A stretch of DNA of 64,000 nucleotides, from NCBI GenBank assembly GCA_027046245.1, contig JALTZJ010000026.1:1-64000 (forward strand), read 5' to 3'. The notes under the pieces were generated by a model, which made no database searches, was not told where the DNA came from, and worked only from the letters and a program-made list of their open reading frames with translations. Shown here piece after piece: positions 1 through 64,000 of the stretch. Every line of letters starts with the position of its first letter. Position 1 is the stretch's first letter. A program made the position numbers and the translations under genes. The stretch comes from Acidilobaceae archaeon (GTDB lineage Archaea; Thermoproteota; Thermoprotei_A; Sulfolobales; Acidilobaceae).

Positions 1-1
1 A

Positions 2-133
2 GTAGGGGTAGAGAAGGTGGTGCTAGTCCACGGGCAATACGAGGTCCAGCAAGCACTAGCCGCAAGGATAAAGACGGAACTAGGGATCGATGACATAGCT
101 ATACCCGAAAACGGAGAGACGGTAGCGATTTAG
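2..133 (+). CDS. C-terminal fragment of a protein truncated by the window edge; tail resembles the RNA-specificity region of beta-CASP metallo-hydrolases
   Basis: Frame 2 translation VGVEKVVLVHGQYEVQQALAARIKTELGIDDIAIPENGETVAI* ; 'LVHG' tail typical of MBL/beta-CASP proteins. Confidence 0.5.
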   Translation, partial: VGVEKVVLVHGQYEVQQALAARIKTELGIDDIAIPENGETVAI

Positions 134-138
134 CCCCT

Positions 139-384
139 TTATCCACCGCCTCCCCTCTCCTCAACCTTACCCTCATTTACATATACTATCTTCTTGCAGT
201 CAAGCTGGCCTAGAACCTCCTGCAGTTTAGCCTCCTCCACTTTAAAGGTGTACAGGTACCGCTTAGTCCTAGCCTTGATCTTGACAGGTTCGCCACCCTT
301 TCTAGGCTTCTTCACACGGCACTCCTCAGCCCTCTTGACTATCTCCTTAAACCTCTCTAGATCCTTGACCTCCACAGGCATCAC
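139..384 (-). CDS. rpl38e: 50S ribosomal protein L38e
   Basis: MPVEVKDLERFKEIVKRAEECRVKK..TKRYLYTFKV matches the archaeal/eukaryal L38e pattern. Confidence 0.85.
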   Translation of the reverse strand: MMPVEVKDLERFKEIVKRAEECRVKKPRKGGEPVKIKARTKRYLYTFKVEEAKLQEVLGQLDCKKIVYVNEGKVEERGGGG

Positions 385-441
385 TAATTCACCCCAGCCG
401 CTGAGCCGTAGAGTAGCCGAGGCTATAAGCTGTACCCAGGA

Positions 442-570
442 TCGGAGGAGGGGCCAAGGGCCGCTTGGGTGAGGACCACTTCTTCACTCCCCGGCAACGA
501 TGCAGCCCCCGGGGATCCGCTCCCAGGGTAGGGGCTTCCCCACAGCGGCCCTTCCAGCCACCTCCTCCGA
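442..570. ncRNA. candidate structured RNA with nested perfect helices (strand uncertain)
   Basis: TCGGAGGAGG (442-451) pairs with CCTCCTCCGA (561-570); AAGGGCCGCT (456-465) pairs with AGCGGCCCTT (544-553); internal hairpins TCCCCGG/CCGGGGA and GTGAGGA/TCTTCAC. Confidence 0.4.
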
Positions 571-669
571 GTAGTATTCTCTTGTCTCTCTCGGCGGCTT
601 CTTTAAGACGCCGCCGGGATAGCCTCTATCTACTTATGGCATACGGGGCTCGGGGGATGAAGAGTAGTC

Positions 670-1845
670 TTGGCTGAGCAGGTGAGGAGGCTGAGCTACG
701 CGGATCCCCGGGCTAGGCTCGGCCTATTACTCTACCTTGCAGGGCTTCTACTGGCAGTTTCCTCGTCCCTCTGGGTTCTTCACGACGCCTACACGGCTGC
801 ATCCTTTTACTCGGAGGAGGGCTCTGACTATGTGAGTGACGAGGTTTACTATGTTGATGTTGCCAGGAAGTATCTGAGGGAGCTTGCAGGAGTCGAGATG
901 GATTACTGGAGGGATAGCGGTAAGGTTAAGGAGGATTACTGGAACTTCGAGCACCCGCCGCTAGCAAAGTATATAATAGCGTTGTCTATGGTTATTTGCG
1001 GCGACGAGCCTCTGTGCTGGAGAGTTCCTAGCATGGCTATGGGATCGTTGATTCCCCTAGTGATTTATGCTGGCTTCGTGGCAGCATTCCGTAGCCCGGC
1101 CGCCAGTATAGCTGGCGGTCTAGCTGCGGCGGCTGCTGCTAGTGATGGCGTGTTGAGGGCCGCCTCCTCCGTGGCGATGCTAGACGTATACCAGGCGTTC
1201 TTCACGGCTGTGAGTATAGCGTTGGCTCTTAACGGTAGATACGCTCTGGCCAGTATAGCTGGCGGTCTAGCTGCGGCTAGCAAGATGAGTGGCGCCGCGG
1301 CTGTAACAGCTGCAGGACTACTCTGGGCCGCCTCGGAGTATAGGCTGTCTAGGAAGTTTGCTGCTTTGGCTGCAGCAGCCTCTCTAGGCCTACTGGTTTA
1401 CGTAGCTACTCATATTCCATTAGTCCTCGCGTTTGGCGTCGATAAACTTTTAGAGGAGACCATCAATGCGCTTCAGTGGCACACTACTAGTAGGCCAAGC
1501 GGGCCCCCCACCAGCACGCCTCTAGGATGGATACTTAACTCTAACACCTTCTACTATAGCTATGGGCCTCTACCATTGAGGGCTGCAACAAACACGCCCC
1601 TACACTTGGCAGCCCTAGCGGCGTCGATAACAGCTATTCTAGCCGAGATTGCAGCTGGCAGAAGACTATGGCCCGGCGCCGGCCACATATACTACTTCTC
1701 GCTCCTAGCCCTCTACGCCGCAGTAATGGCCATGGGTAATCAAACGCTATACAGCTTCTACGCCGTACAGCTGACCCCAGCAATGGCCGCTGTGGCGGGC
1801 GAGCTATTCCTGGCCGCCTCAGGTGTAAGGCCTTGGAGGAGATGA
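670..1845 (+). CDS. dolichyl-phosphate-mannose-protein mannosyltransferase-like (GT39/PMT) membrane protein
   Basis: Multi-TM protein with DEVYYVDVARKYL and EHPPLAKYI motifs; TTG start. Confidence 0.65.
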   Translation: MAEQVRRLSYADPRARLGLLLYLAGLLLAVSSSLWVLHDAYTAASFYSEEGSDYVSDEVYYVDVARKYLRELAGVEMDYWRDSGKVKEDYWNFEHPPLAKYIIALSMVICGDEPLCWRVPSMAMGSLIPLVIYAGFVAAFRSPAASIAGGLAAAAAASDGVLRAASSVAMLDVYQAFFTAVSIALALNGRYALASIAGGLAAASKMSGAAAVTAAGLLWAASEYRLSRKFAALAAAASLGLLVYVATHIPLVLAFGVDKLLEETINALQWHTTSRPSGPPTSTPLGWILNSNTFYYSYGPLPLRAATNTPLHLAALAASITAILAEIAAGRRLWPGAGHIYYFSLLALYAAVMAMGNQTLYSFYAVQLTPAMAAVAGELFLAASGVRPWRR

Positions 1846-2630
1846 GGATAGCCATCCTGCAAGCTCCTGCAGGGGCTGGACTAGAAGGAGCCCTGAAGTC
1901 GTCGAACCTGCTTGCAAGGATCGAGCCCGGACTAGTGTTGCTACCGGAGAACTGGCTATCAAACAAACCGGTCTCCCTGGAGGATTATGCAGCCGCCGCG
2001 GAGAGGCTTGCCTTGGAGGCCGCCGCGCCTGTAGCCGCTGGGGCTCAGTACGTGGTTGAAGCCTCAGGGAGGAGGGTTAGCCTGGGAGTGGCTGCCCTGC
2101 CGGGCTCCGGAGTCTTCAGGACCTGCGAAAAAGTTTACCCCAGTAAGGCTGTGGGGGAACGAGGCTTCATCGAGTCCGGACGCCTCTACAAGCCTCTATC
2201 CATCTCAGGCTGGAATGTCTCATGCATAGTATGCGTGGACGTGTTCTACCCTGAGATAGCTAGGATACATGCATTGGCCGGCGCGCGCCTACTACTAAAC
2301 CCTGCAAAGATAACGGTGGATAGGATACCACTCTGGCGCTCCGCCCTGCTAGCAAGGGCAGCTGAGAACATAGTATACACAGCGGGGTCTATACCGGCTA
2401 GGGGTAGCTACAGGGACGGGAGAAGCGTCGAGGGCGGCGGGGCAGTCTACTCGCCTGACGGGAAGCCGCTACTAGAGGTAGGCGGGCAGCCGGGGCCTCA
2501 CCTAGCAGTCCTAGAACCCGAGAGACTAGAAGCGGCGGCAACTAGATGGGCGTTCCGCGAAGACATGGAAGCCATGAGGCGCGTCTATGCTGTGATGCTG
2601 GACTCGATGGAGTATCCGAGCAAGATCTAG
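1842..2630 (+). CDS. carbon-nitrogen hydrolase (nitrilase family)
   Basis: E-K-C triad context: LLPENW, EKVYP, CIVCVDVFYPEIAR; ORF opens at 1833, start probably ATG 1842. Confidence 0.8.
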   Translation: MRIAILQAPAGAGLEGALKSSNLLARIEPGLVLLPENWLSNKPVSLEDYAAAAERLALEAAAPVAAGAQYVVEASGRRVSLGVAALPGSGVFRTCEKVYPSKAVGERGFIESGRLYKPLSISGWNVSCIVCVDVFYPEIARIHALAGARLLLNPAKITVDRIPLWRSALLARAAENIVYTAGSIPARGSYRDGRSVEGGGAVYSPDGKPLLEVGGQPGPHLAVLEPERLEAAATRWAFREDMEAMRRVYAVMLDSMEYPSKI

Positions 2631-2633
2631 GTA

Positions 2634-3377
2634 CTAGAAGAGGACGACGGCAGCTATCTGGAGAGCGAGGGCCACCGCTAGCAACGCCTCCCAGCGGCCA
2701 GGCCTACGTAGACCCCGCCTGAGTGAGCGCCTGAGCCTGAACCCCCTGAGCTCCGCGGAGACGCCCACCCAGACGGCCCTCTGAACAGAGACACTCAGGA
2801 GGGGAAGCATTATCGTTTCGTAGTCGCCGGGCGTCAGGGGAACACGCCTATAGCCTCTCTGCCTCCTCATAGCCATTACCTCGCCTAGCTCCGAGAAGAG
2901 GAGGGGCAAGAGCCTGAGGGCGTATGCAAGGCTGAACACGAGTCCCTTAGGGGCTCCTAAGGCTTCGAGACTCCTTATCACGTCGCGGGGATTTGCCAAG
3001 CCGCTAAGGAGGAGGCCCGCTCCGGCGATCGAGGCTATCCTCAGCCCTATTACTATGGTGGCGTTAACAGCGTACCAGGGGATGACTAAGGGGCCGACGC
3101 TAGCCGCTGCAGGACTATCCTTTCCAGCGACGCCTAGATAATATAGTATCATGGCGTTTATGAAGGCGCCTATCACGGTGAGGGGGAGCAGGACTAGCAT
3201 GCGGCCGAAGCGTAGGAAGCCCAGTGTAAGGCCGGGCACGCCAGTGACTAGGAACAGGACTAGCAGGGCCCGGGGCGACTCCTCGACAACGGCCAGCAAG
3301 GTAATGGAGAAGCTGTAAAGTAACAGGTAGGCTGGGTCAGGGCCTCCACGCGGACTCCAGTAGCTTGAGAGCTTCAA
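2634..3377 (-). CDS. ECF transporter transmembrane (T) component, CbiQ/YkoC-like
   Basis: Multi-TM; ALRLLPLLFSELGEVMAMRRQRGY is EcfT-like; next to the ATPase. Confidence 0.8.
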   Translation of the reverse strand: MKLSSYWSPRGGPDPAYLLLYSFSITLLAVVEESPRALLVLFLVTGVPGLTLGFLRFGRMLVLLPLTVIGAFINAMILYYLGVAGKDSPAAASVGPLVIPWYAVNATIVIGLRIASIAGAGLLLSGLANPRDVIRSLEALGAPKGLVFSLAYALRLLPLLFSELGEVMAMRRQRGYRRVPLTPGDYETIMLPLLSVSVQRAVWVGVSAELRGFRLRRSLRRGLRRPGRWEALLAVALALQIAAVVLF

Positions 3378-4746
3378 CCTTCCCCACCTCCACGAGATCT
3401 CCCTCGAGGGCTGCGTATACCCTGTCAGCGGCCTCCGCTACGAGCCTAGCATCATGTGTGGCCACAACGACGGCAGCCTCCCGGGATAGGCTCCTCAGGA
3501 GGGCTACAAGCCGCGAGTAAAGGGAGATATCGAGCCCCGTGGTAGGCTCGTCTAGGAGCAGCAGGCTAGGCCTGTAGGCGTATGCCACTGCTATACTCAG
3601 CCACCTCCTCTGACCATGGCTAAGCTTGAAGGGGGGCATGGACTCGAGGGAACCCCCAGAGCCTGCTAGGGCCCTGAAGAGGGGTCTCGGGTCTCTGCCC
3701 CCCAGACGTCTGGCTTCTTCAAGCTCCCTCTCAACGCTCGGGAAGAGGAAGGAGTAGTCAGGGTTCTGGGGTACGTAGAAGGCCCTCCCTTGCACATTGA
3801 CTACCCCGTTTAGGGGTTTCCTCTGCCCGGCTAGGGCCCTGAGGAGCGTGGTCTTCCCGGAGCCGTTGGGGCCCACCACAGCCACTATCTCGCCTCGGCA
3901 CGCAGTAAAGTCGTCAACTGAGAGTACTGGGGCGTCGTAGCCTAGCCGGGCCCCCGCTATTTTGGCTACTGTGGAGAGACACTCGCCCCGGGGCTCAGAG
4001 GCTTTCAGCTCGATCCTAGCATCTACACCGAGCTCCTCCATCCTGTTTATATCATTCTCAGTGAAGGGCCTTTTGAACCTGGCAGCCACATGGCCCCCGC
4101 TAAGAACTACCACCTCGTCGACTACATCAAGGAAGTAGCGGGCCTTGTGCTCAACTATAATCTCGGGCCCGGAGAAGCCCCGCACGAACTTAATAGTCTC
4201 TCCGACGATCCAGGGGTCGAGGTTTGCAGTAGGCTCATCGAGCAGTAGCGCCTCTGGATCGTGTACAGTGCCCGCGGCGAGTGTCAGCCTCCTCTTCTCG
4301 CCCCCGCTTAGTGTTTCAACCCACCAGAGGGCCTTCCCCGCGAGGCCGAAGGCCTCCAGGCTCCTCCAGGCCCTCTCCTCGGCATCCTTGAACCCCAGGT
4401 TCTCAAGGGTAAACAGTACCTCGTCGAGGGGTGTAGGCATCGCTATCTGCCTCTCGGGGTCCTGGAGTATAACGCCAACTAGCCTGGGCACCTCGCGAAA
4501 GCCCCGAGCCTCTAGAGGGTTTACTCCGGCCAGGTTGATGAAGCCCTTAACACTTCCACCAAGCAAGTTAACCATGACGCCAGTGACTGCTAGGAGGAGT
4601 GTCGTCTTCCCGCTACCGCTAGGCCCTGCCACGAGTACTCTGTGGCCCTCGGAGGCTGTGATTGCAACGTCCTCCAGTGTCTTGTAGCCTGTAGAGTATC
4701 TCGCCTCCCCTATTTTCGCCTCTATCTCTGCCACTTCCCCGGGCAC
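3337..4746 (-). CDS. ECF transporter ATP-binding protein with two fused ABC domains (YkoD-like)
   Basis: Two Walker A (GPSGSGKTTLL, GPNGSGKTTLL), LSGGEKRR / LSHGQRRW signatures, two Walker B (LLLDEPT). Confidence 0.9.
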   Translation of the reverse strand: MPGEVAEIEAKIGEARYSTGYKTLEDVAITASEGHRVLVAGPSGSGKTTLLLAVTGVMVNLLGGSVKGFINLAGVNPLEARGFREVPRLVGVILQDPERQIAMPTPLDEVLFTLENLGFKDAEERAWRSLEAFGLAGKALWWVETLSGGEKRRLTLAAGTVHDPEALLLDEPTANLDPWIVGETIKFVRGFSGPEIIVEHKARYFLDVVDEVVVLSGGHVAARFKRPFTENDINRMEELGVDARIELKASEPRGECLSTVAKIAGARLGYDAPVLSVDDFTACRGEIVAVVGPNGSGKTTLLRALAGQRKPLNGVVNVQGRAFYVPQNPDYSFLFPSVERELEEARRLGGRDPRPLFRALAGSGGSLESMPPFKLSHGQRRWLSIAVAYAYRPSLLLLDEPTTGLDISLYSRLVALLRSLSREAAVVVATHDARLVAEAADRVYAALEGDLVEVGKVEALKLLESAWRP

Positions 4747-4857
4747 CCTTCCTCTTAGCTATGGCTTGGCATCCCATTATGGAGCCGGTTATCTTACTAC
4801 GTGTCAACATTAATAGGTCTTACTACTGCCAGTGGTAAGCGTGGAGGCTGAAGGGTA

Positions 4858-5436
4858 ATGGAGGCCCTAGCGGGCGGCACCGGGAAGCCCGGTAGGGGCT
4901 ACACAACCATAGACTTCGCACTGCTAGGAGCGGTCGCCGCGGTAGTATCAATAATATTCTGGGCTGCTTGGTTTGTCTACGATATAGGCACAAGCCTGCT
5001 AGGCCCCTTCGGCGGCGTCCTAATAAGCTATGGCCTATGGTACGTCGGCGCCATACTAGCAATGAGTATAATAAGGAAGCCGGGGGCGGCTCTTGTAGGC
5101 GAGACCCTGGCAGCAGCGATAGAGGTGATACTCCCAGCTCCTGGAGGCTTATACAATCTAGCCTATGGCTTCCTCCAAGGCGTATTCGCCGAGATAGCGT
5201 ACTTCCTGACAGGCTACAGGCTAACCCCCCTAGCTCACGCTGTAGCAGGCGCCGCCAGCGCTATAGGAACGATGATAGCTAACCTCCTACTATTCAAGAC
5301 GCTCATATACGAAGCCGACCCTACGCAGGGATTCATAGTGTTCGCTGCCGTGGCGGTCGGCTACGCTGTTAGCGGAGCTATATGGGGCGTGATAGCAGGC
5401 TCCATAGGAGCAGTGGTGAGGAGGCTACTACCCTAG
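4858..5436 (+). CDS. ECF transporter substrate-specific (S) component, YkoE-like (thiamine/HMP-type)
   Basis: Hydrophobic protein; GPFGGVLISYGLWYVGAILAMSIIRKPGAALVGE is YkoE-like; divergent to the EcfA/EcfT pair. Confidence 0.75.
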   Translation: MEALAGGTGKPGRGYTTIDFALLGAVAAVVSIIFWAAWFVYDIGTSLLGPFGGVLISYGLWYVGAILAMSIIRKPGAALVGETLAAAIEVILPAPGGLYNLAYGFLQGVFAEIAYFLTGYRLTPLAHAVAGAASAIGTMIANLLLFKTLIYEADPTQGFIVFAAVAVGYAVSGAIWGVIAGSIGAVVRRLLP

Positions 5437-5498
5437 CCCCCTCTAATCCTTAAATTTCTTAATCCGAGACATCTCCTTTTCCTGCGGGGCCATGGGTC

Positions 5499-7778
5499 TT
5501 GGCGAGATTATTCCTCAACCGCTATGTGGGTAGCCGTGTGAAGAGGCTAGAGGACCTCCGCATACTACGGGGAGAGGCCACCTACGTCGACGACATAATG
5601 CTTTCGGGCATGCTACACGCGGTCTTCGTTAGAAGCCCCTACCCCCATGCAGTAATAAATGAGATAGATACGAGTGACGCCGCGAAAGCGAGAGGAGTGG
5701 TTGGCGTCTACACGTGGCGGGACCTAGAGAAAGGGTTGAAGCCGTTCAGCTTCAACTCTAGCGACCCCTTCTACCCCCTAGCCAAGGACAAGGTACGCTT
5801 TGTAGGCGAGCCCGTGGCTGTAGTGCTAGCGGAGGACCCGTATAAGGCGATGGACGCTGCCGAGCTAGTAGTAGTCGACTATGAACCTCTTGAACCCGTC
5901 TCAAGCGTAGACGCTGCCTTGAAAGACGAAGCGCCCAGGATACACGACTCAGCCCCCAGCAATATAGGGTTCGACAGGACCTATGGCTGCGGGGATGCAG
6001 ATAAGGTATTCAAGGAGGCCCCGATAGTCCTGGAGAACACCCTATACAATGATAGGGTCTACGCTGCGAGCCTTGAACCCCGCGGCGTGGTAGCTCATTA
6101 CGACGGGGAAACGCTGACTGTATGGTCATCTACTCAGACACCCTTCGATCTTAGGGACGAAATCCTGGACAAGTTCGTGGCGCCACCTAGGAGTGTGAGG
6201 GTGATCCAGCCTGACGTGGGAGGAGCCTTCGGTGCTAAGATACCAACGTATCCAGAGGATCTAGTAGTGCCGTACCTTGCCTACACTACTGGGAGGCCCG
6301 TGAAGTGGTATGCGTATCGCAGGGAAGACGTGGTATCCACTACTCACGGGCGCGACATAAGGGCCACCCTAGAGGTAGCCGTCGACAGGAGAGGCAGGAT
6401 ACTAGGTCTAAGGGGCGAGGTAGTCGCGGACCTGGGAGCGTACCCCCTAGGTGCGGCCTTGCCAGCGATAGCAACTAGAATAATAAGTGGAGCCTACGAC
6501 ATAAGAGCGGGTAGCGTCAGGGCGCTGGGCGTCTACACTAACAAGACTCCTCTAGGAGCCTACAGGGGCGCGGGCAGACCCGAGGGAATATTCTTCATAG
6601 AGAGGATGATAGACCTCGTCGCGGATGAGCTAGGAATGAACCCCGCCGAGGTCAGGCTACTCAATATGATAAGCAAGGAGCAGATGCCGTACAAGAACTG
6701 CTTCGGCTTCGAATATGACAGTGGAGACTACCCGGTAACCCTGAAGAGAGCCCTCGAGGCTCTAGGCATAAGAGAGCTTGAAAGGTGGGCCGAGGAGGAA
6801 AGGAGGAAAGGCCGCCTCGTGGGAGTAGGCTACGCATTCTACGTGGAGATAACCAGTGGTGGCCCATTCGAGAGCGCATATGTAAGGCTAGAGCCGAATG
6901 GCAGGGTCGAGATAGTAGTGGGCAGCACTCCCACCGGTCAGGGCGACGCTACGGCCTTCGCCCAGCTAGCTGCAGACATATTCGGGGTCGAGCTTGAGAA
7001 GGTCAGGGTGCGCTGGGGCGACACGGGCCTAATAGGGGAGGGCGTGGGCACCTTCGGTAGTCGCACCCTAGCAGTCGGCGGCGGAGCAGTGATAGAGGCT
7101 TCAAAGCAGATAGTGGAGAAGGCCAAGAGGGCCGCTGCCGAGTTGTTGGGGGTAGACGAGGCGCAGGTCGAGTACGAGCCCGGCTACTACTATGTAAAGA
7201 GCGACCCCGCCAGGAGGGTAACACTTCTTGAGGCCGCCGAGAGGGTCTACAGGGGAGAGTCGAGCGTGGAGCCACCGCTAGAAGCTAAAGTACTCTACGA
7301 CCCCAAGCATCCAGTCTATCCCTTCGGCCTCCATGCAGCAGTAGTAGAGATCGACGGTGAGACTGGCAGGGTCAAGGTGCTCAAGTACCTATCATACGAT
7401 GACGTAGGCAAAGCAGTAAACCCGATGCTCGTCGAGGGACAGCTACACGGTGGAGTAATGCAGGGCATAGGACAAGTTCTGTACGAGCATATGGCCTATG
7501 ACGAGTCCAGCTACCCGTTAACCCTCAGCTTAGGAGACTACGGCGTGCCCACAGCACACGAAGCCCCGATAGAGTTCAAGATAGTAATGCAGGAGACGCA
7601 GACTCATCACCCACATGGGGTCAGAGGCGTCGGCGAGATAGGCACGATAGCAGCTCCACCAGCCCTAGTAAGAGCCATAGAGAATGCTTTCAAGCCGCGG
7701 CGAGTGAGAATAACCAGGACACCAGTGAAGCCCGAGGACATCTACAAGCTCGTCAAGGAGGTAACTGACAAGATCTAA
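5499..7778 (+). CDS. xanthine dehydrogenase/CoxL family molybdopterin-binding subunit (form II type)
   Basis: GVYTNKTPLGAYRGAGRPEG (AYRGAGR), VGGAFGAK, GVRGVGEIG; TTG start. Confidence 0.92.
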   Translation: MARLFLNRYVGSRVKRLEDLRILRGEATYVDDIMLSGMLHAVFVRSPYPHAVINEIDTSDAAKARGVVGVYTWRDLEKGLKPFSFNSSDPFYPLAKDKVRFVGEPVAVVLAEDPYKAMDAAELVVVDYEPLEPVSSVDAALKDEAPRIHDSAPSNIGFDRTYGCGDADKVFKEAPIVLENTLYNDRVYAASLEPRGVVAHYDGETLTVWSSTQTPFDLRDEILDKFVAPPRSVRVIQPDVGGAFGAKIPTYPEDLVVPYLAYTTGRPVKWYAYRREDVVSTTHGRDIRATLEVAVDRRGRILGLRGEVVADLGAYPLGAALPAIATRIISGAYDIRAGSVRALGVYTNKTPLGAYRGAGRPEGIFFIERMIDLVADELGMNPAEVRLLNMISKEQMPYKNCFGFEYDSGDYPVTLKRALEALGIRELERWAEEERRKGRLVGVGYAFYVEITSGGPFESAYVRLEPNGRVEIVVGSTPTGQGDATAFAQLAADIFGVELEKVRVRWGDTGLIGEGVGTFGSRTLAVGGGAVIEASKQIVEKAKRAAAELLGVDEAQVEYEPGYYYVKSDPARRVTLLEAAERVYRGESSVEPPLEAKVLYDPKHPVYPFGLHAAVVEIDGETGRVKVLKYLSYDDVGKAVNPMLVEGQLHGGVMQGIGQVLYEHMAYDESSYPLTLSLGDYGVPTAHEAPIEFKIVMQETQTHHPHGVRGVGEIGTIAAPPALVRAIENAFKPRRVRITRTPVKPEDIYKLVKEVTDKI

Positions 7779-7815
7779 CCCGGAAGGCCTAGGATCGAGG
7801 GGAGGTGGAAGCTCC

Positions 7816-8334
7816 ATGGCTACGGGTAACGGGGGAGCGGAGAAGACTAGGGTGCGAGTCACAGTTAATGGCCGCCTCGTAGAGGCAGAGGTACCGGTTA
7901 ACATGCTATTCGTGCACTTCCTGCGGGAAGTGGCCGACGTCAAGAGTGTCCATGTAGGGTGCGACACTAGTCATTGCGGGGCATGCACGGTAGTGCTAAA
8001 CGGGAGAGCGGTGAAGAGCTGCACCTTATTCGCCTTCATGGCTGACGGAGGAGAAGTGCTTACCCTCGAAGGACTGAGGGGCAGTGATGGAGGCCTGCAC
8101 CCGCTACAAGAAGCCTTCCACGAGGAGCACGCACTTCAATGTGGCTTCTGCACACCAGGCATTATAATGACCCTATACGACTATTTCGGCCGTGGAGGCG
8201 ACGCGAGCGAGGAGGGCCTTAGAAGGGCGCTTGAGGGTAACCTCTGCCGGTGCACCGGCTACGTAAACATACTAAGAGCTGCTAGGAGAGCGGCAGCCCG
8301 CCTCAGGATACCAAGGAAGGGCTTAGGGGTGTAG
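7816..8334 (+). CDS. molybdenum hydroxylase [2Fe-2S] small subunit
   Basis: GCDTSHCGACTVVLNG and QCGFCTPGIIM...EGNLCRCTGY. Confidence 0.95.
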   Translation: MATGNGGAEKTRVRVTVNGRLVEAEVPVNMLFVHFLREVADVKSVHVGCDTSHCGACTVVLNGRAVKSCTLFAFMADGGEVLTLEGLRGSDGGLHPLQEAFHEEHALQCGFCTPGIIMTLYDYFGRGGDASEEGLRRALEGNLCRCTGYVNILRAARRAAARLRIPRKGLGV

Positions 8335-8340
8335 CCTGCC

Positions 8341-9204
8341 ATGTACCCGGCCGGCTTTAAGCTATACAGGCCTGCCAGCCTAGAGGAGGCTTTGAAGCTA
8401 TTGGACGGGTTCGGAGAAGAAGCAAAGATTCTAGCCGGGGGCCAGAGCCTGATCCCCCTAATGAGGCTACGCCTCGTAAAGCCAAGCTACATAATATACT
8501 TAGGCGGCATAGACGAGCTGAGGACAATCGCTGTAGATGATGGCATGGTATCTCTGGGGGCTTTGACCACGCACAGGGAAATAGCCGAGTCAAGAGTAGT
8601 AGCGGAGGAGGCTCCTCTGCTTAGAGAAGCCGCAAGCGTGATAGGAGACGTCCAGATTAGGAGTATGGGTACTATAGGGGGTAGCGTTGCCCACGCAGAC
8701 CCCGCCATGGACTATGGAGCCGTGCTAGCAGCTATGGATGGAGAAGTAGTAGTTGCAAGCGTGAAGGGCGTGAGGATCGTTAGATTCGAGGACTTCATCC
8801 TAGGCCCCTTCACCACCAGGCTAGAACCCAGCGAGATGATAGTGAAGATCAGAATCCCGAGACACGGCAACTGGCTGACAGCATACGAGAAGTTCGCGGT
8901 CAGACCGGGAGACCTAGCAGTTGCCGGGATTGCAGTAGCTATCAGGCTAGAGGATGGCATTATAGCGGAGGCCCGTATAGGGGTCACTGGAGCCGGAGAG
9001 AAGCCATTCAGGGCCTACAACGCAGAGGAAGCACTAGTTGGAGCAGAGCCTGGAGATGCAGAGGCCTATAAGAGGGCGGCAGACGAGGTTTACAAGGAGT
9101 GCAGAGACGCTCCTAGCGATGAAAGGGCGTCATCCTGGTACAGGCGAGAGATAGCGAAAAGCCTGACTGTGAAGGCGTTAAGGAGGGCACTAGACGGTGC
9201 CTAG
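8341..9204 (+). CDS. molybdenum hydroxylase FAD-binding medium subunit
   Basis: ILAGGQSLIPLMRLRL and IGGSVAHADPAMD motifs. Confidence 0.93.
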   Translation: MYPAGFKLYRPASLEEALKLLDGFGEEAKILAGGQSLIPLMRLRLVKPSYIIYLGGIDELRTIAVDDGMVSLGALTTHREIAESRVVAEEAPLLREAASVIGDVQIRSMGTIGGSVAHADPAMDYGAVLAAMDGEVVVASVKGVRIVRFEDFILGPFTTRLEPSEMIVKIRIPRHGNWLTAYEKFAVRPGDLAVAGIAVAIRLEDGIIAEARIGVTGAGEKPFRAYNAEEALVGAEPGDAEAYKRAADEVYKECRDAPSDERASSWYRREIAKSLTVKALRRALDGA

Positions 9205-9829
9205 GACTTTCAAAACCCTAGGGGTTGTCCTTGCAGCGGGCGAGTCGAGGAGATTCGGCTCCCACAAGCTTTTGGCGGTGCTCCACGGGAAACCGTTAAT
9301 TCAACATCCCGTCTTAAGGCTCCTCTCCTCACAGGCAGTTGACGAAGTACTAGTAATACTCGGTTATAACGCTGTGAGGGTTGTTGAAACACTGAAAGGC
9401 CTAGCGGTAAGGACTTTCTTTAATCCAGGCTACAGGGAGGGCATGGCTAGCAGCGTCAGGGTAGCTGCAGCCCTGGCATTAGCCTCAGGCTACGATGCAG
9501 TAGTTCTCACGCCAGGCGATGTCCCCTACCCGTACAGCAATATAGAGGAGCTGCTGAAGCCTCTCAGGGGCTGCTACGAGGCTAGCCGTCCAATATGCAG
9601 GGGCAAGCCGGGCTTCCCGGTGGCTCTCTCGCGTAGCGCCCTCCGAGAGGCTCTATCCCTTACAGGCGACGTGGGGCTCCGCAGAAAGCTAGCTTCCATG
9701 AGGCTCTACCTAGTAACCGCTACGGAGCCATGCAATGTTGATATAGACACTCCTAGGGACTTGGAGAACGCCAGAATTGCAGGCATGGATCAGCACCAGA
9801 AACCGTCATCATCGCCCCCAGATAGTTGA
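9197..9829 (+). CDS. MobA/MocA-like nucleotidyltransferase (molybdenum cofactor cytidylyltransferase-like)
   Basis: VVLAAGESRRFGSHKLL..GKPLIQH; overlaps the preceding FAD subunit gene. Confidence 0.85.
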   Translation: MPRTFKTLGVVLAAGESRRFGSHKLLAVLHGKPLIQHPVLRLLSSQAVDEVLVILGYNAVRVVETLKGLAVRTFFNPGYREGMASSVRVAAALALASGYDAVVLTPGDVPYPYSNIEELLKPLRGCYEASRPICRGKPGFPVALSRSALREALSLTGDVGLRRKLASMRLYLVTATEPCNVDIDTPRDLENARIAGMDQHQKPSSSPPDS

Positions 9830-9967
9830 AAGGAGAGAGGGGCTCAGCATATCTAGCCCTCATCACACACCCCCCGAAGTGCAAGTCTGCTAGTCTTTAT
9901 TATTCTGTGGCGGGGGATAGAAAAGGTCTGGGTGTAATGTTTGTGTTTGTACTAGAGTGGGTGGACC

Positions 9968-10462
9968 GTGGCCTTGTGGGGGCGAGAAGCTAGGAGGGGG
10001 ATAGCTACATCTATAGTGATTCTGCTGCTGGTGGCTATTGCGGTTGCCATGGCCGCCGGGTTCGCTGCCTACGTCCTAGGCCTCTGGGGCGGCATAGGAG
10101 GCTCTATGGAGAGGCTAGTCGTATACGGTGACTCAAAATTAGTAGTAGACAATACCAACGGGCAGGTCTACGCCCTGGTAAGGCTCTACGCAGACATAAG
10201 GCCCTCGGTCACAGTCCTCTTCATGGACATAGGGAAGTACCGCAGCACTAATATCCAGATAGTTGAGGTTATACAGGGTGACCCACAGGTTATCGACGGC
10301 AAGCTATACCTACCAGCAGGTAGCTATGCAGTAGTGAGATTCGACTTCCCCTCCGAGCTCACTGATGGCCTGCTGCCACAGTACTGGGGCATAGTAGAGG
10401 GCAGGATGGTCACAGAGAACGGCTACCTCTATAAGGTGGAGCTTAAGGTAGAGTATCGCTAG
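9968..10462 (+). CDS. archaeal type IV pilin-like protein with class III signal peptide
   Basis: N-terminal REARRGIATSIVILLLVAIAVAMAAGFAAYVLG (basic-G then hydrophobic helix), beta-rich C-terminus. Confidence 0.6.
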   Translation: MALWGREARRGIATSIVILLLVAIAVAMAAGFAAYVLGLWGGIGGSMERLVVYGDSKLVVDNTNGQVYALVRLYADIRPSVTVLFMDIGKYRSTNIQIVEVIQGDPQVIDGKLYLPAGSYAVVRFDFPSELTDGLLPQYWGIVEGRMVTENGYLYKVELKVEYR

Positions 10463-10479
10463 CGCTGGGCTTAGGCTAA

Positions 10480-10567
10480 GGGAGGCTTAAGGGAGGAGGG
10501 GCTCCTAGGGCTCCTCCTCCTCACAGCCCCTTCCTCTTCCGAGATAGGCCTGAGCAGGGAAGGGGCT
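10480..10567. terminator. tandem hairpins in a convergent intergenic region
   Basis: GGAGGAG...CTCCTCC, then AGCCCCTTCC (10525-10534) / GGAAGGGGCT (10558-10567) perfect 10-bp inverted repeat. Confidence 0.4.
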
Positions 10568-10758
10568 CAGTGCCAACCACACCAGTCACAGCCCCCTCTC
10601 CAGCTTATAGTAGGCGAGAGTAGAGGCTAGAAGACTTAATGAAAACCCGGGAGTCCTCCTTCCCACTCAATGGGAGAATACGACTTTAACCAGTGTTTGA
10701 CCCTCCCAGTAGAAGGTGTAGGGCGTGGATTACCCGTGTTACCATTAAACCCAGCATT

Positions 10759-11553
10759 CTAGGGCTTGACTAGGGTGCCTACCTCCTCTCCCATTAACGC
10801 CCTATAGAGATTCTCGCCACCCACTATTACTACTCTGGGTACGGCTATGCTGGCCCTTAACGCCGCCTCTACCTTAGCCTTCATGCCTCCAGTAACATTG
10901 TAGCCCTCCATTGCTAGCCCCGCTATCGCGGCTGTGTTTACTACCTTCACTACCCTACCATCATTGTCTAGGACTCCGGGCACGCGGGTAGCATATACCA
11001 GGCACTCAGCCTTCAGCGCCTCGGCTATGTTAGCTGCTAGCACGTCACCACTAACCACTACAAGCTTTAGACCGTCAGGGACCACGTCGCCATACGTTAC
11101 AGGTGTTAGCCCCAGAGCATAGTCCCTCGCTAGAACATCATACCAGCACTTACCAGGCCTCAAACAGAACGTGTGAGGAGCATGTATCGACGGCTTTAAT
11201 CCCGAGTCAAGCAGGGCATCAGCTACTCTAAGTGAGAGCAGCTGCATACTATACTGTATAGCAGGCGCGTCACTCGGAACAAGGGAATCACGGCCTCTCA
11301 GAGCCTCCGCCACCCTATAATGGCCAAAGCTTCCACCGCCGTGAACGACGGCCACGATCCTGCCCCCCGAGGATACGTACTCTGCTAGCTGCCTAGCGGC
11401 AAGCCGGAGCATATTCTCATCAACAGTCTCAGGCCTACTCCTATCGGTAATCAAGCCGCCTCCAAGCTTGACCACAGCACTCTTACACGGGGCACCCAAG
11501 CCAAGACCCACCTCCTTAAAGGGACCATGTAGCGGAGTCGGAGAGATGCACAC
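10759..11553 (-). CDS. isopentenyl phosphate kinase
   Basis: VVKLGGGLITDRS, VVHGGGSFGHY; mevalonate-pathway neighbourhood; start uncertain. Confidence 0.88.
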   Translation of the reverse strand: MCISPTPLHGPFKEVGLGLGAPCKSAVVKLGGGLITDRSRPETVDENMLRLAARQLAEYVSSGGRIVAVVHGGGSFGHYRVAEALRGRDSLVPSDAPAIQYSMQLLSLRVADALLDSGLKPSIHAPHTFCLRPGKCWYDVLARDYALGLTPVTYGDVVPDGLKLVVVSGDVLAANIAEALKAECLVYATRVPGVLDNDGRVVKVVNTAAIAGLAMEGYNVTGGMKAKVEAALRASIAVPRVVIVGGENLYRALMGEEVGTLVKP

Positions 11554-11681
11554 CCCTGTAATGGGGTTTACGTATAGAGCCCTTGGGTAGAGGGGATGAA
11601 GCGGGGGGTTTCCCCCCCCATCACCGTATCTTTAAATTCATTAGTTAGAGGGTCTTGTATGTGTAGTTTTCCTCTGCATTT

Positions 11682-12425
11682 CTACTGGGGGCAGGCTAGC
11701 TCGAATTCTCCTGGTAGTCCTGGGCTCCAGATGCAGACTCCACGGGGTTCTAGCCCCCATGCTGTTAGGGCTACGCCCTCGTGTATAGCTTTTAGTGTGG
11801 CTACCGCTGTTAGGGTGTCTCCAGCTTCCTTTGCTCTGATAGCGGCCTCCAGGACTGTGACGCCCATTAGGTGGACTAGTGCATTGTATGGGTCGCTGCC
11901 TATAGAGTCTCTAGCTACCCTGGCCTTCGGCGCTACCCTCTCTTGGAACACGGCCTTCCATGGGGTACCTGGTAGTGTTGAGTGCTCTTCCTCGTTCCTG
12001 TATACTGCGGGGGCTCCTTCTAGCGCTGAGTATCTTAGGGAGTCTAGTACAGGGGCCCATCCTCTTTCGGCCGCGAAGGGGTCGGCTAGCCTGGCTAGAT
12101 CTACTATCTCCAGGCTGTCTAGCTTCTCGCCGAACCACTTAGCGGTAGCGTAGACTATTGCTGCCGAGGCGGCTGCGTAGACGCCGCCTCGCGGGGCTTC
12201 TTCAGGTGCTTTGACGGCCGCTTCAGGGCACTCGTCTATCTCGAGCCCCCGGGCTAGGTTGAAGGAGAACTCCCGTAGTGGGTCCCCTTCTCTGCTCGCG
12301 CAGCCGCCGCCGACTAGCTTCACCTCTACTACTATCTTGGCTGTTGGCACTGCTATGAAGGGGTTCTCGCTGTCTGGCAGGGGAACGCCAAGGGCTATAG
12401 CTGGCGCCGCGATCTCTATCTTCAC
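11682..12425 (-). CDS. divergent GHMP kinase-like protein at the mevalonate kinase position
   Basis: Position between IPK and MEMO; GGVYAAASAAIVYATA resembles a degenerate GHMP glycine loop; 247 aa. Confidence 0.5.
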   Translation of the reverse strand: MKIEIAAPAIALGVPLPDSENPFIAVPTAKIVVEVKLVGGGCASREGDPLREFSFNLARGLEIDECPEAAVKAPEEAPRGGVYAAASAAIVYATAKWFGEKLDSLEIVDLARLADPFAAERGWAPVLDSLRYSALEGAPAVYRNEEEHSTLPGTPWKAVFQERVAPKARVARDSIGSDPYNALVHLMGVTVLEAAIRAKEAGDTLTAVATLKAIHEGVALTAWGLEPRGVCIWSPGLPGEFELACPQ

Positions 12426-12428
12426 CGC

Positions 12429-13277
12429 TCACGCCACCCTCACTGCTGGATAGCCCACTACCCAGCTCTTCTCTCCCGTCACGTCCCCGCTGTTGGCGTA
12501 CTTCAGCACCACAGGTTTCCTTCCCGCCAGTTTACCTACATGGGTGGCCGCTGCCAGCGCTGCAGGCCCGCAGGCGCTGACCCTCTTCTCCTCTATAACC
12601 CTGTAAACCTTCTCTGCGTCGCCCTCCTCAACCGCCCTTAGAACAGCTAGATCCTTTTCCAGGCTTACATCGTAGGGCTCGTAGTGGTTGAGGTCGCTTG
12701 TGGCTAGTAGCAGGGCCTTGAGCCCGTTCTCTGAGCGAAGCTTAAGGTACGCCTCCGAGATAATCAAAGCCACGTCCAGTAGCTGGTTCAGCACTACTAT
12801 AGGGACTATCTTGAAGTCGCCGTCAAGAACGTAATGTAGGAAGGGTATCTGCACTTCTATGCTGTGCTCGTATAGGTGACCCTCCTCGTCGAAGGCTAGA
12901 TAGCCGCCCCCGTATTCAACCATAAGCTTAGCAGCTTCCTCGTCGACCTCTACATCTCCCAGCGGCGTACGCCAGAGGCCCTCACGCCACACACTCACAG
13001 GAGCCCCTAGCCCGGTATGATTAGGCCCTACAAGCACCACAACATCAGGCTTCTCCCGCAGGCTCAGGTCATAGTAGACATGAGCAGCTATAGGCCCACT
13101 ATACATGTAGCCGGCGTGGGGTGCCACATACGCGAGCGCCATGGGCTGCGAGAAGCTGCGGGGCGGCAAAGCCCCGGGGCCCAAGTTGTGGGTGAAGCTC
13201 CACTCTATCATACGAATAGTTTCCTCGCGGGTTGCCGGGTAAAAAGTGCCTGCGTGCGCTGGGAGCCTGATCCGCAT
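12429..13277 (-). CDS. MEMO family protein (AmmeMemoRadiSam B-like)
   Basis: AGTFYPA..., APHAGYMYSGPIAAHVY, VGPNHTG, STSDLNHYEPY-like motif. Confidence 0.93.
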   Translation of the reverse strand: MRIRLPAHAGTFYPATREETIRMIEWSFTHNLGPGALPPRSFSQPMALAYVAPHAGYMYSGPIAAHVYYDLSLREKPDVVVLVGPNHTGLGAPVSVWREGLWRTPLGDVEVDEEAAKLMVEYGGGYLAFDEEGHLYEHSIEVQIPFLHYVLDGDFKIVPIVVLNQLLDVALIISEAYLKLRSENGLKALLLATSDLNHYEPYDVSLEKDLAVLRAVEEGDAEKVYRVIEEKRVSACGPAALAAATHVGKLAGRKPVVLKYANSGDVTGEKSWVVGYPAVRVA

Positions 13278-13294
13278 GCTCCCTCCTATACTAG

Positions 13295-13912
13295 CTATCT
13301 CCTCAGCTTAGTGGCCATAAACTCCTCGTAACCGACGTCTAGATCCTCGTCGGGCCCTAGCCTGCCCCACTTCCTAAGCAGCTCCCTAGTCAGTATCCAG
13401 TAAATCAGTGCAAGGCTCCTCCTACCCTTGTTGTTTGCAGGAACTATCAAGTCGAGGTTCTCCACCTTGTTGTCTGTATCGGCCAGCGCCACCACGGGGA
13501 CGCCGATCTTACTCGCCTCGTCAACGGCCTGCTTATCAGTCCTGGGATCGGTCACCATAATAACGTCTGGCTCGACGTAGTACTCTAGATGGGGGTTTGT
13601 GAATATCCCGGGGATTATCCTGCCGGTGACAGCCCTGCAACCTATATATTCGCACATCTTCCTAACAGGCTTCTGCCCATAGAGCCTAACGCTGACCACC
13701 GCTATCTTCTCAGGCTCATACCTGCTAAGGAAGTTGGCTGCTATCCGCAGCCTCTCATCCACCTTCTTATAATCGAACTGGTAGTAGCCCTCTGGCAGTA
13801 TCCTGTGTATGAACTGCTTCATATACTTGGTGCATATCTGGGTTCCATAGATCACGCCCGCCTTCTTGTACAGCTCCTGGGGTACCAGGGTGTCCTTGGC
13901 CTGCACGCTCAA
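13295..13912 (-). CDS. rps2: 30S ribosomal protein S2
   Basis: [30 protein letters not shown]; ribosomal cluster context. Confidence 0.95.
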
Positions 13913-14130
13913 TCCTCCAAGCCACCCCCTATAGCCCCGATCCTGTAGAGAGCAACAGCTTCAATATAGGTTGCAGCTGTGAATAGGGTGCGCCTGCAAC
14001 AGTACCTCTTGACGCCTAGATCGTCAAGCACCTTACCAGGAGACTCGCCAGCCCTGACTCTCTCAATGTACTCGTTCCAGAGGTGGCCCAGTGGGGCTCC
14101 GCAGGTTAAGCAACGTACAGGGGGCAGCAT
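13909..14130 (-). CDS. rpoN: DNA-directed RNA polymerase subunit N
   Basis: [15 protein letters not shown]...[13 protein letters not shown]. Confidence 0.95.
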
Positions 14131-14136
14131 GACTCT

Positions 14137-14619
14137 TCACCTATAGCTCTTCTGCCACCTTCTCCTGGCACTGTACCTCATGTACTTCTCCGGCTCTGTC
14201 CTCCTCGGGTCGCCTGCCAGCATAGTCCTATCGTACTCCTCGAAGGCCCTATGCAGATCCTCGCTTATCTTATTCATCCTCTTACACAGCTCGTCCTCGC
14301 CCTCCTCACACTTGAAGTACTCTACGAGGCCGCGGGCTATCGCCATTCTAACGGCGTCGGCTTGCCCCATGACGCCGCCGCCCTTAACTGTGACCCTTAT
14401 ATCTACGAGGTTCCTTATCGCCTGGCCCGCGAGGAGCAGGGGCTCGAGCATCTTTATCCTAGCCATCTCTATCGGGTAGATGTCGAGCGGGACGCCGTTA
14501 ATCCAGACCCTGCCCTTCCCCGGCTTGATCACAGCTCTTGCTATGGCCCTCTTCCTCTTACCAGTAGCTATCACTATCTTGCCGACAGCCCTAGCCTGGG
14601 CTTGTCCACGCTCAGACAT
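14137..14619 (-). CDS. rps9: 30S ribosomal protein S9
   Basis: GKRKRAIARAVIKPGKGRVWING...YMRYSARRRWQKSYR. Confidence 0.95.
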   Translation of the reverse strand: MSERGQAQARAVGKIVIATGKRKRAIARAVIKPGKGRVWINGVPLDIYPIEMARIKMLEPLLLAGQAIRNLVDIRVTVKGGGVMGQADAVRMAIARGLVEYFKCEEGEDELCKRMNKISEDLHRAFEEYDRTMLAGDPRRTEPEKYMRYSARRRWQKSYR

Positions 14620-14621
14620 GG

Positions 14622-15080
14622 CTACTCACCACCCCTCCAGCCAAGCTCGCGTGCAACCCTGCCAAGCTCGACTCCTCCCCTGGAGAGCCTGGAGGCGTCC
14701 GCCTCGGGGAAGCGTATGGCCTCTGCACCCTTAAGCTCCCTAGGAACACCAACGTAGACCCTGAGCCTCTTCAATGCCTCCCTACCACGGGTATTATGCT
14801 TGGGCAGCATGCCTTTCACGGCTGCTTTGAAGAGGCGCTGCGGGCTCCTAGGCCTCTTGGGCCTCCACTTGTGGCTGTAGTGGCTCCTCACGCCGAGGAC
14901 AGTCCGCTTATAGCTCTGGACCACCATGACTGGGTCCCCGCTTAACACAGCCTTCTCAACGTTGATTACATGTACTTTCCAGCCTAGTAGGAGTAGCTTC
15001 GCCACTATACTGGCGACTCTACCCATAACCTGCCCCGAAGCGTCAACGACTATCTCCCGTTTACCCTGGGCGCTGGGCAT
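14622..15080 (-). CDS. rpl13: 50S ribosomal protein L13
   Basis: VDASGQVMGRVASIVAKLLL...GMLPKHNTRGREALKRLRVYVG. Confidence 0.95.
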   Translation of the reverse strand: MPSAQGKREIVVDASGQVMGRVASIVAKLLLLGWKVHVINVEKAVLSGDPVMVVQSYKRTVLGVRSHYSHKWRPKRPRSPQRLFKAAVKGMLPKHNTRGREALKRLRVYVGVPRELKGAEAIRFPEADASRLSRGGVELGRVARELGWRGGE

Positions 15081-15095
15081 CCCCGCGTCACCTCT

Positions 15096-15461
15096 CTAGA
15101 CTATGATCCTCACATTCTTGCCTCTAGGGTTCTCGTTGGCGGCCTGCTGGAGCGTTATAGCTCTGCCCCCAGCAAGCTTTATCTTAACGATTGCCTGTTC
15201 ACTGAAGCTCAATGCGGCGACTGTCACCTTCTTCTCAAGCACGCCAGCGCCGAGCACTTTGCCCGGAACCACGACTATCTCCCCCTCCTTGGCGTACCTG
15301 TTTATCTTGCTAACATTCACTACTACCATGCGCCTCCTAGGCCTCTCCTCAAGGATCTCAGCGACCCTCCGCCAGACGCGGGCACCGTAGATGCTGCTAA
15401 CCCTCCTCAACTCGTCGACGAGCTTCCTAGTCACTATACTCGTCGGCCCGGTGCGCTTCAA
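15096..15461 (-). CDS. rpl18e: 50S ribosomal protein L18e
   Basis: [28 protein letters not shown]. Confidence 0.93.
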
Positions 15462-16378
15462 GGCCTCACCGCCTCCTCCTGGATGCCCGCAGACCTAACT
15501 GCCTCCCGGAACCTCTTAATCTTCTCCTCAAGGATCCTGACAGCCTCTAGCAGCGTCTTCTCGGGGCTCAACGCTCCGGTAGTCTCGACCTCTAAGTATA
15601 GAACGCTGGGGTCGTAGCTCACCTTTATCGCGCCCTTGCACGGCCCTTCGCTGCAGTACTTCAGCCCGCTGGTCCTGCTGTGCCCTTCAAGCCTGAGCTC
15701 GCCCTTCCTGCCCTCCCTAAGCGCCTCTACCACCTCAGGGTACGCCTCTAGACACTCGAGACACTCACTGCTCGCACCGCCTAGTATCTCCACAACGGGA
15801 GTGTAGCGGAGGGCTGCCAGGCTCGCGGGACTCCACCTACCATGCTCCCTTCCTCTGCCCAGCCTAGCATAGGCGACTAAGTGTATCCTCTGCCCAGGGC
15901 CTACATAGGCTATAGGCGTCTCGGGATAGACAGGCTTCACAGCGGGATCACTAATCTCTAGCTCCTCGGCAGTCACATAGCGGCCATTACCTCCCTCAGG
16001 CACCTCAACCTGGAGATCAATCCTTACATAACAATCCTCGGCCCCCTCCTCGCCCGGCTCCTTACCCTTACACTCCTCCGGGGGCCGGTAGCGCTCCAGT
16101 GCTTCCTCGCTTTCAAGAACCACCAGGCCCAGCCTATGGCTAATCATCTCATCGTAGATGGGAGTGTTGTTATCGTATATGTAGGCGAAATCGACCGCCA
16201 TAACAGGGACATCGCTAAGGATAAGCCGCCGCACAGCATTAACTAAAGCCACACTATAACCCTCAATCCTGAGCGTAACCCTGTTACCGCTCCTCTCGAC
16301 GACCCTGACCCCAGCCAAAACCGTCAAGCACCCCGCGCTTAAACCCCGAAGCCAAGGAGGGGTTACAATGCAGGGCAC
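15458..16378 (-). CDS. rpoD: DNA-directed RNA polymerase subunit D (start probably internal)
   Basis: [21 protein letters not shown]...; cysteine pairs ECLEC and YCSEGPC consistent with the Fe-S domain. Confidence 0.93.
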
Positions 16379-16432
16379 TTAACCCCTGAGGGGCCTGTAA
16401 AGGGGCAAGAAGAGGCGAGGGAGCAGACCCCA

Positions 16433-16840
16433 CTAGACTCTTCTACCCCTCCTGCCGCCCGGCCTCCTAGTGGTGTCGTGCGGTATAGGCGTCACATCCT
16501 CTATCCTGCCGATGATGAAGCCGGCCCTCGCTAGAGCCCTTATGGCTGCCTGGGCCCCGGGACCCGGAGTCTTGGGTCCATGGCCTCCCGGCGCCCTCAC
16601 TTTTATGTGTATAGCTGCTATGCCCCTCTCCATAGCCTTCTGGGCAGCCCTACTAGCGGCAATCATGGCTGCGTAGGGGCTCGGCTTTTCTCTATCAGCC
16701 TTAACTACCATGCCTCCAGTCACTCTCGAGACAGTCTCGGCCCCGGTTAAGTCAGTTATGTGAACGTGCGTGTTGTTGAAGCTGCTATAGATGTGGGCTA
16801 CACCCCACTTTATATCCCGCATAGCTGCTGCGCTGGCCAC
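16433..16840 (-). CDS. rps11: 30S ribosomal protein S11
   Basis: [40 protein letters not shown]. Confidence 0.97.
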
Positions 16841-16872
16841 TCCTCCTCACCCCCCTTACGCTGCTCCTATCC

Positions 16873-17382
16873 CTAGCTCTCTTCCTCGACCTGCTCCTTA
16901 AATGGGCTACCCGGGGCGTAGTCCACTAGCTTCTCCTCTTCCCTGCTGACGAGGTAGCCGGGGCTCGTCACCCTCCTTCCATTAATCGCTATATGACCGT
17001 GCACCACTAGCTGCCGGGCCTGGTATATGGTCTTGGCGAGGCCCTTCTTGTACACTATAGTCTGGAGTCTCCTCTCCAGTATGTCCTCAGCAGTTATGCC
17101 CAGCACCCTGTCTACGTCAACGTCGAGCGATTCTATGACTCCTATCCTGTATAGGCGGTCGAGGAGGACCCTAGCCGCTTCCCTCCTCACCTCAGGCGGC
17201 AGGCCGAGTAGTGCTCTGGCTCTGTGCCTGAACTTCCTCGCCATCGTCTCGGCTTTCCACAGCTCCTTCTTGTTCCTCAGGCCATACCTGCCCATTATCT
17301 CCCTCTCACGCTCCAGCCTCTCCTTGATCCAGGGATGCTTCGGGCCCTCCCACTTCTTTCTCGGCTTCTTAGGGTCTCCCAT
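16873..17382 (-). CDS. rps4: 30S ribosomal protein S4
   Basis: [18 protein letters not shown]...; [17 protein letters not shown]. Confidence 0.96.
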
Positions 17383-17428
17383 GCTACTCTACACCCCGCA
17401 GCCCGCTAGCGCTCAGCTAGAGCGTAAA

Positions 17429-17884
17429 TCACTTCTTCTTCTTGGTGACTCCCACGGTCATGCCTAGCCTGCCAGTGGTCCTCGTCCTCTGCCCCCTCAC
17501 CTTGAGGCCTAGCCTGTGCCTTATCCCGCGCCAGCTACCGATCTTCATCTCCCTTTCTATGTCCCTCCTGGCGTAGAAGATGAGGTCGTGACCTATCAGG
17601 TGCATGTCGTTGCCGGTCTCATAATCCTTCCTCCTATTATATAGCCATGCAGGTAGCCCCAGCTTGGTTATGTCCTTTAGGACCTCGTCCAGCTTCCTTA
17701 TCTCCTCCGCGGTCAGGAACCCCACTCTCTTGTCGGGGTCGAGGCCGAGCATCCGTATAATCGCTAGTGCGGTCGTGTAGCCTATGCCCTTGACAAGGGC
17801 TATCCCGTAGGGAAGTTTAAGCCTGCCATCTATGTCGACGCCTGCAATCCTAACTATATACTTGAATCCCTGCTCCTCAGACAA
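17429..17884 (-). CDS. rps13: 30S ribosomal protein S13
   Basis: IVRIAGVDIDG...; SWRGIRHRLGLKVRGQRTRTTGR. Confidence 0.97.
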   Translation of the reverse strand: MSEEQGFKYIVRIAGVDIDGRLKLPYGIALVKGIGYTTALAIIRMLGLDPDKRVGFLTAEEIRKLDEVLKDITKLGLPAWLYNRRKDYETGNDMHLIGHDLIFYARRDIEREMKIGSWRGIRHRLGLKVRGQRTRTTGRLGMTVGVTKKKK

Positions 17885-17973
17885 CCCAAGCTACCCCTAA
17901 CTAAGCCCCTCCCAGTGGAACCTAATAAAGCGGCGCCGCCCTCCCCTTAACAGTTTTTGGAGGCCAGCGGGTA

Positions 17974-19296
17974 ATGCTAGACGGTGTCAGGAAGGCGGTT
18001 ACCAAGTTCCTAAAGGGGGGCGGAACCTATCAGAGAGCCGTAGAGGAGCTGCTGCGAGACATTCAGAGAGAGCTGATACGGGCAGACGTGAATGTGAGGC
18101 TGGTATTCGACCTGACGAGGAGGGTTAAGGAGAGGGCGCTCAAGGAGGAGCCTCCCCCCGGCGTTTCGAGGAGGGACTGGGTAATAAAGATACTATACGA
18201 GGAGATGTCGAGGCTCTTCGGAGGCGACGTTGAGCCGAGCGTGGAGCCTCCACGAACCCCCTGGGTCGTACTACTCGTGGGTGTCCAGGGCTCGGGTAAG
18301 ACTACTACTGCAGGCAAGCTGGCAGCGTTCTACGCGAGGAGAGGCTACAAGGTGGGCCTGGTAAGCACTGACACGCACAGGCCCGGGGCATACGAGCAGC
18401 TCGAGAGACTAGCGAGGCAGGCGGGCGCACTCTTCTATGGAGAGAAGGAGGGCGACCCCGCAGGGATAGCTGAGAGAGGGCTCAAGTTCATGCTAGAGAG
18501 AGGCGCTGAGGTAATAATAATAGATACTGCCGGCCGCCACGGCTACGGAGAGGAGGAGAAGCTCCTAGAGGAGATGCGTAGGATACAGGAGAAGGTGAAG
18601 CCGGACGAGGTAATTCTGGTGCTCGACGCAGGTATAGGCCAGAAAGCAGGGAGCCTGGCAAAGAGGTTCCACGAGGCAACCCCAATAGGCAGCATAATAG
18701 TGACGAAGATGGATGGGACAGCCAGAGGAGGAGGCGCCCTAACAGCAGCTGCAGTCACAGGGGCTAGGATCAAGTTCATAGGTACGGGGGAGAAACTAGA
18801 GGAGCTGGAACCCTTCGCTCCCAGGAGATTCGCCGCGAGAATCCTAGGCTTAGGAGACCTAGAAGGCCTACTAGAGCGGCTCAAGGCCGTAGAGGAAGCT
18901 AAGCAGCTTGAAGAGGCAGCCGAGGACATACTAAAGGGTAAGATCAACATGAGAGTCATCTACAGGCAGCTACAGGCGACGAGAAAACTTGGCCCCCTAA
19001 GCAAGGTACTCCAGATGCTGCCAGCAGCGAGCCTCTTCACAAACATGAACGACGAGGCACTGAAGCTCGGGGAGGAGAAGATAAAGAAGTGGCTAGCAAT
19101 AATAGAGAGCATGACGTACGAGGAGCTAGACAACCCCGACATAATAGACAAAAGAAGGATGCGCAGGATAGCTATCGGCAGCGGCACCAGCGTGGAAGAC
19201 GTGAGAGAGCTACTAGCATACTACAAAGGCCTAAAGACTATGATGAAGAAGCTAAGAAGGGACAGGAGGCTGCTCCGCCGCCTTGGAATCGAGTAG
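17974..19296 (+). CDS. srp54: signal recognition particle 54 kDa protein
   Basis: GVQGSGKTTTAGKLA, DTHRPGAYEQL, IDTAGRHG, TKMDGTARGGGAL. Confidence 0.97.
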   Translation: MLDGVRKAVTKFLKGGGTYQRAVEELLRDIQRELIRADVNVRLVFDLTRRVKERALKEEPPPGVSRRDWVIKILYEEMSRLFGGDVEPSVEPPRTPWVVLLVGVQGSGKTTTAGKLAAFYARRGYKVGLVSTDTHRPGAYEQLERLARQAGALFYGEKEGDPAGIAERGLKFMLERGAEVIIIDTAGRHGYGEEEKLLEEMRRIQEKVKPDEVILVLDAGIGQKAGSLAKRFHEATPIGSIIVTKMDGTARGGGALTAAAVTGARIKFIGTGEKLEELEPFAPRRFAARILGLGDLEGLLERLKAVEEAKQLEEAAEDILKGKINMRVIYRQLQATRKLGPLSKVLQMLPAASLFTNMNDEALKLGEEKIKKWLAIIESMTYEELDNPDIIDKRRMRRIAIGSGTSVEDVRELLAYYKGLKTMMKKLRRDRRLLRRLGIE

Positions 19297-19906
19297 CAAC
19301 TGCGCTACAGCCAGAATACATGTAGCGAAGCGCCTCCTATCAATAGAAGAGGCAGGATTATTCATAGCCTCAAGCATACTACTATCACACGGCATCCGCC
19401 CCTGCACAATAGCGGTAGTAAGGCTACATAGAACCTGGATAATAGCGCCCTCCTGGAGTATACGCCAATTCAGGCCAGACGAAGACTCGAGAACAGGCTG
19501 GATAAAAGCAGTCCTACGCGGCAAGAAACTAGGCGCAATGTTAACACCAATAGAAGCAACGATAGAAGAAGCGCTCAACTCTATAGGTGTTAGACCGCAG
19601 AGAGAGCAGCTATGCATAGCAGAGGAGAAGCCACCAACACTTAGAGCACTAGAAGCCGCTGCAAAAGCGGCACTCGAAGGCAAACAAATAATCTACGCAA
19701 CTAAACGGGAGTGCAGCAAGGCACCAACACTAGGAGCACCAGCACCCATAGCACCCGCAATAGTAAACATAGCAGCAGACAGGCTACAAGCAGGGCTAAG
19801 CCCAGCCCCAGGATTCCCCCGCGGAAAAGCACCCCTCCAGGGGAGAAGACTAGTCCCGAGGGAGGGGGATGAGGAGAAAGGGAGTCTCCTGAAACGTGGG
19901 ATGTAG
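19283..19906 (+). CDS. TrmY-like (DUF358) tRNA pseudouridine-54 N1-methyltransferase candidate
   Basis: LLSHGIRPCTIAVV...FRPDEDSRTGWIKAVL resembles the TrmY SHGIR...PDERS...I+KAL pattern; start and C-terminal end uncertain. Confidence 0.55.
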   Translation: MESSSNCATARIHVAKRLLSIEEAGLFIASSILLSHGIRPCTIAVVRLHRTWIIAPSWSIRQFRPDEDSRTGWIKAVLRGKKLGAMLTPIEATIEEALNSIGVRPQREQLCIAEEKPPTLRALEAAAKAALEGKQIIYATKRECSKAPTLGAPAPIAPAIVNIAADRLQAGLSPAPGFPRGKAPLQGRRLVPREGDEEKGSLLKRGM

Positions 19907-20011
19907 AAAGCCGGAACACCCCACCCCTCCCATCGAGCCCCCTGGAGGGGCGCTCCGCAAAGGGGGGAGAGAATTTCTACACGGAGATCCGGCACATAGT
20001 ATAAGTGCCGG
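19832..20011. repeat. nested inverted repeats (structured or MITE-like segment)
   Basis: CCCCTCCAGGGG (19832-19843) vs CCCCTGGAGGGG (19939-19950); GTAGAAA...TTTCTAC; hairpin CCGGCAC-N9-GTGCCGG (19989-20011). Confidence 0.4.
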
Positions 20012-20484
20012 GGCATTGCTCGTCATTTCCTCCTCGGAGCCCTAGACAGCGGGTGGGGGCTCGATTGCCTGTATCCAGCCTACTAGACTCTATCCTAGGA
20101 TTCTCCCTCGGAGAGATAATCGTGCTAGAGAACACAGCTAGCATTATTCATTTCCTAGCGGGAGTAGCGATAGCGCTCTCGGGCTGCCCCCTCAGAGGCC
20201 TCGCCATATACACTGCCTACCAGGCCGGAATGGTGCTTGTGAAGTTCGCAGTAGCGGACTGGTACACGATAGGAGACCTAGACTGGGACCTAGTAGGGGA
20301 CGAGCTAGAATTCCTCGCAGGGCTAGGACTAGTGCTGGGACTAGGAATGGGCGGCAGACTATCAAAGGCTAGGTCCGCTAGGCTACTCTGTAACGTCAAG
20401 GTACTCGCAGCCATCTTCGGAGCAGCAGCCCTCTACTGGACAATACTACTAGTCAATGGATGGACGCCTCCATCTAAACCATGA
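20005..20484 (+). CDS. hypothetical membrane protein (3-4 TM)
   Basis: Open reading frame with hydrophobic segments; no family recognised; start may be downstream. Confidence 0.55.
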   Translation: MPGHCSSFPPRSPRQRVGARLPVSSLLDSILGFSLGEIIVLENTASIIHFLAGVAIALSGCPLRGLAIYTAYQAGMVLVKFAVADWYTIGDLDWDLVGDELEFLAGLGLVLGLGMGGRLSKARSARLLCNVKVLAAIFGAAALYWTILLVNGWTPPSKP

Positions 20485-20512
20485 ATAAAATCTAGCCTTG
20501 CTATAGACATCC

Positions 20513-20563
20513 TTGTTTGAAGCCGCCAGGCTATACCCGCTCAAAGCGGGAGTTAGTTAAGCA
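20513..20563 (+). mobile_element. orphan IS200/IS605-type right-end / omegaRNA 3'-like motif
   Basis: TTTGAAGCCGCCAGGCTATACCCGCTCAAAGCGGGAGTTAGTTAAGC: GAAGC lead-in plus terminal hairpin CCCGCT-CAA-AGCGGG and GTTAGTTA tail; no tnpA/tnpB nearby. Confidence 0.35.
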
Positions 20564-20663
20564 CATACGGTCACGTGGCACTGCTTCACAACTACCCTTA
20601 GTCCTAAGTCTAGTATCTCAGCCTCCCACCTCACCGTCGTGGATGGGGAAGCCCGGTAAAACC

Positions 20664-20695
20664 CTGGGGGCTTTCCGAGGCCGATAAGCCCCCAG
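20664..20695 (+). ncRNA. hairpin with perfect 10-bp stem and GA-rich (K-loop-like) loop
   Basis: CTGGGGGCTT-TCCGAGGCCGAT-AAGCCCCCAG. Confidence 0.35.
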
Positions 20696-20771
20696 ACGTT
20701 CTATGTAGGCCCCGCGAGGCGGCCTTTGCATTTTAAGCTCTATCACGGAGAGGCACGGACCTTCTTATCGT

Positions 20772-21290
20772 TTATCTAACGAGTTTTCCTTCGCGCCTTA
20801 GAACCTCAATGATCAGGTTCACGGCGTCATTCATTGAAACACTCTTAACAATTAAGTCGCGGTTACCGACAATTTCACGCCATTCTCTCAGAGAGGATGG
20901 GTCGTTACACGATTCCGTTAGCCCATAGCTCACTTTACATATGGCAACGAAATCGCTTGGGTAGAAGCGCGTTGGCAAGCCGCTAATCGCGACATAGCCG
21001 CTTCTATACTCGTCTAGGTAGCCTACAGCTATTACGTTGCCTTCTAGCTTGCTGGCTAGTCTTAGCGCGTGAGCAGCCAGGTGTATAGGTCCCTTTGCCG
21101 CAGTCTCCCTCCTGACCTGAACGCCTTCCAGGCTATTGCTCTCAACTGCGAGTCTATCTATCTCTATGACGCGGCCAGCTATCATTATGTGCCACGTTAG
21201 CTCCTTCAGCGCCTTGGTGGCCGCCTCGGGGAGCCTGTTAGGCAAATACATCGCCACCCCACTCCGGGGGCTACCTTTTGTAGTTGACAC
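20772..21290 (-). CDS. hypothetical protein
   Basis: 172-aa ORF, plausible composition; no family recognised. Confidence 0.55.
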   Translation of the reverse strand: MSTTKGSPRSGVAMYLPNRLPEAATKALKELTWHIMIAGRVIEIDRLAVESNSLEGVQVRRETAAKGPIHLAAHALRLASKLEGNVIAVGYLDEYRSGYVAISGLPTRFYPSDFVAICKVSYGLTESCNDPSSLREWREIVGNRDLIVKSVSMNDAVNLIIEVLRREGKLVR

Positions 21291-21521
21291 AGCTACGCAC
21301 TCCTAGGGCTAAACTGTTCACTCGGGATACAAATAAGGCTTTACTTGCACTCAAGCCTATATTTACAGTTATCTGGAACGACATATACGAAATGTAGTTC
21401 ATATCTAAGGCCTGCCCCGCTTATTCCTCATTTACCTAGCATAGCTACCTTTCATATATTTCATAGATGTACTTTCTCGGCTCCTCCCTACCATAACTCT
21501 TAGCATCACTCCTACACTTAT

Positions 21522-21555
21522 AGCAACTAGTATATTTAAATATAAGCAACTAGTA
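21522..21555. promoter_or_regulatory. palindromic TATA region flanked by direct repeats
   Basis: AGCAACTAGTA (21522-21532) - TATATTTAAATATA - AGCAACTAGTA (21545-21555), upstream of the 21639 gene. Confidence 0.5.
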
Positions 21556-21638
21556 ATGCAGTGTTGTTTGAGCAAAGTTTAATACTAGAATGCTTAAAGT
21601 AGTGGAATGCTAGTGCAATGGGCGGGGTTTCATGAACA

Positions 21639-22460
21639 GTGGGGGAGGGACCAGTTAGCCTCCCTGAGGCGAGATTTAAAAGATACAAGAACGCAGTAAG
21701 GCTGAAGGCTGATACCCTGAGAGAGTTAGTTGAGCATCTCGCTGATACGGCAGTGACTTATAGATCCGCGGCGAGAGGCGCCACAGTAACCCTTCTACAG
21801 GCGATGATAGAGTATAGCGGTGGGTTCAGGGAGGCGCGTATCTGGGTAGCGCCTGACGGCGTCTATGGAGCGAGTAATGTAAGGAGGGGCGAACTGCCGG
21901 AGAGCGACTTCTACACTGCACTCGTAGAGATAATGGAGACTACAGTGGATCTAATGAAATTCGACCACGAGGTTCTAGGCTATAAAGGAATAGAGGTATA
22001 CTATGCTCCTCACGGCGACGAAAAAAGATTAGTGGCGAAGCTCCTCGGCGTACAGGAGACAGAAGAGCATGAAGAAGAAGTAGCGGCGGAGCCCGGGGTA
22101 GCAGAGGAGGAGCCAGAGGAAACCGTGGAGAGCAAGGAAGAACCAGCCTTTCTATTATCCGAGGTGCAGGGAAAGGAGGGTCTACTCGAGAAATGCCTTA
22201 GGACATTATCAGTGTACTGTGCCCATGGCTGCGACGTAGAAGACCCGTTAAGGGCGCTATCAGAGGATACCCCTGTGATACTCTACGGCGACGGTCCTAG
22301 CTACGTGTGCGTGGTGCCAGAGATGAGCAGCGAGTGTGAATACCGGGTTATATACTTGGGGTTCAAGCAGAGCTGGGAAAAATGCCTCGGAAAAAGGGAC
22401 GTTGAGAAACTAGTGGATAACCTAGTCAGGAAGGAAGGCTTTGAAGCCCTCCGAATATAA
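21639..22460 (+). CDS. hypothetical protein with acidic linker and Cys-containing C-terminal domain
   Basis: 273-aa ORF; Glu-rich linker (EETEEHEEEVAAEPGVAEEEPEETVESKEE type); no family recognised. Confidence 0.65.
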   Translation: MGEGPVSLPEARFKRYKNAVRLKADTLRELVEHLADTAVTYRSAARGATVTLLQAMIEYSGGFREARIWVAPDGVYGASNVRRGELPESDFYTALVEIMETTVDLMKFDHEVLGYKGIEVYYAPHGDEKRLVAKLLGVQETEEHEEEVAAEPGVAEEEPEETVESKEEPAFLLSEVQGKEGLLEKCLRTLSVYCAHGCDVEDPLRALSEDTPVILYGDGPSYVCVVPEMSSECEYRVIYLGFKQSWEKCLGKRDVEKLVDNLVRKEGFEALRI

Positions 22461-22576
22461 TATGTTAAAGTATTCTTATGTGGAATCGTGGTGTTCCCAG
22501 TTGCTACGCCGCAGAGAAGCCCTCATAATAGGGCTTATGCCAGCCCTCTGGGCGCGACGGCAAAAAGCTTGCTGCT

Positions 22577-23362
22577 TTATCCGCTCTCGGCTTTCTTCTC
22601 CTCAGTTGATGGAGCCTTCGCTATAGGCTCCCTCGGAGCGTTGCGATAGATGAACATTCCTATAACCGAGCCGCCTAGGACTCCTGCAGCGATGGCTACT
22701 ATCGGGTTCATAGTTGCTATGTAGCCTAGCGAGCCAAGGATGACGCCGCCTATGAAGCCCTCTAGTGCAGCTATTCTGGCTGCTTCTCCTGTTCTAATGT
22801 ACTCCACCTTCCTGCCCGTTCCAGTTATGAGCCTGCCGCAGCTGGGGCACTTCTTGAAGCGCACTACTCTGCCGCAGAAGGGGCAGACGTCGCTTCTGAA
22901 GGGTATAGTGCGGCCACATCTAGGGCACTTGTATATCTCTAGGGTTAAGTCGTGCCTGCAGTAGGGGCAGTAGACTCTATAGCCCTCTAGGTAGCTAGAT
23001 GCTATCTGCGTTGCCTCCTCTGTTATTTTGCGTTGCCCCTCTATTAGTAGGAGTAGCCCTTTGCTGCGAGACACGCTTATGACTCTCCCGCTCTGCACGA
23101 AGACTACTACGCTGTTTATCTCTTCGTTTATAAGATCGGCTATGTAGATCTCGGCTGCAGTGGCTAGGTCAACTGCTAGTGCTGCGGCGGTCTCAGCCCT
23201 CTCCTGATCCATGCCAGTATAAGCTAGGGGGAATCCCTCGCTAACTATAACAGAGTACTCGATACCATCGAGTTTGTTTAAAAAATCGGTTACATCCTGG
23301 GCTAGCTCGCTTATATCCTTCTGCTCCTGGAGCCTCTCTCGGCCCGCGGGGGTTTCACTCAA
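22577..23362 (-). CDS. Roadblock/LC7-like domain + double zinc ribbon + C-terminal TM hairpin
   Basis: N-terminal LDGIEYSVIVSEGFPLAYTGM...; CPYC-CPRC / CPFC-CPSC ribbons; Gly-rich TM pair at C-terminus. Confidence 0.7.
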   Translation of the reverse strand: MSETPAGRERLQEQKDISELAQDVTDFLNKLDGIEYSVIVSEGFPLAYTGMDQERAETAAALAVDLATAAEIYIADLINEEINSVVVFVQSGRVISVSRSKGLLLLIEGQRKITEEATQIASSYLEGYRVYCPYCRHDLTLEIYKCPRCGRTIPFRSDVCPFCGRVVRFKKCPSCGRLITGTGRKVEYIRTGEAARIAALEGFIGGVILGSLGYIATMNPIVAIAAGVLGGSVIGMFIYRNAPREPIAKAPSTEEKKAESG

Positions 23363-23378
23363 AGGCTCCAGCCTCTTG

Positions 23379-23909
23379 TTACCTGACTATAACTTCTATC
23401 ACTAGCGGGTCTTCAGGGTTCTTCTGCGGGTGTATCTTGACCCTCACCTGTGCGTTGGGCCTGACCTTCCTGATAGCCTTCCTCACAATTGCGGCTGCTA
23501 CGAAGCTTTCGGGGCTCAGCGTGAAGGCTATGCCCTTCTTGGCTAGTAGCATTGACACCGGCTTGAACACGCTGTCATGTATCTTTATTACGTACTTGTC
23601 TCCCTGGTCTGCTCCGTCCTCAGGCGTCTCAACTTCTACGTTATTGCTGATACCTAGCATCTTGAAGGCTTTCGGTATGTCCTCCTTGAGATCCTTGATC
23701 TCGTGGACCTCGAAGCCTATCTCCTCTAGCATCTCCTCTAGGAACTCGCCCACGTCCTTTATGAGTAGCTGGGTCATAGCGGCGCTGCCGCTACCCAGGG
23801 TTCTGTTTAGGGCGATTTGGTATCCAGCTATTATCGCATTTATGAGACCCGAGGGCAAGGCCACCTTCTCCTCCAAGGTAAACTTTCCCTCCTTATAACC
23901 GTCACTCAT
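23379..23909 (-). CDS. hypothetical protein, possibly V4R/heme- or ligand-binding-like
   Basis: 176-aa ORF between two Roadblock genes, same strand, short spacers. Confidence 0.6.
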   Translation of the reverse strand: MSDGYKEGKFTLEEKVALPSGLINAIIAGYQIALNRTLGSGSAAMTQLLIKDVGEFLEEMLEEIGFEVHEIKDLKEDIPKAFKMLGISNNVEVETPEDGADQGDKYVIKIHDSVFKPVSMLLAKKGIAFTLSPESFVAAAIVRKAIRKVRPNAQVRVKIHPQKNPEDPLVIEVIVR

Positions 23910-23931
23910 GGCCCCTCCACCCCCTCAGGGG

Positions 23932-24294
23932 CTAGAGGGTGTTAGCTATCCTGGGGGCTTGCTTCTTCATCTCATACCTTAGCCTGCCTAGAACTGCCTG
24001 GCTTCTGTCGGCTAGCAGAGCTACTATGTTGTCGCCTATATCGTGGATTAGCAGGTAGTGGCCGGGGAATTCTAGTGTCGTTATCTCTGGCCTGCCGATC
24101 TGCAGCTCGCCGCCCAGCTGCTCTATCGAGCCGAGGACGGCGGTAACCATTGCTGCGAACGCGTCTTCGTCTAGGTTTAGCGTGCCGGTGGCAGCCTTGT
24201 CTATGACGAAGCCCTCCTTGCTAACAATGAATACGGCGACAACTCCGGGTATCCGGGTTATGTCGCTTAGTATCCTTTGCACGGGGCTAGACAA
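23932..24294 (-). CDS. Roadblock/LC7 domain protein
   Basis: ITRIPGVVAVFIVSKEGFVIDKA...IGDNIVALLADRSQAVLGRLRYEM. Confidence 0.8.
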   Translation of the reverse strand: MSSPVQRILSDITRIPGVVAVFIVSKEGFVIDKAATGTLNLDEDAFAAMVTAVLGSIEQLGGELQIGRPEITTLEFPGHYLLIHDIGDNIVALLADRSQAVLGRLRYEMKKQAPRIANTL

Positions 24295-24425
24295 TTCGTC
24301 CCTTCACCCCTCACCTGTTACCGTTCAATAACCGTTTTAACGGGTCAGCCTTAATGAAGCCTAGATAATTGTTGCGTATAAATTAGTGTTTTCAATGAAT
24401 CATGGAAGGAGTGGGGTAGGTTAAG

Positions 24426-26636
24426 TTATGAGCCGGCCTCCTCAACTGCTTCGCCGGTATCATCTAGGAATGCTAGCAGGCCTCTCTTAGCTACTCTTTC
24501 TCGCATCCTGTACGTCTCTGCCTCCTCCCTTCTACCGACGGCTTCAAGTATACTACGCACTGTAGCCACACCTATCCCCGGCACCCTAAGCAGCTCCTCG
24601 GGCCTTGCAAGGGCTAGATCATGGATTGTCCTGTAGCCTGCATCGTAGAGCCGGCGAGCCCTGACTCTACCTATGCCTGGCAGCGACACGAGCGGGAGAA
24701 GCTCCTGCCTTACTCCATAGCGGATGCGCTTAGCGAGCCTCTTAACAAGGCTAGCCTCCTCTTCGCCGGCACCCAGCAGCGGGAGCAGCTGGGAGAGGGA
24801 GGAGGCTATCCACTCGCCAGTCTCGGCCATGGCAGCCAGGTCTCCCGGGGCCACGCCCCACCTCTCATATATGACGTCCTCGCTCTCCTCGTTGATCCAC
24901 GCCTTCAAGACCAGCATCGTCTTAGCAGCGCTCATCTCCTCGGGGCCGAGCCAGTCCTCAAGCAGTCTGAGAGCCGAGGGCGCCTCATCGACAAGCGCCT
25001 CAAGGACCCTGTCCTCCTCGCGCCTCGGCACAGGGAGCCGTATCATATCAGGGCTCATAGCTATGAGTAGCAGCGCCGAGTCCTCGTCTAGAGGCCTAGC
25101 CCTAGACAGGACATCCTTCGCTACCACAACAGTCTCAGGGTCAAGGTAGAGCCTCGATACATTATAGCCTAGAGGCGTAGCTACTAGCCGGCCCTTAAGA
25201 TCGCCCTCCAGGAGGCCCCACTCCCAGAGGTCGCGTAAGGCCCTAGCTAGATACTCTCTCAGATTACCTCCTTGCACAGCATAGAGCGTTCTAGACAGTA
25301 TGCTCTCAACCTCGTTGCGGCTTGAAGCCTCACCAGAGGCTATGAGGCCCAGAGCCAGATGCCTGAGCCGCTGGACACCGTAAAGCCTGCTCTCAACCCG
25401 TTCCGGCTTACTCTTCACATACCAGTCTAGCAGGTCCTCGGGCTCGTCGCCAGACTCAGCTATTATAACGGCTAGTCCCTCCTCGTCGTAGCCCGGCCTG
25501 CCAGCCCGCCCTGCTAGTTGCTTGTACTCGGCAACCCTAATGGGCTCCCTCACTCCCCTCTCAAACCTGTAGTACTCATCAACCACTACTAGACGTGCAG
25601 GTAGGTTAACGCCGGCTGCTAGAGTAGGGGTAGAGTAGAGGATTGAGACCCCGCCAGCGCGGAAAGCATCTTCTATTATCCTCCTGAGCTCGCTGGTGAG
25701 GCCAGCGTGATGATAAGCCACACCCCTCCTGACAAGCCCCGATAGCTCCTCCCTGAGAGCCCGCGGCGCCCCCGTTGCGTCCTCTATGAGTGACGCTGCC
25801 TCCCTGGCAGCGCGCCTGTCATGGGGGAGCCTCGCCTTCCTAGCTGCCCTCCTGGCTAGGCTCATAGCCCTCCTCCTGCTCTGGCTAAACACGAGAGTCT
25901 GTCCGCCTCTAGAGGCGGCCTCTAAGGCCAGGTCGAGATCGGGGTGGCCGTGAATCCTAGCAACCTCTCTATAATATCCTTCGCTGAAGTAGAGCCGGTA
26001 GTCCTTGAACACGGCTTCCCTTAGGGGTACAGGCCTCCACTTAGATACTAGAGGCTCGGCGCCGAGCCACGCAGCGATCTCGTCAACGTTGGGCACTGTG
26101 GCGCTGAGCCCTAGAACCTGGGGCTCGCCACGGGATAAGAGGCGGGCGACGACTCCCTCGAGAACGGGCCCCCTCCTAGGATCCCCAGCCACGTGGACTT
26201 CGTCGACGACCAGTAGTTTAACCCTACTTGCTAGCCTTCTATCATTACGCAGCATGCTATCCATTTTCTCATAAGTAGCTATCACGATGTCTGCGTCGGG
26301 GGCGCCCTCACTGTAGTCGCCTATAGAGACTCTAACGCGGAGGCCCAGGGCTTCAAGGGCTCTGAAGTCCCTGTACTTCTCCTGGGCTATGCTCTTAAGA
26401 GGGACCAGGTAGAAGGCTTGTCCCCCTCCCTGGAGGGCGTTAACTAGGGCGATCATTGCTATGAGGCTCTTACCGGAGCCCGTGGGGGCAGCTACTACTA
26501 GGCTCTGACCCCTCTCTACCCCCCTCTCAAGGGCCTCTCTTTGAGGTGGGAAGAGGCCCTCTACTCCTAGGAGCGAGAGGAGCCTCCTAGTATGTATAGT
26601 AGCGGTCTCGGGTATAGGCTCTAACTGCAACACCAT
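24426..26636 (-). CDS. hel308: Ski2-like DNA helicase, Hel308/Hjm type
   Basis: APTGSGKSLIA, DEVH, GLSATVPN, QLAGRAGRPG; C-terminal helix-hairpin-helix LPGIGRVRARRLYDAGY. Confidence 0.85.
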   Translation of the reverse strand: MVLQLEPIPETATIHTRRLLSLLGVEGLFPPQREALERGVERGQSLVVAAPTGSGKSLIAMIALVNALQGGGQAFYLVPLKSIAQEKYRDFRALEALGLRVRVSIGDYSEGAPDADIVIATYEKMDSMLRNDRRLASRVKLLVVDEVHVAGDPRRGPVLEGVVARLLSRGEPQVLGLSATVPNVDEIAAWLGAEPLVSKWRPVPLREAVFKDYRLYFSEGYYREVARIHGHPDLDLALEAASRGGQTLVFSQSRRRAMSLARRAARKARLPHDRRAAREAASLIEDATGAPRALREELSGLVRRGVAYHHAGLTSELRRIIEDAFRAGGVSILYSTPTLAAGVNLPARLVVVDEYYRFERGVREPIRVAEYKQLAGRAGRPGYDEEGLAVIIAESGDEPEDLLDWYVKSKPERVESRLYGVQRLRHLALGLIASGEASSRNEVESILSRTLYAVQGGNLREYLARALRDLWEWGLLEGDLKGRLVATPLGYNVSRLYLDPETVVVAKDVLSRARPLDEDSALLLIAMSPDMIRLPVPRREEDRVLEALVDEAPSALRLLEDWLGPEEMSAAKTMLVLKAWINEESEDVIYERWGVAPGDLAAMAETGEWIASSLSQLLPLLGAGEEEASLVKRLAKRIRYGVRQELLPLVSLPGIGRVRARRLYDAGYRTIHDLALARPEELLRVPGIGVATVRSILEAVGRREEAETYRMRERVAKRGLLAFLDDTGEAVEEAGS

Positions 26637-26677
26637 GTTACCTCGCAGCTGCTACTAGCCTCCTTGGAGGCGCTGGG

Positions 26678-28768
26678 TTAGTCTACTGTCTGCACGCAGC
26701 CGCTTCTCCTCTCATATAGCATGCCGTCTTGTAGCATTCGTTGTATCGTTCTCTCGACTCTATCTCTAGGCGCCTTGGTTGCTTTCACGACTTCCTGTAT
26801 TACTGTTTCCACCTTGGCGCACTGGCTGGACTCGCCACCGGTTATCCTTTTGATGACGTCGTTTATAACGCTCATGAGCTTCCTCGTGTGGAAGCTGGCT
26901 CCAGTCATGATCATGCCAACGTCTATGGCTCCGGTCTCTAGGTCTACGCCTATGCTGCTTAGCATGGTTACCATGAGTCTTATAGCTGCCATGGCGTCTT
27001 CCTCCGTCGCCTCGCTCTTCAGAGCGAGCTTTGCATGAGCCTCTGTGAGCCTCACTAGGGCTTCGAGCTGCCTCGTGGTTATCGGTACCGGCACCTGGCC
27101 TGTTTCCTGGCTGGCCTGCTGTAGGACGCTGCTCCTCATCTCTACGAAGAAGTCCTCGAGGAGCCTCTTGGCCTGAGGGGTGAGCCTCGGCTTCACGTAC
27201 TTCCTTGCATAGGCTATGTACTTCCTGAGCAGCTCGGGCTCTATATCGGGCTTGAACCTCTCAAGGTTAGTATGCGTTTCTAGGACGTAGCGGGCCAGCA
27301 TCTTATCCCTGTCCCTGCTTATAACGTCCCTCACTATGAAGATGAGGTCGAACCTGCTGATTATAGGCGCTGGTAGATCTACGTTGTCGATGAAGCTCTT
27401 AGTGGGGTCGTAGTAGCCGTATTTCGGGTTGCCAGCGGCCAGTACACTGGTCCTGGCGCTGAGGGTAGCCTTGATTCCGGCCTTAGCTATGCTGACAGTC
27501 TGCTGTTCCATGGCCTCGTGGATGACTGCTCTATCATTCTTACTCATCTTGTCGAACTCGTCTATAATGGCTACGCCCCCATCTGCTAGCACCAGGGCAC
27601 CTGCCTCCAGGTAGTACTCGCCGGTTTTTGCATCCCTTATCACTGCGGCGGTAAGGCCTGCCGCCGTGCTGCCCTTGCCCGTGGTGAAGACCGCTCTAGG
27701 CGCTATCTGCGCGGCGCTCTGTAGGAGCTGGCTCTTCGCGACGCCAGGGTCTCCTATGAATAGTACGTGTATGTCTCCCCTCACCCTGGTGCCGTCGGGC
27801 CTCTGCTTAGGCACGCCCCCGACTAGCAGTAGGGCTATGGCCAGCTTGAGGTCCCAGTGGCCGTAGATCGCTGGTGCTATGCTAGCTACTATCCTCTCCC
27901 TTATCCACGGGTCCCTCGCTAAATCGAGTATTCTCTCTTCGTCTTCCTTCGTTATGCTCACCTCCTCAAGGATCTTCTCGCTGAGCTTTACACTGTTGGC
28001 GTCGATATAGAGGCCGAAGAGGGTGCCGGTCGAGGAGAGCTGCTCCAGGCTGACGATTCCAGCTATCTTAACCCTGTCTCCAGGCCTCGCGGTCTCGACT
28101 AGGTCCCTCGTGAGGTGAACCTCTATGCTCCTAGGTATCTGGCCTCCTGGTACGTCTTCGGGTCTCTCCTGGACTACTATCTTCTGCCAGTCTATGAAGA
28201 CGCTTCTCTCCCTGACTAGTATGAATTTGCCTCCCCCTTCACCGCAGACAGGACATATGCTGGGCCTCTCCACTCTCTCGCCTAGTACCTCGTCGTCGCC
28301 CGGGGGCCAGTAGAACTCGCCGCCGCACTTGTCATGCCTGAAATAGGCTTTAAGCATCCTAGTAGCCCTTGGCTGCATCCTAGTCACTATGCCCTCAACC
28401 TGCACAAGCTTGCCCACGTGCTCGCTACCGACCTCCCTAATCTTTACGGTCTCGAAGAGGCCAACAAAGCGGGGGATAAACTCCCTGCGCTTCTCAGCAT
28501 ACTCAGGATAATCCCTCTTAACGATCTCGTAAATAGCCTCGCCGGCTTCACGGATAAACTCCCTGGGCTCCTCAAGAGCCCGCATAGCCAGCTCGGGATC
28601 GAACCTGTAGAGGTCGCCAAACTCTATTATGAGGCTGAACCCCTCATAATCAACCATACGTCTAATCCTATCCATATACTTCAGATTACCCTCGTGATCC
28701 CGGAAGCGTTCAAGGAACTCCTTAAAGCGGGTTGCAATATCTAGCGGCTCGAGAATCTCCTCTGTCAA
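26678..28768 (-). CDS. mcm: minichromosome maintenance (MCM) replicative helicase
   Basis: GDPGVAKSQLL, DEFDKM, SRFDLIF, zinc-binding HDKCGG...CPVCGEGG. Confidence 0.97.
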   Translation of the reverse strand: MTEEILEPLDIATRFKEFLERFRDHEGNLKYMDRIRRMVDYEGFSLIIEFGDLYRFDPELAMRALEEPREFIREAGEAIYEIVKRDYPEYAEKRREFIPRFVGLFETVKIREVGSEHVGKLVQVEGIVTRMQPRATRMLKAYFRHDKCGGEFYWPPGDDEVLGERVERPSICPVCGEGGGKFILVRERSVFIDWQKIVVQERPEDVPGGQIPRSIEVHLTRDLVETARPGDRVKIAGIVSLEQLSSTGTLFGLYIDANSVKLSEKILEEVSITKEDEERILDLARDPWIRERIVASIAPAIYGHWDLKLAIALLLVGGVPKQRPDGTRVRGDIHVLFIGDPGVAKSQLLQSAAQIAPRAVFTTGKGSTAAGLTAAVIRDAKTGEYYLEAGALVLADGGVAIIDEFDKMSKNDRAVIHEAMEQQTVSIAKAGIKATLSARTSVLAAGNPKYGYYDPTKSFIDNVDLPAPIISRFDLIFIVRDVISRDRDKMLARYVLETHTNLERFKPDIEPELLRKYIAYARKYVKPRLTPQAKRLLEDFFVEMRSSVLQQASQETGQVPVPITTRQLEALVRLTEAHAKLALKSEATEEDAMAAIRLMVTMLSSIGVDLETGAIDVGMIMTGASFHTRKLMSVINDVIKRITGGESSQCAKVETVIQEVVKATKAPRDRVERTIQRMLQDGMLYERRSGCVQTVD

Positions 28769-29334
28769 TCTTCACCCCCCTCAATAACCCTCTTAACATA
28801 CTTATCCCAAGAATTGGCGGTCTCCGCTATAGCTGAATACACTATTATCTCCTCGGGGGTCATCCTGTCCTTGAATGTCTCGTCCTGGGGAGGCATAGCC
28901 AGCCGCACTATCTTCTGGAACCTGGCGTCTGCAATAGCCTTCACATTCTGCTGAACCCTGTCCTTGTCCTGGAGAAGCATGTGTATAACCTTCTCCTTGA
29001 GCATCTCATTTATTCTAGCCACGAGCCTCTCAACCTGGTAGTAGAAGTCCTCCCTTAGGGAGACCAGGGTAGAGGCCCCGCTCCTGTTGACCTCGCTAAA
29101 GTGAACCCTATTAATCTCATCTATATCAACGCTATCGTCCCTCATGTCAACGTAGCCCATCTCCTTGAGCATACGAGCCTGCCACCTGGGCAGCTCGACC
29201 TCGTCGCCACGCCTAGCATTAATGACGCCGCCCGGCGTTGGGAGGCCTTCGTAGTCCCTAACGAATACCACCCTAACAAGCCTGCCTTCAAAGTACTCGC
29301 GCACCAGCTGAAGCCGCATGTCAAGCTTTAACAC
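28765..29334 (-). CDS. gins23: GINS complex subunit, Gins23-type (B-A domain order)
   Basis: Beta-rich N-terminus followed by helical domain; overlaps mcm start. Confidence 0.8.
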   Translation of the reverse strand: MLKLDMRLQLVREYFEGRLVRVVFVRDYEGLPTPGGVINARRGDEVELPRWQARMLKEMGYVDMRDDSVDIDEINRVHFSEVNRSGASTLVSLREDFYYQVERLVARINEMLKEKVIHMLLQDKDRVQQNVKAIADARFQKIVRLAMPPQDETFKDRMTPEEIIVYSAIAETANSWDKYVKRVIEGGED

Positions 29335-29401
29335 AGCCCACCATACCCCTCCAATCCGCTAGCAACAGCACGTAGTGAGTGGTTAGGGGCTACAGGGCCC
29401 C

Positions 29402-29415
29402 AGGGGTGCACCCCT
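29402..29415. promoter_or_regulatory. 14-bp perfect palindrome between divergent genes
   Basis: AGGGGTGCACCCCT. Confidence 0.4.
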
Positions 29416-29541
29416 ATGTTTAGTGTGTTACTGTGGGGTTTAGCCTTTAAGAGGGGGGCCAGCCCACGGGGCTCCCCCCGATTAACGGTGAGAGCCTCCT
29501 AAAAGACTCGGGCACCATTATATCGCTGGGTCGAGCTAGTC

Positions 29542-30786
29542 ATGAAGAGGCCTGGAGGAGTGCAGCCAACACTGCTACTGCTAGGCGCTGTAAACGGGGC
29601 TAGCTTTGGCTTGCTACTGAGCGTGGTAGCCCCCTACATGTACAGCCTGGGCTTCACAGGCACAGAGTTCGGGGCTATAACGGGTCTCAGCGTGGCAAGC
29701 AGCCTCCTGGCTACATTGACGAGCGGCTATCTAAGCGACTCCCTGGGGGCGCGCAAGGTGGTATCAGCGGGGCTATTTCTCAGGGCTGTTGCAGCGCTCT
29801 TAATAGCGTCAGGCTCGGCAATAGTAATGGCTCTAGGCTTCCTACTCCAGGGCTTCGCCATGGGCTTCACCTGGGCAGCAGCCAGCGCCCTGGTAGCGAG
29901 GAGCGGAGATGACGAGAGGCTTCACTACACTTTCAGCTATGTGGCCGCGGCTTCAACACTAGGCGCAGCCGCCGGGAGCTTCTCAGGATTCATCCCAGTA
30001 GCGGCTAGCCAATGGACCGACATGCCATTGATAGAGGCGTATAGGCTAGCCATAGCAGGGCTGGCGCCCCTAAGCCTGGCAAGCGTGCCCCTAGCGCTAG
30101 CCACCAGGGAAACCGGGGTCTCCAACGCTAGAAGGAGTCCTCTAGACGCCGTTAAGGCATTCAGGGCGATAAAGCCGCTAAGGATACTGGTAGCGTATAA
30201 CGCCGTCGTAGGCTTTGGAGCTGCGATGTCGATACACAATATAGGCTACTACTTCGCCGCCAAGTACGGTGTCACAAGCGCCGAGATAGGCGTGGTAACA
30301 GGGCTAGAGCAGCTAGCCATGGCCGCCCTCATGATTATCAATCCAAGGCTGGCAGACAGGATCGGAAGCCCGCTCATAGTCTACCTAGCCCTGACTAGTG
30401 CAAGCCTCCCCCTACTAGTAGCCATGACGCTAACCAACAGCTTCGCAGTAGCATCTACCCTATTCATAGTGAGGACCGTGCTGATGAACGCCGCTAACCC
30501 CCTACTAGAGGCCACTATAATGAGGCTAATACCCAGAGATCTCAGGGGAAGCGCTGGCGCATTGATGAGCCTTAGCTTCACACTACCCGCTAGCGCGGGC
30601 CGAGCCTTCGGCGGCGCGCTACTAGACCTGCACTTAGAGCTGCCGCTTAGAGCAACTGCAGCGCTCTACGCAATCAGCATAACGTTCTTAGCAAGTAGGA
30701 GGAAGGAGATAGAGGCCTGGATCCCAGCGGAGCCCGTCACCCCAGGAGCATCCTCGCCCCGGCGAGTAGCAGCACCAGCGAGATAA
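29542..30786 (+). CDS. MFS transporter
   Basis: 12-TM pattern, GYLSDSLGARKVV (motif A-like). Confidence 0.88.
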   Translation: MKRPGGVQPTLLLLGAVNGASFGLLLSVVAPYMYSLGFTGTEFGAITGLSVASSLLATLTSGYLSDSLGARKVVSAGLFLRAVAALLIASGSAIVMALGFLLQGFAMGFTWAAASALVARSGDDERLHYTFSYVAAASTLGAAAGSFSGFIPVAASQWTDMPLIEAYRLAIAGLAPLSLASVPLALATRETGVSNARRSPLDAVKAFRAIKPLRILVAYNAVVGFGAAMSIHNIGYYFAAKYGVTSAEIGVVTGLEQLAMAALMIINPRLADRIGSPLIVYLALTSASLPLLVAMTLTNSFAVASTLFIVRTVLMNAANPLLEATIMRLIPRDLRGSAGALMSLSFTLPASAGRAFGGALLDLHLELPLRATAALYAISITFLASRRKEIEAWIPAEPVTPGASSPRRVAAPAR

Positions 30787-31522
30787 CGAGCCGCAAGCTC
30801 CTTGGCCTCATCCTCGCAGCTATTCTAGGCCCTAGCGTGGCGCCTGCAAGCGCTCCAAGCCCCCACGGCACCGCCACCTCATAGACTACCTGTCCGGTGG
30901 CCACGTGGACAACGCCGCTAGCCACGCTCCCAGCACTTATAGCGACTATACTAGTGGCTGCAGCTTCATGCACGCCCATGCCGAGGGGCCCCATGAGGAG
31001 CGGCATCAGGATAGCACCACCACCGGTTCCAGTTAACCCTGCGACTAAGCCCGCTGCCAGGCCTACGAAGACTTCAAGCAGCGGCCTCCTCCTCTCAGCG
31101 CCGCCAGCGCCTTTCTCAGCTCCCTCTTTCCCGCCTCTAGAGGCGAGGGTTTTCCTAGCGAGGTTCAGTGCATAGGCTACAATGAAGGAGCCCACGAGCA
31201 ACTCTATGAGCCTAGCATTTATATAGGCGACTAAGGCGGCTCCCGCCACGCTGCCGGGAAGCATAGAGACCAGAAGTATGGCGGCCCTCCTTATGCTAGC
31301 ATCTCCCCGTGCTAGATAGTTAAGCCCGCCCCACACGGTTATGACCGCAACTACAGCCTTACTGGTTCCCACGGCGAGCCCGATAGGCAGCCCTAGCACG
31401 AAGTAGAACACTGGTACCATGAAGACACCGCCACCGACGCCACTCATAGTAGCAAGAATCCCGACTACCAGGCCGCCCAAGCCTAGAATCGCATAGTAGA
31501 GCGGTTCTGCCCCCACCGCCAC
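30737..31522 (-). CDS. sulfite exporter TauE/SafE family membrane protein
   Basis: GVGGGVFMVPVF...GTSKAVVAVI and GLTGTGGGAILMPLL repeats. Confidence 0.9.
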   Translation of the reverse strand: MAVGAEPLYYAILGLGGLVVGILATMSGVGGGVFMVPVFYFVLGLPIGLAVGTSKAVVAVITVWGGLNYLARGDASIRRAAILLVSMLPGSVAGAALVAYINARLIELLVGSFIVAYALNLARKTLASRGGKEGAEKGAGGAERRRPLLEVFVGLAAGLVAGLTGTGGGAILMPLLMGPLGMGVHEAAATSIVAISAGSVASGVVHVATGQVVYEVAVPWGLGALAGATLGPRIAARMRPRSLRLVISLVLLLAGARMLLG

Positions 31523-31565
31523 AGTGCAACGCCGCTAAAACCCTGTGAGCGGCTTTGCAGAGCCT

Positions 31566-31964
31566 CTAAGCCTTTCCTCTGCCCCCTCTTTCACCCTCCT
31601 TGTCCACGCCCTCAGCGCTGCGACGCCGTAGACTCTTAATCCTCTCAACGCTCTCGATAACGTCTAGCCACTCCTTAACCCTCTTAGGGTCGCCTTCGTC
31701 CAGGCTCTCCTTAACCTTCTGGGCTGCAACATACTGCGCCATAGAGATTATGCCCTCTATCTCTGCCTCCCTAGCCTCGCTCTCATCACTTACAATCATG
31801 ACCCTGCCATGTACGGGGCATACTATCTCGCCGCTACGAAGCCTGAAAAGGGGAAGACCATCAAGAGGGCACGTCTGCTCAAGCATAACGGCGCCCTGCA
31901 GCATCAACTGGGTCATCCGGCGCAGGGCCTCGTCCCTATCGACGCCGCCTCCACCTTTATCCAA
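31566..31964 (-). CDS. UPF0148 / Sjogren syndrome-scleroderma autoantigen 1 (p27) family protein
   Basis: RDEALRRMTQLMLQGAVMLEQTCPLDGLPLFRLRSGEIVCPVHG; TTG start chosen (ORF track extends to 32171). Confidence 0.8.
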   Translation of the reverse strand: MDKGGGGVDRDEALRRMTQLMLQGAVMLEQTCPLDGLPLFRLRSGEIVCPVHGRVMIVSDESEAREAEIEGIISMAQYVAAQKVKESLDEGDPKRVKEWLDVIESVERIKSLRRRSAEGVDKEGERGGRGKA

Positions 31965-32136
31965 GCCAGCACTCCACCCCACACTATCACAGCACTGCGG
32001 GTCTGCGGTGAAAACAGTGGAGGAGCCCCGGAGAGCCGCGGGGAACCCCTCCGAGCTGTCACCACTCCATCTATGCAGGGACGGCAGCATAGTCGAGGAC
32101 CCTAATGCTTGTAGCAGGAGGGGCGGTGTCAAGGCG

Positions 32137-32697
32137 GTGCTACCCGGGAGTAGCAGGCTTGCACTCAGCAAGAGAATGGCGGGCCTCCTACGCCACTATC
32201 CTCATAGATACGGGTTAAGCCTCGACAAGGAGGGATGGGCCAGGATAAGGGATCTCGTAGAGGCGCTCCACAGAATGGGGCTCCGCTGGGTGGAGGAGTG
32301 GCACGTCAGGGGAGTAGCAGAGCATGACCCAAAGGGCCGATACCAGCTAGTGGGGGACATGATAAGAGCGCGATACGGTCACAGCATAAGGATAGAGGGG
32401 CGCTACGAGGAAGCCGTAAACCCGCCTCCACTCTACCACGGAACCCCAGTTAGAAACCTACAAAGCATACTAGCTAGGGGCCTCATGCCAGGGAGAAGAC
32501 TCTACGTTCACCTCTCAGCGACCAGGGAAGACGCCCTGGAGACCGGAAAGAGGCACGGTTCCCCAGTAGCGATACTCAAGGTAGATCCTGCATGCCTTAG
32601 GAACAGGCAGGTTAAGGTGTACAAAGCCACGGATCGAGTATACCTAGCACGGTGGGTGCCCCCCGAGTGCATAGAGGTAGAGGAGGTGACTGGGTAG
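32137..32697 (+). CDS. kptA: RNA 2'-phosphotransferase (Tpt1/KptA)
   Basis: LALSKRMAGLLRHYPHRYGLSLDKEGWARIRDLV, LYHGTPVRNLQSILARGL, VHLSATREDA; GTG start inferred inside the longer ORF 31600-32697. Confidence 0.88.
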   Translation: MLPGSSRLALSKRMAGLLRHYPHRYGLSLDKEGWARIRDLVEALHRMGLRWVEEWHVRGVAEHDPKGRYQLVGDMIRARYGHSIRIEGRYEEAVNPPPLYHGTPVRNLQSILARGLMPGRRLYVHLSATREDALETGKRHGSPVAILKVDPACLRNRQVKVYKATDRVYLARWVPPECIEVEEVTG

Positions 32698-32758
32698 ACG
32701 ATTAACACTAATAACCCCCGCCGGCAAGGGGGACTACCATAATACGGGGGCCTGGCGA

Positions 32759-32894
32759 GGGCCCGTCGTCTAGCCTGGCTAGGATGCGGGGTACGAAGGC
32801 CTGCCGAAGCCCGCACTTGAACAGGCGGGGAGCGGCGGCCTCCGCCCGACTCGGGACCCCGTGGTCCGGGGTTCAAATCCCCGCGGGCCCACCA
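32759..32894 (+). tRNA. tRNA-Pro (CGG) with ~58-nt intron at a noncanonical position 5' of the anticodon; CCA encoded
   Basis: Acceptor GGGCCCG/CGGGCCC; D-arm GTCTAGCCTGGCTAGGAT; anticodon stem CGGGG/CCCCG with loop CTCGGGA; T-arm CGGGG-TTCAAAT-CCCCG; ACCA. Confidence 0.85.
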
Positions 32895-32909
32895 GGCCCC
32901 CTCCACTAT

Positions 32910-33653
32910 TCAAGCCTTGAATCCCCTCTCCCCTAGTAGCCGTCTTAGAGACTCGCTTCTCTCATCGAAGTAGCCTCCCCTGGCGGCGTAACGCTTCAAC
33001 AGCCTAAGCCAGTCCCTCTTCCTGCTGTAGGGAGCCATTACCTCGTAGGCCCTCGCCAGGTCATCGCCGCTATAGTCTCTATACTTGTCCTCGTGGACTA
33101 GCATGTCCAATGGTAGCCTAGGCCTAACCGGCGGATCCTCCGCGGGAACTCCTATGGTGAGCCCAAAGAGCGGGTAGGTGAGCCTGGGCAGCCGCAGCAA
33201 CTCTATTATATCCCCTGCAGCATTCTGCACTGCTCCTATGAAGCAAGTCCCGTATCCCAGGGCTTCAGCCATTGTAGCCATGTTCTCGGCTGCAAGAGCC
33301 GCATCTATCGCTGCGAACAGCAGCAGGGCGTAATGATCCTCGGCCAACTCCTCTCCTCTATACTCCAGGAGGCGCTTCAACCTGTATAGATCCGCGAGGA
33401 AAACCAGGAACTCACCCGCCTCGTCAACGTGGCTCTGCCCTATAAGCTCGGCAATCCTCCGCCTAACACTCCTATCTCGCACCCTAACAGCGCTCCAAAG
33501 GTGAAGCGTAGCATCAGTAGGAGCCCTACGGCCAGCCTCTAGGATAAGCCTCACATGCTCCTCCGGCAGCTCCACCCGCTTATACCGCCTAATACTTCTA
33601 TGCCTAGAAAATACCTCATAGACAGTCATCCAGGAAGACGCATCCAGCACCAT
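32910..33653 (-). CDS. nitroreductase family protein
   Basis: FSRHRSIRRYKR..., RRAPTDATLHLWSAV, ALAAENMATMAEALGYGTCFIGAV. Confidence 0.88.
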   Translation of the reverse strand: MVLDASSWMTVYEVFSRHRSIRRYKRVELPEEHVRLILEAGRRAPTDATLHLWSAVRVRDRSVRRRIAELIGQSHVDEAGEFLVFLADLYRLKRLLEYRGEELAEDHYALLLFAAIDAALAAENMATMAEALGYGTCFIGAVQNAAGDIIELLRLPRLTYPLFGLTIGVPAEDPPVRPRLPLDMLVHEDKYRDYSGDDLARAYEVMAPYSRKRDWLRLLKRYAARGGYFDERSESLRRLLGERGFKA

Positions 33654-33731
33654 AACACGTCGACCTCCAGCTAGTTTAGACCTCCGGAGAGCAAGCTAAG
33701 GAATGGCACAAGAGGTTATGAGGCCAAGTTA

Positions 33732-33751
33732 TTACGCAGTGCACTGCGTAA
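33732..33751. promoter_or_regulatory. 20-bp perfect palindrome
   Basis: TTACGCAGTG|CACTGCGTAA about 80 bp upstream of the nitroreductase start. Confidence 0.6.
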
Positions 33752-33829
33752 CGTGGAAAACAAGTGAGGAAGGAAAGGGAAGGGAGGATAGAAGTTTCCC
33801 TCGTCCTCCACTGGTTTAGATCCCTTGCT

Positions 33830-34627
33830 TTAATCTATTAAGGCTACGTGTAGTGCTACGGTGAGCAGGACTAGTATCCCTAGGATTCTTTGAGCATGGA
33901 TTAGCCTTGCATACCTAGTAGTTTTGCCTTTACTATAGTAGAGGATTATGCCGCTTACTGTTATCAAGGCTGCGAGCCCCGCGGCAGCAAGCTCCACGGG
34001 ACCAGCATACTCTATTAGCATGGCGCCGTGGAGGAGAGCCGCTGCGCCCAAGACGAGGCTAGTCACCACATGAATCTTTAGTGCGGTCGCTAAGCTCAGG
34101 GGCAGCTTTATCTTCCTCTTAATAAGAGCTATGTAGGTGTACTTATATGCAACGAAGCCAAATATAAGCGGTATTCCAAGGTTCCAGGCAGCTGAGCCTA
34201 GAGATTCGGCAAGCTCCTCTTCACCCTCATCTTCTTCTCCTTCTTCTTCGTCTTCAGAACCGTTACTAGGCACGTAAATGCTGTTTTCCTCCCCATATTT
34301 ATCTTCTTCATAGGTATTGTCGGTTTCATTTAGCTTATCCTGACCCTCTTGAAGCATAGTATTATTTAAAGTACTATTGCCTGTATTTTTGGCGACTGTA
34401 TCTGTAGAGGTTGTATATTCCTCGTACTCATCATAGTCTTCGTCGTACCCGTTACCGTCTAATTGGATATTATGCAGTGAAGCGTTGATAACGAGTGTCA
34501 AAGGAGCTAGCAATAGTATAGATAATAGAATTAGAAGTAGAGGTGTTGTGCCACCGTTGAACCTCAACCGCGCACCACCAACTATTACCAATATCCTAAA
34601 CTGGATATTTATATAGTAATGGAACAC
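33830..34627 (-). CDS. membrane protein with acidic extracytoplasmic region and putative diheme four-His C-terminal TM domain
   Basis: Asp/Glu/Asn/Thr-rich segment; C-terminal TMs with ALKIHVVTSLVLGAAALLH and RLIHAQRILGILVLLTVALH. Confidence 0.65.
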   Translation of the reverse strand: MFHYYINIQFRILVIVGGARLRFNGGTTPLLLILLSILLLAPLTLVINASLHNIQLDGNGYDEDYDEYEEYTTSTDTVAKNTGNSTLNNTMLQEGQDKLNETDNTYEEDKYGEENSIYVPSNGSEDEEEGEEDEGEEELAESLGSAAWNLGIPLIFGFVAYKYTYIALIKRKIKLPLSLATALKIHVVTSLVLGAAALLHGAMLIEYAGPVELAAAGLAALITVSGIILYYSKGKTTRYARLIHAQRILGILVLLTVALHVALID

Positions 34628-34928
34628 ACGGCTAGCTACCGAACCTATAGCGACTCGGATCGGTAGAGTTTATAGAGTTACCTGGATTTCCGTCTGAAGC
34701 GGCCTTTTTCTAGGGCTGTAGCTATTGTAGCTATACGTGAACTATATTTAATTAATAGAATATAAAATATTATATTCGTAGAGGGTAGAGGAAGACGCGG
34801 CTTAGCAATTTAAAAGGGCGATTTTGTCCACGTTAGTTGCTAAATTAACCTAAGTAGTGTAACGCATATTTTAGCATATACTAGAATTTATACGTAGAGT
34901 GTAAACTGGGGGTGCCGGAGGCCTGGCA

Positions 34929-35792
34929 GTGTATACGCGTAGCTGGAGGACTAATTACAGGCTTCTGGCCCTCCTAGCATTATTTACGATTATTATGACA
35001 ACGCCTATCTCAAGCATCGCATCTTTGGGCGCAGAGGAGAGCTATCCATTCGTCGATTTCCCGATCATGGAGGGATTCACGTATAGGCCCTCCGTGAAGG
35101 GCGGCGCAGTTGATATTAAGTCGATGGCTTGGAGCCCTGAGAGGCCAAAGGTTTTCGTGGTTGGCGCTGAGCGGTGGGTCGCTCTGGTTTCGGCCGATGT
35201 GGGGCGTGAGCGGTGGATAAATCAGATACCAGTGAAGGGCTGGGTCTTCGAGGTAGACTGGGCTGGGGATCTAATAGTAGTTGTCGCTGCTAAGCGGCTA
35301 GTCGAGGGTGCCTGGATTAACGTATGGGAGACGGGGTTGATAGCCTACACTACCAGGGGCGAGATTGCCTGGTTGAAGAAGTATAGTGGACAGCCCGTCC
35401 TAGCTGTGGGGCAGGGCCTCATAGCGGTTACCGAGATGGATGCGGTAGAGGAGGACGGCGGGGCCCGCATGACGGGTCAGAGGATAGTGGTGTACACTTT
35501 TGAAGGTGCTGAGGCCTGGAGCCTGGACTTAGGCGCTTCAACAGTGGTTCTAGATGCCGAGTGGAGCCCTAGCGGCCGGTACCTAGCGGTGGAGGCATTC
35601 GTAACCCCGAATCCCGTCAGCGGCGCGGCCGAGGTAATCGAGTACAAGGTGATCGTGTTAGACTCTCAAGGCGGTAAAGTGCTGGAGGAGACCTATCCTG
35701 CCGACGCTGTAAATGACGTAGCTCAGGCTTGGGCCCGTGACGGCGACTTGCTGGCAATAGCTGTGGCGGGCCCCCGAGGGCTTCAAGATTAA
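34929..35792 (+). CDS. N-terminal part of frameshifted secreted beta-propeller-like surface protein
   Basis: Signal peptide-like N-terminus; repeated MAWSPERPKVFVVG, AEWSPSGRYLAVEA; stops at 35792 just after a CCCCC run. Confidence 0.7.
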   Translation: MYTRSWRTNYRLLALLALFTIIMTTPISSIASLGAEESYPFVDFPIMEGFTYRPSVKGGAVDIKSMAWSPERPKVFVVGAERWVALVSADVGRERWINQIPVKGWVFEVDWAGDLIVVVAAKRLVEGAWINVWETGLIAYTTRGEIAWLKKYSGQPVLAVGQGLIAVTEMDAVEEDGGARMTGQRIVVYTFEGAEAWSLDLGASTVVLDAEWSPSGRYLAVEAFVTPNPVSGAAEVIEYKVIVLDSQGGKVLEETYPADAVNDVAQAWARDGDLLAIAVAGPRGLQD

Positions 35793-37509
35793 GATCATAG
35801 ATGTTGCATCGGGCAGTGTAGAGGAAGTCTCCTCAGGAGTGCAAGCCGGAGAGATATTCTGGATAGAGTGGACCCCCTTCGGGGAAGCCTGGGTAGCAGT
35901 CTCTGAGAGCGGCGATGACGAGTCTATACTCTTAGCGGCGAAGCCTGGCGGTGACGAGGCAGTCAGGATCGAGCCTGAGGGGGGAGTACCCAGGTATAAG
36001 CCAAAATGGAGCCCTGACGGCGCATTAGCAGTTAACCTTTCAAATGACAAGCGGTACCTAGAGCTCAGGGATGGAAGGCTAAACCTCTTCTTCCAGGCGG
36101 GACCGGGCTTTACAGTATTGAATGAAAGGGCTATGGATACGCTAATACAGTGGATCCAAGTAGGAGACACGTACAAGTTAATAGCAAAGAGTAGCTTCAA
36201 CGAGGTAAGACAGTACATAGTCAATGTGTTCTCCGTGGTGAAGCTTGAAGGAAGCGGCCTCTCTTACCAGTTCTGCGTCACAGCACCAGGCCTGACGACC
36301 CCGGCGTGCCTAGATCAGCTAGGCGGCGTCACAACCCTATACATGAAGCCGGGCAGCTACACGGCGGAGGTAAGGGTGACGAACGCAGAGAGCCTAAACG
36401 TCTACGGCCCAGTCTGGAACGTTAAGTTCACCATAGACATAGAGGCTAGACCCTTCGAGGTAGCGGCCTACGACCTCGTAGGCCCCTTCATGGAGCGCGT
36501 AGGCACACTAGAAATAGTATATGAGTTGCCGAAACGCATATCATTCACACTAAAAATCCTAGGAGCCGACGATAAAGAATACCATAAAATAGTAGGCGTG
36601 CAAGGTAAAGAAGAGAACGCTACTCTCCGGATTAAGCTTGTCGAGGGCACCTACAAAGTGGTAGCCTCAACAAAGGTTACTGGGCTCCCTGTTAAGCTAG
36701 AGAAAGAAGTAACGGTCAGGCCCGGGGAAACCAGCAAAGTAGATGTCAACATGGAGACGCTAGGGATAGGGAAGCTAATTCTCCTAGGGGGAGCAGTCCA
36801 CACAGTGACTCTCAGCGACGGTACCGAAGTTTATAGAGAAATGGTGCATAGAGGCGGCAAGGTAGTACTATACCTCCCAGCAGACACCTACAAGGTCAAA
36901 GTAGAAGTAGACCTATTCCTGCTAGGCGGCATAGAGATCCTAGGACCGGGAGGCGACCTATCATTCACAGAAGAAATAACAGTGAAGCCCGCCGAGGAAT
37001 CAACTGTGGATCCTCTTAAGATACTCGAGGAAAACCTGGCAAGGCTAAAAGTAGAAAACGCTAGAGGCGACGCAGTAGTCATATTCCTAGTACCATTCAC
37101 GGAGGAAGGAGAGCTAGTCGAGATGGTGAACCTTATAACCCTAGGCCTGGGAGAAGCCAAAGAGTACTTCATAATGCCTGGCTACAACTACAAAGTAATA
37201 GACCAGGACAGCGAGGAAGTGATAGCAGAGATAGCACCCAAGCCCGGCGAGATAATAACGCTGACCGTAAGCGAGAAAGGCGCCACACAGGAAACCCAGA
37301 CGCCTACACAAACAGAACCCGAAACGGAGCCTACGGGGACACAAACCCAGACAGAGACGGGTGGAGAAGCTAAGACAGGGGAAACAGCAGAGACACCGGA
37401 AACAGGGGACGAAGGCGGCCAGAGCAACACGGCTATCCTTGCAGGTGCAGGAGCAGCAGCACTAATACTACTACTTATAGTAGTTGTAGCCCTGGCGAGG
37501 CGCCGTTAG
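35793..37509 (+). CDS. C-terminal part of the same surface protein: propeller remainder, beta-sandwich repeats, Thr/Glu-rich stalk, TM anchor
   Basis: Frame +1 reads PEGFKIKIIDVASGSVEEVSSGVQAGEIFWIEWTPFGEAW...; C-term TQTPTQTEPETEPTGTQTQTE...AGAGAAALILLLIVVVALARRR; ORF track begins at 35839. Confidence 0.7.
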
Positions 37510-37731
37510 CACTCTCCTCAAACTCATAATATAATTCTTTATTGTTTTTGTACTAGGAGGTGAGTTAAATAGTATGCTCCTGCTATCTGCTCGCTCGATA
37601 ATCTAGAGGAAAACTCTTTTACTCTTGACTGTGTGAGATCGCTCTTTTCCGCTTTAAGCGGGTCGGGATGATGGGTGTTAAAGGGGAAGATCTCCCCCTG
37701 GGTAAACCCGGTTTCCCTCTAAGGAGTACAG

Positions 37732-38325
37732 CTAGTAGGGATCATCTAGGAAGTTCTTGAGTATTCTTAGGCCGTGGGGCGTGCCTATGCTCTCCGGGTG
37801 GAACTGTACTCCATGTACGGGGTACTCTACATGCCTAACTCCCATTATCTCTTTGTCGTCTAGGCTCACCGCGGTGACCTTTAGGCTGTCGGGTAGCGTG
37901 TCTAGGGCTAGACTATGATATCTCATCGCTGGAAAGACCTCCGGCACGCTACTGTAAAGCTTGTCCCCTAGGTGCCTTACCATGCTCTGCTTGCCATGCT
38001 TCACTGTGCGGGCCCTTCTTACTCTCGCGCCGTAGACGGCTCCTATTAGCTGGTGGCCCAGGCATACTCCTAGGATGGGAGTTGTGGGGCCCAGCTTCTC
38101 TACTATATCCCTGGAGACGCCTACGTCCCTGGGTTTCAAGGGGCTTCCGGGGCCCGGGGAGATTATTATCCTGTCAGGTTTCAGCCTCGCGACGCCTCTA
38201 ACCGTGACTTCATCGTTTCTAAACACGAAAGCTCTAGCTCCTAGCCTGGCTAGGTAGTCTACTATGTTGTATACGAAGCTGTCATAGTTGTCTATAACTA
38301 CTACGAGGTCAGGCACGTCTCTCAA
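37732..38325 (-). CDS. trpG: anthranilate synthase component II (glutamine amidotransferase)
   Basis: IDNYDSFVYNIVDYL, SPGPGSP, GVCLGHQ, VQFHPES. Confidence 0.96.
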   Translation of the reverse strand: MRDVPDLVVVIDNYDSFVYNIVDYLARLGARAFVFRNDEVTVRGVARLKPDRIIISPGPGSPLKPRDVGVSRDIVEKLGPTTPILGVCLGHQLIGAVYGARVRRARTVKHGKQSMVRHLGDKLYSSVPEVFPAMRYHSLALDTLPDSLKVTAVSLDDKEIMGVRHVEYPVHGVQFHPESIGTPHGLRILKNFLDDPY

Positions 38326-39622
38326 CCCCGAGAGCCTCGCGGAGAGCCTTGAGCTTGTGAACAGTCTCCATGTACTCTCGCTCTGGCCGGGAATCGTAGA
38401 CTATCCCGGCTCCAGCCCTCAACTCCACTCTCCCGTCCGGGAGGCTCCACGCACTCCTGATCACTATCGCTGCCTCACCGGCTCGTAGTCCTCCCAGGCC
38501 CACGGCTCCAGCGTAGGGTCCACGCGGCTTATCCTCAAGGACTGCTATGATCTCCATGGCCCTGGGCTTCGGCGCCCCGCTCACGGTGCCCGCTGGCAGT
38601 GTCGCGGCTATCGCTTCATGCAGTTCTAGACCGTCACGAGCTCTTGCGACAACCCTGGACACTATATGCTGTACCCTGCTATACTTCTCGACATCCATTA
38701 GGCTAGCAACTTCCACAGAGCCGGGCTCAGCTATTCGGCCTAAATCATTTCTCGCCAAGTCAACAAGCATTATATGCTCTGCAAGCTCCTTCTCGTCGCT
38801 TAAAAGCTCCTCTTCCATGAGTATGTCCTCCTCGCCTTCGCCGCGAGGCCTGGTTCCAGCTATGGGATGCGTCTCCAGGATGCCGCGCTCGAGCTTAATT
38901 AATAGCTCTGGGCTTGCACCTAGAATCTCGCCGGCGGGACTCTTAAGATAATACATGTAGGGGCTTGGATTAATCGATGCAAGCCTCTCGTAGGCGGAGT
39001 ACAGGCTGCCCCTGTACTCGTAGGACTCCACTCTGGAAAGGACAACCTGGAATGCTTCTCCCTCCTCTATTAGCCTCCTCGCCGTCGACACCCATTCAAC
39101 ATAGTCTCCCCGGGGAGTAGAGTAGACCTCTCGCGTCACCCTGAAGCCCTCAGTAGCCCCACCACCCCGGGGCTCGTAGCTTTTGGGGCAAACAGCAGCC
39201 CTGCTAGCGTAATGATCGTAAACCACTATAGCATCTGGCGTGAAGCCCGCTAGAACAGGCCACTCGTGTCTGTCCAGTAATCCCCGCAGCCACGGCTCCT
39301 CGTCAGCCACAGCTTCATAGGATAGGGTGAAGAAGGCGGGCTTGCTACACGGTAGACTCTCGCAGTCAGCCATTGATAAGAGGCGGCGAAGGGATTCATA
39401 GACCCCCTCAGGAGATCTATGCTCCACGTAGCTTTCAGCGCCAACTGCCACGAGGCTGAACCTGCTTCTATGAAGCTGTCCTCCCCCGCTCTCCAGCAGG
39501 GCAACGTACTCCTCGCCACTAGCTACAGCGGCTGCCGCCAGCCTGCGGGGGCTCGGAAGACTGGATATAGAGTACTTATTGCATCCCTCCCATTTCAGGA
39601 GAGGGCGGAGCCCCGCTAGCAT
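38309..39622 (-). CDS. trpE: anthranilate synthase component I
   Basis: SPELLIKLERGILETHPIAGTRPRGE, DLARNDLGRIAEPGSV, GTVSGAPKPRAMEII. Confidence 0.97.
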   Translation of the reverse strand: MLAGLRPLLKWEGCNKYSISSLPSPRRLAAAAVASGEEYVALLESGGGQLHRSRFSLVAVGAESYVEHRSPEGVYESLRRLLSMADCESLPCSKPAFFTLSYEAVADEEPWLRGLLDRHEWPVLAGFTPDAIVVYDHYASRAAVCPKSYEPRGGGATEGFRVTREVYSTPRGDYVEWVSTARRLIEEGEAFQVVLSRVESYEYRGSLYSAYERLASINPSPYMYYLKSPAGEILGASPELLIKLERGILETHPIAGTRPRGEGEEDILMEEELLSDEKELAEHIMLVDLARNDLGRIAEPGSVEVASLMDVEKYSRVQHIVSRVVARARDGLELHEAIAATLPAGTVSGAPKPRAMEIIAVLEDKPRGPYAGAVGLGGLRAGEAAIVIRSAWSLPDGRVELRAGAGIVYDSRPEREYMETVHKLKALREALGVERRA

Positions 39623-39628
39623 AACGCC

Positions 39629-40669
39629 TCAACCCCTTCCAGAAACGCATTGAGAGGCTACGCCCACTACCTCATCTAGGAACCTGGCAGGCATGCCCTC
39701 CCTCATTGCCTGTAGTGCAGCCTCGACACCATCCCTAAGGCCTGAAGCAGCGCCTGCAACATACAGTGCAGCGCCCGCATTAGCCGCGATGAACGCCTCG
39801 TCGCCCCGCCTCCCCCTACCCTCAAGAGCTGATCTCACCCTAGCAGCGCTCTCCTCGGGGCTAGAAACCCTCAGCTCACCCAAGGGCACGCGTGGCAGCC
39901 CAAGATCCTCGGGTGCAAGGCTATACTCTTCGCCGGAGCCATTGCCGACCTCTATAACCAGGGTCTCCCCCGACACGCTAACCTCGTCAACGCCAGGCTC
40001 GCCATGAACTACTAAGGCCTTCCTCAGGCCCAGCAGCCTAGCAGCGCCCGAGATAACGGGGAGCAGGCTCCTCTCAGCTACCCCGACGACCTGAACATCG
40101 GGTCTGGCAGGATTAGAGAGGGGGCCTGCAAGGTTGAAGACCGTCCTTACGCCTAGTTTTCTCCTGACAGGCATAACCCTCTTCATAGCAGGGTGGAAAC
40201 GGGGGGCGAAGAGGAAGGTGAACCCCTTCTTGGCAAGCAGACATTCAGCCTCCCGGGCGCCATGACCCACGGGGTAGCCTAGAGCCTCTAGGATATCGGC
40301 GCTGCCACTCTTACTGCTAACCCCGCGGTTGCCGTGTTTGGCTACGGCTACGCCGAGACTGGCAGCAACTATTGCGGCCGCCGTGCTAGCGTTTATCGTA
40401 TGAGCCCCGTCGCCCCCGGTACCAGCGGTGTCGAGGAGGGGCCGACGCGGCGCTTCGACACGCTCCGCGGCCCTCAGCAGGGAGTACGCGAAGCCCGCGA
40501 CTTCGCCGGCCTCCTCCCCTTTAACCCTTAGAGCCACGAGGACGGCGGCAACTCCTACATCGTCTAAGCCCCCGTCTAGCATGGAATCGGCTAGTTTGGA
40601 GGACTCCTCGAAGGATAGACTACGTCTCCCGGCTAGAGCCTCCAGCACCTCCTTCAGATTCACGGTCAC
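39629..40669 (-). CDS. trpD: anthranilate phosphoribosyltransferase
   Basis: DTAGTGGDGAHTINASTAAAIV, KHGNRGVSSKSGSAD; GTG start. Confidence 0.97.
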   Translation of the reverse strand: MTVNLKEVLEALAGRRSLSFEESSKLADSMLDGGLDDVGVAAVLVALRVKGEEAGEVAGFAYSLLRAAERVEAPRRPLLDTAGTGGDGAHTINASTAAAIVAASLGVAVAKHGNRGVSSKSGSADILEALGYPVGHGAREAECLLAKKGFTFLFAPRFHPAMKRVMPVRRKLGVRTVFNLAGPLSNPARPDVQVVGVAERSLLPVISGAARLLGLRKALVVHGEPGVDEVSVSGETLVIEVGNGSGEEYSLAPEDLGLPRVPLGELRVSSPEESAARVRSALEGRGRRGDEAFIAANAGAALYVAGAASGLRDGVEAALQAMREGMPARFLDEVVGVASQCVSGRG

Positions 40670-40854
40670 GGCCTAGCCACCTCCCCAGGGAGGAATGACG
40701 CTGTTTGCTGGCGCTGCGGGGACCCGCTGTGGGCAAGGACTGTAGTGCTTCTATACTTGGAAGAGCGAGGGGCTGACGGGGCTATGTAGCCCCGAGAAGC
40801 TATCTCCATTGGCTCATCATGCCACCACCACGTTACAAACCCAAGGCTATGCAT
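40666..40854 (-). CDS. putative trp leader ORF, 62 codons, three tandem Trp codons
   Basis: MHSLGFVTWWWHDEPMEIASRGYIAPSAPRSS...; stop overlaps trpD start (GTGA). Confidence 0.45.
   Translation of the reverse strand: MHSLGFVTWWWHDEPMEIASRGYIAPSAPRSSKYRSTTVLAHSGSPQRQQTASFLPGEVARP
40680..40693 (-). promoter_or_regulatory. hairpin able to sequester the trpD Shine-Dalgarno
   Basis: Minus strand CCTCC-CTGG-GGAGG; GGAGGTG SD 7-9 nt upstream of trpD GTG. Confidence 0.5.
40769..40794 (-). promoter_or_regulatory. leader hairpin with alternative pairing partner
   Basis: Minus strand CGGGGCT-ACAT-AGCCCCG-TC-AGCCCC: the 5' arm can pair with either of two AGCCCC copies. Confidence 0.55.
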
Positions 40855-40958
40855 CCTCTATTTAAAAGATTACATGTATCCTATGGGGGGCTTCAGGTTA
40901 AAAACGGTGCAGAGGGACGAGTGCACCACTTACTGGTGCGCAAGGCGATGCAGCGCCA

Positions 40959-41723
40959 ATGGCCCTATCTAGGCCCGGCTACTCGAGCTACCTCACAATA
41001 GCCTGGCCCTCTCCTAGCGAGTTCCAAAGCCTACTACACAAGCTAGCTCCCTGTACGGACTTCTTCGAGTTAGGTCTTCCCGCGAGGAACCCCCTCTACG
41101 ATGGACCAACGATAAGGTCTACCCACAGAGAAGCGCTACGAAAGGTGGGGAGCCGGGGAGAGGCGCTTAGACTAGCCTCTAGGGCTGCCAGCGAGGCGGG
41201 TGCAAGGTTCATAGTGATGACTTACCTGTGGGAACACGGAGGCCCCAGAGGCCTGAGGAGCCTTGTGGAGGATGTTGCCGCAAGCGGTGCAGACGCTCTA
41301 CTACTACCAGATCTCCTCTTCGAGTATCCCGGCTTACTGGTAGAGTATGTTGATGCAGCGAAGAATAATGGGTTGCAGCCAGCCTTCTTCGCCTCCAGCA
41401 AGTTCCCTCATCACATACTTAGGCTACTAGCTGGAATGAAACCCCTACTAATCTATCTGGGGCTCCAGCCAGCCACCGGGGCCTCACTGCCCGTGGCTGT
41501 GAAAAGCAATGTAGCCCTAGCTCGAGAACTGATAGAGGATTCCTACCTGCTAGCCGGCTTCGCCATCCGCAGCCCTGAGACGGCTATAGCAGTCATTGAA
41601 GCAGGTGCTGACGCCGTCGTGGTCGGAAGCGAGCTGGCAAGACTCTACAAAGCTGGAGGCGCTGAAGCGGCGGCCGGCCTGGCTTGCGCCATAAAAAAGG
41701 CGCTAGTCGCGAGAAGGGGGTGA
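40959..41723 (+). CDS. trpA: tryptophan synthase alpha subunit
   Basis: FFELGLPARNPLYDGPTIRSTHREAL, GADAVVVGSELARL. Confidence 0.95.
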   Translation: MALSRPGYSSYLTIAWPSPSEFQSLLHKLAPCTDFFELGLPARNPLYDGPTIRSTHREALRKVGSRGEALRLASRAASEAGARFIVMTYLWEHGGPRGLRSLVEDVAASGADALLLPDLLFEYPGLLVEYVDAAKNNGLQPAFFASSKFPHHILRLLAGMKPLLIYLGLQPATGASLPVAVKSNVALARELIEDSYLLAGFAIRSPETAIAVIEAGADAVVVGSELARLYKAGGAEAAAGLACAIKKALVARRG

Positions 41724-41733
41724 GCTTCTCCCC

Positions 41734-42990
41734 TTGGACATCCCTAGGCGATGGTACAATATAGCAGCTGACCTCCCAGAGCCTCTGCCGCCACTCGTGG
41801 ACCCCCCAGAACGGGATGGAAGGATATCGCTCTTAGCATCAATACTGCCCTCCAGGCTGATAGAAGACGAGTACAGGCTCGACAGATGGGTGTTGATCCC
41901 CCATGAGGTGCTGGAGGCCTACCGCAAGCTAGGCAGGCCAACGCCCCTAGCCAGGGCTCGCGGCATGGAGAAGCAGCTAGGGGTTGACGGGAGAGTCAGG
42001 ATATACTATAAGTATGAGGGCGTGCTGCCTACGGGGAGCCACAAGCTTAACACGGCAATAGCCCAGGCATACTACGCCTCGCTCGACGGAGCCTCGGAGG
42101 TCGTGACCGAGACGGGAGCCGGCCAGTGGGGGTTAGCAGTAGCTACCGCCGCATCACTATTCAGCCTCAAGACAACCGTGTTCATGACAGCGTCGAGCTA
42201 CGAGAGGAAAGCTGCTAGGAGAACGTTGATGGCGGCCCTAGGAGCCAGGGTCGTGCCGAGTCCTAGCAGGGAGACCAGATCAGGGCTCGAGGCGATTAGG
42301 GCCGCAGGCGAGGGACACCCAGGCAGCCTGGGACTGGCCATAGCGGAGGCCGTGGAGTACACCCTAGCCGATGAGCACCGTCGCTATCTGCCCGGCTCTG
42401 TGCTTGAAGCAGTATTGATGCATCAGACCGTTATAGGTTTGGAGGCGGAGGAACAGCTAGCAGAGGAGGGAGTCGAGCCAGACGTCCTAGTGGCTTGCGT
42501 CGGAGGCGGCAGCAACTTCGGCGGCTTCACGTATCCATTCCTGGGAGCCCGGCTCCGAGGAGAGGCGTATAGGAAGCTCAGATTCGTTGCCGCAGAGAGC
42601 AGCGCTGCGCCGAAGCTAACCAGGGGCGAGTACAGGTATGACGGTCTAGACTCGAGCCTCATGCTACCAATGGCAAAAATGTATACGCTAGGCAAAGACT
42701 ACGTACCCCCAGCAACCCATAGCGCCGGCCTCCGCTACCACGGCGCCGCAGCCAGCCTCAGCCTCCTCAAGAGGATGGGCTACATAGAGGCAGTAGCACT
42801 CCCAGAAGACGAGGTGCTAGCCGCGGCTAGGAGATTCGCCAGGAGCGAGGGCATAATCCCGGCCCCCGAGAGCGCTCACGCAGTACTGGCAGCAGAGCTC
42901 GAGGCTAGAAGGCTAGCCAGCAGAGGCGGCGGAGTAGTGGTGTTCAACCTCAGCGGCCACGGGCTCCTAGACTACGAGGCGATGATGTAA
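41734..42990 (+). CDS. trpB: tryptophan synthase beta subunit, TrpB2 type
   Basis: RPTPLARARGMEKQLG...YYKYEGVLPTGSHKLNTA, GGGSNFGG. Confidence 0.95.
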   Translation: MDIPRRWYNIAADLPEPLPPLVDPPERDGRISLLASILPSRLIEDEYRLDRWVLIPHEVLEAYRKLGRPTPLARARGMEKQLGVDGRVRIYYKYEGVLPTGSHKLNTAIAQAYYASLDGASEVVTETGAGQWGLAVATAASLFSLKTTVFMTASSYERKAARRTLMAALGARVVPSPSRETRSGLEAIRAAGEGHPGSLGLAIAEAVEYTLADEHRRYLPGSVLEAVLMHQTVIGLEAEEQLAEEGVEPDVLVACVGGGSNFGGFTYPFLGARLRGEAYRKLRFVAAESSAAPKLTRGEYRYDGLDSSLMLPMAKMYTLGKDYVPPATHSAGLRYHGAAASLSLLKRMGYIEAVALPEDEVLAAARRFARSEGIIPAPESAHAVLAAELEARRLASRGGGVVVFNLSGHGLLDYEAMM

Positions 42991-43658
42991 TGACCCTGGT
43001 CAAAATATGCGGCATCTCCTCTTCAGAGTCAGTCGCCTTGCTAGACGGGATGGTGGACTACTTGGGCTTCGTATCAAGCAAAATGATAACATCGCTCCGC
43101 ACCCTGGAGCCGGCAGCGGTGACTGCGCTGGCTAGGATCGCAAGCCGCAGCAGGACTGTAGCTGTGCTCCACGGATACACCGTAGAGGAGGCAGCAGGCC
43201 TGGCAAACACCCTAGAGGTTGACGTTGTACAGTTCCACGGCCCCTTAGCTCCTCGCGAGGCTGCAAGTCTAGCAGGGGCGCTTGAGCCCGTGGGGACGAG
43301 GCTAGCCCTGGTAGTAGAGTGGAGTGGGGACACATGGCGCCCCATGAATCCCTGCCTTTACATAGAGGAGCTACACGGGGAAGGATTGATGCCAGAGTAT
43401 GTACTGTTGGACGCCACCAAAGGCCTAAGGGCTAGGCTCCCCCTAGCTGAAGCCGCTAAGGCTCTTCCGTGTGCCGAATCGAGAGGCATTGCACTCGGAG
43501 CAGCTGGTGGTTTGAAACCTGGGGGGACTGCCTGTGAGGCTGCGAGGCTAGGCTTTCACCTGATAGATGTGAGCAGGGGCGTGGAGGAGGCGCCTGGCCG
43601 TAAAGACCCGCTACTGGCAGCAGAGATCGCATTCGAAGCGCGGAGGTGTAAACTGTGA
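42990..43658 (+). CDS. trpF: phosphoribosylanthranilate isomerase
   Basis: VKICGISS, VDVVQFHG, LGAAGGLKPG. Confidence 0.93.
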   Translation: MTLVKICGISSSESVALLDGMVDYLGFVSSKMITSLRTLEPAAVTALARIASRSRTVAVLHGYTVEEAAGLANTLEVDVVQFHGPLAPREAASLAGALEPVGTRLALVVEWSGDTWRPMNPCLYIEELHGEGLMPEYVLLDATKGLRARLPLAEAAKALPCAESRGIALGAAGGLKPGGTACEAARLGFHLIDVSRGVEEAPGRKDPLLAAEIAFEARRCKL

Positions 43659-44434
43659 AGGGCTTCATCGATGAGGCTTTCAGGATTGCAAGGTTGAGAG
43701 CCGAGGCGCTGGCCAGGCTAGGGCTAAAAGGGTGCCGCGTGGAGCCGCGCCGCTTTAAGGCCGCACTAGAGGCTGGATGGCGTGCCTGGGGGTTAGCTGT
43801 AATAGCCGAATTCAAGAGGTGCAGTCCCAGCAGGGGGTTTATAGCCTATAGAACGCTCGACGAGTTCATAGAGGAGGCTTCACCTTACTCTGACGCATTC
43901 TCGGTACTAGTAGAGCCTTCATGGTTCTGTGGATCCCCCGAGCTACTAGCTCTGCTCTCGAAGATGCATGGGATCCCCGTACTGGCTAAGGACTTCGTTG
44001 CAGCAGAAGAGCAGTTAGAGGTTTATGCTTGCATGGGTGCATCGGCGGCCCTCATAATAGACTGGCCCGGGATAGATGTTGAGGGTCTCGCATTGAAGGC
44101 GCTAGAGTTGGGGCTGGATCCTCTAATAGAGGTGTCGAGCGCCGAGGCCGCGGTGAAGTGGGGTGAAGCAATACCAGAGGCTGTAATTGGCGTTAATGCT
44201 AGAAACCTGGCGTTGCTCAAGGTAGACTACGACTCTATGCTCCTAGAAGTTAGGAGGGCGCGGGAAGCTCTAGGCCCTCGTGCAGTCATAGTGGCTGAGA
44301 GCGGCGTTGACTCTCCCCTAAAGGCTCTAAGAGCAAGGGATTCCGGTGCCTCGGCGATCCTGGTCGGGACCTCGGTAATGCTAGATCCAGGCCTGCTAAA
44401 GGCTATTAGATCTTTGCTTATAACAGGGGGTTAA
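43655..44434 (+). CDS. trpC: indole-3-glycerol-phosphate synthase
   Basis: VIAEFKRCSPSRG, VLAKDFVAAEEQLEV, VIGVNARNLALLKVD, VAESGV. Confidence 0.96.
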   Translation: MKGFIDEAFRIARLRAEALARLGLKGCRVEPRRFKAALEAGWRAWGLAVIAEFKRCSPSRGFIAYRTLDEFIEEASPYSDAFSVLVEPSWFCGSPELLALLSKMHGIPVLAKDFVAAEEQLEVYACMGASAALIIDWPGIDVEGLALKALELGLDPLIEVSSAEAAVKWGEAIPEAVIGVNARNLALLKVDYDSMLLEVRRAREALGPRAVIVAESGVDSPLKALRARDSGASAILVGTSVMLDPGLLKAIRSLLITGG

Positions 44435-44626
44435 ACGTCACTATAGATTAAATAATTTAGTATGTATTGTTTATTAGATAATATGGTATTTAACTGTTTA
44501 AAATGTATGTTCCCGGATAAACCTGTTTGCTAGTGTTGAATACCCGTCTTGGAGTGGGCCCACAGGAAGTAGTATTAGCGGGGCCCGCCCTCCAGCGGGA
44601 GGCTCGATATTAAGGGTGCCCGCGCC

Positions 44627-45340
44627 TTGGTGGAAGTACTCTCCACGGACGCTATATGGTGGAGCCTATTCACCATGTTCACCGCTGCGGGACTAATCCT
44701 CGCAGGCACCGTCACCCTCATATTCCTCTATCTAATTTACAGGTACAGGGTGAAGGGCTCAGAGGACAAGGACGAGCTAGAGCCAGGTAGGATCTATGTT
44801 GAGACTCCGGCTAAGGGTAGTAGCAGGCTACTACTAGTATTCACGGGAATAATAGTACTGAGTCTCATAGTCGCGACATTCGATGAGACTATTTACCTTG
44901 AGAGGACGCCGAGTGAGGAGGCCTTCGTCATCTGGGTTACAGGCTTCCAGTTCGGCTGGCAATTCGACTATAACGTGGACGGCGAGACAATCACTACTAT
45001 AGGCGCTGTCGTCGTGCCGAGCGATACAGTAATAGAGTTTAAAGTGACGAGTAGAGACGTGTTCCACACATTCGGCTTCGCGGAATTCAAAGTGAAGATC
45101 GACGCCCTCCCCGGGATAGTGAATAGCATGTGGATTAAGACGCCCGAAGAGCCCGGGGAGGTGTATAAAGCGTACTGCTATGAGCTATGTGGCATAGGCC
45201 ACAGCCTCATGGTAGCCGACATGATAGTAGTTGACAAGAACGAATTCTTCCAGGCCTACGAGGCGGGCCCCCAGGAGTTCAGGAACTTCATCAACCAAGT
45301 GATATCAGAGTACAGAGCGTCGCTCCAGGGGGCTCCCTAG
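44627..45340 (+). CDS. cytochrome c oxidase subunit II (CuA)
   Basis: Two N-terminal TMs, VFHTFGFAEF, CYELCGIGHSLM CuA motif. Confidence 0.93.
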   Translation: MVEVLSTDAIWWSLFTMFTAAGLILAGTVTLIFLYLIYRYRVKGSEDKDELEPGRIYVETPAKGSSRLLLVFTGIIVLSLIVATFDETIYLERTPSEEAFVIWVTGFQFGWQFDYNVDGETITTIGAVVVPSDTVIEFKVTSRDVFHTFGFAEFKVKIDALPGIVNSMWIKTPEEPGEVYKAYCYELCGIGHSLMVADMIVVDKNEFFQAYEAGPQEFRNFINQVISEYRASLQGAP

Positions 45341-45361
45341 CAAGGTGGAGAGGGAGGTGAA

Positions 45362-47824
45362 GTGGTTATGGCAGGAGCAGAGTTCTTCGGAAGGCTTACT
45401 CGTTGGATCCTGAGGTGGCTCACGACCACGAACCACAAGGATATAGGGATCCTCTACATGGTTACAAGCGTGTACTTCTTCTTCATAGCAGGAGTGCTAG
45501 CCCTCCTCTTCAGAACACAGCTAGCAATGCCAGCCAGCGAATTCCTCACGGGCAAAGCCTACTACGAGGCGGTAACAGTTCACGGACTCATAATGCTGCT
45601 ATGGTTCGCCAGCCCCTTCGCAGCCGGCCTAGCAAACTACTTCGTGCCACTCCAGATAGGAGCAAGGGACCTAGCCTTCCCCAGGCTCAACGCCTTGAGC
45701 TACTGGCTCTACCTGGCAAGCGGCATCCTAGTAATCCTAGGATTCCTAGCGGAGGCTGGGGCCATAGACGTCGGCTGGACCATGTACGCTCCCCTCACCA
45801 GCAAGGACTTCACCCCCAGCCCAGGCGTCGACCTGGCAGTGCTAGGAGTAGCGCTGCTAAGCCTCAGCGTGACGATAAGCACGATAAACTTCCTCGTCAC
45901 GATAGCCACCATGAGGGCTCCAGGCCTCAGCTGGTTCAAACTACCCATGTTTACCTGGAGCATCATATTCACTATGATACTGATGCTCTACGCCTTCCCA
46001 CCGCTCATGGTGGGAGCGGCGATACTCTGGATAGACAGGAACATCGGTACAGAGTTCTTCAGTAGCCCCGCCGGCGGAGCCCTACTATGGGACCACCTCT
46101 TCTGGTTCTTCGGCCACCCCGAGGTATACATACTCCTCTTCCCCGCACTCGGAGCAATAGCTGATATAGTGAGCACCTTCGCCAGGAGACCCCTCTACGC
46201 TAAGAGGTACATCCTGACAGCATTCTTCCTAGCAACAATACTGAGCTTCCTAGTCTGGATGCACCACATGTTCGTAACCGGCACCAACCTATACACGAGG
46301 CTGTTCTACAGCTTCACAACGATACTAATCAGCATACCCTTCGAGATGGCCACAGTAAGCCTAATACTAACCCTCTACAAGGGCAAGATACGCTTCACAA
46401 TACCAATGCTATTCGCCCTAGCAGCAATATTCCACTTCATACTGGGCGGCAGCACAGGAGTATACCTAGGCAGCATAGCTCTCGACAAGGGCTTCAGAGG
46501 CACGTACTGGGTGGTAGCACACTTCCACTACATACTAGTGGGAACCATGCTCTTCGGCTTCTTCGCCGCCCTATACTACTGGTTCCCAAAGATAACAGGA
46601 AAGATGTACAACAAGAAGCTAGCGCTACTTCACTTCATATTAGCAACAATCGGTGTAAACCTAACCTTCTTCCCGCAATTCATAATATTTGACATGCCGC
46701 GCCGCTACTTCACATACGACGTGCCAGAATGGCTAACCTTCAACCAGCTAAGCACCCTAGGCTCATACATCTTCGGCCTCTCAATGATAGTAGCATTAAT
46801 AACCATAGTTCATGGGCTGCTGCGCGGCAGCCCGGCACCAGAGAACCCGTGGAGAGCGTGGACGCTAGAGTGGCTAACCAAGAGCCCGCCGCCACCCGAG
46901 AACTTCGAAGGAGTCCCTGTAGTGACGAACGACGGCAGGGTAGTCTTTGTCAGCGAGGAGGTGGCTGAGAAGAGCAGCAGATCAGAGCTAGTAAGCGGGA
47001 AGCTCGCGGGAGTCCAGCCCCTCACAGGGGCTAGCCACGCAGCGCCGAGCCACAGCCACGCTCACAGCCACCCAGTTAGCATCGACCCCTTCATACTAGG
47101 CGTGGGTAGCCTGCTAGCCCTCTTCGGCCTAGTAGTAAACAAGTTCATACTAGCAGCAGGCATAGCAGTACTCGCATGGGGCCTATACAGGTGGCTGAGA
47201 GACGAGCTAAACGACAGATTCCACGCGGAGATACCGAAGTACCTGGAGACCTGGCCCTTCCCCAGGAGCAAGCTAAGGAACGGCATGTGGGTCTTCATAG
47301 CAAGCGAGGTAATGGTCTTCGGAAGCATACTGAGCGCGTACTTCTTCATAAGATTCAACCCGGTAGGAAAGGTGCTAGAGGAGCCGTGGCCGCCCGGCTA
47401 CATGATACATGACGTAGGAATAGGAATAATAAATACAATGATAATGTTCACTAGCACGCTAAGCTTCGCCATGGCATACCTAGGCGTCAGAAAGGGAGAC
47501 AACATTTTGGCCCAGCTAGGCATGATAGGCACCATATTCCTGGGAAGCCTCTTCCTCATAGTAAAGTACTTCGAGTGGAAAGAGCTATTCGCAGCTGGCT
47601 ACGGCCTCGACTGGGGCCTAGCCACCCAGACATACTTCCTGGCTACTGGAGTACACGGCCTCCACGTAGCGCTAGGCCTACTACTCACGACTTACACACT
47701 CTTCAAGCTCTACGCCGGAAGACTAGGCCCGCAGAGGAGCGAGGAGGTACTCATGGTAGCCATATACTGGGGCATAGTAGAGATAGTCTGGACCTTCATA
47801 TTTCCGCTCTTCTACCTAGTCTAA
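45362..47824 (+). CDS. cytochrome c oxidase fused subunits I + III
   Basis: 820 aa; FFGHPEVYILLFPALG, HHMFVTG, HFHYILVG; C-terminal subunit III-like GMWVFIASEVMVFGSILSAYFFIR, ATGVHGLHV. Confidence 0.95.
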   Translation: MVMAGAEFFGRLTRWILRWLTTTNHKDIGILYMVTSVYFFFIAGVLALLFRTQLAMPASEFLTGKAYYEAVTVHGLIMLLWFASPFAAGLANYFVPLQIGARDLAFPRLNALSYWLYLASGILVILGFLAEAGAIDVGWTMYAPLTSKDFTPSPGVDLAVLGVALLSLSVTISTINFLVTIATMRAPGLSWFKLPMFTWSIIFTMILMLYAFPPLMVGAAILWIDRNIGTEFFSSPAGGALLWDHLFWFFGHPEVYILLFPALGAIADIVSTFARRPLYAKRYILTAFFLATILSFLVWMHHMFVTGTNLYTRLFYSFTTILISIPFEMATVSLILTLYKGKIRFTIPMLFALAAIFHFILGGSTGVYLGSIALDKGFRGTYWVVAHFHYILVGTMLFGFFAALYYWFPKITGKMYNKKLALLHFILATIGVNLTFFPQFIIFDMPRRYFTYDVPEWLTFNQLSTLGSYIFGLSMIVALITIVHGLLRGSPAPENPWRAWTLEWLTKSPPPPENFEGVPVVTNDGRVVFVSEEVAEKSSRSELVSGKLAGVQPLTGASHAAPSHSHAHSHPVSIDPFILGVGSLLALFGLVVNKFILAAGIAVLAWGLYRWLRDELNDRFHAEIPKYLETWPFPRSKLRNGMWVFIASEVMVFGSILSAYFFIRFNPVGKVLEEPWPPGYMIHDVGIGIINTMIMFTSTLSFAMAYLGVRKGDNILAQLGMIGTIFLGSLFLIVKYFEWKELFAAGYGLDWGLATQTYFLATGVHGLHVALGLLLTTYTLFKLYAGRLGPQRSEEVLMVAIYWGIVEIVWTFIFPLFYLV

Positions 47825-47849
47825 CATGTATGGGAGGTGAGGAGTTGCA

Positions 47850-48131
47850 ATGGCAGACGCAAAAACATATATAGCGGTGTGGGCGGTCCTCGTAGGAAGT
47901 GCTCTAGCAGAGGCATGGGTAGTGCTCAGCGGCATAGCGGTAAACACGCTCGCCTTCGTGACTAGCGTAGCGCTATTCCAGAGCGCATTGATAGCACTCT
48001 TCTTCCAGCACCTTAGAGAGGAGAGCTTCGCCATAAAAGGCATGGGGATAGGAGGAGCAGCACTAGTAGTTGTATTAATAGTAGCGGCAGTCACCAGCGT
48101 GATCAGCTGCACACCATACTTCCCACAGTAA
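47850..48131 (+). CDS. small cytochrome oxidase subunit IV-like membrane protein
   Basis: 93 aa, three TM; directly downstream of CoxI/III; CoxIV-like FFQHLREESF. Confidence 0.7.
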   Translation: MADAKTYIAVWAVLVGSALAEAWVVLSGIAVNTLAFVTSVALFQSALIALFFQHLREESFAIKGMGIGGAALVVVLIVAAVTSVISCTPYFPQ

Positions 48132-48160
48132 ACCCCCCTTATGGAGAGGTGGGGTTAGGG

Positions 48161-48289
48161 ATGGCGGGAGGTAAGAATGAGGGAGGGATACACCCTCTAG
48201 TGTGGATAGGCATAGTTACAGCAGCTAGCTTAGCCACACTAGCAATAGTAATTGCCAGCCTCTTTGACGTAATCCCAGGAATTTTTTAG
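48161..48289 (+). CDS. 42-aa single-TM protein in the oxidase operon
   Basis: MAGGKNEGGIHPLVWIGIVTAASLATLAIVIASLFDVIPGIF* read directly; below the ORF-track length cutoff. Confidence 0.6.
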   Translation: MAGGKNEGGIHPLVWIGIVTAASLATLAIVIASLFDVIPGIF

Positions 48290-48327
48290 TGAGGCTCTTA
48301 GTATGATCCATTCATCCCCCGTGCGGG

Positions 48328-49086
48328 GTGTTGCTGGGTTTGCGCTTTCCAAGCATATCATTAACCCCTAAAACCCTCGTGATATTCGCTGCATTCATGT
48401 TCCTCCTGACGCTAGCCGTCAACACGTACACTGTAATGATAGGGGTCTACCCGGTAGTCACCGGAGGAGGCCTAGAAGACTACGGCAAATACGTGAAGGT
48501 ATACTATGTTGGTCAGCACCTGTTCCCGCTTAAGATAAACAGTACTGTAGGCGAGGTCACCGTGCCTATAGAGGGTAAAGCCAACGTGTTCGTACCCCAG
48601 TACGTTAGATGCCCGGATGTGTGCCATTACGAGACCAATATAATGAGGTATGCGATGCTAAAGCTACAAGAGGACGGGCTACTAGACAGAGTAGTATTCG
48701 TAACCGTTGAAGTAGATCCCTGGAAGGGTACCGTGGATGAGGCAAGACAGTACATAGAGGAGAGCACGCAACCCCTAGGAATAGAGCCCAACTGGATATG
48801 GGTGGGTAGCGAAGGAGACATGGAGACGTTAAAGAAACTATGGATACAGTTGGGCATAACAGTGCAGAGAGACCAGGAGACAGGGCTCATACAACACACA
48901 GCAGGCTTCTACATAGTTAGCCAGAACGGCTTCTACCTATACTTCGTAGGGCCCACGCCAGATGGGTGGAAAGCCCAGGACAAGGTGGCAGAGGCTCTCT
49001 ACCTAGTAATTAAAGCTGCGGTGAACGGTGAGGAAATAGACCCAGGTCACCCGTTATCAAAGCTAGTAATAAGAGGAGAACCCTAA
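48328..49086 (+). CDS. SCO1/SenC-family copper chaperone-like protein
   Basis: VRCPDVCHYET (CxxxC), FVTVEVDPWKGT, IQHTAGFYIV; N-terminal TM. Confidence 0.85.
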   Translation: MLLGLRFPSISLTPKTLVIFAAFMFLLTLAVNTYTVMIGVYPVVTGGGLEDYGKYVKVYYVGQHLFPLKINSTVGEVTVPIEGKANVFVPQYVRCPDVCHYETNIMRYAMLKLQEDGLLDRVVFVTVEVDPWKGTVDEARQYIEESTQPLGIEPNWIWVGSEGDMETLKKLWIQLGITVQRDQETGLIQHTAGFYIVSQNGFYLYFVGPTPDGWKAQDKVAEALYLVIKAAVNGEEIDPGHPLSKLVIRGEP

Positions 49087-49168
49087 ATACGAGGCTTAGC
49101 CCCTCCAACTTCATTTTACGGTTGAAGATCTAAAGCGGGTATTAGGGGGATTCACTCTAACCCCCAAT

Positions 49169-49305
49169 CCTCCGCGGAGGGGCGAATGGCTGACGGGCTA
49201 TACGCCGAATAGTCCCTCACCCCTCCGTGGCTCCCGGCGGAGGGGGCGGGGCAATGTGGATGCGTCGCGGCGTGCTCACCCCCAAGCACGCCCTCTCCGC
49301 GGAGG
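49169..49305. repeat. cluster of GC-rich palindromes/hairpins
   Basis: CCTCCGCGGAGG (49169-49180), CCCTCCG..CGGAGGG, GGCGTGCT-N8-AGCACGCC (49269-49292), CTCCGCGGAG (49295-49304). Confidence 0.5.
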
Positions 49306-49467
49306 GGGGAGAGTAGGAAGTCTCCAGAGTGCTTCTTTCTATTCTCTTGTTTCCGTTTAAGAGGGAGATGAGAGGGAGGAGTTGGTGGCGTCTGCACTGT
49401 CAAGAATGCAAAAATGGATAAAGCTACATTTTAATTATTATTAATTTATAGAGTACATGTTATCGTC

Positions 49468-49929
49468 TTAGAGTGGCTCCTTTCTCTTGTCTATCACTCT
49501 TATGGGGCCTATCTCGCTGTTCGGGTACAATCCTTTCTCGTCTTTCTCGAGCTGTTTCACCATGTCCCAGATTGTTAGCAGGGCTGTTGCTACGGCGTTT
49601 ATGGCTTCGAGTTCGGGTCCCGTAGGTGCTATGCTAGTAACGGAAGCCACTACTCTAACCTTGTCGCTGGTAACCTCTATATTGACGTCTACGTGGTGTA
49701 CTGGTATTGGGTGTGCTAGGGGTATGTTTTCGAAGGTCCTCTTTGCAGCCATGACTGCTGCTGCTTCTGCTACTGCTATCACGTCGCCTTTTGGCACTTC
49801 GCCTTTCTTTATGGCCTCTAGGGTTTGTTTTCTTAGCTTGAGGTAGCCCTCTGCCACGACGGTCCTCTTCATAGGAGGCTTCCCGCTCACGTCTACCATT
49901 ACCGCCTTTCTAGCCAATGCATTCTTCAC
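49468..49929 (-). CDS. moaC: cyclic pyranopterin monophosphate synthase
   Basis: MVDVSGKP, AKRTFENIPLAHPIPVHHVDV, TGPELEAINAV. Confidence 0.95.
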   Translation of the reverse strand: MKNALARKAVMVDVSGKPPMKRTVVAEGYLKLRKQTLEAIKKGEVPKGDVIAVAEAAAVMAAKRTFENIPLAHPIPVHHVDVNIEVTSDKVRVVASVTSIAPTGPELEAINAVATALLTIWDMVKQLEKDEKGLYPNSEIGPIRVIDKRKEPL

Positions 49930-50070
49930 CCCCTGCGGCTTTCGCCTAGCCGGGTTCCCCTAGTACTAGTGTAGCGTCTCCACGCCGGAAGTATATGTCG
50001 CGTGTGCTTGAAAGTTGATGTGTCTGTAGTGCATTCAATGTAAACCCGTTAGTGGGTTCACGGTGGGAGC

Positions 50071-50274
50071 GTGGTGAGTGGTGGCGCCGCTAAGGCGTGG
50101 GCTGCGATGTTAGCATTCCTCTACCTGATAACATATCTACTCTACATCGGGAAAGGACTGAACAGCCCCGAGCCCATCGTATTAGGCCTCAGTAGAACGC
50201 TGGCCTTCAGCCTGCTGGTGTGGCTAGGCCTCATGGCGTTGATAGTCATCGCCTACAAGTCTGTGTGGAGGTGA
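50071..50274 (+). CDS. small two-TM protein preceding the SSS symporter
   Basis: 67 aa, two hydrophobic helices, 10 bp upstream of symporter. Confidence 0.7.
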   Translation: MVSGGAAKAWAAMLAFLYLITYLLYIGKGLNSPEPIVLGLSRTLAFSLLVWLGLMALIVIAYKSVWR

Positions 50275-50283
50275 GCAAGCCTC

Positions 50284-51849
50284 ATGGAGGGTAGGGCGTT
50301 AATAGTAACGGCTCTCATAATCGGGTATAGCCTCTTAATGCTAGGCATAGGCTACGTGGCCTGGCGCCGCTTCAGAGGAACAATAGAGGATTACTACCTA
50401 GCCAGTAGGACCGTCGGCGGTTTCGTGCTGTTCCTGACCTTAGCCGCCACATATCACAGCGCATTCGCCTTCCTAACGAGCGTTGCGGTATATAGTAGTG
50501 CTGGTGTGAGCTTCTGGGTAGGCAGCATGCTATGGACTACACTGGCAGCAGTGGGCGGCTACTGGTTAGGTAAGCGCTTCTACAAGCTAGGCAAGGCCAA
50601 GGGCTTCATAACTCCCGCGGATCTCCTGGCGGACTTCTATAAGAGCGAGGCCGTGAGGGTAGTCAGTGCTATCTTGATGGCGTTATTCGTCATAGGCTAT
50701 ATGATGGTCCAGAGCATCGGTCTCGGCATAATACTTAGCATAGGAAGCGGAGGCGCGATAAGCTATGAAGCCGCCGCGGCCTTCTTCATGGCCGTAACAG
50801 TAATCTACCTAGTAATAGGCGGTAACAGAGCTGCCTTCTGGACCGACGCTCTTCAGGGAGTCTGGATGTATATAGGGATCTGGCTTGTAGGACTATTCGT
50901 ACTCTTCCGCTTCTTCGGCGGCCCCACAGGCCTCTTCAACCAAGTGCGAGAGGTAAACCCAGACCTGTTGATTCTACGCTGGCCCCCTGAACTACTGACA
51001 AGCTTCGTAGTAGTTTTCAGCCTCGGCATAGTCCTGCTGCCTCACCTATGGATGAGATACTACACCGCGGTGGACGAGAGGGCCCTGAAGATAGGGGCAG
51101 TGGGCATGGCGCTCTACGTGTCAAGCTACTACCTGCCAGCTATGATTGTAGGTCTAGCAGCTGCAGTGTTCAACGCCAAGGGGCTGGTGATAAACGGGGA
51201 AACAGTGCTTGAGCCCGGTTTCATACAGACCTTCATAGAACAGTACGGCACCAGGGACGCTGTAATGGCCGTAATGGTCTACACTCTAGTCCCCGCGGTG
51301 ATCGCAGGCCTGCTACTCGCAGGCGCCGCAAGCGCTGCAATGAGCACTCTAGACAGCCTGCTAGGCGCGACTAGCATGATCCTGACGAGAGACATATTCC
51401 AGAGATACATTTCACCGAGAGCCCCAGAACGTACACTAGTAATGGTAGCGAGGCTACTGGTAATAATTTGGGGCCTCATCGCCTACGTGCTGGCGGTGAC
51501 TAAGCCCGGCCTGATATTCAATATAGTAGCTGTGGCCGCCAGCGGCGGCCTCCAGTTCCTCCCAGCAGCGGTGCAAGCAGTATACCCGAGGTTTAAGGTG
51601 CTCAACGCTAAAGGAGTGATAGCAGGCGTGATAGCGGGAACACTAGTAACAGTGATGTTCACTAGTAACTTCAGGTCGCTCCCGATACTCTCAATCCTAG
51701 ACCAGGCGCTCCCCGCATACCACGCAGCGATAGCGGGAATGATAGGCCTAATAGTAAATGTGTTAGTAGCCGTAATGGTATCAGGACTTACTACAGGCGA
51801 GACTAGATCGGAGGAGTATACAGAGATACTAGAAGAGAAGAGTAAGTAA
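50284..51849 (+). CDS. sodium:solute symporter family protein
   Basis: 521 aa multi-TM; LAATYHSAFAFLTS, AAMSTLDSLLGATSMILTRDIF. Confidence 0.93.
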   Translation: MEGRALIVTALIIGYSLLMLGIGYVAWRRFRGTIEDYYLASRTVGGFVLFLTLAATYHSAFAFLTSVAVYSSAGVSFWVGSMLWTTLAAVGGYWLGKRFYKLGKAKGFITPADLLADFYKSEAVRVVSAILMALFVIGYMMVQSIGLGIILSIGSGGAISYEAAAAFFMAVTVIYLVIGGNRAAFWTDALQGVWMYIGIWLVGLFVLFRFFGGPTGLFNQVREVNPDLLILRWPPELLTSFVVVFSLGIVLLPHLWMRYYTAVDERALKIGAVGMALYVSSYYLPAMIVGLAAAVFNAKGLVINGETVLEPGFIQTFIEQYGTRDAVMAVMVYTLVPAVIAGLLLAGAASAAMSTLDSLLGATSMILTRDIFQRYISPRAPERTLVMVARLLVIIWGLIAYVLAVTKPGLIFNIVAVAASGGLQFLPAAVQAVYPRFKVLNAKGVIAGVIAGTLVTVMFTSNFRSLPILSILDQALPAYHAAIAGMIGLIVNVLVAVMVSGLTTGETRSEEYTEILEEKSK

Positions 51850-51913
51850 CACTATGATACCCTCTACCTTTAAAATGCGACCTTGAATCAATATTTTTAA
51901 TTCACAGTAGCCG

Positions 51914-52867
51914 ATGAATACCGGCTCTATAGTGAGGGCCCGCCTACAACCTTCCTTATTACACCTTATTAGCGGGCTGTGCACTCCGTGGAGGCTACTG
52001 GGGAGGTGTGGAGGGACGGATCCCGGTCTCAGGGTGAGGCTCACCGGCGGCCTGATAGGCGCCTGGTTCGGCGGAGTCACGCTTCACATAGCAGGCATGC
52101 TCCTAGGCGCCGGGGCGAGCCTCGCCCTCACGGCGGCCGGGGCCCTCTTGGGCTTCCTTCTGGGCTACAAGCTCATGAATAGGATTTATAGGAGGCTTGA
52201 GGAGGCCGAGGCGAGCCTGGAGAAGGGGATCATAGTATATTACGAGTCTAGGGATGCCGAGGGCAGGATCCTCGACTTCGACTTCTACTCCTTCGACGAC
52301 CCGGAAGCCGAGCTAGTCTATGGCGACTCATCGGAAGAGGCATTGATAAACGTGTGGGGCCTCGCCTCTAGCCTTGCGCAGGCCATGAGCAAGAGACGTA
52401 TAGAGGTTGCAGTAGTGGTACTCGAGGATGGTGTACCAGTAGCTGTTTACCCCGAGACCGCGGGGATCGAGATAGACGATGAGGACGGCCAGGTCAGGGC
52501 CATAACGGGCGAGGGGGGCAGAATAACGGTTAACATAGACGTGAAGAGCTTCAGGGCGTTGGCAGCGAGCATTAAAGATGGGGAGCAGCTAGTAGTGAGG
52601 GACAGGGCAGCCCTTGAAGCCCTCTACAGCCTCGCGAAGGCTCTCAGCGAGGCCATTCACGGGAGCGACAACCCAATGAAGGTATACATAGCCTATAAGG
52701 CGATACGGGCCCTAGAGGAGAGAGGAGCCCTGAAGATAGAGCCCGAACTAAAGGCGCGCCTCCCACTCGAGGACGAGGAGACCAGGCGCAGGATACGGGA
52801 GCAGGTAGAAGAGGAGCTCGGCGTGGAGAAAGCGAAGGGAGTTAGCGAGGGTGAACGGGGGAGTTAG
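51914..52867 (+). CDS. hypothetical protein with Gly-rich TM region and soluble domain
   Basis: TM segment then acidic soluble domain; start probably downstream of 51914. Confidence 0.55.
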   Translation: MNTGSIVRARLQPSLLHLISGLCTPWRLLGRCGGTDPGLRVRLTGGLIGAWFGGVTLHIAGMLLGAGASLALTAAGALLGFLLGYKLMNRIYRRLEEAEASLEKGIIVYYESRDAEGRILDFDFYSFDDPEAELVYGDSSEEALINVWGLASSLAQAMSKRRIEVAVVVLEDGVPVAVYPETAGIEIDDEDGQVRAITGEGGRITVNIDVKSFRALAASIKDGEQLVVRDRAALEALYSLAKALSEAIHGSDNPMKVYIAYKAIRALEERGALKIEPELKARLPLEDEETRRRIREQVEEELGVEKAKGVSEGERGS

Positions 52868-52974
52868 GCACGCCTCCCTGCCTCCCAGGAGACCCCCTCC
52901 TAGCAGCCGCCCCACTCATACTGCACCTCATCCTAGACAAGGCCTACCCCAGACATAAGGGCATACTCCTAGCC

Positions 52975-53817
52975 GTGCACCCCGTGCGGACAGGCTTCCT
53001 ACTCGCTAGGCGCCTAGCAGCAATAGCTCCCAGGAGCACGGCCTGGGGTGCTGCCACGTGGCTAGCCGTGGCCCTGCTACACCTAGCTCCGTGGATACCT
53101 TTCTTATGCATCCCAGGGGGCACCGCGTGGCTGCTGCCTGCACTGGCTGCACTGAAATTCTCTGCAGCACTAGAGCTACTCCACCAACACGCACAGGCAG
53201 CCGCTAAGCTACTAGAGGAGGAAGACATCGCTGGAGCCCGTAGGGAAGCAGGAGAAATCGTGAGAAGGCGCCTCGACCATGCACAGCCTGGAGCAGTGGC
53301 TAGCGCGGCCATAGAGAGCGTGGCGGAGAACCTGGTAGACGGCTACACAGGCCCCATCACATACTACCCCCTGCTAGGGCCCCTGGGAAGCCTCCTCTAC
53401 AGGATAGCGAACACGATGGACGCAGCCCTAGGATACAAGACGCCAGAGTACCGCAAGGTAGGAGCCTTCAGCGCCCACGTAGACACGATCCTTAACCTGG
53501 CGCCCTTCAGGCTCACGGCAGCCCTCATAGTGCTCCTCTCGCCAATAGTAGGCGGGTCGCCCAAGAAGGCTATGAAGGCTTGGCTAGCCTGGCGGAGTGC
53601 TACTCCAAGCATAAACGCCGGCCACACAATAGCTGCCATGGCTGGAGCACTCAACATCAGGCTCTGGAAGGAAGGAGTATACACTATTAACCCCGAAGGC
53701 AGGGAACCCAACGCCGAAGACGTCAAGAAGGCGATAAGACTCTCGAAAGCCGTAGCAGTAGCCTACCTAGTAATCACTATTGCAGTCGCGAGCACGATAA
53801 CCTGGGTAACCTCATAG
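52975..53817 (+). CDS. cbiB: adenosylcobinamide-phosphate synthase (CbiB), N-terminus unresolved
   Basis: AIESVAENLVDGYTGPITYYPLLGPLGSLLYRIANTMDAALGYKTPEYRKVGAFSAHVDTILNLAPFRLTA. Confidence 0.9.
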   Translation: MHPVRTGFLLARRLAAIAPRSTAWGAATWLAVALLHLAPWIPFLCIPGGTAWLLPALAALKFSAALELLHQHAQAAAKLLEEEDIAGARREAGEIVRRRLDHAQPGAVASAAIESVAENLVDGYTGPITYYPLLGPLGSLLYRIANTMDAALGYKTPEYRKVGAFSAHVDTILNLAPFRLTAALIVLLSPIVGGSPKKAMKAWLAWRSATPSINAGHTIAAMAGALNIRLWKEGVYTINPEGREPNAEDVKKAIRLSKAVAVAYLVITIAVASTITWVTS

Positions 53818-54512
53818 ACTAGCCCGGCAGCGTCGCCGCTAGCCCTCCCAAGCCTCGAAGCAGAATCCCTCGACACAAGGAAAGCGGTCACCGGGGCAGC
53901 AATCATAGCAGTTAAAACCATCGGGTTGCCTGAGAGCAACGATAAACCAGTAGCCAGAGCCAAGGCTAGAATCGTTGAAACTAGCATCTTTCTAAGCCCC
54001 CCCGCGTGTGCCCTGAAAAACTCGCCCAGCCTCCGGCGCCCGGCCTCGGACGGCTCGGGGTGGAGTGCCAGGTATAGGTGAAGGCTCCAACCCGCTGCTA
54101 CGTAGCTCGAAGCAACTAGGGCCGGGTGGGGTTCTGATATGAGGAGGCCTAGCCTGGCAGCAACAAGTGTAGACACGGCGGCGAGCGCCATGCCGCCTCT
54201 ACGGGGATCCCTTAGTATCCGCTCTGCAGCCTCCCCACGGGCCCTAGCCAGCAAGGCTTCAGAGTAGTCAGCGAATCCGTCCAAGTGGAGCCCCCCGGTA
54301 GCTATTAAGTGGCTGGCTATGGCTGTGGCAGCGGCGACAGAGGGGAGAGCAGTCTGGAGTAGAAGCAAGTAGGGAGCAGTCACGGCTATCCCTACTACTA
54401 GACCGGCTAGTGGAGCCAGGTGTATGCTCCTAGCGGCGCCCTCTAAGCTGCCCCCGCCTAGGGGGAGGCTAGTAAGGAACGCTAGCAAATCCCTAAGGCC
54501 CATTAACGACAC
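53763..54512 (-). CDS. cobS: adenosylcobinamide-GDP ribazoletransferase
   Basis: TGGLHLDGFADYSEALLARARGEAAERILRDPRRGGMAL. Confidence 0.92.
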   Translation of the reverse strand: MSLMGLRDLLAFLTSLPLGGGSLEGAARSIHLAPLAGLVVGIAVTAPYLLLLQTALPSVAAATAIASHLIATGGLHLDGFADYSEALLARARGEAAERILRDPRRGGMALAAVSTLVAARLGLLISEPHPALVASSYVAAGWSLHLYLALHPEPSEAGRRRLGEFFRAHAGGLRKMLVSTILALALATGLSLLSGNPMVLTAMIAAPVTAFLVSRDSASRLGRASGDAAGLVYEVTQVIVLATAIVITR

Positions 54513-55557
54513 CTCTAAACGCGTCTACCAGGAGCCTATTCTCCCATGGGAGCCTTACGCTGACCCTGCTATACTCTGGGCCAAGCCCGTAGAAGCTGCT
54601 TGCATCCCTAACCCAGACCCCCCGGGTAGCAAGCATCCTCTGCATAACTGGATGCGGCATGCCGGGATGACGGACTAGGAGGAACACAGTGCTAGTGGGG
54701 TACACCTCTAGGCCGAGGGATGAGAGTTCTCTCACAATTCTGGGGGCTTCCCTGGCGGCAAGCCTGGCACCAGCACTCATGTACTCGCGGGCCTCGTCGA
54801 GAAGCTCCTGGGCTAGGCGCCTGTAGAAGCAGGACTCTACGCCGCCGATGGGCCAAGGCTGCCTAGCCGTGTCGAGTAGCTCCAGGAGGGGGCCCCAGCC
54901 TATTAGTGCTCCGAAGCGGAGGCCCGGCGTCGCTAACGACTTAGTAGGGCTCCATAGAACATAGCTCGACTCCCGCCTAGGCCTAAACCTCGGGGCTAGG
55001 CTCAGATCCTGGAACGCCACGTCTATTATCAGCGAGGAGCCCCTATCCTCTGTTAGATCCTCGAGGGCCCTGAGATACTCGTAGGAGAGGCTATAGCCCG
55101 TAGGATTATTCGGGCTAGACACGACTATCATGCTTCCGGGGTGAAGCAGCGGCTCTAGGCTCCAAGGCGGGGGAGGCTCTACTCTGCCCCGCGAGACCAT
55201 GAACTTTACTCTATAGAGCCTGGTAGGCCCCCATACCCGGGACTGTATACCGTGATCGCCGAACGTAGGCTCAAGGAATACTATTGAGGGAGGCTTAGCC
55301 GCTAGGGGTAGCAAAGCCAGGATGTCGCTAGACCCGTTAGCAACGTACGCATCTAAATCAGTGTAGCCCGACAGGGTGAGGGCAGCTCTCCGCTCTTCCT
55401 CAAGCCCTGGCGACGGGTACCGAGAGTAGACGCCTTCCTCTATACACGAGGCTAGTAGATCCCTAAGCCACGGTGGATGGGGGAGAGGGTTCCTGGGTAC
55501 GCTGAAATCTATCGTGCCCCGCGGCGCCCCGCCCCCGTGGCTCCTAGCTACCGGCAC
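54493..55557 (-). CDS. aminotransferase-fold protein (threonine-phosphate decarboxylase/HisC-like)
   Basis: IDFSVPRNPLPHP, SSPNNPTGYSL, SPTKSLATPGLRFG; cobalamin cluster context. Confidence 0.82.
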   Translation of the reverse strand: MPVARSHGGGAPRGTIDFSVPRNPLPHPPWLRDLLASCIEEGVYSRYPSPGLEEERRAALTLSGYTDLDAYVANGSSDILALLPLAAKPPSIVFLEPTFGDHGIQSRVWGPTRLYRVKFMVSRGRVEPPPPWSLEPLLHPGSMIVVSSPNNPTGYSLSYEYLRALEDLTEDRGSSLIIDVAFQDLSLAPRFRPRRESSYVLWSPTKSLATPGLRFGALIGWGPLLELLDTARQPWPIGGVESCFYRRLAQELLDEAREYMSAGARLAAREAPRIVRELSSLGLEVYPTSTVFLLVRHPGMPHPVMQRMLATRGVWVRDASSFYGLGPEYSRVSVRLPWENRLLVDAFRGVVNGP

Positions 55558-56048
55558 CTCTTCTCAGCCTCCTCCAAGTCACTCCGGGTGTTTACATTCA
55601 CTATGCCGCAGCCCGCGTCTACGCTGCTCCACTTCCACCCGCGGCCCCTGAGCAGAGAGACTCCGAGGGGCTCCCCCTGGCATGTCAGGGTGACTACATC
55701 GCTATCCCCAGGCGCCTTCAGAAGCGCATCTATATGGCGCTCTTCTAGCCCTACTAGGTCGGCGGGCGCGACTATGAGGGGGCGCCATGCAATGGTAGAC
55801 GCTGCTATCCTGAGGTCTTCAGGGTAGCCGGCACCAGGGGTGTGGATGCAAAGGCGGGGGCCGCAATAGCCTAGGAGGTCCTCTGGGCTCTTGGGGCTCA
55901 ATGCCAGCACCACTACCCTAGAGAGGTGCTCCAACGCGGCCAGTACGTGCTCGATCAACGGCTTCCCGCATACAGATAGCAGCGGCTTAGGAGCGCCCCC
56001 CATCCTGGTGGCGGCGCCTCCAGCCATCACTAGTGCTGCCGCCTCCAA
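55548..56048 (-). CDS. cobY: adenosylcobinamide-phosphate guanylyltransferase-like NTP transferase
   Basis: LVMAGGAATRMGGAPKPLLSVCGKPLIEHVL; context. Confidence 0.8.
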   Translation of the reverse strand: MEAAALVMAGGAATRMGGAPKPLLSVCGKPLIEHVLAALEHLSRVVVLALSPKSPEDLLGYCGPRLCIHTPGAGYPEDLRIAASTIAWRPLIVAPADLVGLEERHIDALLKAPGDSDVVTLTCQGEPLGVSLLRGRGWKWSSVDAGCGIVNVNTRSDLEEAEKRCR

Positions 56049-57115
56049 GTCAAGCCCCCCACAATGCCGTCGAGCAACCTGCTATAGGCTCCCCCTAGGA
56101 GCCCAGCAGCAGCATCGTCAAGCATCGGGGGGAGCCCGGCTATCTCAAGGCTCAGAACCTTCTTCCTCCTGTCTAGCCAGTAAGCAGCCAGGAGACCTCT
56201 CCACCCATTGATATACAAGGCTATCATGGAGCCTATCAACTCGTCCGCTATGAGCCCTCTAGGATCGCCAGTGTACTCTCTAAGGGAGGCCTTGAGATAG
56301 TCGTGGGCGCCGCGGGCTGCAGCCAGCAACGCCCACACATTTGGATCGCCGAGAGCCTGCTCCAGGATCTCTCTCAGCATCCCGGCGAACTCGCCTGCCT
56401 CAACGCCAGGCACCGGGGCGGAGGAGTATGCCCTTACTGCGTCAGCTACTAGGGAGTCGAGTCCCACACCTAGCAGCCCCCAGAGCCTCTCCTCTAAACT
56501 CCTCTCGTCCCCCTCCAAGACTAACCTGTAGACTAGCTCGGCCGCCTCGCCTCCGTGGACAGTCCCAGCGCCGCTCCAGGGTAGAAGCCCGTCTCCCTCA
56601 AGAGGCGCTGCGACCGCTATTGCATCGCTCACAGTGCCCAGAGGAGGCCCTGCGTCTCCACACCATAATCCTAGGTCGCGTGCTGCTACGGTCTTGGCCT
56701 CTGCAACGGTCCTGAGCAGGTCTAGAAGGCCGGCCTCAGTCAGGGGCCTCCTGACTACCGCCACTACATTAATAGTTGAGAGCCTAGGAGCCTCGAATCT
56801 CTCGCCACCAATACACGAGGGGCTGGACAAGCCTACAGTTACAGCTGCAAAGGCCTCTTCACCCCAAGCAGACCTAGCCTTTGATGGGTCTACAGCGGTG
56901 AGCAGCGTTACTGCACGGTTCTTTTCGAGGCCTAGCTCTTCCAGAGCCTTACTAGCCTCCCTCCAGGGATCGCCGCCCTCGCTCCTAGCTACTACAATGT
57001 AGCGGGCCCGCCTCAGGCCGCCATCGACTCCTGTGCTGGCTACAAGCCACTCGCCACCCAGATCTACTATCAGGGCTCCACTGCTCTTCTCAATCCTCGG
57101 AGGCCATGCCGCCAC
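56030..57115 (-). CDS. cbiS: bifunctional adenosylcobinamide amidohydrolase / alpha-ribazole-phosphate phosphatase (CbiZ-CobZ fusion, CbiS)
   Basis: N-terminal CbiZ-like; C-terminal PgpA/CobZ-like GLIADELIGSMIALYINGWRGLLAAYWLDRRKKVLSLEIAGLPPMLDDAAAGLLGGAYSRLLD. Confidence 0.8.
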   Translation of the reverse strand: MAAWPPRIEKSSGALIVDLGGEWLVASTGVDGGLRRARYIVVARSEGGDPWREASKALEELGLEKNRAVTLLTAVDPSKARSAWGEEAFAAVTVGLSSPSCIGGERFEAPRLSTINVVAVVRRPLTEAGLLDLLRTVAEAKTVAARDLGLWCGDAGPPLGTVSDAIAVAAPLEGDGLLPWSGAGTVHGGEAAELVYRLVLEGDERSLEERLWGLLGVGLDSLVADAVRAYSSAPVPGVEAGEFAGMLREILEQALGDPNVWALLAAARGAHDYLKASLREYTGDPRGLIADELIGSMIALYINGWRGLLAAYWLDRRKKVLSLEIAGLPPMLDDAAAGLLGGAYSRLLDGIVGGLTWRRQH

Positions 57116-58148
57116 TAGCTAGCACCTCGTATTCCTCGTAGATTAACCGCTTGGCCTCCTCGACCCCCAGCAGGGCCGCCGCTAGGTAGAGGGCTCCCCC
57201 GGCTCCAACGCCCTCCTTTACATAGCCCTCCTCATACATCCTGAGGCCCCTTCTAGGGGCGTCGGCGAAGCTCATCTTTGCATAGGCGAGGCCCGCCCCA
57301 AGCTCGGCAGCTATCCTCTCGATGCCTGCACCGCGGTCAGCGACTATCCAGGGGGTAGTCGCGATCATTATTCTACCCTCATAGCCTAGCCGCCTCAGAA
57401 TAGCTAGTGGAGCCCCCATCTGGGTGCCCCCAGCCAGCACCACGGGAACTCCCTTCTCCAAGGCGCCAGCAGCTGAGCCAGCTATCACCACATGAACAGG
57501 ATCCCCTACCTCGTCGAGAACGCAGAACACGTCGTCCCCGCAGTGAGCAGCTCTACCGAGAGCCGCATCGACCACGCGGCGTTTAAGCTCCTTCGGGTTC
57601 TCCGCAGAGCTAGAACTAACAAGTTCCACGCCCGGTATGCCGAGGGCAGTCATTATGGCTGCAGCAGTCGTGGTACCTCCGGGTATGGTCTCACCAAGCA
57701 CTAACCCACCGCCGCCGGCTAGCCATCTACCGAGGAGGCGGGCCTCCTCGAATATCGCCTTAGACGAGCCTCCAAGGCCTGGCTCCAAGTCTATCCTGCC
57801 ACCGGGCCTAGCGGAGGGCAGCCTGGCATGGGACACTTTCAAAGGATACGAGAGGCCCGAGTCTACAACAAGGAGCGACACGGGGATCCTAGGAAGAAGG
57901 GCGCGAGATATCACGGCTGGCGTGGGGAGGCCCTCGGGACTCACAGGGACGACATTAAGGCTTAGGGGCTTCCCAGCTACTAGGTACTCAAGGTCTAGCG
58001 TGGGAGTCCAGAGCGTGGCCTCCGGGCTCGGACCAGCAATGCTTATCCCAGGGATCGTAGAGACCCGGGTAGAGCCCCCGAATACAGAGAACACCCTGAC
58101 CTCGCCGGGCTCCACCACAGGGCCTCTAACTAGGGATACCCCCTCCAC
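57090..58148 (-). CDS. cobT: archaeal nicotinate-nucleotide--DMB phosphoribosyltransferase family (CobT/UPF0284)
   Basis: LVLGETIPGGTTTAAAIMTALG, VLAGGTQMGAPLAILR. Confidence 0.88.
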   Translation of the reverse strand: MEGVSLVRGPVVEPGEVRVFSVFGGSTRVSTIPGISIAGPSPEATLWTPTLDLEYLVAGKPLSLNVVPVSPEGLPTPAVISRALLPRIPVSLLVVDSGLSYPLKVSHARLPSARPGGRIDLEPGLGGSSKAIFEEARLLGRWLAGGGGLVLGETIPGGTTTAAAIMTALGIPGVELVSSSSAENPKELKRRVVDAALGRAAHCGDDVFCVLDEVGDPVHVVIAGSAAGALEKGVPVVLAGGTQMGAPLAILRRLGYEGRIMIATTPWIVADRGAGIERIAAELGAGLAYAKMSFADAPRRGLRMYEEGYVKEGVGAGGALYLAAALLGVEEAKRLIYEEYEVLASGGMASED

Positions 58149-58295
58149 TCAACCCACCGGCACCACACTACCAACACCGAGAACACTTAACCTCGGAAAG
58201 AATAAGAAGTGGGGACAAATTATCTCAGGTGAAAAAGACTTGGATGTTGTGAAACTGTGGAAGCTCCCCGAGGTTTACGGGCCTCACCGCCGCTA

Positions 58296-58844
58296 TCACT
58301 GGCCCTCCTCTACGGGCACAAGCTCGTATGTAAGGTAGCCCTCGGGCTCCCTCTTGACTACCTCTAGCCTAACCTTCATGCCGACTCTGAGTTTCCCAGG
58401 GTCGCTTTCTCTGACCCAGGCCAGCACGTTGACGCCGTTGGGGAACCTGGCTATTCCGACGGTGTAGTCATTGTAGTGGCTGAAGCTGTAGGGCTTCGTG
58501 TATATCACGGTCCAGGTTAGCAGCTCGCCTTCCCGGGGCATCTCTATCCATTCCACCTCGCTCCCGGGGGCGTCGGGGCAGTCAACCTGGGGCGGGAAGT
58601 ATATGGTGCCGGTTTCCTTGCAGCGAGTGGCTAGTACCTTCCCCTCGGAGAGTGCCTCGAAGAACTTGCGTATCCTCTCCACGCTTATAGTGAACCTTAG
58701 CGTTAGCTCCCTCTGGTCTAGCCAGAGGGCGGCTCCGCTCTTCTGGTCGAAGACTAGCGGCACTCCCACACTCTGCTTCATGGTCTCCGCGAAGCCTATC
58801 ATCTGCTTGAAGAACTCCTCTATCTGCTCCCTCTGGCTCACCAT
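58296..58844 (-). CDS. Zn-ribbon/OB-fold DUF35 protein
   Basis: ATRCKETGTIYFPPQVDCP...LLTWTVIYTKPYSF...; paired with thiolase. Confidence 0.88.
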   Translation of the reverse strand: MVSQREQIEEFFKQMIGFAETMKQSVGVPLVFDQKSGAALWLDQRELTLRFTISVERIRKFFEALSEGKVLATRCKETGTIYFPPQVDCPDAPGSEVEWIEMPREGELLTWTVIYTKPYSFSHYNDYTVGIARFPNGVNVLAWVRESDPGKLRVGMKVRLEVVKREPEGYLTYELVPVEEGQ

Positions 58845-58870
58845 TCCTCACCCCCACTTAAACACCGGAG

Positions 58871-60070
58871 TCATGGTCTCCTGGGCTTCTCGAGGCTGTA
58901 GACGGTGATGAATGCGTAGTGGCCCGTGCCGCCCACGTTATGGGCTAGGCTCCTGCCCTTTACTATAGGTGCCTGCCTCTCCTTCTCCACCCTCTGCTGT
59001 AGCTGCCTCACGTGCTCCACTGCCATGCCGACGCCGGTGGCGCCTATCGGGTGGCCCTTAGCCTTGAGGCCCCCGTCAAGGTTGACTGGTATCAGGCCTC
59101 CTATGTAGGTCTGCTCCTCCCTTACGAGCTTGTAGCCCTCCCCCCACTTAGCGAATCCTAGGGCCTCGTAGGCCAGTATCTCCGCTATGGTGAAGGCGTC
59201 GTGAACGTTAGCAAAGTCGAAGTGCTTGTAGCTCTCCTCCCTCTCTATCCCCAGCTTCTTGAAGGCACGCTCGGCTGCCCAGAGGCTAGCCCTGTGAACC
59301 AGGAAGTCGGGCCTCTTACTCAGGTTGCTGGTATCGCTCGCCATCCCTATAGCCTCTATCCACACAGGGCTATCGGTGAGCTTCTTCGCCAGCTCTTCGC
59401 TAGCAAGGACCACGGCGGCGGCTCCATCCGTTATCGGGCTTGAATCGAAGAGCTTGAGGGGCCAGGCGATGTAGCGGCTCTGCATGCACTGCTCCAACGA
59501 TATCTTCCTGGGGAAGTGAGCCTTCGGGTTGAAGCTAGCATAGTAGTGGTTCTTCACAGCGACCCGGCACAGGTCCTCCTCCGTGGCTCTATACTTGTCC
59601 ATGTAGGCGGTGGCGTAGAGAGCGTAGTAGCCCGGGAAGGTCAAACCGAAGTTCTCGAACTCCCAGAAGTAGTTGCCAGCCCTCCCTATGAATTCAACCA
59701 CTATAGGCGTCGGACTCTCATTCATCCTCTCAACTCCAACAACCAGGGCTAGATCAGCCTCGCCACTAGCGATGGCGTCGTGAGCCGCCTTGATAGCGGC
59801 ACTGCCCGTGGCGCATGCCGCCTCGACCCTATACACGGGCTTGCCACTCATACCGGCGTACTCCAGGAGGACGACGCTGCTAAGCGGCTCGCTGCTCCAC
59901 CCGCCAACATTGCCAACAACGACTATGTCAATATCCTTCTGCTCGACGCCAGCCTCCGCGAGGGCGCCGTGAATAGCCTCCCACGCAAGCTCCGCGATGC
60001 TAGCATCATTCCTGACACCATACTTGGCGATCCCTGTGCCGACGACGGCGACGGGCCTACCCAAAACCAT
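58871..60070 (-). CDS. thiolase family protein (acetyl-CoA acetyltransferase/SCP-x-like)
   Basis: YRVEAACATGSAAIKAAHDAIASGEADLALVVGVERM, NLDGGLKAKGHPIGATGVGM. Confidence 0.93.
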   Translation of the reverse strand: MVLGRPVAVVGTGIAKYGVRNDASIAELAWEAIHGALAEAGVEQKDIDIVVVGNVGGWSSEPLSSVVLLEYAGMSGKPVYRVEAACATGSAAIKAAHDAIASGEADLALVVGVERMNESPTPIVVEFIGRAGNYFWEFENFGLTFPGYYALYATAYMDKYRATEEDLCRVAVKNHYYASFNPKAHFPRKISLEQCMQSRYIAWPLKLFDSSPITDGAAAVVLASEELAKKLTDSPVWIEAIGMASDTSNLSKRPDFLVHRASLWAAERAFKKLGIEREESYKHFDFANVHDAFTIAEILAYEALGFAKWGEGYKLVREEQTYIGGLIPVNLDGGLKAKGHPIGATGVGMAVEHVRQLQQRVEKERQAPIVKGRSLAHNVGGTGHYAFITVYSLEKPRRP

Positions 60071-60205
60071 AGCACCCCGCTCCAGGAGGACCAGGTGTCA
60101 AGGAGGGAGAGTTAACGTGTAGCCTGAATAGCCTCCCAAGCCCGGGACTAACACCCCTTTAAAAGGGGCGGAGAAGGTGTGGAGCTGGAAGGTTAGCTTC
60201 TCGGT

Positions 60206-61237
60206 CTAGCTCTGAGCGGCAGCCCTAGCCCTAGCCTTTAACCACTCGTCTATTGCCTTGGCAGCGTCTAGCCCGCTCTTTAACGCCTTACCTATCAGGC
60301 TGGGACCGTGCCTCACGTCGCCAGTAGCGAATACGCCCTCCCTAGTAGTCATGAAGCGTTCGTCAGTCTTGATGGTGCCGTTGGGGTTCAGCTCTATGCC
60401 GCAGCAGCCGTCCTCGAATGGGGGCGTCGGTATCTCGCCTATAGCCAGCAGCACCCAGTCGAACTCCGCCTCGAACTCGCTGCCCGGCACTGGCACGGGC
60501 TTCGGCCTCCCACTGCCAACGTCTTCAAGCTTCATCCTAACGAACTTCACTATCTTCCTGTCACCCTCCTCCCTGAACTCCACGGGCTGGGTCAGCTCCC
60601 ATGGCTCGGCGCCTAGCTTAACGAGCCTCTCGAACTCTTGCTTCCTCATAGGTGCGTAGTCCCTTGTTCTCCTATAGCTGAGGACCACCTTCTCTACGCC
60701 ATCCTTGAACTCCGGGTATGTCATGGGGACATGGACTGCGTCTGCAGCGGTTAGGCCTCCGCCCACCACTAGGATCCTGCCTTGGGGCTTTGGCACCTTA
60801 TCCCAGGGGAGGTAGCCGTAGCGGGCCATGTGAACCTCTACTAGCCAATCAGCTGCAGGCAGGACCCAGGGCAGGTCCTCCCCGGGGGCTCCTAGCCTTC
60901 TAGGTTTCCAAGTACCGGTAGCTATGAGGGTAGCATCGCTCTCCTCGATTATCTTATCTAGCCCGATGTCGCGGCCAACCTTAGTGTTAAAGAAGAACTT
61001 GACCCCTGCGTCCATTAGCTCCTTAACGCTCTTCCTGATGCCATCCTTGGGGATCCTATCGTCGGGGATGCCGAACATCATCATGCCGCCGGCCTCAGGC
61101 ATCATATCATAGACGACTATCTCGTAGCCCCTGCACACGAGCACGCCAGCAGCGCCGAGCCCCGCAGGCCCAGCACCGATAATGCTAACCCTGCCATTTA
61201 CCGGCTCGGGGACCTCCTTGCACTTCAGGAATCTCAA
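60206..61237 (-). CDS. FAD/NAD(P)-dependent oxidoreductase, GltD-like
   Basis: VSIIGAGPAGLGAAGVLVCRGYEIVVYD, GGMMMFGIPDDRIPK, GVFATGDVRHGPSLIGKALKSG. Confidence 0.88.
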   Translation of the reverse strand: MRFLKCKEVPEPVNGRVSIIGAGPAGLGAAGVLVCRGYEIVVYDMMPEAGGMMMFGIPDDRIPKDGIRKSVKELMDAGVKFFFNTKVGRDIGLDKIIEESDATLIATGTWKPRRLGAPGEDLPWVLPAADWLVEVHMARYGYLPWDKVPKPQGRILVVGGGLTAADAVHVPMTYPEFKDGVEKVVLSYRRTRDYAPMRKQEFERLVKLGAEPWELTQPVEFREEGDRKIVKFVRMKLEDVGSGRPKPVPVPGSEFEAEFDWVLLAIGEIPTPPFEDGCCGIELNPNGTIKTDERFMTTREGVFATGDVRHGPSLIGKALKSGLDAAKAIDEWLKARARAAAQS

Positions 61238-61512
61238 AGGGATCCACCCAGCCCTACCATCAACCGCTTGAATTTAAAATGAAGGATATATGCGGTTACC
61301 TCCATTATAACGGATATACAGGCGAGGAAGCACAGGAAATTACCCCTTCAACCGCGGGGCAAAAGCCAGGATATGGTTGTGACGAGGATAATGAGGGGGC
61401 CGGCGGAGGGGTTACGCTTACCCTACCAGGATTCCATGTTAAGTCAAACGCGTTAATTCAAATAAAAGTCGAGTGATTTAGGTTGCCCGCCGGGGCTATC
61501 TCGCCAGGGGCT

Positions 61513-62274
61513 TTAGTGTAGGTGGAGCTTGGCCTTCTCTGCGAGTAGCTCCTCGGGCTTCTTAGCAGCCCTCTCTAGGTAGCTGCGGACCTCCTGGACC
61601 TCCTCAGGCTTCGCCGGGTAGTCCCAGCAGAACCACCAGTCTAGGCACTTGATCTCGCCGGCCTTCGCTCTCTCGATCCTGGCCTTGGCCTCCTCCTCGG
61701 TGCCCGGCGGCGGTATGATCAGGCCCTCGCCGATGATCTGGTTGTTCGGCCAGTCAGCGGGCACAGCCCTCTTGTAGGCGTCGCCGGTCTTGAGGGCCCT
61801 GACGATCCTCAGTATCTCGTCTATTAGCCTACCGAGCTCTAGCGGGTAGTAGAGTATAGTCCTTATAACGCCCCTGCTGTCGACTATGAAGACAGCCCTC
61901 ACGGTGTGGGTGCTGCTCTCCGCGTGGATCAGGCCTAGCTGCTTGGCCACAGCACCCTGTGGATCAGCGATTATTGGGAAGGGTATCTTGACGCCAACAT
62001 GCTTCTCGATCCACTCCTTCCACTTGATATGGCTGAACACGCTGTCAACGCTCAGGCCGATTAGCTTGACTCCTAGCTTCTGGAAGTCCTCGTAGCGGAG
62101 GGCGAAGCTAACGAACTCAGTAGTACAGACGGGGGTGAAGTCTGCTGGGTGGCTGAAGAGTACGAACCAGCTACCGTCTTTGATGAGGTCGTCGGGCAGC
62201 TTCAGAGTGCCCTGGTCGGTCATCACGGTCATCTCAGGGAACTTCTCGCCGATTAGGGGTATCTGTCCGGGCAT
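61513..62274 (-). CDS. peroxiredoxin, Prx6-type (archaeal thioredoxin peroxidase-like)
   Basis: [46 protein letters not shown]; start at internal MPGQIPLIG. Confidence 0.95.
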
Positions 62275-62435
62275 CACCGTCACCCCTGCACGCTCCACTT
62301 CTACAAAAGCGTAGCGCCCCAGAATTTAACCCTTTGAATATACGAAAGGCAATACTATACTACCTGGAACAGTGTTAGCTATTACCCACCAACTAGTAGT
62401 GATATAAGCCGGTAGAGATACAGCTACCACAGGGT

Positions 62436-63767
62436 CTACCGTGAAAGCCTCCTCAAGAGCCCCGCGAGCAGCCTCGCAGCGGCGGGAGCCAGGGCTAGAG
62501 GCGTCTTAAAGGCAAACCCAGGCCGCCTGAGAACCTCTAGGCTGAGCCTAGCAACATCTCCACCCCCAGAATAGCCCTCGAGAAACGCCTCCACAAGCCC
62601 AGGCCTCGACATCGTAACGGCTAGCGAGTAAGCAGCGAATGCAGCGACATCCCAGGCACCCCTCTCAGGAGTGTATTCTGCAGCCTGCTCTGCATCGATA
62701 ACCCCCCACTTGGAGGGCACCAGGTTACCGGGGTTCGGGTCGCCCAGGGAGGCCCCTGCAGCGTGGACTGCCGCCAAGAGCTCGCCTCCCAGGCGCCAGT
62801 AATCCTTGTCTAGCCTATCCTCAAGCGTGTCACCCTCGAGGAACCCCCTAAGCATGGAAACCCTGAGGTGAGAGGAGCAGAGCCTCTCCACACGGGGCGT
62901 CGCGAAACCCCTGTGCCGCAGCTCGACGAGCCACCTGTACTCGGCACCAGCCCTGGCATGAGGCCTGACCCTCAAGGGATAAACTGGAGCGTATACCGGA
63001 GAGACGGCTACCCACTTAACAGACACCCTGAAATAGTCTTTGTAGACTAGTTTGCGGCCTCTGCAGGAGCATATAACACTGCTACTCTTGGCGCTCGGAG
63101 CCCTACACATGCACTCGGGAGGAGGGCCACAGCCCTCAAGCACAACGCTACCCTCAGGCGCTTTGAAGAGCCTCCAGGGCTCCAACACGTGGCGGGGCGG
63201 CCTGCAGCCGCTACCTCCCAGGCCGGAAACCGGGGCTAGAAAGGAGAGCTTGCTAGCGATCCTAGCAGCAACAGCGCCCCCCGCAGCGACCCTGCTAGGC
63301 GGCGGCCCCTCAGGGGTAGAAGACCCCAGTGCGTCCGTTACAGCCCTACGGAGCAGTGCTAGACCCTCAGAGTCGAGGCCCTTAGCAGCGGCGCAGGGAT
63401 GAAGGGGAGCTAGAGTCTTCCTAGCCCTTAACAGTAGAAGCGCCTCAGGAGGCACATGCACGAGTCGAAGCGCCTCCCCCAGTAGCAGCTCTAGCTCGGA
63501 ATACTCCTCCCTGGCCGCTCTAGCCTTGTAGCTCCTAGCCAGGGACCGCATCCAGGGCGAGCCGCCCTCCTCTGGTAGTAGGAGTGGCGATGCAAGAGAC
63601 TCCCCCACGGCGCCCAGCTGGGCGTCGAGCCTGAGCAGGGCTGGGGGAGCGCGCAGCGTGTCTCCATCAACAGTAGGTGCCTGGATGCCGGGGACGGCCT
63701 CAACCCGCAGCCCGCCCCTGAGAGCGATCCATTCTACTCTTCCACCCACCCCTCGCCCCTCCTCCAA
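62436..63767 (-). CDS. protein with C-terminal atypical (RIO/Bud32/ABC1-like) kinase domain and Cys cluster
   Basis: LAAVHAAGASLGDPNPGNLVPSKWGVIDAEQAAEYTP; CGPPPECMCRAPSAKSSSVICSC. Confidence 0.6.
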   Translation of the reverse strand: MEEGRGVGGRVEWIALRGGLRVEAVPGIQAPTVDGDTLRAPPALLRLDAQLGAVGESLASPLLLPEEGGSPWMRSLARSYKARAAREEYSELELLLGEALRLVHVPPEALLLLRARKTLAPLHPCAAAKGLDSEGLALLRRAVTDALGSSTPEGPPPSRVAAGGAVAARIASKLSFLAPVSGLGGSGCRPPRHVLEPWRLFKAPEGSVVLEGCGPPPECMCRAPSAKSSSVICSCRGRKLVYKDYFRVSVKWVAVSPVYAPVYPLRVRPHARAGAEYRWLVELRHRGFATPRVERLCSSHLRVSMLRGFLEGDTLEDRLDKDYWRLGGELLAAVHAAGASLGDPNPGNLVPSKWGVIDAEQAAEYTPERGAWDVAAFAAYSLAVTMSRPGLVEAFLEGYSGGGDVARLSLEVLRRPGFAFKTPLALAPAAARLLAGLLRRLSR

Positions 63768-64000
63768 GCGGCGCCTCCGCTTCTCCGCCTGATCTCCACT
63801 ATCCTGTGGAGCGGTATACTTTCACCAGTCGCGAGGTGGACCGCCCAGGAGTCAACCTTCACTATGAAGCGGGGATCTAGCTCGGCGAGCGTCTCGCCGC
63901 CCTCCGGCCTCCTGTGACGATACAGTATTACATAGCCTTCCGGGTCGCCGCTGTAGAGCACCCTGTTCACGGCGTCACGTATCCTGCTCCTCCTCTTAGC
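63734..64000 (-). CDS. DUF504 family protein (MJ1043-type), truncated by window end
   Basis: RRSRIRDAVNRVLYSGDPEGYVILYRHR...IPLHRIVEIRR; open to window edge. Confidence 0.75.
   Translation of the reverse strand, partial: AKRRSRIRDAVNRVLYSGDPEGYVILYRHRRPEGGETLAELDPRFIVKVDSWAVHLATGESIPLHRIVEIRRRSGGAAWRRGEGWVEE

Follow-up and report, generated by a model that had tools for sequence, protein, structure and literature searches.

Heat-loving archaea are a well-known source of box C/D guide RNAs, whose boxes C and D stand close to the two ends and are joined by a terminal stem; the guide spacer upstream of box D or D' usually measures about 10-12 nt. The particles are built from L7Ae, bound at two kink-turns, together with Nop5 and fibrillarin, and their guides set the rRNA for 2'-O-methylation (PMC7994747, PMC4644070), the target nucleotide being chosen by the 'N plus five' rule (PMC4644070). 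Archaeal box C/D sRNAs are usually 50-70 nt long, which is a usual and not a defining length (PMC7994747); 489 of them have been catalogued in seven archaea, and a chaperone role has been proposed for such RNAs (PMC4644070). The double guide sR41 of Methanopyrus kandleri is predicted to target 16S positions G660 and G687 (pan-archaeal numbering; PMC4644070, Table 2). The same study implies that E. coli numbers are offset by 23-24 nt, which places both sites in or near helix 23.

Here, a window of 64,000 nt from an Acidilobaceae archaeon (the whole stretch of DNA analysed) was found to contain an element that is, with high confidence, the gene of a double-guide archaeal box C/D sRNA, read from the minus strand between about positions 570 and 442. 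As in the described sRNAs, C'/D' boxes and candidate C/D boxes, the latter drifted in the window, are combined with two guides to nearby rRNA sites, a 12-nt D spacer and N+5 pairing, and fibrillarin and Nop5 genes occur side by side in the host genome. The element differs from them in its size (about 100-130 nt versus 50-70), in its long, GC-rich terminal stem and drifted D box, in a D' spacer of 17 nt, and in having a stem-bearing kink-turn, not a k-loop, at C'/D'. The M. kandleri sR41, from another phylum, is likened to it by target positions only and serves as a lead.

The archaeal C/D families of Rfam (sR1-sR60, snoPyro_CD RF00095) have the same box layout and give weak sub-threshold matches in some relatives, but their guides are unlike, and none reached its gathering score on the element (best, Pab19 with 16.3 bits against a threshold of 55). 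Its size, stems, 17-nt D' spacer and drifted boxes may explain why these models fail to score. No Rfam family reached its threshold on the element, in which the initial annotation had seen no 5S, SRP or RNase P RNA landmarks, and ARAGORN found no tRNA in the window; these four identities were rejected.

Fold, conservation and coding strand

The inverted repeats first noted in this region, TCGGAGGAGG (442-451) with CCTCCTCCGA (561-570), AAGGGCCGCT (456-465) with AGCGGCCCTT (544-553), and TCCCCGG (488-494) with CCGGGGA (509-515), are all present, and the strong folding attributed to them was borne out on either strand, positions 442-570 outfolding 200 of 200 dinucleotide shuffles (plus strand, -78.1 kcal/mol, z -3.57; minus strand, -84.0 kcal/mol, z -4.10). 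Since both strands outfold all shuffles, folding does not favour the plus strand, to which the RNA had been assigned. The hairpin GTGAGGA-CCACT-TCTTCAC, whose G-U pair had been the argument for that strand, consists of bases belonging to box C' and the D guide of a minus-strand RNA, and the argument falls with it.

A nucleotide search of 60 relatives returned matches in seven other genomes, with different neighbours, and looking for orthologous intergenic regions by way of the L38e protein recovered only one distant locus. A covariance model derived from the relatives detected the element in 49 of 177 genomes of the order, and a second, sense-strand model detected the RNA or its D half in 98/229 genomes of the class. 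In the alignment, conservation is strong in AGGACCACnUCnnCA and GGGUAGGGGCnUC, two blocks that flank a GC-rich hairpin. This conservation supports the earlier proposal of a structured non-coding RNA gene between the L38e and PMT-like genes. A short conserved peptide (GEDHF..PR frame) was rejected on an in-frame stop in one relative (L008) and on the invariance of GAG GAC CAC at third positions.

The identity of the RNA, which had been taken as unrecognised, was settled by the weaker matches (loci L048-L067, hereafter type 2), in which the boxes are legible on the minus sense. One of these, L051, reads GGG AUGAAGA GAUACCCCGGGAUCGAA CUGA UAG AUGAAGA UGUGGUCCUCUG CUGA CC on the minus sense, in the order box C, D' guide, D', C', D guide, D. 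Relatives from other families carry textbook C (RUGAUGA), D', C' and D (CUGA) boxes, and D follows C' at exactly 12 nt in all 16 of 16 type-2 loci, as it does in the window. The window and the other type-1 loci have C', the D guide GUGGUCCU and the position of D in common with type 2; the type-1 loci carry a D' guide beginning GCCCCUAC, and most also a D'-C' hairpin. An H/ACA sRNA, recognised by a hairpin with a pseudouridylation pocket, a kink-turn and a 3' ACA, was rejected, there being no ACA at a fixed place and the C/D layout accounting for all conserved blocks.

In one Sulfolobaceae-like family the RNA is a compact C/D sRNA of standard form, about 55 nt long, that keeps the same D guide, and its D' guide GGGAGUAC is antisense to GUACUCCC, the 16S stretch adjoining the helix 23 target (with the helix 23 sequence taken from other families). 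Genomes of another family (f7) carry two paralogous C/D sRNAs, one of each type (e.g., L027 and L048, both in genome G051), with identical D guides and different D' guides, both directed to 16S helix 23. The type-2 loci have a conserved D' guide, UACCCCGGGA, lying 5 nt from D', so that the N+5 base is unpaired with the helix 23 sequence seen; this guide may anchor the RNA rather than guide methylation.

Anatomy of the minus-strand sRNA

Read on the minus strand, the element starts with the outer 5' arm of an extended terminal stem (TCGGAGGAGG, 570-561), delimited, like the outer 3' arm, from the minus-strand fold and sequence. The 5' arm of the terminal stem, AAGGGCCGC (553-545), adjoins box C and forms nine uninterrupted pairs with positions 464-456. 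U544 opens the kink-turn bulge beside box C, which reads GUGGGGA (543-537; RUGNNGA, for a consensus RUGAUGA) and aligns with the RUGAUGA of the relatives. The D' guide GCCCCUACCCUGGGAG (535-520) is antisense to 16S CUCCCGGGGUAGGGGC in a 16-bp duplex with one G-U pair. Box D', CGGA (519-516), occupies the pre-hairpin position of the CCGA, CUGA or UUGA of relatives, whose internal boxes read CYGA and RUGANGA. Beyond the D'-C' hairpin (UCCCCGG/CCGGGGA, 515-488) come box C', GUGAAGA (487-481), recognised from its sequence and from the relatives, and the 12-nt D guide AGUGGUCCUCAC (480-469), conserved through the order, part of which (GUGGUCCUC) is antisense to 16S GAGGACCAC. Box D, CCAA (468-465), has drifted from the consensus CUGA but keeps the standard spacing of 12 nt to C'; the 3' arm of the terminal stem, GCGGCCCUU (464-456), abuts it and pairs with 553-545, and the outer 3' arm, CCTCCTCCGA (451-442), closes the element. 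From box C to box D the RNA would measure about 79 nt, which grows to 98 nt once the 9-bp stem is counted and to 129 nt once the outer stem is. The terminal stem has 9 bp beside both boxes and continues with more pairs past an interior loop, for a total of roughly 25 bp.

Both terminal boxes are drifted in the window, whereas those of relatives in other families are canonical; D boxes are also weak in congeners (CGGA, CUAA, CCGA, ACAA). With C, D' and D all drifted, the function of the terminal kink-turn in the window is uncertain. At the internal boxes, the D'-C' hairpin would make a stem-bearing kink-turn of the usual k-loop, and it matches the kink-turn geometry (GA, stem, 1 nt, RUG) in most type-1 loci. 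The hairpin is kept in 25 of 31 type-1 loci (at least 5 of 6 pairs, G-U counted half), a count biased towards finding one by the choice of the best 6-bp stem beside C'. The same hairpin positions hold C-G, G-C, A-U and U-A in different type-1 loci, and this variety of compensatory pairs is stronger evidence than the count. The terminal stems of the relatives contain, in the minus sense, 16 G-U versus 5 A-C cells, an excess that speaks modestly for minus as the RNA strand.

Genomic setting and candidate promoters

The gene of ribosomal protein L38e (139-384, minus strand; Pfam PF01781, E 4e-8) lies downstream of the sRNA on the same strand, and the other neighbour is a Pfam-confirmed PMT-like glycosyltransferase gene (670-1845, plus strand). 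The latter contains a direct repeat, GCCAGTATAGCTGGCGGTCTAGCTGCGGC, at about 1095-1125 and 1250-1280 (plus), so that ASIAGGLAAA is encoded twice. In relatives, the element's neighbours vary by family and include TatD-like, MoaB-like, nitrilase-like and S10-like genes, as judged from translations by eye.

TATA-like boxes had been reported on both sides of the element, and such sequences do occur there. CTTAAAG (607-601, minus) precedes the minus-strand element by some 30-35 nt and is a candidate sRNA promoter, from which a start at about 575-580 would be expected; across 44 relative loci compared, AT content peaks 30-45 nt upstream of box C, consistent with TATA boxes in that position. The box on the other side, GGCTATAAG at 421-429, reads CTTATAG(CC) on the minus strand and is to be reassigned: it sits upstream of L38e, and CTTATAG (429-423, minus) is a candidate promoter of that gene, not of the sRNA.

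A second C/D-like stretch (653-696, plus strand; AUGAAGA, CUGA, GUGAGGA, CUGA) overlaps the PMT-like gene at its TTG start. It scores 22.2 bits with Rfam sR30 (threshold 38), has only 2 nt from C' to the last CUGA, and its 9-nt D' guide found no convincing rRNA complement; it is probably a chance occurrence or a decayed sRNA.

Pairing with 16S helix 23 and possible functions

Comparison with 16S genes from the order revealed that the two conserved inter-box blocks are antisense to both sides of 16S helix 23. As the host's own 16S is absent from the assembly, complementarity was run on congeneric 16S, where helix 23 contains both blocks, UACUCCCGGGGUAGGGGCGAAAUCC...CCCGGGAGGACCACC, in reversed order relative to the element. 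The D' guide of the window and the 5' side of helix 23 make an unbroken run of 16 pairs, a length reached by 8 of 2000 dinucleotide shuffles, and the D guide makes 9 pairs with the 3' side. In both guides, with the register set by inspection, the N+5 pair is Watson-Crick: base 5 from D' pairs with C681 and base 5 from D with G713 (E. coli numbering, according to our own alignment). A literature search on the guide sequence found no match.

By analogy with described particles, the C/D and C'/D' boxes would each form a kink-turn and be bound by L7Ae, which would bring in Nop5 and fibrillarin. Helix 23 would then be paired on its 5' side by the D' guide (535-520) and on its 3' side by the D guide (480-469), and the 'N plus five' rule predicts 2'-O-methylation at C681 and G713. 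With one guide on each strand of the same helix, the sRNP could double as a folding chaperone for helix 23, which would fit the role proposed for such RNAs (PMC4644070). Given the deviant boxes and architecture, methylation by the D guide may be weak here.

The deviations also allow an account in which the same C/D-derived RNA lost efficient methylation in this genus, its drifted C/D boxes having given way to long ordinary helices, and acts as an antisense or chaperone RNA clamping both strands of helix 23. This is unlikely, since the 12-nt box spacing and the Watson-Crick N+5 pair of both window guides are kept, C' is canonical, and the genes for fibrillarin and Nop5 are present; it draws on the drifted D boxes of the genus (CCAA, CGGA, CUAA, ACAA), on terminal stems of at least 9 bp that adjoin the boxes both in the window and in some congeners, on the 16-bp D' duplex, and on a helix 23 complementarity that is conserved though the D' guide positions shift between lineages. 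A more specific proposal, a hyperstable clamp peculiar to the genus in which the stem of about 25 bp replaces the drifted boxes and the RNA chaperones helix 23 with little or no methylation, also rests on the stem-bearing C'/D' kink-turn and the 16-bp D' guide and is likewise regarded as improbable.

Readings outside the box C/D class fare far worse. That the element is a 5' leader acting in cis on the L38e mRNA is very unlikely: L38e does lie downstream on the same strand, but the element has other neighbours in relatives, and the TATA-like CTTATAG stands between the two. A riboswitch or leader was more generally rejected as neighbours change from family to family. A plus-strand structured RNA mimicking a circularly permuted helix 23, as a protein decoy or regulator, was our initial reading, the plus strand carrying AGGACCAC and GGGUAGGGGC as 16S does, in reversed order. 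It was dropped on the minus-strand C/D boxes of divergent relatives, which, with their exact spacers, would be needless in a plus-strand mimic; the blocks moreover pair with rRNA as C/D guides do, and the mimic is now highly improbable. The region is GC-rich, but a chance inverted repeat or terminator-like hairpin is scarcely credible with fold z-scores of -3.6 and -4.1 and a sequence conserved in many genomes.

All that sets the box C/D sRNA of the window apart is the length and high stability of its stems and the wear of its boxes; otherwise it is an RNA of a known kind. With it comes an order-wide family of C/D sRNAs that no Rfam family covers at threshold. In this family the D guide is fixed, and the D' guide moves along the other strand of the same rRNA helix, which offers a clear example for work on how guides evolve and on the suggested role as a chaperone. 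Strongly folded 'orphan' elements in hyperthermophiles can thus be extended-stem C/D sRNAs missed by standard C/D models.
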